A DNA stretch of 64,000 nt from Zychaea mexicana. Lineage: Eukaryota > Mucoromycota > Mucoromycetes > Mucorales > Lichtheimiaceae. The stretch covers positions 434,001 through 498,000 of the forward strand of contig NW_026516678.1 of NCBI RefSeq assembly GCF_025766255.1, given 5' to 3'. Below the pieces are notes generated by a model. That model worked only from the letters and a program-made list of their open reading frames with translations. It had not been told where the DNA came from and made no database searches. Positions 1 to 64,000 of this stretch are shown here, piece after piece. The number at the start of each line of letters is the position of its first letter. Positions within the stretch are counted from its first letter, which is position 1. The translations under genes and the position numbers were made by a program.

Positions 1-147
1 AAAAACAGAAAGTGCATCGTTCATGCGAGGCTTGAACGAAGCAGGAACTTGATAGATAAGAGTGCATTTGAATCAGTACATTTGAATGTTCTATGTTTCA
101 TCGCCTTATAAAGTTAGTAATACCTCTTGATCCAAAACTGCTTCGGC

Positions 148-621
148 TCATTTGGCGATGTTATGCATTGATACGCTGCAAATGTAGTGCATATTGTGAA
201 TAGTCTGCATGAGCTTTATATGCACCGCGAGGCCGGGGTTTTTTGGTGTCAAAGGAAACATGTAACGGCGCATGAGTACCAGTGGCAAAGCATAGTCAGG
301 GCACGATCTGCAGTACTCGATGTCAAACTGCCGAATACCTAAGAAGGACAAGGATTATTCATTTTTTCTCTAAAGAAGAAAAACCTGAAAGTAATGCTTA
401 CCGCACTTAAAAAATGCAAGTGATATTCTTGTGGACCTTTGTATCAGGAGCACAACCACAAACCACACGAGTGGCAGGCTCAAGTGGCTTTGCAACTGGT
501 GCTTGCTTATAACCGTCTTTGTATGCCTTGAGTTACGCAGGGAAGATGTTTGACCAGCGAACTGCACGTTTGACGGCTGCAGTCTAAAGTCTTGGCTGAT
601 TGCCAAAATCGTCCGCTTCAT
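148..621 (-). pseudogene. KDZ-transposase-like cysteine-cluster relic
   Basis: Two minus-strand reading blocks (621-370, then 351-148) can be linked by an intron with a GTAAGC-type donor near 404. The downstream block has paired cysteines (YCRSC) followed by a conserved-looking stretch, MFPLTPKNPGLAVHIKLM. This resembles the cysteine cluster that precedes the catalytic domain of fungal Kyakuja-Dileera-Zisupton (KDZ) transposases, where a 'glFP.TP..P..AF..' segment is typical. Nothing resembling the catalytic core follows toward base 1, so the copy is truncated or continues outside the window. Assignment rests on motif resemblance only; it could also be an unrelated zinc-binding protein fragment. 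Confidence 0.33.
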
Positions 622-1194
622 TCTCTGTCTCCCACTGCTCCATTAAAGAAGGATTGGCGAGGAGGAATGGCGAGATTCGAAGGGAGTGATCTTATCTTTC
701 GCAAATTTTGGTTCAGTATACTCTATTGACCCGTAATAAATTTGACTCACAAAAAATGACCTTCATATACAAAAGTGATGATTCAAAGAAGTTGATATGA
801 TGGTTAAAATATGCTCACCAGTGTTACAAACTGGACAAACTTATAGATATGTGAATAAAACATTATAGTAAAGAAGAAAGTGGTAAAGATAAGGGCATGA
901 ATTTGTCACATGAGTGACTATATAGCGGAATCATTGTCCCTAGGACGTGTGTTACCCGACAAGGATAAGAATCACACCATCGGTGTTTTCAGTTGGAAAT
1001 CAAAAAAAATACCCATTTCAGTAATCTCAGCTAAATTTTTTTTCCTCTTCACCCTTCGTTTTGCTTCCTCGTCCAACCTCCCTCTTCTTTCCTCTAAACC
1101 CAACCACTCGGAATACAACCACCACCCCAACAAACACCCCCTTAAAAATCACGTACGAGCTCGAAAAGCAGGAAGCGGGCGACATACACATCAA
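622..1194. other. Intergenic region upstream of the P5-ATPase gene
   Basis: No convincing coding sequence. The last 150 bases are pyrimidine-rich (CCTCC/CTTCC tracts), as in fungal core promoters and 5' leaders, and probably serve the gene starting at 1195. An in-frame upstream ATG at 910 would give a long non-conserved N-terminal extension and is less likely than 1195, which starts directly with a signal peptide. Confidence 0.4.
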
Positions 1195-4100
1195 ATGAGA
1201 GCGGCTGCATTGATACTTGCCGTCTTTTTGTTGGCGTCCACCACTACTTTTGAAGGAGCAAGGGCGATCCCTGTTTTTCACCATAGTAAGTTTCCTGCCT
1301 TTTATCGGTGCCTATCAGAGAATACAAAACGAATAACATCCGTCACTGTTTAACTTATAGTCAACGATTATGATCGAGATGGAAACGTCTGCCCCTTGCT
1401 GAGGAAGAAAGATGTCGAATGTCCCGTACTTTGCGTGACGAACCATGACCTTTGCCCTGCAACACTTGCACCAACCTGTCCTTCGGGCCAATCATTCTGT
1501 CTTGACGGTACCTGCCAAGAATCCTGCCAAGGCATCACCAACGCCTGTCTTTGCAATGGCGAAGCGATCGGCGCCGCATATACCAACTATGTTCCTTGCA
1601 TGGCTGGCCAGCTTGTCAACATTACCCATTTCAACGCCGAAATTGCAGCCCAACAGACCCGAGATACGTGTTCGTCAGCCGTCGGATTAGCGTCGTCGTC
1701 ATCAGCAGCCAACGCCTCTTCGTCCATTGGTATCTGGGGCGAGGACACAACCTCGGCCATGATTTGGGCTGAATGTCCTGTTTTACCTGAACCCACTTTT
1801 ACTTTTCGTGAACCCATGTGGATTGCCGTCTGGTCACTGATGGGTGCGCAGGCCGGTCTGTTGATACTCTGGCATCTGTACAAGACGGGCCGCGAATTTG
1901 CGTTCCATCGTTCGTTGCGACAAGTCGACGGCAGCGATGCTGCTGCTGGAGCAGCAGCTGCAGGGACAACAACAAGTGCTCTGTCAAGCGTCGATGAGAA
2001 GATCAAGGCGGATGAAAAGAAAGAGCAAGGGGATCTTGCCGCTGCAGTGGTGAAAGCGAGCGCGGCGGATTCAGACACGTCATCGATACAGGATTCGGAA
2101 CGATTGCGATTCCGTGGTTTCAATACCGATTATATCGGCCTGTTCGTCTTTGGATCAGTCGTTGCCACTACACTCTTGTTTCTGGTCTTCTTGGGCTGTA
2201 TCGTCAGTGACTACTGTAAGTTTAAATTTTTCACGTCGTGCATGTCTGGTGTTACACTTGATCGTGTTACTTTGTTTGCTGACCGAACTCTTTTTTGTGT
2301 GGCACAGACGGTGATTTGGGTGGGGCAGAGTTTGCCATCTTTTTACAGTCCGAACTGTCATCCAAGATCTTTTGCGCTGTATGGCATATTGCTGCTGCTT
2401 GGTTTGTTGGTGTTCTGCTCTTCCGCAAGCGCATGGTCAACTATTTCCGTATCGAGTCGTACGCGCACGCTTCGCAGTATGTGCAGATCGAACGACGCCA
2501 AGAAGAGCAAGTGTTTTTGGACGATGGTAACAAGTTGATTGCCAAACTCCGAAAATACGAGCAGTTTGTCGTAAAGCGGCTAAAGTAAGTTTTTTTATTT
2601 ATTTTTTTGGTTTTCAAACTCAAAGCAAAACCAATGGTTGATCTTCTTATGTAAGACGTATTAATCGTTACTCGGGAATAATGTAGCATGGATATTCTGG
2701 TCGAGACACATAAAGTCAAGTATACCAGTGGATTGCGGTTCTTTGAATATCAATGCATGCGCTATGTCTTCAACGCAAATAAGCACAAGTATGAGCCGTA
2801 TGAGTTTGACCTTGGATCAACCAATAGCAAGCTCCACGAGTATGCCAGCGGTATGACAACAGAGGATGCTGCCAAACGTCAAGGATTGTTGGGATCGAAT
2901 ATCATCAAGGTTCATGTTCCTTCGATCCCGATTGCCATTGCCCAAGAGTAAGTCAATCTTAAACATGATAAGCATGCAACATTCGGTTGGATTTGACACT
3001 CATTCTATGCCTTGAACAACAGATTCAGCTCGTACTTGTACCTGTATCAGATGATGTGCATGTGGGTGTGGTAGTAAGTATCAAACACCCAATTCATATT
3101 ACAAGGATAGTAGGCAGAATTAATAAACGAAAAAGACAGAAAAAAATAATATTAATCACATGATCTATTTAGCTACTTCCAATACTTCCAAATGGGTCTG
3201 GTACAAACCTGCATCATCTTGGTGTCTGCATTTGTCCGCGTGATCTTGCGTCTGCGCGCCGAATATCGTATCAAGCACATGGCCGAACACGTCGACCAAG
3301 TGTGCGCCTTACGCGACGGTGAATGGAAAGAAGGCATTTCGAGCGGCGATCTTGTTCCTGGCGATGTATTCGAAGTGCGCGAAAATACCCAACTGCCTTG
3401 TGACGCTGTGATTCTGTCCGGTACTGTTGTTGTCAACGAGTCCTCCTTGACCGGTGAAGCCATGCCTATCCGTAAAATCGCCATGAATAACGATGAAAGT
3501 GTATACGACATGATGGGGTCGAGCAAGATCAACACCTTGTTTGCTGGCACAACAGTGATGCAAGCCACGTCTGCCGGCGATGGTGACGGTCGTATCCGCG
3601 CATTGGCTCTGCGTACGGGTATCACAAGCGAAAAGGGTATGCTTATCCACAAAATTCTGTTCCCGTCTCCCGTCAGCTTTATTTTCAACGAACACATCAA
3701 GCTTGCCATCTGTATCTTGCTGCTGTGGGGCGGTGTTGCGTTTGGATTGACCTTGTGGTGGATGGGTCGTGGTGACATTACCAGCTGGTTCTACGGTGTG
3801 TTCATCATGTCTCAAATCTTTTCCCCTCTGCTGCCTGCCGCATTTACCATCAACCAGTCCGTGTCGGCTGCCCGTATGCGCTCGAAGAAGATCTTGTGTT
3901 TGGATTTACCGCGCATCAACCTGTCTGGCAAGGTGCGTATCTTCTGCTTTGACAAGACTGGTACTTTGACCCGTGAAGGTTTGGAGTTTTATGGTGCTGT
4001 TGTACAACCCGACAAGTTGGATGGCACGTTCGATGACCGTGTGGAGGATCCGCTCAAAATGGACAAGACATTGGCCATGGGTATTGCTACCTGCCATGCT

Positions 4101-6028
4101 GTGACCAAGGTCCGTGACCAGTTCATTGGCAACCCTGTCGATATTGAATCGTTCAATGCCATGAAGTGGGAATTGCAGACGCCGGCTGATTCTCAGTACC
4201 TCGACACCTTGTGCCCTCCTGCCACCACTCCCAATGAAAAGCCTACTCCCGTACATGTGCTCCGCCGATTTGAATTCGTCCACGCCCGTGCATCACAATC
4301 GGTCGCTGTTTTGGACCCTGCCACTGAACACGTCCATGTGTTTCTGAAGGGCTCGTTTGAACGCGTCAAGCATCTGTCCGTTCAAGACACCATCCCCACC
4401 AACTATGATCAAACGGCCGCGAACTATGCTCGCGAAGGTTGCTACGTCTTGTCCTTGGCACACCGTGACATGGGTAAACTGGGCCAAGATGTGACGATGG
4501 AGCAGATCAAGACCATGTCCCGCGACGATTTAGAAAAGGACTGCCATTTCACTGGATTTATCCTATTCCGTAATATGCTCAAGCACGATACCACGGACGC
4601 TATTACAGAGCTCAAGGAAGGCGATACCCGCGTTGTCATGATCACTGGCGACACTGCACTCACTGGCATTTTCATTGCTCGCCAGTGTGGCATGATCGAA
4701 CCACACCAGCGCGTTCTACTCGGTGACTCTGTGGCTGGCAAACTGGTATGGCACGATGTGGATTCTGGCCACGAGGTGGACGTCGACCAAGTCTTAGAAG
4801 AGGATCCTCGCGAACAGCAGGAAAAGCAAGTCGAGTTGGCTGTCACTGGCCGTGCGTTCGAAACACTGATTGCTCAAAACAAGATGCGTAAATATTTGCT
4901 CAACACGCGCGTATTTGCCCGCATGACGCCATCTGACAAAATCCAGTGCGTCCGTTTGCACATGGAAAAGGGTGTCACTGGCATGTGCGGTGACGGTGGC
5001 AACGACTGTGGCGCTTTACGTGCTGCCCACGTCGGTCTTGCGCTGTCCGAAGCTGAAGCATCCATTGTCTCTCCTTTCAGCACCAGCAACCGAACCGTCA
5101 TGCAGTGTGTCGAGCTGTTGAAGCAAGGACGGTCTGCTCTTGCTACAAGTTTCGCCAACTACAAGTTCTTGATCTTTTACGGTGAATGCATGGCTGCATG
5201 GGAATTGCTCATGTTTTACTTCACTGTGATTGCACCGCAGCCTATCTGGATTACCATTGACGGTTTCATTGTCACGTTCATGACTTTTGCCATTACCCAA
5301 GCACGCCCAGCCAACAAACTGGGCCCCTCGCGACCCACAGCCAAGCCGGTTGGACCTTATACTTTGGCATCTGCCCTGGGTGTCATTTTCATCAATTTCT
5401 GGTTCGTCATCGGCGGTGTTATCTACCTCTTCCAGCAGAACTGGTTTGTATGTAACGAGTTCGACAGCAGCTCCATCGACTCTGCCCGTTGGTGGCTGTT
5501 GGGCGACAATTACGAATCCGAGGTCATTGCCCTGGTCATCATATTCCAGTTCTTCCACAATGCTGCCTTGGTCAACTTTGGTTCTGTCTACAGACAGTCC
5601 TGGTGGCGCAACTATGTTCTCGTCGTCTTTTGGTGCTGTTTCTTTGTCAGTACCAGTTACATGGTCCTAGCTGATCCCAACCCGTACAGCTGTATTGTAA
5701 GTTGTCTCTCTGTCTACTGTGATTTGCTATAGGGTCTAGAAACTTACCGTTATCTTTATAATAGTTCCGTATCAACTGCGGCACGCCAGCTGTATTAAAC
5801 GAGATCGGATACCCTATGCCCACCTGGGATGTGTCAGAATACAACTCGCCCTTGGGCCACAACGTCATGCCGGAACCGTTCAGATGGGGCTTGTGGGGCC
5901 TTATTCTGGGCAACCTTGCCGCCACTACCGTTTGGGAACGCGTCGTTGTTCAAGGCCTCATGCGCTCATGGGTCATGCGGCGCAACAAGAGGAACCCTCC
6001 CAAAAACCGTATTCTGTTCAAGCTGTAA
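1195..6028 (+). CDS. P5-type (P5B-like) ATPase with cysteine-rich N-terminal ectodomain
   Basis: Exons 1195-1285, 1361-2215, 2308-2584, 2687-2947, 3023-3073, 3173-5696 and 5765-6028 give 1440 aa with phases that close exactly. P-type ATPases phosphorylate an aspartate while moving cations or other substrates; P5B members act in vacuolar/lysosomal membranes (polyamine or metal-linked), P5A members in the ER. Visible: signal peptide at residues 1-24; a cysteine-rich segment of about 120 residues; membrane helices near 180-300; TGE at 605-607; phosphorylation motif DKTGTLT with D772; hinge GDGGNDCG near 1118, whose NDCGAL form is characteristic of P5 pumps; further C-terminal helices. The M4 segment before DKTG reads LPAAFTINQ where P5B enzymes usually have PPALP/T. 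Signal peptide plus Cys-rich region is an unusual N-terminus. P5 membership is firm; P5B versus a separate subgroup is inferred. Confidence 0.9.
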
Positions 6029-6283
6029 AAGTATCCATCCCTTGCTTAAGCACATATTTCTCATCCGTTCCAAGTATTGTATATTATAATTGTATTTCTT
6101 CCCTTCTTTAATTTTATTCAACATAGTCGGAGAAATTCGTAAATCACAGCATTCCTCCTTTCTCATATCAAAACATCCTAACCATTCCCACCCCCCACGT
6201 TCTCTCTATGTAATTTCCTTCTCTTTTTTTCTTCTACTCTTTGCTTTCATCATACATACTTAAAATATATAATCTCATTCAAC

Positions 6284-7111
6284 ATGAAGTATTCCAGCCT
6301 ACTGATGCTCACGGTAGTCGCAGCCGGTGTCCATGCATGTAACCCAGTGTATGCTGCGCTCTTCTTTTAATTCACAGTATATCTTCGCAGTACTCTCTTT
6401 GATATAAAGCTTTCCTGGATAAAAGAGAAAAACTAAAGTTTGGCGGAAACTTCTAGATATGAAATGTGTATGAAAACAGCACAGAGTGCAGTGGACGCAT
6501 GCAAAACGGGCGGATACGACTCGATACCTTCTTGTGCCTGCTCGGCTGAAAAGCAAGTACTCGCTTGCTTTTCGGAATGTCCTCAAAATGAACAAATCTT
6601 TGGTATAGATCAATGATACTTCGTTTACTGTAATGACCTACTCAAGCGTTATCATCTTGTAGATCAGGAAGAGAAACAAATGACACGTATATCAGATATC
6701 TGCGGTCGCTCAGGAGCTGAAGCCGAAGACGTCGAGCAAAAGGATCATGATGGCAGACAGCAGGAAAATAGTGGTGCTGAACAGCAAGTGACTATAGGTG
6801 AACAAGAAGAAGAAGAAGAAGAAGAAGAGATCCTACAACCGGCTCAAAAAGACAATAAGAAGCAGCAAAAGGAGGACGAGAAGAAGGATCAAACAGTCCA
6901 TGCAGCATCCATCCCAGAACCAATCCACAAGGATGCTGGCAACATATTTGGACAGACGCATGCAAAGCCAAACCAAGATACTGTTAACCAACAACAGCAG
7001 CAATCCATGGGCCATCCATCCGAGTCATCCGCTTCAGCCATTTCAGCAGCCATGGCCTTGATTGGCGCAGTATTTCCAGTTGCTGTGGTGTCATTAATGC
7101 TTCAACAATAA
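6284..7111 (+). CDS. Small secreted cysteine-rich protein, probably GPI-anchored
   Basis: Exons 6284-6348, 6457-6602 and 6663-7111 give 219 aa. The product has a signal peptide (residues 1 to about 19), then about 75 residues with eight spaced cysteines including a CxC pair, then a low-complexity acidic and Gln/Lys-rich stalk with a run of glutamates, and ends in a small-residue/hydrophobic tail (ISAAMALIGAVFPVAVVSL) typical of a GPI-attachment signal. This architecture matches small fungal cell-surface proteins with CFEM-like or related Cys-rich domains. It lies 255 bp downstream of the P5 ATPase on the same strand. The specific family is not recognised and function is unknown; wall or plasma-membrane location is inferred from the two terminal signals. 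Confidence 0.72.
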
Positions 7112-7194
7112 TAAAGCCCGAAATGCCTTTTAAGTTTCTGCAGTGTAGCATAGTGCCTTTTTCTTTTTCCAATCCTCCTACAAAAGCACTAATA

Positions 7195-7732
7195 ATGGTT
7201 TGCAAAAAGTGTGAAAAGAAATTGACAGCTGTAGCAGCACCTGATAAATGGAAAGAAGGATCAAAGAACTCAACGGGTAATTAGTCAATTGTTTTTGAGT
7301 TCAGTTCATAATGATATATTGCATTGACATTCAACTTCTTCCAATGATGCTTGATTAGCTGGCAAAGACGATCGTAAAGTTAATCAAAACAAACTTTTAT
7401 CGAAAGCAGCCAAAATAAGGTAATTTAAGATCAGTGCAGATCTTACAAGTTGTGTTATACTCAATTACTATTGATTGAACAGATTCAATCCATACGAAAG
7501 CAAGTGTCGCATTTGCAAAAGCAAAGTAAACCAACCACAAGCACATTACTGTCAACGTAAGCCCACACAATTTCTTTCTGCTTTGACAAAAAACATGCCT
7601 GTGAAAGAATATCAGGCTCACTGATTATATATACGTGTTGCTGGTATAGAATGTGCATATAAGCGAGGTATTTGTGCCATGTGTGGCAAGCAAATCCTTG
7701 ATACAAGCAGTTACAAGCAATCCTCAAAGTAA
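7195..7732 (+). CDS. CRIPT: CRIPT-family zinc-ribbon protein
   Basis: Exons 7195-7276, 7359-7419, 7483-7556 and 7650-7732 encode 99 aa, almost the length of human CRIPT (101 aa). The start MVCKKCEKKL, the central RFNPYESKCRICK and the end GICAMCGKQILDTSSYKQS align along the whole family. Four CxxC pairs form the conserved zinc-binding set. In animals CRIPT was named for PDZ binding, but the protein is found across eukaryotes and is linked to the minor spliceosome, binding zinc and stabilising RNA-protein contacts; the animal PDZ-ligand role does not transfer to fungi. Convergent with the gene ending at 7884 (151 bp between stops). Identification is secure from end-to-end similarity. Confidence 0.95.
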
Positions 7733-7883
7733 ATTATCCACCACCGCCTTTCTCTTTGTACATTTCACGCCGTACTCCTTAACATTAAGCATCGCACCAT
7801 CAAGTTCATTCCCACAAACCCTCTTTAACGAAGTATTCATATACACATTACAACATGTATTGCATTCGAAGAAAACACAAAAC

Positions 7884-8545
7884 TTACGGCGACAAGGATG
7901 GTGAAGGAGACGATGCTGATGATGGCTTTTCTGGGTTATTGGCTTTGAGCCAGCTAATGGCATCTTTTTCAGATACCATGGCAAAGGCATTGGATAAGAG
8001 TTGCGGTGGGATGTTGTTGTGGTTACTCGGAGAATCTATAAGTTATCGTATGAGTCTGATCAGCTATTATGTTGCCATAGCAACTCACAGATAAACGCCT
8101 CCCTCAAATATTTTTGAGCTTACTTGTGGGATTTTGTTGCTGTTTTTTTATGCGTCGTCCAAAAGTAAAATAACGAGAGGACCATGTAATTTTGGTAAGC
8201 ACCTCAACGTATTATGTACCACATAGAGTTGATGCTTTCTCTTTACCTGAGCCTGTTCTGCTTCGAGCAGTTCTTGTAATCGCTTCCGTGTCTCAGCCTC
8301 TGCTTGGTCTATCCGCTCTTTTTCTTGTTCTTTTTTGAGCTTATGTAAACGAGATAGAAATTAGATAGATAGTTTCTGTAAACAGAACAGCATATCTTTT
8401 ATGCGCGAGGTTGTTTCTTGTGTATCTATGCTTTTACCACTGCTGCATGTCGTTGACGGTACCGATCTAAACGTTCCCGCATGCTTGCTAAATGAGCTCG
8501 ATCTACTGTTGTTCGCACTGTTGATTCCTGTGTCGGTTCACTCAT
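7884..8545 (-). CDS. Small coiled-coil protein of unknown function
   Basis: Minus-strand exons 8545-8438, 8339-8247, 8202-8124 and 8035-7884 give 143 aa with consistent phases. Residues about 15-67 are Arg/Lys/Glu/Gln-rich and predicted to be helical coiled coil (KKEQEKERIDQAEAETRKRL), followed by a short aromatic segment (WSSRYFTFGRR), an Asn/Gln/Ser-rich linker and the tail segment AMVSEKDAISWLKANNPEKP. No family is recognised. The gene is divergent from the DUF1749 hydrolase (354 bp between starts) and convergent with CRIPT. Exon 3 is the least certain part; an extra upstream ORF (8838-8611) might add a 5' exon, but no clean donor joins it. Confidence 0.5.
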
Positions 8546-8899
8546 TTCTTCAGTATAGATCTAGAATAAAGAAAAAGAAAAAGCGAGCTGAGTTACATAG
8601 TGTGGTGTTATCAAATCTTAATTTCCAAAAGAAACGACACAAGACGTGTATTGCATCCTGGATATTTTTTTAAACGTGTTGCTTCCATAAGTATTGACGT
8701 TATAAACCGTCTTCGCACACCATAGCTCAGTAGTCGAAATACAATCTTGTCGAGGACGACGGGCTGCATAGTTTGTTCTTTAACGATGTATTGGTGGGCA
8801 CTGGCGTGCATATAAAATCCCAAGTCAGCAACAAACATTTAACAAAAACGCGTATCTATAAAAAAATCACTTGCTTCGAGCTCACATAAAAAGAAAACC
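8546..8899. promoter_or_regulatory. Shared divergent promoter region
   Basis: 354 bp separate the start of the minus-strand coiled-coil gene from the plus-strand hydrolase. The hydrolase ATG sits in AAAACCATGA, a good fungal initiation context (A at -3 region). No specific operator was recognised. Confidence 0.35.
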
Positions 8900-10029
8900 A
8901 TGAAGTTTGAAGGCGTTTTATTCACTTACTACGAACCCAAAAGTCTCACTGCGTTTGAGAGCGGTCCTCTCGACTCGCCCAACACTTGTATTTTCGTGGC
9001 AGGCCTCACTGAGGGGTACAACGCTGTTCCCTTCCTTCCTCCTTTGCAATCGAAACTGGCCGACATTGGCTGGTCATTAGTCCAAGTGCAGCTCACCTCA
9101 TCCTACAATGGCTTTGGAACTACCAATTTACAAAATGATTCCGACGAACTGGATCACTTGATCAAGTATCTGAAAAACGAGCGTAACAAGTCAAAAATTC
9201 TGTATCTTGGCCACTCAACAGGTAAAAAAAAAGTATACATAGAGTGCCTGAGCATATATTACACATACTTGAATAGAAAGACGTATGGTTTGCATATAGC
9301 AACTCAATGTGTGTGCGTGTGTGTGTGTGCGCAAAACGTATCGATAGTGACTCTATATAAAAATGGTCAATATTATAGAATGCATCTAGTGCTGACACAA
9401 AATGAGAATATGTTATTAGGGTCTCAGGATGGCTATTGGCACAACAAGTATGGCAAAATGAGTGAATCAGTGATGGGATACATCTTGCAAGCACCCGTGT
9501 CGGACCGTCAAGTTATGGAAGTCGAGCCGGAACATGCAAAGTATCTAGAACAAGCCAAAAAGCTGCGTGAGGCAAACCTGGGCCAGGAACTCATGCCTCG
9601 GGCTGCATGTGGTGATATTCCTATCACTGCAGACCGTTTCTACTCGCTCGGTGGAGCTGGGTAATCACATCTACATCATGGTTTTTATTCATGCCAACCA
9701 AAAGGTATCACTTGAGGGACAATAACTGACGTGATGCCATTTTTCCCTGTAGTGGCGATGATGACGTTTTTTCAACCGACTTGACCGATGAAACGATCAA
9801 GAGATTATACGAAGGTGTCAACCGGCCTACTGCCATGGTCCATGTAAAAGACGACGAGTGTTACGTCGGCAAGGAAGATCAACTTGAACTCATGAAACGC
9901 TTCCAGAGCTTTTGTCCAGCTATTCGCAGAACAATCGTGCTCGAAGAGGGTGGCCATAATGTCAATGCCAAAGTGGGTCAAGAACAACTATGTGATTTTG
10001 TTGTAGAGTTTATTCGACACATATCATAA
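8900..10029 (+). CDS. DUF1749 alpha/beta hydrolase (SidJ-related family)
   Basis: Exons 8900-9221, 9420-9660 and 9753-10029 encode 279 aa, the usual size for DUF1749. The nucleophile elbow GHSTG places the catalytic serine at residue 106; it is split by intron 1 and followed by SQDGYWH. The family signature ILQAPVSDRQ follows, then DDE near 217 as candidate acid and EGGHNVN with the catalytic His at 256. Characterised members include the fusarinine C esterase SidJ of Aspergillus, which acts in siderophore breakdown, but most members lack assigned substrates, so only hydrolase activity is claimed. No siderophore genes are adjacent. Intron 1 is 198 nt, a multiple of three, and has no in-frame stop. 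The gene ends 60 bp from the convergent ARP8 gene. Confidence 0.92.
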
Positions 10030-10089
10030 AATGTGTATACGGTTTCTTTTAAGGTGTCAATATACGCATATGTATATTTATTGGTAGAA

Positions 10090-10323
10090 TTAGACAAATA
10101 AAGCACGGTCGCGTAAGCATCGAGCGCCTACATTACTCCATTCTTCTTGTCCAATCCACATTTCTTTGGCTGTATCTAATTTGCTCAATACAGAACCACC
10201 TTTCCACATCAATAACCGTGGATCCAATTCACGAGGAGCCGGGAGCACTTCAACACGTTCTATTGCTGCTCGTCGAGCAATAACAGTGGATAAAATTCTA
10301 GAGTTTTCATGTATAAATGTATT

Positions 10324-10363
<40 letters not shown>

Positions 10364-13300
10364 CACGGACAGAAAAAACGGCTTTAATTATTTACCTGTC
10401 TTCCAGAACCCGATTGAAATTGCTAATCATGCCACCACCGCCAACGAGGATAATATTCGTAAAGAACCGCTTAAGTCGTTCGTCAGATGATCCAGATGCG
10501 ATCCTTATGGACTCGGCAATAGCTACGTCGATGGGATAAACGTCGTAATTGTTGGATCGTTCAATACCAGTAGCGTATGTAGGTCGTGCTTGTGGTTGTG
10601 GTGTTGCATTATTATTCGGTGTAGACGGTGTTTCGGTAGTGGTCGAAGAAGTAGGCTGTTGTTGTAGCTGCTGTTGCAATTGTTGTTGAGGTCGCCATAC
10701 TGTAGGCACAGTACTAGATTCCGCCTACATATGCACATGTGATTCCATGTAGAAATAGGTCGATTTACGATACATAAGAGTTTATCGTTTGGTGGTGGGT
10801 AGGTGTAGCCCTTATACCAGTGAGAGCGAGGAACGAGAATAAAAGAGAAACTTACGTATGCTTCATCTGCAATATCATCAATGACGTTTGCGTTTGCCCA
10901 TACTCTAGTATGCTTTGTCTTTTCCTTGGCGTTCAAAATGGCAGGATAAACCAAACATAGTGGGGCAAGGAACACCTCATCATACACTTTGCATTGGAAC
11001 TTTTTCGTTGGCTGCCGTGGAACACGAACAAAAAAGTCATATACTTGGACACTGATATCGGCTTCATTCATGGTACACCATTTCTCTTTGAGTTCTTGTG
11101 CCAATCGCCAATCATACGACTTTGCCAAATTAATAGCAGCGTATGGGAATCGGTTTGCTAACAGAAAGGATGCAAACGTTTTTGTGATATCGTCACCGCC
11201 AATAGCTATAGTCATCCTATAGAAATAACCGTAGAAAACGTAGGTTTATGTTTAAACTTCAGTTCTTTGTCATCGCCTGAAAATATTTACCGTGAATCCG
11301 TAAAGCATACGCCATCTTCAATGCAGGCCACACTGGTCTTTTGCGATCCGATATCAACAACACATGCACTTGATACGCCCGCGCCAAAAGTCGCGCAAGT
11401 GGATTCCTATAGATGAACATATGAGTATCCGCACCTCTATGCACCAGCATTGCTTATCCGTTCCCCTACCCAAGATCAAGGCAGAGAAAAAGACTAGAGT
11501 AACAAACCTGCTGAACTAGTGCACCCCTGAATCCCATATATCTCAATAGCATAGTCAAGAGTTCGCATGTATAACGACGATTAAACAAGTCCGGAATCAC
11601 CAGAACTGCATTATAGTCCTATGATTTCCACACACATCCAATTTCGTTAATTAAAGAAAGAGAAATAAAAAGCTCCCGGTTCTGCGCAAGATGACCTTTA
11701 AACTAACCTCAAATGATGTTTCCTCAATATCAAGCTCAGCCCGAATTGTCTCGGTCCAAATTGCTTGCAAATCACCCAATACTTCTTCAACAGAGTCATA
11801 GTCCTGACTATTCAAGGTGCCGTATTTCCATGGATACAGTAATCGATACTCGGGATTATCAGCAATGGGCAAATTTAATGCCTAGTAAACGAATTTCGAG
11901 TCAGAGAAATGAAAATTGTGAAATATTAGGTTTCTAATCGATCAGAGAACGCGCACACAAATCCAAGATCCAAATGAACATTACCTTATCTCCCACGAAG
12001 TATTCTGGTTTATTTATCTTGGTGACTTCAGTCCATTCAACCTTGTAAGGATCGTTGTGATCCGGAATCGTTTCTTGATATGCTTGGGTATTAAATCCAA
12101 CCACTTGACTTTCAGCATTGGGCACGGCCCGTCGTTTTGCTGCCTTCATGCGCCATTTGAGTTCATTTTTGATTTCGCGTAAGGCTTCTTCACGATTATT
12201 TGCCGTACTAGTTGCATCCAGAGCTGCTCGACGCGTTACTGGTGGTGGTGGTGCGCTCTCACTTTCTTCGATATCATCTTCAGGCGACGATAACGGTGAT
12301 TCTTCTTCGTCATCATCATCGTCTTCGTTTTCCTCCTCATCGTCAACATCCATTTTGTCATTATTACTGTCAGTTCCGTTGGACTTTTTCTGCTGTTGAG
12401 CCACGGCAGCTGCTGTTTTTGCCACATCATCCGAAGCTTCTTCTGCTGTTGTTTTTGCTTTTGTTGCTATTGCTGCTGATAATGAGTCGTTCTTGTTTTT
12501 CTGCCGTCGAGCAATAACATGAGGCACAGTTTTGGGAAACGCTTCAGAAGATCGACCAATACGCAGGTTACGCGACCCTGGATGTATCACTATCGTGTCC
12601 CTCCATTCTTCCTCAGGCTAATACAATACATATGTGTAATACGGAATAATTGGAATTTAAATATTGTGTCATTGCAAAAATTTACTAGAAAAAAAGAGGA
12701 TAAACGAATAGCACTTATGTCCCTCCCCTCCTTTACTTACATTAGGAGCAATAGCTTCTGAACCAGCCTTATTACCAGGAAAATATGTGGCGTCTGTTTT
12801 GTCGAATCCGCTCGTAACATTACGCGTAGGCAAAATGGTAAATCCTTTAGCTGGAAACGTTGTATATTTGAATTTTGGTTGTTTCTCGTTCGGAATGTCG
12901 TCTGGGGCTGGCGATGGTGAAACGAAAGGTGTAGCTTTGCCATTGCTATAGTTTCGCGCACTTGCTTTAGCAGTGGTGGTAGTAGCATTATTCACCGTTG
13001 TAGTAGTGGGGCCGCCGGAAGCAGTACTACTACTACCACCATTACCACCGGTAGTGCTACTTGACACGTCTCGTTCATCGTTAATGTTGTTTTTCGATCT
13101 AGCAGCACTACTAGACGTAAGTGACGATTTTCGGTCTTGTTGTCGTGGCTTTTTATGAGATCGACCTAGATCGTCAGACGGCCGTTTATGGCTATTGTCA
13201 CTGGATTCTTTTGTATTGATGGGTTTCGCTGGCGATTTTGGACTGCTCGTGCTGTTGTTATTATTATTGCTATTGTTATTTGGGTTGGTTAAAGGCGTTG

Positions 13301-13502
13301 TTGCCGTTGTAGGGGAAGAGGAAGAAGACGACGAGGAAGAGGTTGTGTTGTTGTTGTTTGTGGTGTTAGACGACGGTGCAGCAGCACTACTGCTACCATT
13401 TGTAGGATCGTTATTCGCAGATGTAGAAGACGACTGCATCCATGAGTACTTTTTTTGGGACAAGTTCCTCAGGAACGCGTTACTACTTGAACCGTCGCCC
13501 AT
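10090..13502 (-). CDS. ARP8: Actin-related protein 8, INO80 chromatin-remodelling subunit
   Basis: Eight minus-strand exons: 13502-12741, 12617-11985, 11881-11708, 11619-11518, 11406-11291, 11216-10856, 10724-10396 and 10297-10090, giving 894 aa (S. cerevisiae Arp8 is about 880). ARP8 with actin and ARP4 forms the HSA-bound module through which INO80 contacts nucleosomes and linker DNA. Diagnostic segments: IHPGSRNLRIGR at the start of the actin fold, VIPDLFNRRYTCELL, the nucleotide-site-like CVVDIGSQKTSVAC and AIGGDDITKTF, and ILVGGGGMISNFNRVL. The first exon is a disordered Ser/Thr/Asn-rich tail with polyalanine and Lys/Arg patches; acidic runs and Gln-rich insertions interrupt the actin fold, as is usual for ARP8. 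The last intron holds a 38-base A tract on the coding strand. Shares about 1.8 kb of upstream DNA with the divergent P2-type ATPase. Confidence 0.95.
10326..10363. repeat. T38 homopolymer in the last ARP8 intron
   Basis: An uninterrupted run of 38 T (A on the ARP8 coding strand) lies between the donor at about 10395 and the acceptor at about 10298. Its length may be imprecise because of sequencing slippage. It could be the tail of a decayed retroposed sequence, but nothing else supports that. Confidence 0.85.
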
Positions 13503-15349
13503 TGTGTGTATCTGTTACGGTGGTCTGTGAGCGTGTGCGTGTTGCTGTGTGTATGAGGAGACGGAAATGGTTCAGAAAACCCCCCACTCCTTTCTTTATT
13601 GGGCTACGGACCTCACAAAGCAAATTGAAACTGAGCTTCCTAGAATGATCACAAATGCTACAAGATGTGTATGTGTGCTCATTCATTTCTTCGACTGCAC
13701 GTTTTGATCACCCAATACTTAAACGTTCTCTTTACTTAAGGTGTGATACTGTAATCAGGCCTTGTATTTACACATTGCCTTAAATAATCTGCTTCTCCGC
13801 ACCCCTTTATCCTGTAGCCATACAGACAGAGATGACTGCGGAAACTAACCCTTGAAATAACGAACGCCATGTATTCTCATATCTCCTGATCAAGTGAGCA
13901 AAATAGTTGCTACACCGCGTAAATCGAACCTTTATCTCCCAACACGCATTAGGCTTTCGATCATTTGTTGTAAGGCCTAGCACTTTGCATGTATATATGG
14001 ACATATGCAGACGCATACATAGAATATATTCGTACAGTACAACATCCACAGCTAGTAAGGTGCCTCTGGGTAGAAAGTGCTATGTAGTACCTGTCCGCTT
14101 TCACGTAATCTCAATTATTTAGATTTGCATATCTGTCAATTTTTACACTAGCTATACTGAAAGTGCAGCAACTGCAGCAGCAGCATATTCTCGAACTTGA
14201 GGCGAACTTGCTTGCATAATATCATGTATGGCGATCGATATTTTTTTCCAAGACAGATAGCATTCAGCAGCAGTGTTACCGCCCGCAGCGACCTGCTATC
14301 TGCTTCTTGGTGTATTATTAGCACACAACATCGTTTCCGCTTTTCCGAGACGTGCATCTTAAACTTATACACAAAGGTCCAATAAGAGCAGCAGCCAAAG
14401 TAGAATGAATATGAAGACGTAAAATGAATGCAGAACAGACGTACTTTTTATCGCTACTCCGTTTTATCGAGTTACTACCTATTATATATCGTATTCTGCA
14501 TTAACATGTTAGTGTGATGATGCGTAATTACTATGTATATAAAGAGGTGTGTGTAGGGATGCAGAATTTGCAAGCGTAACGTAAAAGACTGTGGTATGAC
14601 CTAATCGGTCCGAACAACAATGGAACGGGCCATAGTATCGGGCTATTCCTGTCGCGGTCCTCACCGATCTCACGTCATATGACAATGACCGCACAGCGTG
14701 GTCATTTCAAGTCGAAATGAAAAGAAGACAGCGCAAATGTGATCAAAATCCAGGGGTCTTCATTGGGAAGTTCATAAAACACAGTAAGAGGGGAAAAATG
14801 TTGCCTCGTTTGGTGAAAAGCAAAGACATGCGTACACATAAACAACAAACAAATAATCCTTCTTTATGTTATAAGGGAACGATCATTTTTTACATTAAAT
14901 GAGTTGCAGAATAGTGAATAAGTGTAGAAGATTCAACGACGATTATGACGACAGAAGCAAATTACGTTGCGCGAAAGCACATGGGCAAGCAGCAGCAACG
15001 GAGAGAAGCAGCAAGCGTGCGTGTAAAGTATATTGTAGTTTACATGAGGATGCACATGTAAGATATATTGTATACCAACTTGCTGGTTACATGATGTTGA
15101 TGATGATAACACTATTTACACATTTTACGCCTGCTCGCCGCCACCCCGAACCCTCGACCTGATGATTACGGGCACAGTGCTTGAAAGAACGCATAAAAAC
15201 AGGTTTTCTCTTTCCCGCGTCTTTCGTTATTCCTCTTTTTCCACTTCTTCTTCTTCTTTCATCGCACAAGAGGGAATTTCTTCTTTTTCTTTCATCGCAC
15301 AAGAGGGAATAAAGGTTTTCTTTAAATCACTTTACTAATCAACAAACTC
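13503..15349. other. Long divergent intergenic region (ARP8 / P2-ATPase)
   Basis: About 1.85 kb without a supportable gene. Only short, non-conserved reading frames occur on either strand. The last 120 bases are pyrimidine-rich and contain the direct repeat at 15256-15310, consistent with the promoter/5' leader of the ATPase gene. No tRNA-like cloverleaf was found. Confidence 0.4.
15256..15310 (+). repeat. 22-bp direct repeat, 33-bp period, in the ATPase leader
   Basis: The 22-base word CTTTCATCGCACAAGAGGGAAT-type sequence at 15256-15277 recurs at 15289-15310 without change, 40 bp upstream of the ATPase start codon. It is either a recent tandem duplication in the 5' leader or a duplicated regulatory site. 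Each copy is preceded by a TTCTT tract. Confidence 0.8.
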
Positions 15350-18300
15350 ATGGCAAAAACTCCCCAGCCGGACCAACACCATGACATTGTCGATGTTCCA
15401 GCACCCGTCATTGATGGCAAAGTATCCATCGAGCAACAAATCGAAGTCTTCGGTATGATTACAAATCCGTCTATCTTTTACATCATGTTATTAGAGCTAG
15501 GGCCACACCCGCTTGCAAAAGTACATGTATGCTTATGATCATGCTGCTTCTTATGCACGTATATGATGTACGTATAGTCCACGATCTATTTGACGTCAAG
15601 GAAAACAAATCGATTTCCCTCGAAGAAGTACTCGAGGGACTGCGTTACGTGATGCATTTCCGCGTCAAGGGCGGATGTCAACCTCATTTCGATCCAGGAC
15701 TCATGAAGCGACTATGCGAAGGCCTGCTGTTAAACACGGGCCATACTGAAGGCCATCTCTTACGCAAGCGCACTACCACCGCAGCCGATATGGCATTTTT
15801 TCTCTTTGGTGATTTTCTAGAAGAAGGTAGGGAAACTTTCCACATAGACACTTACACAAAAAGCAACGTTAAGCGAATTCTTTCGTTTCCAAAGCTATTC
15901 TAAGCAAACCAAAACGAGAACTAACTAATACAAACAACATATTCTCTCTGTGTGTGCTTGGTTAGTCTATGAGTTCCGCGCAATTGTTGGCGAAAAAGAC
16001 GTGTTTGAATTACGCAACACATTGAAAATCCACTACCGTTGCCAGCCGTCTTCTACAGAAGAGCAAAAACGGAGTGCCATTGCCATTGTCCAGCTCTTGA
16101 CCGAGTATTTCCCAAGACACATCAGCGATTGGCGCGATCTGATCAAGGAAAGCGAACAAGGCGACATGGAGCAGCTCTTGGCATCGCCTCTGGCGAAAGA
16201 AATGGATAAAGAAAAGTCAAAAATGCCACGTTCCACAGCAAATCTCGTGGCCACCGACAACAACGATTCATCGATTGTCATGCTCCCTCCACCACAGGCG
16301 CTTTATTTTGATCGGTCGGTCGAAAAGCTCATGAAAATGTTCCCACACACGCATCCAACCAATGGCCTGCCGTCGGCTTTGGTCCGCGCATTGCGTGAGC
16401 AGTACGGCATCAACAAGTTGCCAGACCCGCCTCGTCCGAGCGCTTTGAAAATGCTCTGGACTCAGCTGACCGATTTCATGGTCTTGATGTTGTTGGCAGC
16501 ATCCATCATTCAAGCTGGCCAGCAGGAATTCAACAGTATGGCGGTTCTGCTGATCGTGGTTGTTCTCAATACTGTCATTGGCTTTAGCCAGGAATGGAAG
16601 GCCGGCAAGACGCTGAGCGCATTGATGGATTTGACTGTTCCAAAGGTAAATCAACAATGATAGACACACGTTTGTGTGCTATTCAACACTTTTATCAACA
16701 TCTGTCTTGGCAATGTTACCTTGCGTGTTTTAGGATGGGGTGGGATGGGAAATGGATGTGTGGGGAGCACAAGGCTTCCTAATATATCAAATCAGAAATC
16801 CCAAAAATTAATTCTCGCTCTCATTCTTCCTTGTTCTGTACAGGCACAAGTGATTCGTGACGGGGAGCAACAGATTGTTGACTCGGACGATTTGGTACCA
16901 GGTGATCTGGCAGTCCTCGATGAAGGTGATGCAGTTCCTGCAGATATCCGGTTGATTGAAGTTGCACAACTGGAGATCGTTGAAAGTATCTTGACCGGCG
17001 AAAGTCTGCCAGTAACCAAAAAGACAGACGCCATCAAAGCAAAGGTAAAAAAAAAGACACGTTCTGCTCACGTTCTGTATGCATAAACAAATAAACAATA
17101 CGGTGCTATTTGCTAACGATACAACTTGTATCGAAATCATCATAAAAACACTGTTATATAGTCACGCCGAATCCCTCTCGGTGACTGTTTGGGTAATGTT
17201 TTCATGTCGACGACTGTTGCAAAAGGGCGCGGTAAAGGCATTGTCGTACGAACTGGTGTACAAACCGAGGTAAGCCTCTCTGCCCGATAAGCTTTCCACA
17301 ATGCTTCATTGTTTACTCATTAGTATAAATATCGCAGATTGGTAAAATTAGCACTGCAATCCAAGCTGGATCAAAACGCAAAACAAAGACGCCGATCCAG
17401 CGCCGACTCGACAAGCTGGGCAAGTACCTTGTTCTGATTGCTATTATATTGTGTGTTCTTGTGGCTGTGATCGGTATTGCCTGGAAGAAAAATGTCCAAG
17501 AAATGGTCAATGTTGGTTTAAGGTAATATGTCATTCACAGACGTTACACTCAAGTAAGAAAGCCGACAGCTGTCTTTCTCTCCTTTTTGACATATTCTCT
17601 TATTTTGTAATAATTACAGTTTGGCAGTTTCCGTTATTCCGGAGGGTCTTGTGGCCGTGACTACTGTTACCATGGCGCTCGGCGTGCGTCGTATGGCTGC
17701 AAAGTTCGTCACCATGCACTAGTGCATTTTGTTTTGTTATTTCTTTTCCTTTTAGGCTCTGTCTTTCTCTTGCTAATAATTTACTTTTTTTAGGCAATGT
17801 GTTGTACGTACATTGCCAGCTGTAGAATCTCTGGGAAGCGTGACAGTTATATGCTCTGACAAGGTATTGGACAGGCTTTCAAAAGCTACTATTGATTGAT
17901 TGCTGGATCCAGTCTAGATGTCCATCGAAATTAATTTAATATGTAGACCGGTACATTGACCGAAGGCAAGATGGGTACGTCTGAAATGTGGACTGCAGAT
18001 AACAATGTATATCGGTTTACCGAATCAACGTCGTTGGATCCTACGCACGGTGAGATTATCGTCGAGCCAGCCGAACTAAGACGTCGTATGATCCATGTTC
18101 GCCGCACAACTGCACCTATCGCAGACGATCCCATCAACAACGGTGACAACAACAAGGACGACCGAGACGATGAAGAGAAACAAACAAGCAGTCAACAACA
18201 ACAAGGGATCGACTATGCAGCTCTCCGGTCCCGACCCATTGACAGATCCAACCCTGCTACATATGCCCCACACCTGAAGTACTCTTTAATGGTGGCTGCA

Positions 18301-20624
18301 CTCTGCAACAATGCTTCTGTGCATCTGGAGGAGAAAACAGGCGAATGGAAAACAATCGGTGACCCAACCGAAGTCGCATTAACTGTAGCTGCTCAAAAAG
18401 CCAATGCTGGTGCTCGCTACTGGATTGATCAAAAAGGTTATACCAAGGTGTTTGAACGAGCATTCGATAGTGAGCGCAAGTTGATGAGTAGCGCATACAT
18501 GCAGAAGCAGCAGCCCCAAAAAAAGGATAACAGTGATGCTCTTCGTACTACGCTGCTGCTATGTAAAGGTGCTCCAGAGGAGCTGTTACGTAAATGCTCG
18601 TCTTACTTGCCTCCCAAATCCACCAGTCAGCAGCAACAAAATCACACTCGTCTCGGAATTGACACCACATCTTCAAGCAGTTCCTCACTTACTACAACTA
18701 CTACTACTGCTGCTGATGCGGACGAAATACTACAAGCTAGCATGTCTATGAACGAAACATTTGCGACCCAAGTCACTGACGAAAGCTCGCGGATGGCATC
18801 ACAAGGTCTGCGAGTCCTGGGTCTTGCGCTCAAAGTCATTAATGATGATGATGGGTCTTTATCGAGTACGGATTCAGCCGATATGGCTAAGCACCCAAGC
18901 ATGGCCGAGAACGAGTTTACCTTTGTTGGATTGGTTGGCTTGATCGATCCTCCAAAACAAGGCGTCAAAGAATCTGTTGATATATGTCAACAAGCCGGAA
19001 TTCGTGTCATGATGATTACTGGCGATCATGTTGAAACAGCTGTTGCAATTGCATCCAAGCTGGGTATCTTTAAAAAAAATGCTCCCGGCATGGTAAGTGT
19101 GAAAGATGGCTTCAATGGTGGTGCATAGATGATAGAGAGAAAGCAGCATATGCATGCATACTCTTTCCTTCTTCAATGCTGCAGCACTCTCAGCTAACTA
19201 TCAAATCAAAATCAATCATGCGACGTCTCGTGTGGTTCCCTTCATGTATACAGAGTCGTGCCATTTTGGGGCGTGAGCTCGACTTGCTTTCCGAGGAAGC
19301 TATAATTGAACTGGATCCTTTCCCCAATGTGTTCGCCCGCGTGAGCCCCGATAACAAGTTAACTATTGTCAAGGCATTACAACAACGTGGAGAATTGGTA
19401 GCCATGACCGGTGATGGCGTGAATGGTACGTCTAGACACTAAAGACAGAAATAATAGCTGTCTCAAAAGTGGCAGCGGGTTGCATAGCTATTAGCGAAAA
19501 AGAAGTATGCGCATATATACTGATATGTTTATTGATATTCTCAATTATGATAATGTTTACCGCTATTAGATGCACCTGCAATCAAATCTGCAGATGTAGG
19601 TGTCGCCATGGGTCAAGCCGGAACTGAGATTACAAAGCAGGCTGCCGATCTTGTGCTGCTGAATGATAACTTCACCACTATCATTTCTGCAGTCGAAGAA
19701 GGCCGTCATGTCTTTGATAATATCCTCAAGTTTATCGTCTATTTGCTCAGCTGCAACGGCTCCGAAATATTCTTGATGCTCATTTGCACAATTGCCAACA
19801 TCGACACGCCATTCACCGTGATGATGATTTTGTGGGCTAACATCATTGGTAAGCTTCTAAATCAAAGTGTAGTGCGTTTATGTGTGCCACGGAGCAGGTA
19901 GAGCATAAATACTTTCACTAACAGATACATCATGTCATAACTTGATTAGCCGATATTCCACCGGCTATGGCATTGGGTGTAGAGCCAAGAGAAAAAACAC
20001 TTATGCAACGATCTCCTCGCGATCCTCGTACTGGTGTCGTGACACTTGGCGTATGGATAGTGATTCTTGTCCAATCGCTGTTAATGTCTGCACTAGCCCT
20101 AGGATCTTATGTGCTTGCACTATACAGATTTAATTATGAGCACCATCAGGCTCAATCCATGGTAAGTAGTCAAATTCACCTTTTGTTCTCGAAATATGCA
20201 AAAAAAAAGGAAAGCTCACATTTCTCTGTTCAACAGGTTTTCACCAACTTGACCATGATTCAATTGATTCATTCGTTCTTGTCACGTAGTGTGCATCTTT
20301 CTGTCATCAAGACAGGTGTTCTCAGCAATCGATGGATGTTGGTGGCTGCGGGTGTCTCCTTTTTCTTTTTGATCCTAGGCGTTTATGCTCCTGGTAAATA
20401 CTTAACCAAACAAAAATACGTACCGATAATTATACAGATGAATTGACAGAAGAAACTGACAACGAGTTTTAATCACTTACTGTCAAATAGGAATCTCGAC
20501 TTGGCTTGAGCTGTCTTACGTTGACTGGAGATCGTGGGTGATGATCCTTGTCTGTTGTACCATCCACATCGGTTTGGTCGAATTGCAAAAGTTTGGCCTC
20601 AGATATTATAACATCACCATCTAA
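15350..20624 (+). CDS. P2-type cation-transporting ATPase with EF-hand-like N-terminus
   Basis: Fourteen exons: 15350-15452, 15578-15826, 15966-16645, 16844-17044, 17162-17269, 17338-17522, 17620-17703, 17794-17863, 17947-19092, 19254-19425, 19570-19848, 19950-20161, 20237-20393, 20491-20624; 1259 aa with all phases closing. It shows TGES at 395-398, the M4 motif IPEGL at 515-519 (type II pumps of the SERCA/PMR and Na,K classes; fungal ENA pumps have IPSSL), phosphorylation D559 in SDKTGTLT, GDGVND at 995-1000 and the M6 segment [13 protein letters not shown]. The substrate (Ca2+, Na+ or K+) cannot be fixed; resemblance to alkali-cation ACU/ENA-like fungal pumps is suspected. The first 250 residues are extra: residues 40-51 form an EF-hand-like loop (D-K-N-S-S-E at coordinating positions). 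Long Ser/Thr/Gln-rich insertions sit in the nucleotide-binding domain. The donor of exon 7 is GTTCGT, weaker than the rest. Confidence 0.9.
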
Positions 20625-22388
20625 ATACCACTGTGTGTTTGCGTTTGTTGCAGTAGCATCGTTACTGCTCTTGTCACTTTCCTCTACATTTCTTACATTT
20701 TTTCCCTTGTGCTGTATGATGTATCCTATCACATGATGTTGTATCAGTATTGTTTTTACTTTCTCTTCGTTTCAATTATAATACAAGTACTTTCCTCTCC
20801 AAAGTTTCCTCTCAAACTGCAGTGTTTGTGCTCATAAAGTATGGGGGTTTATTACTTGGATATGTCATCTATTAAAGGGATGAAAGTCAAATTATATTCA
20901 CAGAACATGATAAGCTTAGTGGAAACAAGGTTGGAGGATGCAAGAAAATAAAATAAGGAGAAGAGCAAGTAGATCGTTTTGTATATATAGGCCCATATGG
21001 CAGTGATATGTCTTCACATATAGTCAAAAAAATTGGTCCATCGTCCTAAACAAGTATATCCATCATTTGATTTACGAGGAGGGAAGGTATGTATACCATT
21101 TGTGTATTTTTCATGTCCATGTACGCGCACACTATGACCACATGGATGATAAGAGAAAGGAGGCGGTTGAAACAAAGATAATATCGATCACGGTACTGGT
21201 AACAATAGTGAAAGTAGTGGTGACTGCAACCCCCAAAAGAACACAGCAGAAGGCAGCGGTCAGAGCACGATGCTTTAATAAAACAAACACATTGAAAGCA
21301 TGCTGCTGACATTATAAACCAAGAATACCGTCAAGGCATAGAATATGATGGACCGAAAGTTTTGGCTCGGCTCGGTAAAGTTTAAATGACAAAGGCTAAA
21401 GCACTAAGCGCCATTATCTTCCCCAAGAGCCACCCCTTATTATTGAGATTCCCTTTTTTCCCTGTCGTGCTCGTTATTGTTCTGACACTTTAAAATACAC
21501 AAATAAGCCATTCATATTATATGTCGTTGATTGAACAAAGTTCATGGAGAAGAAACGCCACAGGACACAGTGGGCAAAAGAAACTGTTGAGCAACACGAG
21601 TTGGTAGTCTATTGTAGAGAGTCACCCAGCGATGACGATGTTGAGGGATGGTAGCTTATATGGCCTTTGACTTCGTTTATTATGGAAAGGTAAGGTAGAG
21701 GGGGTTGAGGAGAGAGGTATCGCCCGTCGTTTATTCATCGTCATCCAACGCGCAAGGAGATAAATTTTGCATTGCTGAGCCCCCACGCAGGTTAATAAAA
21801 GACGCCTCCCTTTCCTTTATCTCATCCATCACGGGAGCCCTGGTATATTTGTAATAGCAGTAATGATCAAGTAGGCATGGACAACGACAACTACAGCAAA
21901 ACAAAGACTCCCTACAGGCTGGCTGAAGAGTGTAATAAGTGACAGGGGAGCCAAAGTGATGGGGGAGAGGAGAAGCTTGGTGCCAACAAGGTTTTTTGAT
22001 TCTGTCGCACCGAATCACCGTTAAAGGCAATGATCGACATACGAATTGAAAATTGGGCAAGTGCAACAACAAGCCTATGGCTTGTTATTTTGTTCTAGTC
22101 GCACATTGTGTGTGTACAGACACTAGCACTCCTTCATTTAAAAAAAAAAAGACCGTTCCCTCTTCCTTGTTATATCTCAAAGGCCCGCGTGTTTTTACAT
22201 ATCTTCTCTTCTCTTCTTTGCTCTTCAACATTCTTCATTTTCAACTTCTATTATTCTTTTGTATATTTTTTTATTTCACTTTTTCCGTTTTGTTTTGTGT
22301 AAAATTTCCTTTTCGTGCCATCAAAGACGTCTCCCCGTAGTACCCACCTCCTTTCATACCCCAAGAAACCAAGAGAATTATATAAAAT
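20625..22388. other. Intergenic region between P2-ATPase and URC4
   Basis: About 1.76 kb with no supportable gene. The stretch 22150-22320 is strongly pyrimidine-rich (TCTTCTCTTC, TTTTTTATTTC) and ends in TATATAAAAT just before the URC4 start, which fits a core promoter and leader. Reading frames around 21046-21312 and 21731-22072 lack conservation and codon bias. Confidence 0.4.
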
Positions 22389-24146
22389 ATGGCACCAGCC
22401 GATGTAGAGTATTTGGCCAGTTTACGCTCGGTTCGAGAACAATGCTTTCGAGTACAAGAAGTTGCTGCTAGGAACCAATTACAGCACTTTGAGGTTGACC
22501 AGACGAAATTCAACGACATGGTGCAATACGTGCTGTCTTTAATGAAGCGCGATTTTGACGATACGAGCGAAATCCCCGTACATGGTCGTTGGCGCCACTT
22601 TGATATCGGTGGCCGTCCTCGGATACAGAACCTGATCAATTCTTGGGCTAGTCTCGGTGAAAGTACTATGGAACAGACGCGTCGGGTTTTGGACTTGTTT
22701 GTCGTCTCGGTCCTCTTGGATATCGAAACTGATCATACTTGGTCGTATCAGGAACAACTGACTGGTCGGGTATTGAAGCGAAACGAAGGCATTGCCGTGG
22801 CGTGTCTGGAGATGTTCACTGCTGGCGCCTTTTCAAGTGATCCTAGCAAGCCTCATCGAGTTGACTGTAAGATGGTGCTTTTCTATTTGTTTGTCTATTT
22901 ACTACTACCGATCAGCTGCTACAAACATGATTATGTCAGCAGTAAATATGAACTATACTTACTGATATCTCCAATCCTGTATATGATATATTAGCTGAGG
23001 CGCTATTCCGATTCAGCTTGCAAACATTGGCACAAGGCTTTCAAATTGATCCCAATCATAATTTACTCGTAGTGCTCCAGGACAGAGTAGATCTCTTGCG
23101 TCACTTGGGCCAGGTACTACAAAGCCGTCAAGATTATTTTGGCGCCGACGTGGCACGACCAGGCAACCTGATGGGTAAGAAAAGAAGAAAACATTTCTTT
23201 GCAATACGTGACACATACTACCTATGTACCCGATACAACACACATGCAAGAGAAAAAAAAGAAAATAAGGTTCTAAAAATCTAACTTTTCTAGATTATCT
23301 GCTTGCTCATCCAACGACGATCAATACAAAAAAAGGCCCCCTGATTCATTTGGAAACCTTGTGGCCAGTGGTGCAAGAAATGGGCGAAGCATGGACCTAC
23401 AGCGACAACTCGGGTAAGGGCGGGACTCATGACCTGGGAGATGTCTGGCCATGCAAAGCCATCCAGAACATTACGACAACGAACGAGTTTGACCATTGGG
23501 TTTCTTTCCATCGCTTATCGCAATGGCTGGTCTATTCGCTGATTGAGCCCATGGTAAAGCTGCTAGGTGCCACCATCGAAGGCACAGAGCAACTGACCGT
23601 CTTGCCTGAATATCGCAATGGCGGTCTTTTGATAGACACTGGGTTTCTGACCCTCAAACAGCCCGACTTGGAACGTGGGCTGGAGAATTATCGAAAAAAT
23701 GCTTTATTGCCTGGCCAGCCCAAGGTCGAAATTGCTCCCATGTTTGAAATGTCGGACCCGGTGGTGGTTGAATGGCGTGCCCTAACTGTTGCTTATCTCG
23801 ATATCGTGGCTGAACGCGTGCGCGAGACGTTGGGCCTCAATCGAAAAAAGCTAAGCCTATCTCAATTGATTCAAGGTGGAACCTGGAGTGTAAGTCCTGG
23901 TTCTTTTTTTCAAAAGTCATTGTGGCAACGTTTACTGTGCTTGTTCTTTAAAGATTACCAAAGTTTTAACATTGATCGCATATGTAGGCTGGTCGAGAGT
24001 TGGCAGAGATTTCTAGGCCCAATACTCAAGAGCCACCGATTGTCATCAAGGTAAATATTGCTAGTATATGAAAGACTTCTTGTAATTCTGTAATTTCTAA
24101 ATATCGGCCATGTCATTTTTAGATCGACCGACACGTTATCTATTAA
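22389..24146 (+). CDS. URC4: URC4/DUF1688 uracil catabolism protein
   Basis: Exons 22389-22866, 22995-23174, 23294-23889, 23988-24050 and 24123-24146 give 446 aa, close to other DUF1688 proteins. URC4 is required for the URC pathway, in which some fungi and bacteria break down uracil as a nitrogen source; its biochemical step is not established. Conserved marks include VHGRWRHFDIGG, KGGTHDLGDVWPC, VLPEYRNGGLLIDTG, the segment FEMSDPVVVEWRALTVAYLD, and the C-terminus IKIDRHVIY. The last coding exon is only 24 nt. The other URC genes (URC1/RIB1-like, URC2 regulator) are not nearby, so no catabolic cluster is visible here. Confidence 0.93.
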
Positions 24147-26689
24147 AACAAACCATCAATACCGCAGACATCTAGTCTTCTTTGCGTTGAACGGCACCAG
24201 ATGATAACTACTACTACTACCGCTTTTACTATCTGCTCAAATTTTGCATATCGTCATACTGCTACTGGTCGTATACCCTGTCCAATAACTACCGACCAGC
24301 GTTATTTTTCGTTGCACTCTATCTCCTTGTGTTTCTTGCTTCTATGAGAAGCTTATTCTCTTAATGTTTGCATCATATATACTTTTCTAATCGATATATA
24401 TTATCTACCTCCTTTTTCTCTATCCAACTCATATTCTCTCAGTATAAAAATCTTGCTCATACACCCCTCACGTTTCTTAGCAAACACCACTCATCATCAA
24501 GACTCATTATAGCTATCATCGTTAAAACCAATAATCGACTAAAGCCTATTATTATTATCATTAAAAAGTGAGTCTCTACTTCTCTATTACTGTTATGTAT
24601 ACACAACCATAACAGTGCTCATTACTTTTATTGCTCCTCGTATATGTACATATATGAGTGCGCAGTATTATGTACACAGCGGAAAGACGGAATGTGCCAA
24701 ACAAGCCGAAGATTAGCATATGATGATTTGCCAGCTTTTATTCTTCTTGTTCTTTCCGGCTTAGTGTTCCACACAAATCTTCAGTTCCGCCATCGGACGA
24801 CGGAACAAAAATTCAATGTTGTACTGCTATACCGTAATTCTCTTCTTCTCAATTCCTAGACTGGCCATAAAAAACAAAGAAAGAAAAAGTTGGCCACACT
24901 TGTGCCTCCGTGATACAAATTAACTTACTGTAACATCATTATTATCATGTATCTAGATTACAGTTCCCAAATAAGTGGGAACCAGGCTAACAACCAATGC
25001 TTTCCCCCTTCATGTTACCGTGACAATAATGTCTTCACTAATAAGTATGTAAACAACATACTTGTGCCTCTTTTGAAATTCGGAAGCTGTTCAATATTCT
25101 TGGCTTGTTTAAACGTTTAGGAGAACCTTGCCTCTTAAAAAGCATCAAACGGTAATCTTCAAATCTTGGGAAGCTCGAGTGCTATACACAGAATGAGCGT
25201 GTCAGCCTCGTATATTTCACGCCCGACAGGCAGTAATCTGTTGGAGCAAATAGGGTACTTGTCACTCTTAGTGTATACATTTTACACTGTATTTGTGGTT
25301 GAGTCTGCTGTCATTATACTCAACCGTGGATGACATTCTAAAGGCGGTCGCTTCACAGGTATAAATTGAAGAAAAATGTATTATGCAAAGCGAGGAGTAC
25401 AGTACTTCTAATAGATGATACATATACAGTTTTTCTTCGTGTGTTTATTGAAGCAATTGATAGTGGTATTGATATCATATCGAGGACAGGCTTTGTAGCA
25501 CACATCTTTAAGGATTGGAGATACTAGGTGGTAAACAACTACTTTTTGTTTATGCGTACGTGCGATACCTTCTACGTACCCACTAGATGTTGCTTGCTTA
25601 TTCTTTGAATACGGTTAGAAGGAACGAATCGCGTGTATGAAACTATGTGGAACATGCGAGAGTGGAAATGATCGATGCATTACATTGTGGTAGCATAAGT
25701 CAAAGCTCAGCTCAGTTTCTGGCTACTCCCCTTGTTCTAAAAAATGACTAGATAGAAGATAGATGGAGAGTAAGTATATGTGCTAGATGCAAGTGGTACT
25801 GCTACTTACCTCTTATCAATATGTAGGTCGCGATATATGGACAAACCGTGCATAGGACATCCATAATCGCATCTTCCTTTTCAAATAACTCTATCGTCAT
25901 CAGTGGGACTCCATATGTGTGAAGTGTGACAGACCTCCTTTCCCCTTTAATGGATCGCAAATGTTCGGGAAGCAGTTATTGCTCATTTCATGGAAGGAAA
26001 AATAAAGAAAACTTATCTGCTGCCCTAGAATGACTTTATCAGCGTATGTTCACAGGAACAGACAGACATTTATGCGTTTTCCACCAAAGTTATGGTATTC
26101 TGAAAAAGCGCACATACATTGGGGTGAGAGGGTGGTGGTTACAGGTGTATTCACATCCTTGGAAAGCGATGAATGGGTGGCGCGGGGATTGTCTGTCTTC
26201 CACGAACTCACTGACATACAACATATAGCGCGCTCTCACTGCCTATTGTCTTTGTTTTGGGGGTAAGTTAGTATCAAAGAGAACCCAGCAATGGTATTAA
26301 TTCAAGAAAAAACACAAAGGCGCGCGCATTGACGCAAAATGGACACGGTAGTAATCAGCAGCAGCAGCAGCCTCCTCAATGGTTGTTTTGCATGTTGTAC
26401 AAGATGTCTCGCATAACGTTACCCAATAACAAACACGAGCACCACGATGCGTTAAAAAATAAAGTTACTGCTATGATAATGCTGATGCTGGCGCTGGCGC
26501 TTGCTGACCAGCCATTACTATAACAAGCGTGTCTCATAGCAGAAGATACGTTGCAGAGCAAGCAAGAGAGAATGAGAGTGCGTGTGTGAAGGTGAATAAC
26601 GCTAAAATCCGTCCACTCAAGGATTAGCCATTTGCTTTTCTATTTCGCTTCCTCTTCCTTTCTTTCTTGGACTAATTTTTTTTCTTTTA
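24147..26689. other. Intergenic region, 2.5 kb
   Basis: No supportable gene. A CT-rich, leader-like tract at 24370-24570 is followed by no conserved reading frame. ORFs at 26030-26266 and 26329-26523 start at non-ATG or weak codons and show no recognisable domain. Nothing resembling a tRNA or satellite was seen. Confidence 0.35.
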
Positions 26690-26833
26690 TCAAAAGTTTA
26701 TCTTTGACGTACCACCTTGAATCTGATTCTTCTTGGTCAAGTACTTTTGTCGATGACGATTTTCGGTGTAACGTACGTCTAATATTTCTTCAACTTCGTA
26801 CAAGACATCGTCGCCGTCGTCGTCGTAATTCAT
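26690..26833 (-). pseudogene. Chromodomain N-terminal fragment
   Basis: A 47-codon minus-strand frame starting at 26833 begins with a short acidic segment (MNYDDDGDD) followed by LYEVEEILDVRY and RQKYLTK, which reads like the first half of a chromodomain (Y.VE.IL..R.....YL.KW). It then runs out of the domain and stops. Its beginning strongly resembles the first exon of the complete chromodomain gene 4 kb away (acidic leader plus YEVEKILDM). It may be a partial duplicate, or the first exon of an unrecognised gene whose next exon I could not place. Confidence 0.35.
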
Positions 26834-27595
26834 TTGGAGTGGAGGGGGGAGGTGGAGGTAGAGAATTATGTCAGGTGAGAAAGGAAGAAACTGAAAGTTT
26901 GGGACGACTATAGTATAAAAATCAAGGGCGTTAGTCTAATGGGGTACATACAATGTTTGTATTATCGATGAACTCAGTGCTGACTTAGAAGGCCCATGCC
27001 ATTTGTCGACATGGCATTATTGTACTTGATATTTTTGATCCAGTATATTGATTGTAGCAGTCTGTTATTAGCTCTATGTGCATTATATCCCATCTCTCCT
27101 TACGCATCCGCCTTTCGCCCGCCACCCTTTCATATTCAGCGGTACAGCCACATTGGTTATTAACAGCATAAGACATTGTTATTGCTTCATAGCCACTTGG
27201 CTTATCAAAACCTCTCTCCGTTGCTTCAGCGACTTGTTTCCTTCCGTGAGAAACGCTGTGATGCTCAGTTTGGAGTAAATTTAAACCTACGAGGAAGCTT
27301 ATTAGCCCATTTTCTCTTGTGGTGCAGCACCTCAACTTGGACCTCTTGCGGGCGTCGTAGTATAACCTTTGAGAGTGTCTATTCACTTTGTATGTGCCTA
27401 AATAAGAAAAAAGACGCCAGTAGTGTTGTTTGAAAAAGAGAGAAAGAGGGAAAAGAAGGAAGTGAGATGTGCTTGTCAAGCAAGTATATGCATCCCATGA
27501 TATATATATATACAACGATAGCGACAATTTTAAGGCTCACATGTAGTACTACCACTATTATATTTTACAATCATTGCTAGAGAATACTATTATTA
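26834..27595. other. Intergenic region
   Basis: About 760 bp lying upstream of the chromodomain fragment and downstream of the 13-exon chromodomain gene. Only short overlapping frames without codon bias; a TA-repeat (TATATATATATA) occurs near 27500. Confidence 0.35.
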
Positions 27596-30595
27596 TTATG
27601 CAGGTACAGCAAAATGCTTTATAAGATTATGTGAAGGTGCTCGATCCAGACAGTCAAGATGTGCTTTCATGGTACCAATATCATCCACCAGCACAAAGTA
27701 TTCATGCTCCCCATGATACCTCCGTACTATCTTTTCAGCCCATTTGACTGTAGCTGTGCTTGCATTAGGATATGTTGTATTCTACACAAAGGTGTAAACA
27801 CATTGTACGGGGCAATTTAGGTTAAAGTCATGCATAACAAGGGTAAACAATACTGGCCAAAAGGTGATGAAAGCTTACATCATTCGTCCAATCCCGCATT
27901 ATGTCGCATTTTTTGTCAGACAGAAAAATGCAGAGATGGATCACTGCCGATTGGACTCTGGATAAAAAAATAAAGATGACGCATATTTCCCATGATAAGC
28001 AAGATGAGAGATAATTAGATTGAATATTTTCAAAGGAGATCATCTTTCTCTTACTTTTGTGCACTTTTAAATCCTTTGGCGTAATTTCGCAGCTGGTCCA
28101 ATATATCATCCTTGAGAACAAAACGCCACTTGGATAACGTCAAGGGTTGCATATTTAACTAGTTTGATTTTACATGAATGTGTTTTTTTAAGTTGAATAT
28201 GTAAAACCTTAAACATTCGATTTTTTTTTTCAATCGAATAGCAGACGATAATAGACAGGCTTTTTATCTCATGTTGTTACCTCTTCCACTGCATCAGCAA
28301 TCCGGCCAAGGATAGCAGGATCATTCACGATATTTTCGACATCTGTTGTAAAGAAACCGCCTACGATATATTAAAAGTATAAGAACAATCGCTTATCCAT
28401 AAAACTGCCTCACCATTACCAATATCCGGACGGACACCATCCCTCTCTGTTTTCCAAGCTGAGCATTATGGCATATCCCTATGCCCCGAGAAAGTTAATT
28501 TTCTGTACCTGAGTTTCGTGGAAAAGATTCAGTTGGTGGTGGTATGGAGGCCAGACTGGGATATTGTGCCCCAAATTGTATGAATACTGTACTCCAGTTC
28601 GATCGTTTATACTGATACAGGTCTACTTTGAACAGGCTATCATCCGATCGATCAAACTATGTATTGGAGAATATACAATTTCTCAATATTCCTTTCTCTC
28701 TGTGTATAGTGTTGTACTCGTTCAACATTAGCCCTGATAACTCCCTTGATGTAAAGAAGTAGCATCTCTTACCAATAACTTGCGTGGTTTCCTTCTGCGT
28801 ACACTTGATCTAAACAGCTCATGTGCACTCTTGAGCATAGCGGCCCATAAAGATGTTCCATGAATTTCCATATACGATCCTTGATCCAAACATCTGATGA
28901 GCTGTTTATATATTAGAAAGACTTTTAATACTGCACTCTGTATGTCATACAGCAACACAAAAAAGACTTACTTCCGGGGGGAATTGAAGACTGTTCAACA
29001 GAAGATACCATTCGTACACTATGCTCGTGGATGTAGCAAGTAGCGGATAATCCTTCACTTGTATCGCATGACGGTCAAAGTATGGATATCTTGGCATTTG
29101 CTCCATGTAAATGCCCAGTAATGTCTTGATGGTGCGCGAACCCAAATCCCAATGCCGCTCAATCCTGTCCGAACCATAGACGATGGCCAGTACCTCCGTA
29201 GGACGTCCATCCACATGTACAAGAGCCGCCTAAAAATTCATTTTATGCGTTAATGTAATTTTCATGGAAAGAAAAGATCCGAAATTGCATATATATATTC
29301 CCATCCCCTAATTAAACCTTGTTTACTTTACCACATCATTGACTTGAAGAAAACTAGAAAGTTTTCCATAGCTGACTTGGTTTGTCGCAGTACGGTTCAA
29401 AAATAATAGACATGGCGGTGGATGACGATTACTGAAGAACTTTTCCAATACTTTGACTTTGACGAATGCCGTGACGCGTAGGATTTTTTGTTGCCCATTG
29501 ACCGTTTCTGAGCTTTTAATGAAGTCCTTGACCATCGAGCTGCGTTTGCATTTGCTTGGGATGGATATCATCTGAACGTCAGTGGGTGGTTCAATGTTGC
29601 CCACTATTTTGCCACTCCATGATACAGGTTCTGGATATTCGTCGGGTGCAAGATGTCGTGAGGCGACATAATTGTATGGTTTAGAAGAAGGATGTGTCGA
29701 TGTTGGTATATGTAATGTTGCCAAGGACTGTTGTTGTCTTTGTTGCTGCTGTGCTAGCTGAGGTGCTAGTCTTGGGTCTCGTGATGGTCGATTCGCTGAA
29801 ATGCTTAATGGTTTTTGTTTTGGTAGCGGTGAGGATGAGGCTGCTGCTGATGGCGATGATAATGATAATATAGGATGATGTGGATGTGTTTCTCGAGCTT
29901 GAATGTCACTGGTATTGTTCTGCTGGTGCTGGTCCTGCTGTCGTCGCCGCTGCTGCTGCGCCGTTAAACCTGTTTTATAAGTAAAATGAGTATTTTAATG
30001 CAAACAATACGACCAGTAAACCTTGCCTCGTCACTAGACAGAGATAAAGTGTGTGGGTGTGTGATATGTACTTGGTGAACTCATGGATTCGGAGCTTCCT
30101 GTTGACAGCTTTTTCGCTGCTGGTATTGTCTCAGCAGACTCTTCTTGTTCTTGAACTGTAAAAAATGAAATAAACGCAACCCAAAGTGAAAGAGAGGTGA
30201 GACGACGGGCTGGCGTAAAAAAATTAAATAATCCGGTGGATCATGGTTAACTACTACAACCTGCTCGTTTGTTTTCTACCAATGGACGCTGGATAAAATA
30301 GAATCGAAACAAACAGACCATTCGCGTGAATAATTATAATTTTGGCAGGAAAATTATCAGCGCACAAGCACGCATGCAGATATATATATTTTTTACCTTG
30401 ACAGGTAGTACAGAGTCTGCAGCAGCCAACGCCGTACCAGGAGTGGCAATACTAGGAGTAGTTGTATCAGCAACAGCAGTCGTGGTCGTAGTCGATTGTT
30501 CCAATGTGGGTTTGTTGGGTGTAATAAGTCTGATTCGTAATGTAGGTGCAGGAGGTGGTGCTTTTGTTGCTTCTTGCTGCTGCTGCTGCTGCTGC

Positions 30596-30634
<39 letters not shown>

Positions 30635-31148
30635 GCCGATTCCGCCTTACGCGACTTCAGGAATTGTTCCAGTAATTCAGGACAACTGAGATAATCCTCT
30701 GGCTCCCAAGTGTTTTCACTGTTTAAAAAAGAAAACAAAGAAGAGAAAAAGAGAGATAAGAAGCAAAATAAAAATAAGAGGCCCGTTATTATTACGCAGC
30801 GAAAAACGCGTGAAAAGGTAGGACTTCGTATATATAAGGCTAAACCTAACACAGCAAAAGAAATGGACAGACGGTTAATACTCATTTCTTATAGAGAAGA
30901 ACAACGCAAAAAAGAAAGAAGGAGAGGAAGAGGAGGTGGGAGAAGGATTGGGTTATTATCAGTTTGGATCGCATGCGAACCAAGATCTGCCGTTCTTTTC
31001 TGGACTTACCCGTTTACCTATCGTCGTAATTCTTCCATTTGATCAAGAACCTGCGCATGCCGAATTCCTCTTTCATGTCAAGTATCTTTTCCACTTCGTA
31101 TAGGTCGTCTTCAATGAGAGAGCCTGCATCGTCGTCGAGATTGTCCAT
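27596..31148 (-). CDS. Chromodomain protein, possible Chp1/SPOC-like heterochromatin factor
   Basis: Thirteen minus-strand exons: 31148-31018, 30718-30397, 30288-30261, 30155-30072, 29969-29332, 29229-28972, 28901-28773, 28656-28509, 28458-28420, 28360-28281, 28158-28055, 27957-27879 and 27781-27596, giving 741 aa with all phases closing. Residues about 16-66 form a chromodomain (LYEVEKILD, FLIKWKNYDDSENTWEPE), the methyl-lysine reader of HP1/Chp1 proteins. A run of about 20 Gln follows, then a disordered Gln/Ser/Pro linker. The C-terminal 420 residues start with EPVSWSGKIVG, reminiscent of a SPOC domain, and end with HGEHEYFVLVDDIG. Fission yeast Chp1 (RITS complex) has a chromodomain, RRM, SPOC and PIN-like domain, so a Chp1-like role is a hypothesis. 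Exons of 28 and 39 nt are the weakest calls. Confidence 0.72.
30575..30634. repeat. CAG/CAA trinucleotide run encoding polyglutamine
   Basis: A run of TGC then TTG triplets (CAG/CAA on the coding strand) encodes about 20 consecutive Gln just after the chromodomain. The mixed CAA/CAG codons suggest selection on, or tolerance of, the Gln tract. Confidence 0.9.
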
Positions 31149-31964
31149 TTATAAAAGATCTGCGCGTGTTACTTTTAAGTACACGAGTATAAGAGAAGAC
31201 AGTTACAAATCGGTGTTGTTCGAAAAGCCCGAACTATAAATAAAAATCGCTTCATATAGCATAATCAAACACCCTTCAAAGTTTACCTTCTAGCACACTT
31301 CTTTACATCATATTCATACTTATTCTCTTTAAGACCGTCCCCATCGCAACAAAATAAGGCTTGTCAGTATCATAATATCCACTAAATAAGGCTCGTTGCT
31401 TGTGGCTAATAATCTCAATTTATTTTTCTTTGGCTAGTATTAGTGCTGTTAAGATAGTAGGTGTTTATTTTCATTGTTCTGAAAACTCGAGCAATAACTG
31501 ACTTATATTCATCCATAATACTCTGTATATCATTACCGAGCGCATTGAGGACACTGAGAATGATACGATGACCACGTTTTACTACTGCTGGAATAAAAAT
31601 GCGGTAAATAATGAAAGTGTTGCTTTTAGTCCGTTTTCATCCTTTTCACAACCTGCAGCTGCTCTGAGACAACTATTCAGAGACCGTCATCAGCGTCTGT
31701 AATGCATCGTATGTATGTCTTTTTATGACAGATCAGAGGGGGGAAAAGACCTCGTACCATAAACGTAGCAACGGGAACGTTACTTTTCATACTATTTTAA
31801 AAAAGGGGTCATACAGGGTGTCAATAGGCGCGAATCCATTTTCATCAACGGCTGTTAATGGAAGGAGATATTGCTTGGCCAGACACACTATACACAACAT
31901 GGATACTACACCAGTCTGTCTATTTGATAGTACTGTGGTTATATTTGCGCATTATACGGTACAA
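31149..31964. other. Intergenic region upstream of the chromodomain gene
   Basis: No supportable gene. The 81-codon frame at 31725-31970 runs directly into the MITE relic at 31965 and has no recognisable domain. Confidence 0.35.
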
Positions 31965-32138
31965 CAGTGAACCCCATCAATGTCAGCCCATAGGGCGTAT
32001 CTGAGCAGTTAAAGCTAGTGAGGGTTGATCGAAGGCGAGGGTAGCTCTGGGCTCAATAGATTTAGAAAGGGGTACCGGAAAAAGATGATGTTATCGAGAG
32101 TTGAAGCTAGCGAGGTTGACCTTAACAGGGATCGGCTT
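31965..32138. mobile_element. Degenerate copy of the pogo/Tigger-like MITE
   Basis: The left end CAGTGAACCCCATCAATGTC and the right end GAGGTTGACCTTAACAGGGA match, with about 80% identity over roughly 25 bases each, the two termini of the intact MITE at 62842-63029. Length (174 bp versus 188) and end-to-end order also agree, including an internal GGTACC near the right half. Clear TA duplications are no longer visible, so this is an old copy. Confidence 0.6.
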
Positions 32139-32368
32139 TTGTGTGCGAGCGAGTGACCTCTGCTTTTGCTAACACTTTGTTCGTTTATATTCGATGGGAC
32201 AGGGCAAGTATTTTCATCATATACAACACTGCCATATAATTCTTTATTGTTATATAATCCTTTGTTGAGGACTCTCTCTAGATGGTGTTGCTGATACCGA
32301 TCCTTGAGTATTTTCCAGGTAAAGGAAATGGATGCTCCGCTCGATGATGTGCTTTTGCTGCTAAAAGC

Positions 32369-32521
32369 CTACAAAGAAGATTTAGCGTACGATGATGATG
32401 ATGATGATGATGGGTGCCATGCATGGCGATGGTTACTCATATACACACGAATGGCATAGTATACACCAAGTAAGACCACAGCGGACGCCACACTAATCGC
32501 AATTCCTGTCTGCTGAGGCAT
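32369..32521 (-). CDS. Small single-pass membrane protein (50 aa), hypothetical
   Basis: A 50-codon minus-strand frame starts at 32521 and stops at 32369. Residues 6-28 form one hydrophobic helix (IAISVASAVVLLGVYYAIRV) after a short polar start MPQQTG, followed by a His/Ser tail; a (GAT)n microsatellite encodes the serines. The shape is that of small mitochondrial- or ER-membrane microproteins, but I recognise no family. It lies alone within a 3.3-kb interval. Chance cannot be excluded for an ORF of this size. Confidence 0.35.
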   Translation of the reverse strand: MPQQTGIAISVASAVVLLGVYYAIRVYMSNHRHAWHPSSSSSSSYAKSSL

Positions 32522-34427
32522 CCTGTTCGTTATCATATGATAGAGCCAAGTACAGTATCAAAATGGAGCGATTCGGATAAAAAAATCACAGAGGACATAA
32601 TCAACAATGTATATGATGGCAATAGAAAAGAGACTTGTAACAAAAGAATTTATTATGTTTTGGACTCTTTTATAAACTTTTTATCGTGGGAGTTATAGGC
32701 TCCATACAATCATACATTGCCAGCTCTCCCATTTTCTTGAACACGACTACACAATTTGAGTTCAGGCACGCTTTACAAACGGCTTCTTTTTGCTATATTT
32801 AACACGAAATCTCTCTTTTGCATGTTGTTAGCGATTAAACAATGACTCCTCATTATTGAGATCGTAGGCAAAAAAACATGGTGTCACTAATGACCTTTAA
32901 AAATCATAAAAAGTCAGTGTTGACGTGCTTCAATAATCACAGACGGATACATAAAAATAATGTTATAAACTTCGGTGCCACGTTCATTTTTATAATGACA
33001 GTGACAGCAGCATTATCGTCGCCTGCTGAGAATATATTCCGCCATCCATAAACCTTTGGTCTGTGCGTTGATAGAACAAAAGTGCTAAATACGGGGTATA
33101 TATACCATATTTTGCCAACACCTTCTCGATAACGCTCAGTCTATAAGTTGTAAAGTCATTATTGCTGGACCATCATTCGCCATCACAGGTAACTCTCGAC
33201 GTATGAACAGTGTAATTAATCAAGTAGTGGCAAGTAGTGGCTTCTGGAGAAATTAGCATATCAAGCTAAGCTTTGCTGTTCCATAATGCATTATTTATAG
33301 AGTCTTCTTGATAAGAGGAAGGGTAAATTGGTGGTATAATACCTTCACGATGGTGTCATAGAATTTGAATATAAACCAATATAAAACTTTTGCACCTGAC
33401 GCTGTAAGCACTCGGTTTACCTCTTATCAAGTCTCACTTCAACCCACCACTAGTTGTATATGTACAACTATTTTTGGTTGCCGAGGAAAGAAGCGGGTTC
33501 CACTTAGTGAAGCATCCTGTGGCGTATTTTGTTATAATAGGAAGGTGATGATGCGACTTTAAATGGTCCAGGTTCTCGGGACTAATGACACCATAACACA
33601 TCACGCAGCATGCCTTATCATGTGTTCTGATCTGACACTGACAAAATAAATAGTAAAATAGTACAAAAACGGGCAATTACCACGCCCTGCATAGAACGCA
33701 TCCTACAAATCAAAGCAGCAAACCGACTTGTTGCTTGTGGTACGAGTATTAGCAAAGGGTGGCAAATCTACTGCCAGTATTGCTATCCCATATGAAACCA
33801 CAAAGCTGTTGTTCTTATTGGACGACGTTGTATTTCTATAGTCTTACTATAGCTCAAAACGCATAATGAATATGCAGGTGGAGCGCATTGTGCTAGACAA
33901 AAAGTCTATGTATTAGAATATAGGACGGCAACGGAATCGGCATATTAGTTGACAGCCAATCAAATTTTACAAAACTTTATCTTACGATAATATCTCGAAT
34001 GATTTTCTTGACTTCTTGTCTCACATGTTGTGTGGTAAATTTTGCTGCCCAAAAACCATGCTACCAAAACGTAGCAAAGTGCCTTTTTACAAACACTCAT
34101 ACTTGCAAGATCCGTGAAAATAACTGTCTGTATCTTGATAGTTGGATTCACTGCCGTGAAGGCGCGGGCAAACCGGACGGTTAAATGTTTTGTTTGGCTG
34201 CTTATGGCCGCGCCGTACAATGGGGTAAAGCAATTCGGTGTGTTGATCCGTTTGCCGTCGGGGTTAGAAGATTTCGGACCAAAAGACAGCATGTTTTACA
34301 ATAATCCCGCAAATCCGAGTAGCAGCAATCTATTAAGCATCATCTCATTTCTCCTTTTCTTTCTTCTTTTCTGTCACAGCCTTCATTTTGCTTTTCCTGC
34401 TTCTGTCAGCTGTGCTCTCGTTCAAAA
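32522..34427. other. Intergenic region upstream of ERG3, with a zinc-finger-like relic
   Basis: About 1.9 kb. At 33640-33520 on the minus strand a frame (33676-33434) contains CCVMC...HLKSH, resembling a C2H2 finger and similar in layout to the finger of the broken nuclease-like gene at 61.6 kb (MCLSC...EQHVNERH); it may be a distant relic of that family. The last 100 bases before 34428 are pyrimidine-rich, as in a core promoter. Confidence 0.3.
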
Positions 34428-34792
34428 ATGGACACGATTCTGGAGCTCGCTGATGAATACTTTTTTGATGGCGTTTATGCAAAATTAGTCCCAAAGCAGG
34501 TGCCTTTGGCAAACGCCACGACGAACTTTTTGGGCGAGCAGCTGGCAACAACATCTGCATGGGAACGCGATAGCGACCTACGTATCTGTCTATCACTGTC
34601 AGTCTTTTTGATTGTTGGTGCCACTTTGTTCTATTTCGCTTCAGCGACGTTTTCGTACTTTGTCTTTTTTGACAAGGAGTACATGAAACATCCCAGATTC
34701 CTAAAGAACCAGGTCCGTCTTGAAATCGAATCCGCAACGAAAGCCATTCCTGGATTTGCACGTATGTACTACAATTCTATCAATCGGTTTAG

Positions 34793-34827
<35 letters not shown>

Positions 34828-35803
34828 TGTGCGTGTGCGTGTGTGTATCTGTATAGCTATCTGTAGCACTGATTTAATGTATTAAAACACGTTCCTTCCT
34901 GCGAATTATAAACAGTCCTTACTGTGCCTTGGTTCTGGGGTGAAATCAAGGGCTATTCCTTGCTGTATGAAGGCACACCAGCAACGCTTCTTGAATGGGC
35001 TTACTTGGCTCTCACTGTTCCGCTGTTCCTGCTGTTCACAGACTGTGGTATTTATTGGGTCCATCGTTACCTGCACCATCCTCTTTTGTACAAGCACTTG
35101 CACAAGGTAAATTAGTTGTCAACAACCCTATCCTTCTGTCTCACTGAGAGTTCTCTAACTGGTTTCTTTCTGTATACTCCCATATCTTCGGCTCTGCTTT
35201 TTGAACCGATGATATAGCCACACCACAAATGGCTCAGTACGTTTCCAAAAGTTAGCGATGGCATACTATGTAGCATATACTAACAGCTCGTTTCAAATAG
35301 TCCCTACGCCTTATTCTGCTTACGCTTTCCACCCGCTGGACGGCTATTTCCAATCAATCCCTTACCATTTGTTCGTGTATATTGTCCCAATGCATAAGTG
35401 GTTGTATATGTCCATGTTTATGTTTGTCAACATCTGGACTATCCTGATTCATGATGGCAAGTATTACTTAATGAACATTGACAGGCGCGTAAACAGGGAA
35501 AGGCAAAAACACGCAAGGCTAATGAAATAATGCTTCTATTGCATCCCATTAGGCAACTTCATCTCACGTTCCACCATTATCAATACGAGTGCTCACCACG
35601 CCGTACACCACCTTTACTTTAACTATAACTATGGCCAGTATTTTACATTTTGGGATCGCTTTGGCGAATCGCACCGTGCACCCACCGAAGAACAGTACGA
35701 TGCAGAGCTTCGTATCAACAAGAAGACTTGGGCTCAACAAGCCAAAGAAGCAGAAGAAATTGAAGGCAAAGTCCTTAAAACCAGCAAGCAGAAGGTCAAC
35801 TAG
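34428..35803 (+). CDS. ERG3: C-5 sterol desaturase
   Basis: Exons 34428-34761, 34916-35106, 35218-35236, 35301-35456 and 35553-35803 encode 316 aa. ERG3 introduces the C-5(6) double bond in ergosterol synthesis in the ER, using a di-iron centre and cytochrome b5. The three histidine clusters are present: HRYLHH (161-166), HKPHHKW (174-180) and HHAVHH (248-253), with conserved AFHPLDGYFQS and HDGNF between them. Four hydrophobic segments are visible. Exon 3 is a 19-nt microexon carrying the second His cluster (PHHKWL). Intron 4 uses a GC donor (G|GCAAGT), the common non-canonical class; a GT donor there would break the reading frame. Intron 1 contains a CT/GT microsatellite. Confidence 0.95.
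34793..34846. repeat. (CT)n(GT)n microsatellite in ERG3 intron 1
   Basis: About nine CT units followed directly by GT units with a few GC interruptions, entirely within the first intron. Confidence 0.9.
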
Positions 35804-37198
35804 AAGTTGATCCTCTTCGTCCCCCACCCCTTCCGTCACACCTTTCTCCCTACTCTCACCCACGCTTATTTCTATTACCTGTTCCACTTTTCATTACAAT
35901 ATCTCGATATAATTGTTCTTTTTAATTTTGTACAGATGCACTTTATTTATTTTTACCTTTATTTATAATACAGTCCTATATTTTCACCTTTTTACCCAAA
36001 AACTACGCTTTTGATTTGATGGTTCATGATAAGTTTGAGGTGCTACTTCCGTTGTGCTATCCATGACGGTTATTTGAATGCTCACAGTTATCATGTACGT
36101 AATGTACGTAGCATACTTCATCTACATCATTGTACCACAGTAAGCAGCTACATTATGCTATTTTAACACCCACAAAAGATTTGGCAGCCCTAAACAGACC
36201 CAGCTACCATCATCGCGTTGCGTTGGCTAATAACTGCTGTTAAGCAGGATTTGCGCTGTTCGTTCGAGAGATACACAAAGTTCCTGAATTGTGGCATTGA
36301 TATATCGATCGTTGTTCAGTCTTACTGAAAGATGTCTACGCTGTATCATAAGATCAAATAGTGTTGTTTAGTAGCATCTAGTCAGCCAAATAATGGACGC
36401 GTACAGCGATTCACTCGCTACTCAATATAGTAATCATCCGATAATGGCGAACTTCTCATTAACTTCAGCAAACGATTTAAAAAATTAAACGTACAGTAGT
36501 CACCGTATACATATGTAGTCCTTTTAGACAAACGCATTATGACATACCCAATATGCCGTTTTGTACAGTATCAACGAATCATTGATTGTAGCCAGCATAC
36601 TGTAATTCATACTGTCTGTTGCCATAGGGTGCTACCTTTGCAGTTAGAGCTCTCTCTCTCTCTCTCTCCATTTAGATGTTTGTCACGCAGATTGCGAAGC
36701 CATTAACAGCACCTTAGTACATATAGCGCAACGAGCGTGTAAGATTATTATTGCGTTTACTATGTAACATTGATTATTTTTATTTTTTTGTAACTGGATT
36801 TTTCGTACTATAAGTTAAAGTGCATGAATCAACGTCAAAATGTGAGGAAAAAAGAGGAAATTTTTGAAAGAAAATGGAAAACAGAGTATAAAAAAAAGTC
36901 TTGCAAGATGCGTGTAAGAAAGAGAAAATGAATTAATGAATGAATGTAGTGCTGTGTGTGAGTATTGATAGTGCGAGTAAAAAGTGAATTGAAGAATTTT
37001 GCAGTGTTGTGCAAGGGAATATAATCAAAAGGGGGGTGGGGTGGTGTGCGAAGGGAAGAAGGAATAAGAAGGGTCCGAGTCTAAAGCCCCTTTTGGAGAG
37101 GGAGGATAGGATAAGGAGTTGAAATAAAAGGAATGGGAAGAGTTAGAGAAAATGGATAAAATTTACGTCGATTCAATTGGCGTGCTGCGGGTGTGTGT
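35804..37198. other. Convergent intergenic region (ERG3 / Num1-like)
   Basis: About 1.4 kb between two convergent stop codons; holds both 3' ends. AT-rich, with a (CT)n run near 36650 and a purine-rich block at 36840-37140. No gene is supportable. Confidence 0.4.
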
Positions 37199-38705
37199 TT
37201 AGTTCACTTGTTGGGGTTGAGGTTGCGGCTGTGGTTGATGATGCTCATGCTGCTCTCCAGGATGTGGGGATCGCAGGGAACGGATCTTGCGGTAATACGG
37301 TCGATGATCAACATGATCGCGCTCCAGCTTGGAAACATGGTGTTTACCGTCACAGCACATGCGTACATCTTCTAGCGCCTCGTCTTCAGTGTCATAATCA
37401 TCGTCGTGGTCGTGATCGTGAGTATGGGCGCGATTGGATAATGCGGACTCTGCAGTAGTTGCTGAAATTTCGGTTTTGGATCCTGATCGGAACAGGTTCT
37501 GTACACGCTGAATGCTAGGCTTGCGCACGAGGCCTCGCGCGCCACCGTTGGAGGATGCCGCATCCTTTGGCTGTGATGACTTTTCGGTGCCGACATTGCC
37601 GCCAGGGCGTGAAACAAGATATGACAGTGCTTCGTACCATACATTATGACGATCCATGTTGGGAGCTGTAAGTTTAATTACGCGGTTCGCTGTTTGGATA
37701 AGCAAGCTCATGTTTGGCACGTCCGGTGATGGCGGATGATTATGATCTGGAACAGCCGAGACACCTTCGATTCGAGCTATTCATTCCCACCCGATCGTTA
37801 TCAGTGCATTTGTTCAACTTTCCAACCTTTTCTTTTTCATTGATCGGGACTTACCACTCTTGGCCTTGCTTTCGTCACCATGGCTTCCAGGAGCTCTGGT
37901 GCTCCAGTACAGGGTGCGGGTATATGGATGGATCCAAAAGTATCGCTTGTGACGATGATCCGACAATGCACCACCGACCGTTTTGCGAGTGTATTTCCAT
38001 AGCCAGTCGCCGATCATGGTCTGTGTGATCAAGCCGATATGAGCAGGATCGCCTTCCGTCCGCAGCGATGTAGCATAAGGTGAAGAGGCAATCGATACAC
38101 GGGGCTCTGATGCAGACATACTAGACAAGCTGGATGGCGGTCGTTGATGCTGCTGCTGGTGGTGGTTATGCTGGATGTTGCGCAACATTTGAGAGCGTGC
38201 CGGCGTTTTCCCTTTATCTGCTGTGCTGATGGACCCAATGCTGGATCGGTGAGATGAGCTGATGGTGGAACCCTGTCCAACACGCGACAATAAGTGAGCT
38301 GGCGGTGGACTGGTTGGCCGTGCAGGTATGTCGCGGGTGTCATGTCGACTGCTGATACTATCACGGCCAGCAAGATCAGCAAGGCTGGGTTTTGTCGCGA
38401 TGGTATTGCTGGTCGCTGCTGAACCATCAGTGTGGCGTTTGGAGTTTTCGACTGACCATTGATCGCCGTCGGTCGCTTGCTGTTGCTGTGACTTGGTCAC
38501 GGCAGCGGCTACTGCAGCTTCAATCATGGCATCGGTCTCTTCCTTTGTGAACATCTTGCTATCATCGTCGTTGTGGTCATCAAGCTTGTGCAAGTCCGTG
38601 GCCGAATCTGCAGGGGATGTCTTTGAGTCATCCGTGGCAATGCCTGCCGTAGCATCCGCGACCGTAGCACTTGCAGCACCCGTTGCAGCACCACCACCAC
38701 CAGCC

Positions 38706-38740
<35 letters not shown>

Positions 38741-41700
38741 CGTTGCTGGTTTGGTGGATGCCTCCTCGCTTGCCCTATCAGCTTGCTCGTTCAGATCAAT
38801 AACGGCTGCCTGCTTGTTTTCGATGGCATCGTTCAAGTTGTTGGCATCGCACTGTCCTTCATTCGTGGAACCATTGGCAAGTCGTTGAGCATCACCCTCG
38901 ACGGGAGTGGCTGCATTAATTATGCCACCTGCTACTACTGCATCCTTCACACCGCGAGAAGTTTCTTCAGGCGATTTTGATTTGGATACATCTTCGAGAG
39001 TAGTTGAGGACTTTTCTGCTGCGCCAGAGGATGTCTGTTTGTCGTCATCATCACCCTCGTCTGTGCGGTTGTCTTTGGCTGATTCTTTTGCATCATCGCT
39101 ATTGCCCCAGCCGCCAAATGCCTTGGCAGCCAATGCGCCCAGGCCACCAAGAGCGCCACCTGCGGCAAGTGCTCCGGCTCCAGCAGCGGATGATGACGAT
39201 GGGGATTCAAACTCTGTTTGAACGGCAACATCTACACCTTCGTCCAAGTCGTTTTCGTGTTGCACAAACATATCCTTGGTAACAGGCGGCTCGGACTGCA
39301 CTGAGATTTCCTTGGCAACGGGCACGTCTGACTGCACCGAGACATCATTTGTTTCCTTGACAAGCTCAGGTTCAGACTGTACAGAGACATCGTTTGTGTC
39401 CTTGACAGGCTCAGGTTCAGACTGGACCGACATGTCGCTCGTGTCCTTGACAGGCTCAGGTTCAGACTGGACCGACATGTCGCTCGTGTCCTTGACAGGC
39501 TCAGGTTCAGACTGCACCGAAACGTCGCTCGTACCTTTGACAGGCTCAGGTTCAGACTGCACGGAAACGTCGTTTGTTTCCTTGACAGGTTCGGGTTCAG
39601 ATTGGCAGAACGCATCGGATATGGATGCGGTTTCACTTTGCACGCCTGCATTGACTGCATCTGCGACATCCGATTGTGTGAATTGGTCGATGCCACCGGC
39701 AAACTCGTGCTGTACGCCTTGGTCATGCGTTGCAGCTGGCTCATACTGTGCACTTGCGTCTACAGCAGCAGCAGCAGCAGGTTCTGACTGGATACCGTGC
39801 TCGATATATTCGGGTTGCACACATTGCGTCTCCGCATGAACGATAGCGGGGCCAACACACTGCACTTCTTGGTCATGAACAGTGACAGGAGCAATGTCTG
39901 TGGCGGGCATACTGAACTCTTGGAAGTCTGCTGGGTCTGTCTGGATAGCAATCTCGTGGAAGACGGCGGCAGGAGTGTCAGCATCTGCGACGGCAGCAAT
40001 ACCAGCAATGCCAGCAGCAGCGACAGCAGCAGCGGCAGTGGTATTAGCGGAAGTGTCTTCTGTTTGCACGCCTGCATCGGAGCCAGTAGCACGAGGTTCA
40101 GTGTCTGCGGTGTCGGGACCTGCAAATGCAGCGCTCAATTCATCGCCCAGAGTTCGAGGTGCATTATCTGCCACCGGAGTAGGAGGTTCAACGGAGACAG
40201 TTGGAGGGCGCTTTTGCTGCTGCTGCTTCTGTTGGCTTTTTGAAAGTTCGGAATCAAGTGACGTGAACCCTGCAGTGGTTCCAGAGGGTTCTTCATCGGC
40301 GTCTTCGTAATATTCGTCGTCGTCGTCGTCCTCTTCTGATTCGCCTTGGGATGAATAGTACAACTGCTGTGAGTCTTTTCGTTTGCGGCGTTCCTCGACG
40401 TCTGATGAATCGTCCAAAGACTCGCCGCCCTTGGGTATTCGAGCAACGCGAGTTTTTGATACAGGTACGCGCCGCTTGCCCTTGCGAAGTCGACGTGTGC
40501 TGGTGGATCCAGTCGAGTCGGGTGCATTGTTTGAGCCAGTCCCTGATTTGGGATAGCCGGCGTCGACCCACAGTCGCGGATCGTTCTGCAGCTGTTCGAT
40601 CGTCTCTTGGGACTCTGTCAAGAGTTTCTTGAGCTCGAACTTTTCTGTTTTTTCCCTATGCAGGTTTGATCTCAGGTTGTTCACCATACGATGCGCATGA
40701 GCAAGCGACGTTTTCAGCGTTTCGACCTCGAGCTGTTGATTCCGCGTGGGCGTCTGCTTTGGAGAGGGAGGCGGTGAGCTTCCCGGAGTAGTTCCCTCCT
40801 TTGCAGGTGTCGTTGCGCTTTCTGCCTTCTCCTCGCCTTTCTCTGCTGCTGCAGCTGGCCGTAGGTCTGAATGACTCCGTTTCGCAATTTTGCTCTGTGC
40901 CTTGGCAATAGCCAGCTCAGAGGATAGCGCCTCAATCTGCTTGATGTGATCTGTCTTTTCCCGCTGAAGCCCAGCCGAGTGTCGTCGGATGGTGCCCATG
41001 TCTTGTTCGTGCCGCTGCTTCATGGCCTCGAGTGTAGCGGATAACTTTTCTTCGCGGTCGCGCATGTGCTCGATTTCGGTTGTCAGCTCATCCATGTGCT
41101 CTTGCATCCGCTTCTGCTCAGCGTTAGCTTTGTTGAGATTCTGCTGCAGCTCAGTGACACTGATGGTCAACTCCTGTTTGGCAAGCTCAAGGTTCCACGT
41201 CTCCTCCTTGAGTTTTTCTATTTTTTACGTAATGGAATAAGTAACCCCCCTCCCCATAAAAGCAAGCAGGCATGGAGAAAAGGTTGGGTTTTCCCTTTTT
41301 TTTTGTGTGTGTCCATGGACAATAGTGAATTGAGAGATGGAAACAATGTCTTACCTTCGTTTTCTTCCTTTTGGCGAAGTTGTTTTGCCATGGATTCAGC
41401 AGCTCGCTCCAAGTCAGCCTTTTGTGCCTGGAGAGCTTTGAGCTGATCGTCTTTTTCCTGGAGAAGAGCCTGCATCTTCCGCACTTCGATCAGCAGGCCC
41501 TGGCCGATTTCTGTTGCAAACTCGATATCGGTGTTGCGTCGATCGGCATTAGGCACTTTGGATCGTCGTTTCGTGGGCGTTGAGCCGGTGGGCGGGGGTG
41601 GTAGTGGCAGGAGCGAAGTCGAGTCATGGCCTTGCGGGGGAGGAAGCATCGTCGAAGTCGAGGGACTCGGTAATGGATCGAGACCTGTCCGTTGACCTAG

Positions 41701-42439
41701 CAGCTATACAAAATATAATACAAAGGAAGGAAAAAGTTCCCACCCAAAGAAATGGAGAAAGTTGAATAACCAAAGAAGAAAGGAAGAAGCAAAAGAAAAA
41801 AAAGGCACCATACGCATCCAATCCAGACACATCGCAGACAGGTGCGTCCACAATAAAAGGGGTGGGGTTGGTTGGTGAGGGCATCCCACCCTCAAAGGAA
41901 AATTAAACAAAAGGCTCTCTTCTTCTTCATCTTCTTCTTCTTACTTTGTCTTTCCGATGGCCGCTTAAATTAGGTGACAGTTGCTGGTAGCCCCGATAGG
42001 AGCCCAGGTCGCGTTCAAGGTTGCGTAGCTTTTCAAGCGTGGCAGGGGATAGATCATCATCGCCTGAAGCCGAGGCTGGCGACTGTGATCGTTTCGTTGC
42101 TGAGGACGACGGTGACGCAGTGCCTAGCAGCTGTTGCCTTGGCGACAAGGAAGATGATGCCGTTGGCTGTGCCTGTGTTGCTTGTTTCTGCCGTCGATCC
42201 ATCTCCTGGAGACGCTCTTTAAGCTGCTTGATTTGTCGATTCAGCACGCCTTTTCCGATCCCGCTGCTAGAATCTTGCAGTTGCTTTTCCTTTTCTGCTA
42301 TTTGTTGCTCGAGTTCACGTCTGAGTTGGTTGTGTACCTCGGATGCCGACGATGAGCAAGATGGCGTGGGCAGCACCGGTGTTTGGTTGCCGCTATTAGT
42401 TGGAGAGGATAAGGAATGTTTTGGGGGAGGCGAGCTCAT
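37199..42439 (-). CDS. NUM1: Num1/ApsA-type cortical dynein anchor with PH domain
   Basis: Four minus-strand exons: 42439-41945, 41703-41355, 41217-37855 and 37776-37199; 1594 aa. Num1/ApsA/Mcp5 proteins bind the plasma membrane through a C-terminal PH domain and capture dynein for nuclear migration. N-terminal 165 residues: Ser/Pro-rich plus coiled coil; residues about 200-440 strong coiled coil (QEKDDQLKALQAQKADLERA). Residues about 660-955 hold roughly 20 short Q-[ST]-[DE] motifs spaced 12-15 residues, including six near-identical 15-residue units. A Ala/Gly-rich region follows. The PH domain, residues about 1350-1470, carries the family marks GDWLWKYTRKT, KRYFWIHPYTRTLYWS and APNMDRHNVWYEALSYL. 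Exons 3 and 4 split the PH domain. Confidence 0.9.
39349..39605 (-). repeat. 45-bp tandem repeat (six units) coding QSEPEPVK-type motifs
   Basis: The word TTCAGACTG recurs exactly every 45 bases at 39371, 39416, 39461, 39506 and 39551, with a variant at 39596. On the Num1-like coding strand each unit encodes 15 residues of type QSEPEPVKxTxDxSV. High nucleotide identity shows recent expansion inside an older, more divergent array. Confidence 0.95.
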
Positions 42440-45400
42440 TGTTGTAGTGTGTGTCGTGATTTGTTGCTATGTGAGTGATTGAGAGTGTGAGAGAGGGAAC
42501 AAAAGAAGTTGTTGTTGTTGTTGTTGCTTGGGAATTAAAATTGTGTGTTTTTTTAAAAAAAAAAAAAGTAATTGCAAGACTATAAATGTAATATTATTGT
42601 TGTTTGTTGTGATGGGCGTATAAAAAGGTAAGAAAAATGGTGGAGCTAGTGAAGGAATGCGCGCGTTCAATGATCAATGATTACTGAGTGTGAGCGTGTG
42701 CATGCGACGGTCGAACTTCTGACAGAATGTTTGAGAGAACACATACACACGCACACAGCTACAGTGCAACAAAATAAAATAAGAGGGGAAGGAAAAGAGT
42801 GAGGTAACAAATTCAATTTGGAATCAGCACAGCCTAATTTTCTTTTCGTTCTCGCTTTTTTTCATGTGACGTTTAAGCAAAACCCAACACACACACACAC
42901 ACACACACATAATTTGCAACAGCCCTTTTCTTGTTGAAACTAATATGTGGACTTGCCCTTTGGACTAATTGCCTGTTTCATTATATCATCATATCATCAG
43001 AGACACTATAATTTCTTTGCCGTATGCAACATCATGAGGAGTACCTCTTTTTTGGGGGGTGGAAGAGGGGGAGGGGGGAGGAACAAGAAACTCTCCTGAC
43101 TCTTTTGCAATTGTTCTGTACATCCATTGCATGCGTGCAAAATAGGTCTTGCTTCCTAAAGTAACAAGATGTTTCGTCGTTTGTCGTCGCCGTTCTCCTC
43201 CCCGACGAATTAGGAACCATGTTTGGCGGAAGGATCGGAAACCTTCTCATCTGTTCTACTACCATTTGTTCTGATATGTGTAATATGTTGTTGTTTTGTG
43301 CTCAGGTACAAGAAGAATTTGCAAGAAGATTTTTTCGCGGTGGAGCGGTTAATAAATATTGCATCAAATTAATTTAAACAGGTTCATTGCAGTATCACAT
43401 AAAGGCTATTACTTTATAGATTATGCTATACCAGAAAATCAGGTTGGCTTTTCGAGGTACTATACAGGTTACACACACTCTGTTGAATCGACTAAAGGGT
43501 TTTTTAAGTTTCAACTATCTTTGCATGGCAGTAACAACAGCAGTAACATAACGAGCAGCCTCTGCTTGACTGTGGTGCGTATATAAGAAATATGTATATC
43601 GCTTTTTCTTGCTTCCTCTGCTACAAATAACAAGGCATACTTTATGACTTAACCAATACCAGTAAACTGCCACATTCCGGGAGACGGAACAAGGAGAAGA
43701 AAAGGCAACGCAACGTGCAAGGACTATTATTATTTTATGGAGCAAACAGCATAAAATCATGCATTCTTTCCACTCTGCTATTCATCTATTTTAGGAAAAG
43801 CACAAAATCCTGCCACTTTGATTGCAGCATAAGTACTGAAAAGATCGGCGTCAGTACAAGTAGTAATGTTAAAGTATGATACATATCGCAATAAAGAAGT
43901 AGATTTATGAATAAGGGGTCAAACTTTTATCGTTTTGAATATACAATGTTAGCAAAAACCAGGCACCACACAACACAGCGATTTGACAGGTGTTGTTGTC
44001 GAGAAAAGATCATGATCGACACTTGTTATGCTGCAAATACATACTTTTATACGTAACAGTATTCACTAACAGACGTTAATAGAAAACTCTGACAGCTGCG
44101 CAACTTTTAATAATGCAGCCTGTGATATGCTCTGAAACATACACGAAACATATACTCAGCAGTAAGACATCAGGCATTAAAAATCATGTCTCAAATCGGA
44201 CATGTATGTCATTTGTTATGAGAAACAGACATATTATGAGGCGTCTTAATATTTCGTTCTTTCTGTCATCATATGGTAACAATGTTGATAAAAAAGACCG
44301 TTTTTTGTTTGTTGCTGATGGGCATGATCATCCGTTTATGTATTATAAGCTTCTTTTTTGGTTTAATATGTATCACTATCCTCCATTTTGCCAGCAAAAT
44401 GAGTCATTGACATATGCATGGCACCACATCAAAGTATAGTAGCAAAAAGGGGACTGCGGCAAATACGGCTGTTTGCTATGTACAGTACTAATCTTTTATC
44501 ACCAAATCAAGAATTTATTTGCTCTTGGTAGATTCCTCTATTTCTGTAGATACAACGTCTAGTCATAATACCGACCCTGTAATTTGAACAAACCGTATAA
44601 CTCGAATGTAGAATGCATGTTTCTGAGACCTCAGCTGTGTCTAAAGCAGGGCGAGCTCGGTGATCAGCCACCGAGATATATCACTGTCATCAGTATATCA
44701 CCACGCAAAGTGTCGTTATTAAATTCGACATTTTCCTTTCAGAAATCAAAGAAACGATGCGCCACCTTGTTGTTTCATATTTCCTCATGACAGATGTTTG
44801 AAACACTGTCGTGATGCAGCTTAATTATAGGTTTATGCATACCTTATGCAGTTGTTGATGCTATGGTACGGGACGTTTGTCATAAAAAGTTCAGAACTAC
44901 ATACTGCTGGTGCATTGGCATGTGATCAATAGCATAGTAATAAGCAAAAGAAAAGATCTGCCAAGGCTTCTTGAAGTAACTATCATGGCCTACTTAACCC
45001 AATATGCGCACACTGCCGGCTATCATGCATTTAACAACATATCAGACATATAAATCGAATCACTGTTATTCACCAGACATAATCGTCCTTGTCATGTTAG
45101 CCGAATCATCATGGAAAGAAAGGGGGAAAAGGACATTTTGCTACAGCATGTGAAATAACAAAGTGTACGCATCTAGAAAGCCGCATGCTTCCTCTGTCAT
45201 ATTGCAGTACTAGATGATAAATCTTATAGCATGTTATCTCTTTCTTATGTTTTTTGTTCAAGTTGTATATAATGTCGATAATTTCACATCACCCTCCACC
45301 TACTTTTCCTGACGAGTGTGTGTGTCTCTCAGTACACTTTGCAAAGCAACTCGTACGATATATTTCTTGCCGTCTATACCATTTAGTTCCTAAAAAGGCA

Positions 45401-48400
45401 TAAACGTTCTATTCTACACAATGACCGAGCTGCATACATTAACTCTTCTTTGTCGAACAATTCCTAAATACAAAATGATAGTTTTTTACATTGAAAAATT
45501 TTTCTTTTCGGCTTACAAAGTATTGCTCATCGCGCATGCATACAGATGCAGCAGGATCCGGATTGTTGTTAGTGGATGGAGCTTTTCAATGGTGATATTT
45601 CCGTTTATGCAAGTGATTGCCTGCACGTACTGATTGCTGTGAATGATCATGTTAATACAGCTCTGCATGTATGTCACGTCGTGACATAGATTGCCTTTTA
45701 TGATATCTCCAACACTAGCAGGTTTGTAATACACAGATGTACCGAGCTTCTATACATGTTATATAAGCACTTTTAATAGCTACAAAATCTGTTGTGTTAC
45801 TGAAGTATGAAATGCACTTAATGACCGACGCACTCAAGATAAACTATTCGAGAATCGAATTGCTGGTATATATTCTCGAGAAACAAAAGTACATTTGAGT
45901 TGAGACGTGTGTCGTAGCAAAAAGTAGAATATTTAAATGTCACACTTGACTGATTGCGTTACTATGGTAGCAGTTGTTGAGCAACAACAAAATATGCGTT
46001 GCTATGGAAACGGAAGAGTATGCTGTAACGTTGCATGTCAAAGAAAAGCCTCAGTTGAACGATATGGCATAGAAAACGCCTTCTTCATGGATCTTTGCTA
46101 ATGTTTTTACCTGTCAACACTTTTTTTTTTTTTTGGCGAGTACCTTCCCAAATATAGCTGCAAGATCATTCGAATCAAGAAGCTATGCGTTGAAAATGAA
46201 AACGCGTGCGCTTTTCTACTTTACCTTGTCACGCCCATGTCTTTTGCGACATTCTATGAGGCTCATTTGTAAAGTGTATCGTATATACAAGTTAGTCTTG
46301 ACCATTATGAATATCCTTTATCTTTTGGTCTTGACGGCCCTGCCCATCAATTATTTCATTTCAACTATTTATAGCTGGAGTGCACTACAACTTATGACCA
46401 AACAACAAAGCTGTTCGTCACTCTTATTTTATAGGGACGCAGTTACGAATTGAGGAAGTAAAAAAAAGCACACAGACGTGCTCTAATTATATATATATAT
46501 ATATATCTATCTACTGACCAACAAAAAGAGAATGCTACTATTTTTATAAAGAAATTGGGGTTCCCTCTCTTTCCGAGAAGAAGCACGTTCTTTTACTCAA
46601 AATGGGAAATGTGCCACAGCAAAAAGGAAGCATATTTTATGTAATTAGTAGGGCCACAACGAAAAAAAGTCCGCTAATCATAGAGTATGAAGGCGATCTT
46701 TGTTTAACCGAAGGGCTCTCGTGTAACCAATACGTAGAGAGAGACACCACTTCAAGTATAGTTAAAAGCATATGGCCATACTAATAAGCAACATGACCAA
46801 ACGAATACGTACTCTTGGGTCAAAGCTAATACGTTCATGCTGTTCTTGTTATTACTTTGTAATAAGTGTTAATTGGTTTCTAATTTCCCGAGGGTAGTAG
46901 TAAATATTAACGAGGAGGTGTAGTTATATGCCTCTTGTCCAAAAAACCTTCGTATCAAAGCGAACGCTGCATTGTTGGTCTTTGCACATTGAATATCAAT
47001 CATACCTCATACCGACAAGTCACACATCAAAAAAAAGATAAAGTTGATACAAATTGATGACAATTAGGCTTATGCATGTAGAAATGAGCGAGTTTGTTGT
47101 TGTACAACCTCTAACTGATGTGCTGCAAATTTATATAAAGATCATGCATATGCATATGATAATGCGGTAAAACTCTCTTGTTGTTGCCATCTATATATAT
47201 TTAGCTTTATATACCAAGTTCATTCACAAGAACCACGCATCATTGGTAAAAAAAAAAGTCAGAATCCAGACGATAGTGAAAAGACAGTAATAATAATAAA
47301 ACGACGTAATTATGCATAATGTAGCATTCATTGCCATCTTTGAAGAATTTGTCTCTGTCTATCATCTCTTACATGCTCTTTTTTTGTTGTTTTGAAGGAA
47401 GTATGAGATGCATTTTCCTTGGATCGAAGCTGCCCATTCACACGCGGGATATATTGTTATTACTTTGCTCGGGCTGTTGTTAAGAAATGGTAACCCCACA
47501 GTTTCTCTTTTCGCTTCGTCCTCCTGTAATAATAGAAAGGCTTGGAAAAAGTGGTCGGGCGCGTGGAGAAGGAGGGGAGGGAGGAGAATACTATAGTTCA
47601 TAGAAACACAGGCCAGGGCTAGACAATCTTATAAGGTAAACAGTTTCTATTCATGTACCTCGTGCGTGCAGCTGTTCTTTTCAAAGTGTATTGTGCATGT
47701 TGTTATTTTTTCTTTTCCCGCTCTCTCTCTCTCTCTCTCTCTCTCGTGTTAATAGCGAAGAACAAGGGACGCGAGAGATAACGCAAATCGTGGATTATCA
47801 GCAAGGAGAGTGTTGTTGTTACCAGCCTTTAACTCCAAGGCAGTGCATCACACAAGGCAGCACTAGCTAGAAAGAAAAAGAGGCGGCTATGCTGATTAAG
47901 TCAAGAAGTACAAGAGACGAGACTGAGAGTCCATAACCATGTGAAAACGAGTTAAAAAGATTCCTCCCTTTCTATGTATACACCTCCTCCCCTCTTGCTC
48001 CCTTTCCTTTTGTTATATCATTACCATAGCAGTATAAGAGTAGTAGTAGCAGCACTAGTAGTAGTAGTAGTATGCCTTTGTCTTACCTAAACAACAGAGC
48101 TTCTTTTCTAGTATCTCTCTAAAACACTCCCTCTCCCTTACAGGTAGCATAATACATTCTTCTTCTTTCTTGGCTAATCTGTGCAGGGCATGTGCGCGCG
48201 GCCACGCGACAAATTGAGTGCTTCTTTTTTTGTCAATTGTAAAGGGCGCCGTTGCGGATGTTTTCAGTGATGCTACAAGTGTGAATCTTTGGCAGGGTAA
48301 CACGCACGAAGCAAGCAAGAGTGCTCTCTCTTTTTTTTTTTAACCTCGCTCCCCTCTTTTTTCTTATTTTCCCTCTCTTTCTTCTTTTCAATCGCAATCT

Positions 48401-48946
48401 TTTTTTACTTGACCCTCTCATCATTCACTTTCCTTCCTTTTCAATTCAAGAGCACCACCCCCATTTCCGGACATTCATAAATCAAAACCGACATCCCTTG
48501 CTCCCTCTCTCTCTCTCTCTGTGTGTGTACACTCCGGCACCTTGCTCGCTTTTCTTGTTCTTTCGAAATCTCGCTCTCCATTATACTTTCCCAATTGACA
48601 TCAAACCATCCATCTCCATATTTCTCTTATTCGAATAATCTCTCAATCTCTCCCTATTGTTTCCGGTTTAATCAGTTCCCGCGCTTTTGAAAATCCTGAC
48701 TACCTTTGCAAATCGCTCCCAACCCACCCTTCCTCTCTCTCTTTTCGATCGCAGTATACACATACAAACAACGTGTAAGCTTCTTTCTCCAAATGTTTTT
48801 TAAAAAGAAAAAAAAACAACACATGTATTTTTTGAGCCTAACCAATACGAGCATAGAATTTTTACTTTGACCCGAATATATACAATTGAATCTCACACAC
48901 ACACACACACACACAATAATTGGACGACACATAATATTCTCAAACG
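42440..48946. other. 6.5-kb gene-empty interval
   Basis: No conserved reading frame on either strand; all ORFs are under 110 codons and lack codon bias or domains. It contains simple repeats: (GTT)n near 42510, (AC)n at 42890-42911, (TA)n near 46490, (CT)n near 47720 and 48510, (AC)n near 48895. The Num1-like promoter lies at its left end and a long pyrimidine-rich leader of the CYRI gene (48300-48750) at its right end. Unrecognised noncoding RNA or decayed repeats are possible. Confidence 0.45.
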
Positions 48947-50353
48947 ATGGGCCAGATACTTTCAAGTTTAAACATTCGAAGTGGCGATACGATGGTTCCT
49001 GATCTAGGCTTTGATATAGAAAGTAAGTTTGACAGAAAAGAAAGAAATTTAATATTAAATCAAGGAAAATCTCTATTCTTTTCTTTGCTGCTCTCTTCCC
49101 CCCCCCCCCTCTCTCTCTCTCTCTCTCCTCTTGTCGCCTAATAATAATAATCCATAATTTTAAACGCGCCGCTCCTAATTTTCAAAAAAGATGCGAAACC
49201 GTCGCCAGAAGAAGCGGACTTGTACGACCAACTTGCAGCATTCTTGGTTCAACCCGCCCCAGCCTTACTCGGATCACTGAAAAACTATCGATCTGCGTCC
49301 GATTTAATACGAGATGCAATCGCTTCTCCCACACCAGAGAACGAAGACAAGGCCTGGGATGGCGTGTTGCCTACTGTCGACATGCTACGCGACTTTTACG
49401 AGTATGCCTCTGAGTTGGGTAAGTTTTTTTTTTCTTGACCTTTAAGTCGCTTTTAAGTTTCTTTCCACAACCCATCCAACCCTAACTTTATTTTTTCAGA
49501 GGAGAATCTGCCACGGTTATTAAGCGTGCTGTGTCAAGGAGATGTCAACAAAAACCTCGAAAAACATCAGGGATTAACAAAACTGTTTGCCGATATACTG
49601 GATTTTGTCTTTGAGTTCGACTATTGGAAGGTTAGACTTTTATAATCATGGCCACAACAAAAAAATACAGGATACATTTAAGGAAAAAAAAATTTAAGTA
49701 ATGGCTCTTATTGATAGATGCGCAATCCGACACTGCAGAATGACTTTTCGTACTATCGACGCATGCTGCAACGAGGTCGATACGGACGGGGAAGCGACGA
49801 ATCTGTATCGGATCTACGAAGCGCCATGCTAGAAGATGACCAAGCAAACCGGATATCACTATTCATTGCCTATCCAACGCCCATGCTGAAACGCGTGATC
49901 GACACAACCACTGACTTTGTCACGAAAAACCGACTACAGAAAAGCGTCAGTGATTGTCTGGCAGCATTGTGGTCAACGTGCTACCACACCGTCAACAAGA
50001 AGGGTGCAAAGTCGCAGCAGCAGCAACAACAGCAGCAAGTGTCCACGTTTTTCCTCAAGGTCATGGTGGTATCCATCATCTTGTATGACCACATCGACTC
50101 ACATGGTGCCTTTGCCAAAAACTCACCTATCAATGTAAGTTCATTTGCTCATGCTAGACTGTACTGTGTGGATATTAACTGGGGACGTGTTCACTAGATC
50201 AAACATTCTGTAAAAATAATCCAAAGCAATGTGCAAGTCCCGTCAGCAGATAAGTCAAGCACGTCCAATCTGATGTCGGCTCTGCGGTATAACTCAAAAC
50301 ATCTCAACGACGATTCAACACCTAAAAACATCAAGAACGTCATGGCCGCATAG
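48947..50353 (+). CDS. CYRI: CYRI/FAM49 Rac1-binding protein
   Basis: Exons 48947-49022, 49191-49418, 49500-49630, 49718-50134 and 50198-50353 encode 335 aa (animal CYRI-B about 324). CYRI proteins share the CYFIP DUF1394 fold, bind active Rac1 and restrain Scar/WAVE-driven Arp2/3 actin branching. The sequence keeps NPTLQNDFSYYRR, with the two arginines (159-160) that in animal CYRI-B contact Rac1; SLFIAYPTPMLK; the MVVSIILYDHIDSHGAFAK core; and the C-terminal ALRYNSKHLNDD. The start MGQILSS fits an N-myristoylation site (Gly2, Ser6), as in animal CYRI. A short Gln run interrupts one loop. The first intron contains a CT-repeat. Identification rests on similarity over the full length. Confidence 0.94.
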
Positions 50354-51101
50354 CGCGCTCTTTCTCTATCTCTATCTCTATCTCTATCTGTCTCCATCTG
50401 TTTTTCCTTCCCCTTATACTTCTTTTTCTTTACTACTAGCCACCCAACACCATTATTTTACGCGTTTTGTTTATCCTTCTGCTCCCTCTCTCTCTCTCTC
50501 TCTCTGCTTTCTTGATTTGTTTCTCACATCTATTTCACTCTCTTATTCCCTCTCTCTCTCTCTAGTGTCATTCCATCCATCCATCCATCCTTCCACCCAC
50601 CCATCCTCTGTCATCCACTCACTCGCTCTGAGAGTTTTTGCCATCTTCTCTCTCTTTCTCTATCTCTATTAAACAACATGAGTAGCAACAACAACAAACA
50701 TTAACAACGCTTATCTTGTTGAGAACACACAAACATTTAATAACCTATATAACAAACAACAAACTCAATATGTCTTGTAGAAATAAAAGCGTAGTCTCTA
50801 TAATGCCGATCCGCAATTCTTACCCCGCAGTAAGCCTCCCCCTAATTCTTTTTAAACTTGCAGCTCGTCGCTTTTGCAATTACTGTTTGTGTTTTAAACA
50901 AAAAATTGCTTAATTTCGACGAGGTGTATTCTTTTTTCTAGCTCAAAGTTTGGTAATCCAATATTTGATCGACCAAACATTTTGGGCTCGAGTTTATTCC
51001 TGGAACCTTTCTTTCACTTTCACTCTCACTCTCTCTTTCTCTCTTTCTCTCTTTCTCTTTACTATATATATCACCCACGGGTCCCGTGTGCACTGAGAGC
51101 T
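50354..51101. other. Intergenic region with many simple repeats
   Basis: Holds a TCTCTA hexamer repeat (50366-50392), CT repeats near 50488 and 50550, an ATCC repeat near 50575 and a CT-rich leader-like tract (51000-51060) before the tetraspanin start. No gene is supportable. Confidence 0.45.
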
Positions 51102-52599
51102 ATGGATCCTCATCACAATAATCACGACACTAGGTATAGCCTTATCTATCATGCAGCAGCAACAGATGCTCCCTAGAATGCCCAAAAATAGAAACTAAAT
51201 CTGTAAAGCACAACCACTTTACCCCATAGTATCGATGAAGTCATCCCAGTCGATATCCAAAAAGCATCGGGTGGCGATGACACATCGGCAGTAGCTGACA
51301 ACGACCATTCAACAGCGACGACGAGTACGGTTGCGAGTTGCAACGGACAGCCCAACGTACTACCACAGGATGACGACGACGACGACAAAGAAAAATACCT
51401 TGCACAACACCAACACAGTATGCATTTACGATCGTTCGGTCGACCGGACATTCGTCGTGAACCACGTCGCATTTTCGGATGGACATTAGCACGGTGGCTG
51501 CTTCTCTTCTCCAACGTGGTGGTAAGAGTACTTGTATCATCATTGATTCTCTTTTATTATAACAATCGTATTATTTACATGCATGTAGTTACTACTTTAT
51601 GGACTCTTTTTCGTCATCGGCTGCCTTATAACGTATGCTAAAGGTAATAAGCACAAGCTGAACAAAGTAGTAGTACCAAGAGAAAAAAGTGCTGATGGAT
51701 TATATATATCTTGAATAAGGATACCAACGCGCAATTGTAATCGTTGTTGCCAATCGAGATATCCTGGCTGTAACCTTTACGGCCGCAATGCTGGCTGTAG
51801 TTACATCGATTGTCGGTCTAGTCGGGGTGCGATGGAAAGATCGCCGCATACTGGGAATCTACGTACTCCTGCTGTGGCCCTGCTTTGCACTCCTGTCTGC
51901 GGTCGGGTATCTTTCGTACAAGGGCGATGTCTGGAACCTTAGGGCCAAGCTCGGCATGCAGTGGCGATATGACTTTTCCCCACAGGATCAGGTCGCTCTG
52001 CAAGATAATGTAAGTTACTCTTATAAGGGCCCTTACTAAAAAGACCCTTTCATCTGAGCAAAAAAAAAGCAAAAACATATGTGGTGCTATTATAGACTCA
52101 CAGTGCATATTTCTCTCCCCTTATCCATTGTGATCTTCCCCTCCTTCCCATATCACTTTATAAGCTACATTGTTGTGGTTTCGATAACCCACATGATCAT
52201 GCGACCTACTACGACCGATGCTGGCCAGAGTCGCTGCTACCGGGCTGCGACTACAAGTTCTACCTCTTTGAGCACTATTTCTTGGTAAAAACCTACACGA
52301 CAACGTTCTGTCTCATTCCGGTGCATATCCTGATTATCCTGATATCTCTTCTTTGTTCGAACCATGTGGATCACTTGTTCGGCACTCGGCCTCGCCCACA
52401 CATTGCATATTTGGGCCGATTCCACGACTGGCGTGATTGGGAGCGGGATCATAATAACCGACTCTTAAAGGAGGGCTGCCACCACCACGGCGACGCTACT
52501 GAAAAACCAAAAAACGATTCTGTACTGACGCATGCAAGAACAACGTGTACAGATCGTCATCAGATCATAACACCTCGTCATTCTTACGAAAAAAGTTGA
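51102..52599 (+). CDS. Tetraspanin-family membrane protein
   Basis: Exons 51102-51133, 51230-51521, 51589-51643, 51720-52009 and 52165-52599 encode 367 aa. Four membrane helices are visible: around residues 100-127, 140-162, 170-195 and after the large loop. The large extracellular loop carries the tetraspanin signature CCG at 226-228 (LHCCGFDNP) plus further cysteines in RCWPESLLPGC, enough for two disulfides. Tetraspanins organise membrane microdomains; fungal ones (Pls1, Tsp types) affect infection structures, wall stress or development. The acidic N-terminal tail and His-rich C-terminal tail are cytosolic by topology. Exon 1 is only 32 nt, so the start is the least certain part. Confidence 0.85.
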
Positions 52600-52966
52600 A
52601 AAACAAAGCATTTTCTTTTCTTTTTCGTCCGTTATCATCCATGAACTACTAGGCCCTAACCACCAAAAAACAAATAAAAAGAAAATAATGTTTGCAAATA
52701 GCATACATAGAAGAGTGTCATTATGAGTAGATTTGCTCTCTCAAGAACGTACACTTGCTACTTTTGCCCAAGGACCGCTGGAAGGAGCTGTTTATATATA
52801 AGATGATTGGTTGGAAAACGGACGTTTTACACCAGGTCCTCTCCCCCCTATACTGCAGAGAGAAAGTAGTCTCCCTTTTTAGGCGTTTTTATTGACTTGA
52901 TCTAAAATCTAAGAAGGAAAAAAAAGCCTAAAAAGCAATAAAGCCTCCACATCATTGCCGGATATA
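52600..52966. other. Short intergenic region before the transposon island
   Basis: Contains the tetraspanin 3' end and no reading frame of interest. The Tc1-like element begins at 52967 after a TA dinucleotide. Confidence 0.4.
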
Positions 52967-54540
52967 CAGTCATTTCAAAAAGTAATATCGCTGATTTTGA
53001 GTTTGACGTCGTGCAAAAAATCTTCGTGTGCAACAATGAAGTCGCTTGATCCAGCAATGAAGTCGTGACGAAGGTCGTTTATTTTTACTTGTCGCTTAGT
53101 AATTACCCAATAAAATTTCTTGGCTGTTATTTGGGTATAAATTGAGTGACACCTCCATCCCTCTTATCGTTCTCTTTTTTTCTTTTACAATTTATTTTAC
53201 AGACATTTCGAAATGAGTATACAATTTTTTTACGAAGATGGGCAAGGGCATGTTGTTGATGAGCATGGAGTTGAGCCCATGGATCTTGTTGTTGACGAGG
53301 AGTTGTTCGCTATCGAGACGCTTAGTTCTCGAACACAATTCCTTAAGAATAAACCTCCAGAAAGACCTAATCCTGCAATGCATCCAACTGCAGTTGAAAG
53401 GAATAGTGAAGATGTTGATATGGAATTATGCAGTAAGCGGCGCTATACATTTTATTCTGATGAGGAGAAAACTAGATTCTTTCATCTATTTTTCAGTAAA
53501 AGCTTGAGTGCTTCTGCTGCTGCGAGACAATTAGGTATTCATGTTCGTACAGCCCAAAGATGGGTCAAACATTATTACGAAGACCCTGAAAGCTTTTTTG
53601 AGAAGAAGAAAAAAACAGGTCGGCATCGTATTCTTGGCGAGGAGCATGAGCAATGTCTTTTAAACTATATCGATGAGAATCCTTCTGCCGTCTTAACTGA
53701 AGTAATGGGACATTTACTACAGAACTTTGCAGATCTCACCGTTTCACGTAGTACTGTTTATAACTTCATGACAACTCAGTGTAATTTATCCATTAAACAG
53801 GCACAATTCCAGCCTGTGGAAAGAAACAGCGAGGAAAAGATTCAGTAGAGGTACGATTGGGTCCAAAAGTGGCAGCAAACTGACTTGGACTTTACAACAA
53901 ACTGTGTCTTTCTTGATGAATCAGCCTTTCATATCAATTTGAAACGAGGTATGGCTTGGTCAAGGAAGGGAACCCCTGCAATAGTTACAGTGCCTACGAC
54001 TTAAGCGAATTCAACATCGATTTTGGGGGCAATACCTGCCACCGGCTTAATTAATGTTAGCTTGAGAGTTCCAAAGCGTATCAAAAAGAGGAAGCTTGGT
54101 CATGAAACTAACGGTTATAGTATAGGAACAGTGACAGGGCATTATCTGAGCTTTTTAAAGGCAACTCTTGATGAAATGGACAAGTATCCCGAAATGAAGG
54201 GACATTATCTTGTCATGGATAATGCTCCTATTCATAGTTCAACCGACATTGGAAAGTATATTCACTCCCGAGGATACCGTTATGTATATCTTCCTCCGTA
54301 TTCTCCTGAGCTGAATCCAATTGAGCAGTTCTGGTCTGTTGTCAAGAGTAAAGTTAAGAGAAATAAGTTTCTGGAAAAAGAATCCTTGATGACCAGAATC
54401 AGCGAGGCATTGATAGTCTTTATTTAAGCGATTTCAAAGGATTTGTTTCTCATTCTGCTAAATGTTTTAGTAAATGTCTCAACAAAGAAAGGTTATGAAG
54501 CTTTGACAAAACAGAAGTGTAAAAAAAAAGATCTTGCTCC
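52967..54540 (+). mobile_element. Truncated Tc1/mariner-type transposon
   Basis: The left end starts after TA with CAGTCATTTCAAAAAGTAAT, a Tc1-style terminus. It is followed by a transposase pseudogene in the same orientation. No inverted copy of the terminus is found after the transposase; the sequence runs directly into the satellite at 54541, so the right end is lost or displaced. Confidence 0.7.
53213..54490 (+). pseudogene. Tc1/mariner DD34E transposase, inactivated
   Basis: The reading frame starts at 53213 with an acidic N-terminus, then a helix-turn-helix region (AAARQLGIHVRTAQRWVKHY) for terminus binding. The catalytic DDE domain has its first Asp in FLDESAFHIN, the second in VMDNAPIHSS and the Glu in NPIEQFWSVVK; 34 residues separate the last two, the DD34E spacing. 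Two in-frame stops (TAG at 53846-53848 and TAA near 54002) and a frameshift near 54405 break the gene; beyond the shift, recognisable C-terminal sequence resumes in another frame. The copy is dead but not ancient, since long conserved segments survive. Confidence 0.85.
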
Positions 54541-55404
54541 CCACCTTACTCCACCTTACTCCACCTTACTCCACCTAACTCCACCTTACTCCACCTTACT
54601 CCAAGCTGTAGCCAATCAGCGATCCGCTTTCCTCACCTTACTCCACCTTACTCCACCTTACTCCAAGCTGCAGCCAATCAGCGATCCGCTTTCCTCACCT
54701 TACTCCACCTTACTCCACCTTACTCCAAGCTGTAGCCAATCAGCGATCCGCTTTCCTCACCTTACTCCACCTTACTCCACCTTACTCCACCTTACTCCAA
54801 GCTGTAGCCAATCAGCGATCCGCTTTCCTCACCTTACTCCACCTTACTCCACCTTACTCCACCTTACTCCAAGCTGTAGCCAATCAGCGATCCGCTTTCC
54901 TCACCTTACTCCACCTTACTCCACCTTACTCCACCTAACTCCACCTTACTCCACCTTACTCCAAGCTGTAGCCAATCAGCGATCCGCTTTCCTCACCTTA
55001 CTCCACCTTACTCCACCTTACTCCAAGCTGCAGCCAATCAGCGATCCGCTTTCCTCACCTTACTCCACCTTACTCCACCTTACTCCAAGCTGCAGCCAAT
55101 CAGCGATCCGCTTGCCTCACCTTACTCCACCTTACTCCACCTTACTCCACCTTACTCCAAGCTGTAGCCAATCAGCGATCCGCTTTCCTCACCTTACTCC
55201 ACCTTACTCCACCTTACTCCACCTTACTCCAAGCTGTAGCTAATTAGCGATCCGCTTTCCTCACCTTACTCCACCTTACTCCAAGCTGTAGCCAATCAGC
55301 GATCCGCTTTCCTCACCTTACTCCACCTTACTCCACCTTACTCCAAGCTGTAGCCAATTAGCGATCCGCTTTCCTCACCTTACTCCACCTTACTCCACCT
55401 TACT
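54541..55404. repeat. Composite satellite: 10-bp units plus CCAAT-bearing 32-bp spacer
   Basis: Runs of the 10-mer ACCTTACTCC (two to six copies) alternate with a 32-bp spacer that begins AAGCTGTAGCCAATCAGCGA. Twelve spacers are present; ten keep a perfect GCCAATCAG. Successive units measure 62, 62, 72, 72 and 92 bp, and this series adds up to a 360-bp higher-order unit: 54541-54900 and 54901-55260 match base for base except for about five differences, including a shared variant CACCTAACT. The last copies (55201 on) carry CTAATTAG or CCAATTAG variants. A long reading frame across it (54443-55243) is a by-product of the repeat. Confidence 0.95.
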
Positions 55405-55439
55405 TTTTCATTTTCTTCCCACACTTTTTTTTTTGTTCA

Positions 55440-55716
55440 GTTTATCGGCATGACAATTTCAATGTTACTGCAGAAAGTGTGTCCGTATTGTGACGAGAAT
55501 GGCATTTTTGTGTGAATGGAAAATGTCAGACGACATATTCATCGAAAGCACGAGATTTTACTTTCCAGTCGTAGTAAATCTTATCAGTCTCCAAAAGGGT
55601 CAAAGCCATTCACTTCACTTGTTCATGAAGCTCAGGATGGCGGATCGCTTGATTTCACGAAAACCGAGTTAAGAAATTTATTTGTCATTAATACCATCTG
55701 TAAACAAGTATTGTAG
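55440..55716 (+). pseudogene. C2H2 zinc-finger 5' fragment of the nuclease-like gene family
   Basis: A plus-strand frame reads VCPYC...HIHRKH, a C2H2 finger interrupted by a TGA near 55513, followed by ILLSSRSKSYQSPKGSKPF. The stretch 55540-55620 is nearly identical to the reverse complement of 61630-61712, the 5' part of the broken gene on the minus strand. This is therefore a second, inverted fragment of the same gene family; its remaining exons are absent. Confidence 0.6.
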
Positions 55717-56900
55717 AATGTGGTAAATGAGATTAACGTAACATATGGCACATATGCTATAAAATTTCTCACGTTTTTCATGAACGGTTGCAACGGTTGG
55801 GAGTCCACCAACTGTCATACATCATTTTTCTTTGGAATACGCAATTTCTTTATTTTTTTGTCATGAAAAATGTATGAACCAAGCAGTACAAACTAATGAT
55901 AAATGGTGCATTTGCTTGGTGTAAAATCGGTAGAAGGCATGGGAGGCAAGGAATTTAGTGTTTTGACGTTGATGCAATGGCACCATGAGACATACGTCGT
56001 TTTCGCAGCAACGTTTTGATATTGGATTGGACGTAATCGAATGGTAAGGTGGGGTATTTCAAAGGAACTTGACGGGTCCTTTCCAATGACATATGAAGAG
56101 TCGCAAGAGAATAAAGATCATCGAGGTATCCCAAAATGGACATGATGCTTGGCTTGTTGGATGGCAATATAATCGTAACTAATTCGACAAAGACCAACAT
56201 GTTTGGTTTCCTTGTCATGATATAAAATGTGGTTGACAAACCTAAAAAACATGTCAGCAGTTATAAGCTTTCTCGCCAAACATAATGAAAATTTGGGTAT
56301 CTTACCGATGGTTTGAAAACAAATCACGGCGTTCAAATAGCTGGTATCCATCTCTGTCTTTGCAAACAATGCCAGTCGATAAAAATCGTTCATACATGAC
56401 ATGTCGTTTGCAGTGTCAAGTTTAATTTCGCCAAAGCAAAACGTTGACACATATTGATAGTGTTCGAATTTCTGTACGAAGTAATCCGGTCGCTTATCAG
56501 CGCACTCAAATCGTGGTAGGATGTTGGCACTAATAAAAAAAGTTAAAAGTGGTGTTCACATATAGCTTGATTCTTTCTTACCATTGGGCAAAATGTGAAG
56601 GGTTATGAGCAAATAAATGTTGAATTACAGGGTGGATGTAACCTGCTGTAAGATGGTTTTCTGATGACAAGCAAGGGAGGTCTAAATCCTTTAGAGTAGG
56701 AATCCTTCAATAAACGTTTGATACACAATGAATAAGAACAACAATATAATCTCGAAATGATCACTTACAGTCCTTCAATGGTGTCCTGCTATTAGTTGTC
56801 TAACTAATTATAATCTACTAGCTGTAATATAGATAATAAAATTGCTATGACCGGTATAACCATCAGTGGCCGAATTAATTATTGATTTACAATAAAAATA

Positions 56901-56920
56901 ATAAAAATTGAATTTTTTTA
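56901..56920 (+). repeat. Left subterminal inverted repeat of the composite element
   Basis: The 20-mer ATAAAAATTGAATTTTTTTA lies 115 bp inside the left end. Its reverse complement (with one extra T) lies at about 60677-60697, roughly 98 bp inside the right end, and the same word occurs at about 61846 in copy 2. A binding site for the transposase or Rep is possible. Confidence 0.7.
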
Positions 56921-56987
56921 TTTATATTGGTAGCCTCCCATGAGAAAAAAAAGAGCGATTGTTTAAAGTACATAACAACAAATAAAA

Positions 56988-58478
56988 ATGAACACAACAC
57001 AACACACTGAACAACTCGATATTGAAATTAAAAATTTAATTAATAATAAATGGACTTTTCTTGATAAATCTTAGCCTGAAATGCAACATAGATTTAATCA
57101 TAGAACAGCTATTAAAGATATGAAGAATAATACAATAAATGATATAAAGGATGTATTACTTAATAGATTTGGATTTATACCTGTATTTTATTTTCTTACA
57201 GTTTTATATGGAAATATTGAATATCTAGGGCCATACCGCGAGATTGAAAAAGGACTTGCATTATTATATCATATGGTATCAGGTGTATCAGGAAAGGATA
57301 TGCATACTGTTATGCCATATGCAACATTTTATGATTTATATAAGCGGTTCTGGATTACTAACTATAATGAATTGAATAAAAAGGTAAAACAAGATCTAGA
57401 TATTATGTTCTCATCACCATGTATTCACATTCTATTAGCAATAATAAACAATCCAGAGGGTTTTAAGAATGTTACACTATTTATTGATGGACATGATAGT
57501 AAAATAAAGTATTATAAACCAAATGAGTCACATTCACAATTATATTCATATAAATTAAAAGGGCCGGCTGTACGTACACAAGTTATACAGGATATGAATG
57601 AAATAATTACACATGTTTCAGTATCTGAAAAATGTGCTATCAGAAATGATGGTACTATGTTTATTAATATGAAACTATATAAAAAAATAAGTGAGGCAGA
57701 TTGTTTAGGAATGGATGGTGGATATAACTTATTTATACAAAAGTTTAAAGATAATGCGACAGATGCTAGATATAGTTTTTATGATCGTAATTTTTTACAT
57801 CCCATAAGAAAAGAACCAGGACAAAAGTTAACAATCAATGAGACATACTTTAATAACAAGTTTGGATCATTTCGTTCAGCAATAGAAGCACAGTTCTCTA
57901 TGTTAGGCTCTAAATTTGAACGATTTAATAATAATCGTGCAGCATTGCAAATAACCAATATAAGATATTATAATATTCAGTTTCGTGTTGCTTGTATTCT
58001 TACTAATATATGGCGATTTGTAAATAAGTATAATATAGAGGTACAACCACATCATAAATTATGGTATGGAAAAGATTTTGAATTCCCAAGTGAGAAAAGC
58101 AAACTTGACTTAGTATTTTCAAATGAGCAAAAAGTAAATACTGAATATAACGAAATGGTTGACATGCAGCAGAAATTTCTACAGCTTAACATTAATCATA
58201 ATCAATCAATAGATATGGCTATAGATAGTGAGGACGAAACTGAAAATAATACATCTAAACGCAAGAGAAAAAATCAAAGAGAACAGAGAAATATAGAACA
58301 TAGTAATTCATATGAAATTGAGAAGATTGTAGGACATGTGTATACTGATAATAAGTACATATTTGAGGTTAAGTGGGTTGGATATAGTGTAAAGGATAAT
58401 AGTTGGTTAACAGTTGATAAGTTTAATTCCGGGGAAATGCTACATGAATATATGGCCACACATGGTATTCAGCTCTAA
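56988..58478 (+). CDS. DDE transposase with C-terminal chromodomain
   Basis: The open frame from ATG 57081 encodes 465 aa; an in-frame ATG at 56988 lies upstream but is separated by one TAG (57072-57074), so either the start is 57081 or the first 28 codons were lost to a nonsense change. Residues 130-280 look like a DDE_Tnp_4/PIF-Harbinger nuclease: FIDGHDSKI (D136), LGMDGGYNLF (D212) and FRSAIEAQFSMLGSKF (E269) are the candidate triad. A basic linker (KRKRKNQ near 395) leads to a chromodomain at about 412-462 (YEIEKIVGHVY, FEVKWVGY, SWLTVDKF). Chromodomains on integrases direct insertion to methylated-histone chromatin in chromoviruses; a similar targeting role is inferred. No introns. Convergent with the Rep tail ORF, sharing 4 bp at the 3' ends. 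Confidence 0.8.
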
Positions 58479-59059
58479 ATTAATTTCTTACTTATTTGCT
58501 TATTAAAAAATTTCATATTGAAACTGACTGCATCAACTTTTCGTTTACTTGCCCAATTATATTTATGTTTTATGCATTCATTAGTTATACTTGTACTTAT
58601 ATTAGTATCTGTTGATTTATTTTTGACGTCAGTTTCTTTTGTTATATCTATATCATCTATTATAGCCTGTTTTATATCCTTATGCTTTTCAAAATATTCT
58701 TTTGGCTGTATTTCTTCTACTATTTGCTTGTTTCTCCGTTTATTTTTAATGTGTCTTTTTTTCTTTTTACGTTTTGGTATATTATTTGGTATGTTGCAGT
58801 CACTGCTTTTCTCTGATTCAGATGTACTTACATCTATGTATTTATGTTTCTCTATATCTTCTGGTGGGTTTTCCCAATCAGTAGTATCATTTACAACATC
58901 ATCACATTTTATATCATTAAACACATCTTCCCAATGCCTACAATCTACTGATGATGGTACCTTTACAGTTGACCATCCTCTATTATTTTGTTGAGGCGGA
59001 TTATGTTGTTTATTGTTCTGTGTACTATTACTATTATGTTTTTCTTCTTGTTCCTTCAT
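58475..59059 (-). CDS. Basic, disordered tail ORF next to Rep
   Basis: A 194-codon frame on the minus strand overlaps the last 26 bases of the Rep ORF in another frame. It is Asn/Gln-rich, contains GWSTVKVPS and CRHWEDVFNDIK, acidic Ser-rich segments and a strongly basic patch (KRKKKKRHIKNKRRNK) that could bind nucleic acid or enter the nucleus. In copy 2 the start of this segment is in the same frame as Rep: copy 1 has one extra base in the run near 59065. So this is probably the C-terminal tail of Rep, separated in copy 1 by a 1-nt shift, unless ribosomal frameshifting is used. No homologue is recognised. Confidence 0.55.
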   Translation of the reverse strand: MKEQEEKHNSNSTQNNKQHNPPQQNNRGWSTVKVPSSVDCRHWEDVFNDIKCDDVVNDTTDWENPPEDIEKHKYIDVSTSESEKSSDCNIPNNIPKRKKKKRHIKNKRRNKQIVEEIQPKEYFEKHKDIKQAIIDDIDITKETDVKNKSTDTNISTSITNECIKHKYNWASKRKVDAVSFNMKFFNKQISKKLI

Positions 59060-60587
59060 ATATTCTTTCTGTGTCAGCTAATTCTTGTAGTTCCTCTACT
59101 GTTTTATCCATCGGTGTATATTTTTTAATATCATCCTGACCACTATTATGTGCATAACGGATAAATGTATGCTGATCTTGGTATTCGTTTTCGAATTCAC
59201 CTTTGTATAAGTCCTCATACATATCCATGTTTTCATAATATATGAATTTATTTTCATAATCCTTCACCTTCATTGTGTATGGATTCCATATTATATGACC
59301 TTCACGGTTCTTATCAACATAGATAATATATAAACGATTGAGCGTTGGCTCTAACTCATATACTGATTTGTTTTTGTATAACATATGCGGCATATAGTTA
59401 CTATTCAGTATTATTGGCATATTTTTCTTTTTAGTTATTGACTTTGTGAATTTGCCATTAAGTTTTAACCGTGTTCCTTCTAACATTTGGTTTAAAAATG
59501 TTAATTTGAAATCAGAACCTGTTTCTTCATTATACATAAAATCATGATCATCATCCTTATAATCTGACCAATCATTTTCTTTATTCATTAGATATGCTCG
59601 ATGGCCACCTTGTTCTAATACATCAATGTTATATGTCTTACCTACATTTGATGGACCTACAATCCAGTATTGTGGTATCTTATTTTTACCACCAAACATT
59701 GTTTCAATCCCAAACATAGACCACATATGTAATTTATTTCCAGGGTTATTTTCCATATCGGCATCATGAAAGTAAGAATTTAAATTTGATTTTACAGTAT
59801 CATATTTCCATAGCAATTCTGGATATATTTCGGTAGCCTTCCGCATATTAAGCTGCTTCGTAATTAATTGATATCCAAGTAACTGTTGGTGCATTTTTCT
59901 GGTCTTAACTTCATAATTTGGATCCATATTATAACAAATATAATCTTTTCCTTTCATACAGTAGCTAATGGACTTTTGTGGATTACCACCTGGTTTAATA
60001 TTTAGAGTAACACCATTGATAGTAAAGAATTTACGTGCTGTTTTTGTGTCGAACTGCTCATTCATTTGTATCCATATATGAACATGTTTCTCACCAGTTT
60101 CTGGTGCAATTTCATCACATGCAATTGCCTTTTCAATTCGATAACCAATACGTTCATGTTTTATAAACCATTCCATGATTTGTTCTTTTGTTAAATGGAA
60201 GTCCTTACAAATATATATGAACAGCCCTTTAGTGTTTTGGAATCGGAATTCTTTGCCGCCCTGCGAGGAATCTGCACCAGAGGTGTTACCCTCTAACATT
60301 GCATCGGAAAATTGAGGATTTGAGGATTTGAGGAATTTTGCAAAAGCCCTAATCCGTCCCATTATTGCAGTATGGTTCTCGTCCCTTACTTCCTTTGTTA
60401 TGTTAGCCTTTTTGAGGTCCTTTTCGAGTTCGACCCTTAGTTGGTCAGCAATTGTTTTTTCACTAACATCTTGATGATGTTCAGTAAGATGCTTTGCTCT
60501 TTCTATTAAGAGCGTCAATGTTATTCCTAAAATAGGAATAAATTCAGCCATAATGGCAATAAATGTGAGGAGGTTCATTTGGTCCAT
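59034..60587 (-). CDS. rep: CRESS-type Rep: HUH endonuclease plus SF3 helicase
   Basis: 517 codons in one open frame on the minus strand. Rep proteins nick an origin and unwind DNA for rolling-circle replication. Visible: a hydrophobic helix at about 5-28 (unusual for Rep) and a coiled region to 90; HUH domain with motif I-like GLFIYICKDF (121-130), motif II HVHIW (168-172) and motif III YCMK (209-212) holding the candidate catalytic Tyr; helicase with Walker A GPSNVGKT (311-318), an acidic Walker B-like segment near 347-355 and sensor-type ILNSN (393-397). The motif set matches CRESS-DNA virus and plasmid Reps and related fungal genomic copies. All core motifs look intact; the C-terminus ends early relative to copy 2 through a 1-nt difference. 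Which CRESS lineage it belongs to cannot be told by eye. Confidence 0.85.
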   Translation of the reverse strand: MDQMNLLTFIAIMAEFIPILGITLTLLIERAKHLTEHHQDVSEKTIADQLRVELEKDLKKANITKEVRDENHTAIMGRIRAFAKFLKSSNPQFSDAMLEGNTSGADSSQGGKEFRFQNTKGLFIYICKDFHLTKEQIMEWFIKHERIGYRIEKAIACDEIAPETGEKHVHIWIQMNEQFDTKTARKFFTINGVTLNIKPGGNPQKSISYCMKGKDYICYNMDPNYEVKTRKMHQQLLGYQLITKQLNMRKATEIYPELLWKYDTVKSNLNSYFHDADMENNPGNKLHMWSMFGIETMFGGKNKIPQYWIVGPSNVGKTYNIDVLEQGGHRAYLMNKENDWSDYKDDDHDFMYNEETGSDFKLTFLNQMLEGTRLKLNGKFTKSITKKKNMPIILNSNYMPHMLYKNKSVYELEPTLNRLYIIYVDKNREGHIIWNPYTMKVKDYENKFIYYENMDMYEDLYKGEFENEYQDQHTFIRYAHNSGQDDIKKYTPMDKTVEELQELADTERIYEGTRRKT

Positions 60588-60719
60588 GTGTGTTTTCGTT
60601 GGGGTAGTTTTGTTGGAGTGCTAAAAAAAATATAACAAATATATTTTGCTTTATATTCTGTGGTATTATTTTTATATTAAAAAAAATTCAATTTTTATTT
60701 TTTTCAAAAATTTAAATGT

Positions 60720-60743
60720 ATGCATGCCAAGACATTCATGCAT
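60720..60743. other. Stem-loop between Rep start and element right end
   Basis: ATGCATG (60720-60726) and CATGCAT (60737-60743) form a perfect 7-bp stem around a 10-nt loop, CCAAGACATT. It sits 133 bp upstream of the Rep start codon, where rolling-circle origins commonly lie. The loop does not match the usual CRESS nonanucleotide, so an origin role is only suggested by position. Confidence 0.4.
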
Positions 60744-61887
60744 GAATTATTTCAATAAAAATGAATTTGGCTATCCTGATATATCTTAGCTAATAAGTCA
60801 TCTAGGGTTACTAGATCATATTAAAATCATCATAACCATGGCTGGTCCCCAATAGCCAGCAATACGTTTCGTTCTGGTTCAGGTTTGGATTTTGCCATTG
60901 TAAGGAGGCCAATGCGAACGTCGAGTATATCTTTGATGCCATCACGATATTCCTACACCAAAAAAAAAGACAGAATCAATCGTCAAAAATCATAAAAAAA
61001 GGTCTTTTTCCATCATTTTCCAACTCTTGTGCAAGCCGTCTTACAGTCAGTATGGCCTTGATCGCCCTGTGGTCTCTGGGTTGCAAGGTACGTCGAAAAT
61101 TAAGCTCATCCAGCAAAGCCGTCCGTGTATTTTGTTGTATCTGTGGATCCATGATGTGTTCTGGAATATTGTTGTAAAAGTTACGTCGCTGGATGAAGAA
61201 GATCGATGACATCGCCCTATCGATGATGAAAAAAAAGCATGTTATCAAAGAGAAGAAAAAATAAACATTTGGTCATACAAAAGCTGGTGGAAGGATTGAT
61301 CGAGATTGTTATATTTATGGCTGTTTTTGATGACATCGTCGCGAAATTCGTTGAACTTTCTGGTCACATTCAGATCCCTAAGAGTCCATTCACTGTTTGT
61401 ATTATCTGCACCAGGAAAGCTATGCTGTGCGTCGCTACTAAAAGTACCAGTAGAAAACAACATAGAAAATTAGAAAAGAGTGTTATGAGACGATATAATC
61501 CATAGTGACCACTTACAAAACAAGATGTCGTTCGTTAACATGTTGTTCAAGCACTGGCTTCTCGTTAAACAAATCAATGCAGGATAGGCACATCAGTTTA
61601 ACTACTGGTACGTGTGGATACACTTGATGCAAAGCCAAAGTGAATGGCTTTGACCCTTTTGGAGACTAACAAGATTTACTACGACTGGAAAGTAAAATCT
61701 CGTGCTTTCGATGAATATGGGCGTCCTGCTATTAGTTATCTAACCACTTACAATCTATTGGCTGTAATATGGATTGTAAAATTACTATAGTTGAGATAAC
61801 CCTATATGGTCGAATTAATTAATTATTAATTTATAACAAAGGTAATAAAAATTGAATTTTTTTATTGTAATGGTAGCCTCATACGAG

Positions 61888-62096
61888 AAAAAATCAGAGA
61901 ACAGAGAAGTATTGCATATAGTAATTCATATGAAATTAAGAATATCATAGGACATATGTATACTAATAGTAGGTATATATTGAGGTTAAGTGGGCAGGTT
62001 AGATATAATGTAAAGAATAATAGCTAGTTAACAAGTGATAAATTTTATCATTGAAAATGTTACACGAATATATGGTCACACAGGTATTCCACTCTA
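61888..62096 (+). pseudogene. Chromodomain remnant of the transposase (copy 2)
   Basis: Nucleotide similarity to 58270-58478 of copy 1 is clear, but internal stops and small deletions break the frame (for example, the equivalents of the KWVGY and SWLTVDKF segments are shifted). It ends with the same terminal region followed by the convergent tail ORF. Confidence 0.75.
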
Positions 62097-62099
62097 AAT

Positions 62100-64000
62100 T
62101 AATTTATTACTTATTTTGCTCTTTAAAGAATCTCATATTGAAGCTAATTTTATTAACCTTTCTACTATATGCCCAATTATATTTATGCTTTGTATATTGT
62201 TTATTCATATCAATTTGTTCATTTTTGACTATGGTTTCATTTGGTATATCTTTATTATCGGATATAGTGTGTTTTATAGCCTTATGCTTTTCAAAATAAT
62301 CCTTTGGCTGTATATCTTTTACTATTTGCTTACCCTTTTGTTTATTTTTGTTGTGTCTTCTTTTCTTTTTACGTTTTGGTGTACTATTTAGTGTGCTACA
62401 TATACTGCTTTGTTCTGAATCAGATGTACTAACGTCTATATACTTATGTTTTTCTGTATCTTCAGGTGGGTCATTTCAGTTAATATTATCTGTTATAATC
62501 TCATCACATTTTATATCATTTATTATTTCTAACCATGGTTTACAATCTGATGGTAGTAATGCTTTTACAGTCGACCATCCTCTATTATTTTGTTGAGGCA
62601 GTTAATGTTGTTTATTGTTCTGTGTATTATTACTATTATGTTTTTCTTCTTGTTCCTTCATATGTTCTTCTGTATCAGCTAATTCTTGTAGTTCCTCTAC
62701 TGTTTTATCCATCGGTGTATATTTTTTAATATCATCCTGACCACTATTATGTGCATATCGGATAAATGTATGCTGATCTTGATATTCGTTTTCGAATTCA
62801 TCTTTGTATAAGTCCTCATACATATCCATGTTTTCATAATACAGTCAACCCCCGTTAATGTCAACCCCGATAACGTCAACCCCCCATAGCGTCAACTGAT
62901 TCGCTGGTACCCTTTCAAATTTAGTAGTTAAAGATTTTGCCTATTCTCTACCCCCGGTGGTGGTCAACCCTCGATATGGTCAACACTTTTGCTGGTACCC
63001 TGAGGGTTGACGTTAACGGGGGTCGACTGTACATGAAATTACTTTCATAATCCTTCACCTTCATTGTGTATGGATTCCATATTATATGACCTTTATGGTT
63101 CTTATCAACATAGATAATATATAAACGATTGAGTGTTGGCTCTAACTCATATACTGATTTATTTTTGTATAACATGTGCGGTATATAGTTACTATTCAGT
63201 ATTATTGGCATGTTTTTCTTTTTAGTTATTGACTTTGTGAATTTGCCATTAAGTTTTAACCGTGTTCCTTCTAACATTTGGTTTAAAAATGTTAATTTGA
63301 AATCAGAACCAGTTTCCTCATTATACATAAAATCATAATCATCATCTTTATAATCTGACCAATCATTGTCTTTACTCATTAGATATGCCCTGTGTCCACC
63401 TTGTTCTAACATATCAATGTTATATGTTTTTCCAACATTTGATGGACCAACAATCCAGTATTGTGGTATTTTGTTTTTACCGCTAAACATAGTTTCAATA
63501 CCAAACATAGACTACATATGCAACTCATTTCTAGGAGTATTTTCCATGTCAGCATCATGAAAATAGCTATTAAGATTAGATTTTACTGTATCATATTTCC
63601 ATAGTAATTCTGGATATATTTCTGTTGCCTTTCTTATAGTAAGCTGCTTGTTAATTAATTGATAGCCAAGTAATTGTTGATGCATTTTTCTAGTTTTAAT
63701 TTCGTAGTTTGGGTCCATATTATAAGCAATATAGTTATTTCCTTTAATGCAGTAACTGATAGATTTTTGTGGATTACCACCTGGTTTAATATTTGGAGTG
63801 ATACCATCAATAGTGAAGAACTTACGTGCAGTTTTAGTATCAAATCGTTCATTTAATTGTATCCATATATGCACATGTTTTTCGCCTGTTTCAGGTGCTA
63901 TTTCATCACATGCAATTGCTTTTTCAATTTTATAACCAATACGGTCATGTTTAGTAAACCATTCTAATATCTATTCTTTTGTTAAATAGAAATTTTTACA
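62100..64000 (-). pseudogene. rep: Rep gene with tail, decayed (copy 2, partial)
   Basis: Minus-strand frames 62602-62829, 62948-63508 and 63512-63874 match the Rep of copy 1 closely, including Walker A and sensor motifs. The gene is broken by a MITE (62842-63029), a TAG near 63510 and a TAG near 63972; the tail region (62100-62600) also has stops. At the Rep/tail junction (about 62665) the frame runs through without the extra base seen in copy 1. The N-terminal third lies beyond the window. Confidence 0.8.
62842..63029. mobile_element. pogo/Tigger-like MITE inserted in Rep copy 2
   Basis: 188 bp with TA on both sides (62840-62841, 63030-63031). Ends are inverted repeats: CAGTCAACCCCCGTTAATGT on the left against CAGTCGACCCCCGTTAACGT read from the right, about 90% identical over 28 bases. 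The CAGT start, AACCCC-GTTAA body and TA target are typical of pogo/Tigger-type elements. Comparison with copy 1 (59240 region) gives the empty site, confirming the boundaries. No coding capacity. Confidence 0.9.

Follow-up and report, generated by a model that had tools for sequence, protein, structure and literature searches.

Introduction

The closest described counterpart of the element reported here is a multi-copy, geminivirus-like transposon of the truffle Tuber melanosporum, an ascomycete with 42 Rep genes (Liu et al., 2011; PMC3198968). As the text of that paper describes it, the reconstructed truffle element has 37-bp inverted repeats, no obvious target duplications and three ORFs, one Rep-like and two for transposases, each of them interrupted or truncated. 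The element that we describe from Zychaea mexicana, found in a window of 64,000 nucleotides (NW_026516678.1, positions 434,001 to 498,000), is likewise a multi-copy fungal element that unites a geminivirus-like Rep and a transposase. The pairing is therefore not new in kind, and the original prediction, which knew of no named family that combines the two, has to be withdrawn on this point. What sets our element apart is a single chromodomain transposase, 3-bp target duplications, 7-bp imperfect end repeats (5/7), linker joints and dependent smaller forms; this is a distinction by description, as the text of PMC3198968 gives no transposase family or sequence. Within the open-licence literature, the pairing was found reported in PMC3198968 only, no report mentioned a chromodomain, duplications, linker joints or dependent forms for such an element, and the consulted parts of PMC6668415 and PMC10175614 name no such combination of Rep and transposase.

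Among DNA transposons, PIF/Harbinger elements share with our element the DDE_Tnp_4 catalytic domain and target duplications of 3 bp. They prefer TWA as target and carry a Myb/SANT-type second gene, whereas here there is no TWA preference, the end repeats are very short, a chromodomain is present and Rep takes the position of the Myb-type partner; no Myb/SANT-type second gene was matched by Pfam in the three scanned frames at E values up to 10. The affinity to PIF/Harbinger proposed at the outset thus extends to catalytic domain and duplication length, but not to target preference and second gene. Helitrons are also eukaryotic transposons with an HUH protein, which in their case is the sole transposase and inserts without target duplication; our element differs from them in its 3-bp duplications, its DDE transposase and its geminivirus-type Rep, and no Helitron model was among the Pfam matches of the scanned frames. 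CRESS-DNA viruses of the geminivirus branch likewise have a Rep in which the motifs of an HUH endonuclease and a helicase are found; here, in contrast, no capsid frame was seen, the element is integrated together with a DDE transposase, and a stem is found in only three of seven joints, so that no stem-loop origin is conserved among them. Teratorn, a piggyBac-herpesvirus fusion of about 180 kb, likewise joins a cut-and-paste transposon to viral replication functions, while the present unit has 4 kb and one Rep (PMC10175614, as far as its text was consulted).

Borders and target duplications

The ends of the element (Table 1) were fixed by comparing the window with the stretches around 20 places, including 20 better Rep matches. 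Most copies start with GG(C/T)GTCCT(A/G)CTATTAG and finish with GGTCCCC, which here fall at 56780 and 60850, and the outer seven bases of the right end are an imperfect inverted repeat of the left end with five of seven positions matching. The borders had initially been placed at 56786 and 60796, with GTC as the duplicated target, but both GTCs lie inside the element and the true duplication is AAT. Excision of the element together with one AAT, not GTC, leaves a minus-strand open stretch that runs into GTAAGT. The block is AT-rich, with a GC content of about 0.27-0.38 compared with about 0.37-0.50 in its surroundings.

Exact 3-bp duplications flank 10 of the 16 single copies that can be read at both ends (tandem copies and copies with a lost end being excluded), against 16/64 expected by chance; seven of eleven are in the main set, to which L035 (AAA), L037 (CAA) and L038 (TTA) are added. 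The remaining six, among them L036 and the second copy in the window, lack an exact duplication. The duplicated triplets vary (AAT, CTT, ATT, ATG, GAG, TAG, TGT, AAA, CAA and TTA). Searched across the genome with up to three mismatches, the left-end pattern was found at 98 places and the right-end pattern at 62, and the reversed controls gave none. The motif TGCTATTAG/TACTATTAG of the left end resembles, with one or two mismatches, what we take to be the CRESS nonanucleotide, NANTATTAC.

Within both ends and close to where the two genes start, TTGAATTTTT occurs at 56908-56917 and as its exact inverse complement at 60682-60691, and the 15-nt linker described below opens with TGAATTTTT; together these could form a candidate shared binding site.

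Table 1. Features of the element in the window, of its second copy, and of the head-to-tail joints elsewhere in the genome.
Feature	Location	Strand	Remarks
Whole element, class E (transposase and Rep)	56780..60850	.	4071 bp; ends common to other copies
Target duplication AAT, left copy	56777..56779	.	from comparison of copies
Target duplication AAT, right copy	60851..60853	.	from comparison of copies
Left end	56780..56802	+	contains TGCTATTAG at 56787-56795; TACTATTAG in many copies
Transposase frame, 467 aa	57075..58478	+	DDE_Tnp_4 at residues 138-311, Chromo at residues 413-446
Rep C-terminal tail frame	58475..59077	-	out of frame with the Rep body in the window copy
Rep frame, 528 aa	59034..60620	-	convergent with the transposase; motifs in alignment of 11
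Right end, ATCATAACCATGGCTGGTCCCC	60829..60850	+	from comparison of copies
Second copy, class B (Rep kept, transposase mostly deleted)	61720..64000	.	continues past the window
Paralogous empty site of the second copy	55001..55630	-	insertion point 55534; sequence reads through the site
Joint	C53		class C, then full class E
Joint	C303		class C, then Rep-bearing unit with most of the transposase replaced
Joint	C79		full class E, then class C
Joint	C51/C194		Rep-bearing unit, then class C
Joint	C115		Rep unit without transposase, then class T
Joint	C174		class B, then unit with transposase and partial Rep, cut by the contig end

Transposase and Rep

A DDE transposase with a chromodomain had been predicted and was confirmed, both DDE_Tnp_4 (42.9 bits, cut-off 24.8) and Chromo (29.3 bits) scoring above their Pfam cut-offs. 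In 20 aligned transposase sequences D138 and D141 are invariant and D214 and E271 nearly so. The chromodomain matches HP1 (5.4e-5) and presumably retains the aromatic cage residues known from HP1. In the window copy the long frame is preceded by an in-frame TAG at 57072-57074. The closest transposase is from Circinella minor (78%), and the pooled omega of 0.43 (170 pairs) is noisy because the pairs are mostly of low dS.

The convergent Rep was also recovered with the motifs claimed for it, which align in 11 Reps, although its Pfam matches all stay below cut-off (Gemini_AL1, E 0.0011; Viral_Rep, E 0.012; RNA_helicase, E 0.22). As we read them, its motifs are HVH at residues 179-181, a YCMK motif, GPSNVGKT at 322-329 (Walker A) and a sensor-type asparagine at 406. 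Most of the 11 aligned sequences keep Walker A together with the HUH and tyrosine motifs, the second histidine being lost in P0002. A profile of these 11 matched Rep structures (9pqf, 6.6e-8; 9pqq, 7.9e-8; 7vg8 and 1l2m, 1.1e-4 each), with one designed helical protein also passing at 3.6e-4. In the AlphaFold model, with an overall mean pLDDT of 56.8, ten-residue means reach 69-91 at residues 121-240, so that the predicted HUH domain is modelled with confidence and the rest of the protein with low confidence. Foldseek searches with this model ranked the Vientovirus and TYLCV Reps first in the PDB and placed CRESS-type Reps on top in a viral library. By profile and fold the protein is a geminivirus-like HUH Rep, and its putative helicase part is assigned from motifs and weak matches.

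In other copies the Rep open frame extends up to 772 aa, compared with 528 aa here. Pooled omega for Rep is 0.19 (214 pairs with dS above 0.03, from 22 sequences), which shows overall purifying selection; low-dS pairs with the window copy give 0.38-0.71, as expected of dying copies. Relatives of this Rep occur in Circinella minor, Rhizopus stolonifer and R. arrhizus; together with the closest transposase they point to a host that is probably mucoralean and close to Circinella. In viral contigs no relative was found: one pattern search was empty, and another gave 41 matching stretches, none encoding a relative. The element's frames of at least 120 aa are the transposase, the Rep body, its tail and one frame antisense to the tail, and no capsid frame was seen among them, capsid models having been applied to all but the antisense frame. 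The contigs of one Rep homologue (P0002) and one transposase homologue (P0031) have the same length, 4459, which could well be coincidence among 10 x 77 pairs and was disregarded.

Copies in the genome

The whole-assembly search for the 4-kb unit gave at least 85 Rep and at least 96 transposase matches, which merge to 68 and 86 places. Rep and transposase form 34 convergent pairs in the same order, mostly about 580 bp apart; for the other 34 Rep places no transposase in convergent orientation lies within 1.5 kb. For 44 left ends a right end lies within 7.5 kb, and 21 of these 44 end pairs measure 4001-4075 bp. With shared ends, 3-bp duplications and many copies, the predicted composite of transposase and Rep holds as one unit. 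Neither separate Rep and transposase units with termini of their own nor unshared junctions were found, and the smaller forms use the same ends. One candidate for a separate transposase unit without Rep, on C90, turned out to be the element's left half, ending where another DDE_4-type transposon begins.

Pairing with Rep depends on the relatedness of the transposase: it is seen at 33 of 57 transposase places with at least 70% identity and at one of 29 below 70%. The exception, C291, is an old relic (64% and 57% identity) with the same order and ends, and it is also the only one of the 29 to have a class E left end within 2 kb. As pairing is nearly confined to the places above this threshold, Rep belongs, within our search, to one transposase lineage, in which it was probably gained.

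The second copy in the window had been noticed for having the same order, which is correct, but most of its transposase is deleted. Its right end lies at C57:498643, and its flanks (ATG left, ATA right) form no exact duplication. At its paralogous empty site, 82 flanking bases are 97.6% identical to the flanks of the copy. A dense tandem array of units of about 62 nt (54476-55517) adjoins this site.

Smaller forms and sister families

Three smaller forms share the ends of class E. Class B keeps Rep and has lost most of the transposase (the second window copy, L013, the first unit of L014, and L037), and the first unit of L033 is a separate deletion of the same kind. Class T combines the transposase with another ORF (the second unit of L033, and L035), and class C, of about 1.17 kb, carries this alternative ORF alone (in L002, L015, L021, L027 and in L038, a monomer with TTA duplications). 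L036 is a class E copy with an internal deletion. Since class C and T copies bear duplications too, insertion does not require Rep in cis. The ORF of the satellite-like class C element (e.g., L015:687-1856) has about 290 aa and also stands behind the transposase in T forms. It shares a segment of 25-27 residues (63-64%) with Rep and, in T, also the last 30 residues (90%).

The transposase and Rep halves of copies differ in their depth of divergence, which is a sign of recombination. L013 and L014, which represent one insertion, are 96-99% alike, but only 86-93% in three 300-nt bins of Rep, indicating that Rep segments were exchanged. This exchange weakens class B as a proof of selection on Rep alone, and we did not retain it as such.

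Of four sister transposase loci that were read, two (L028 and L030) have a small Cys/His-rich ORF instead of Rep. It is lysine-rich, with the pattern GKR.G..C.RKI...YLC..H, and lies divergently at L028:4472-5032 and convergently at L030:3748-4164; perhaps it is the ancestral second gene. A frame of 390 aa at L031:4664-5833 adjoins a sister transposase and is tyrosine recombinase-like, presumably a Crypton-type recombinase.

Linker joints

At seven places in the genome units are joined head to tail, a right end being followed by a near-constant 15-nt linker and then a left end (Table 1). Searches with linker plus left end and with right end plus linker (up to three mismatches) returned the same seven places and nothing in the controls, and neither found the linker beside a lone right or a lone left end. 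The linkers deviate from TGAATTTTTAAAATT by at most one base. C51 and C194 agree at 98% over the joint and its surroundings and thus count as one locus, so that the seven joints represent six loci. With a stricter right-end pattern, four of the seven right-to-left gaps below 2 kb are exactly 15, the others being 869, 1547 and 1548. TGA stands on either side of the C115 dimer, and the C303 dimer has no clean duplication.

Two insertions occur in two states each, once as a monomer with its duplication and once as the leading unit of a tandem (L018/L019 and L013/L014). L018 and L019 agree at 99.3% over 6.7 kb and diverge at the right end; beyond it one continues with the duplication and host DNA and the other with the linker, followed by a truncated class C unit, and L019 does not contain the host flank of L018. 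L013 and L014, 96% alike over 3.3 kb, diverge likewise at the right end. L018 (G000:C79:250500-259500) and L019 (235200-244200) lie on the same contig in opposite orientation, as nearly identical copies of a stretch of about 6.7 kb.

In DNA folding, the nonanucleotide-like motif stands in a stem at only three of the seven joints, and at weak energy, so that we do not put forward a conserved origin hairpin; a joint stretch of 171 nt gave a folding z of -1.97.

Possible mode of multiplication

Cut-and-paste transposons gain copies only indirectly, and a replication initiator of their own would give them direct multiplication. We incline, with some reserve, to the explanation that a single transposon family of about 4.05 kb, with a DDE/chromodomain transposase and Rep, multiplies through rolling-circle replication, driven by Rep, of a circular form whose insertion the transposase would carry out. 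Since in the joints the linker directly connects a right end with a left end, their template would be circular or tandem; the linker is missing from single insertions, which so cannot restore it, while a circle copied by Rep would keep it. Under this explanation the linker would be retained in the circle or tandem alone, Rep would nick in or near the left end and copy the circle, and the transposase would cut at both ends, leave the linker behind and insert the unit with a 3-bp duplication. Mixed dimers may arise when two circles, or a circle and a copy already in the genome, recombine. The chromodomain is predicted to guide the unit toward methylated histone H3, and the smaller forms would be satellites dependent on the full element. 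The excised, amplifying and reinserting circle envisaged in the original prediction agrees with the seven joints, which speak for it indirectly and are known here from the assembly alone. Several observations count against this explanation: all seven joints pair unlike units, where simple rolling-circle concatemers should also yield like-with-like dimers; the low omega of Rep may have been spread among copies by conversion; a stem forms in only three joints; six of the 16 single copies and the C303 dimer lack an exact duplication; class C and T copies have inserted without a Rep of their own; and the Rep model has low confidence outside the HUH domain.

That a transposon and an endogenous viral Rep came to adjoin by nested insertion is extremely improbable; degraded and truncated copies are common, as such an accident would allow, but it is already contradicted by the shared ends, as well as by the 34 same-order pairs mostly about 580 bp apart, their duplications, and the identical order and ends of the old relic. 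A more serious competitor, though in our judgement still rather unlikely, is an ordinary cut-and-paste transposon in which Rep, standing where the second ORF usually is, serves as an accessory protein and drives no rolling-circle replication, and in which older tandem arrays gave rise to the joints by recombining. The hairpin is not conserved across joints, the assembly alone shows no circle, two of the four sister loci (L028 and L030) carry the Cys/His-rich ORF in place of Rep, and the alternative ORF shares segments with Rep as if those parts alone served movement. This reading leaves unexplained why the linker is constant in length and sequence and never stands beside a lone end, and the motifs kept in most aligned Reps and the low omega of Rep argue against it as well.

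The joints might also be the work of the transposase alone, which would join the ends with a spacer or insert at a preferred site beside another copy. Some bacterial insertion sequences form circles with abutted ends, which provides a precedent, and the C115 dimer with its 3-bp duplication looks as if it had moved whole. A spacer derived from flanks would vary, however, and the linker is near-constant at six loci with different flanks and was found beside no lone right or left end; we consider this origin improbable.

Returning to the Rep-copied circle, a further-reaching version of it is possible, and we put it forward tentatively. The element may be a nuclear, capsid-free, geminivirus-like circle that lives part-time as an episome, has its linker in the circular or tandem form only, employs a DDE transposase that reads chromatin as integrase and sustains satellites of its own (with Rep only, with transposase and ORF, or with the ORF only); transposon, plasmid and satellite virus would then form one system. 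In this multi-copy family, whose open frames are long, single-stranded DNA viruses, plasmids and DNA transposons meet, and the joints offer a direct way to test the circle model.

Other features of the window

Two frames at 53150-54427 resemble a broken transposase, one with an HTH part and one with a part containing LPPYSPELNPIEQFW; we assume them to be of Tc1/mariner type. At 39282-39641 six direct repeats are spaced by 45 nt, a multiple of three, and perhaps lie within a coding region.
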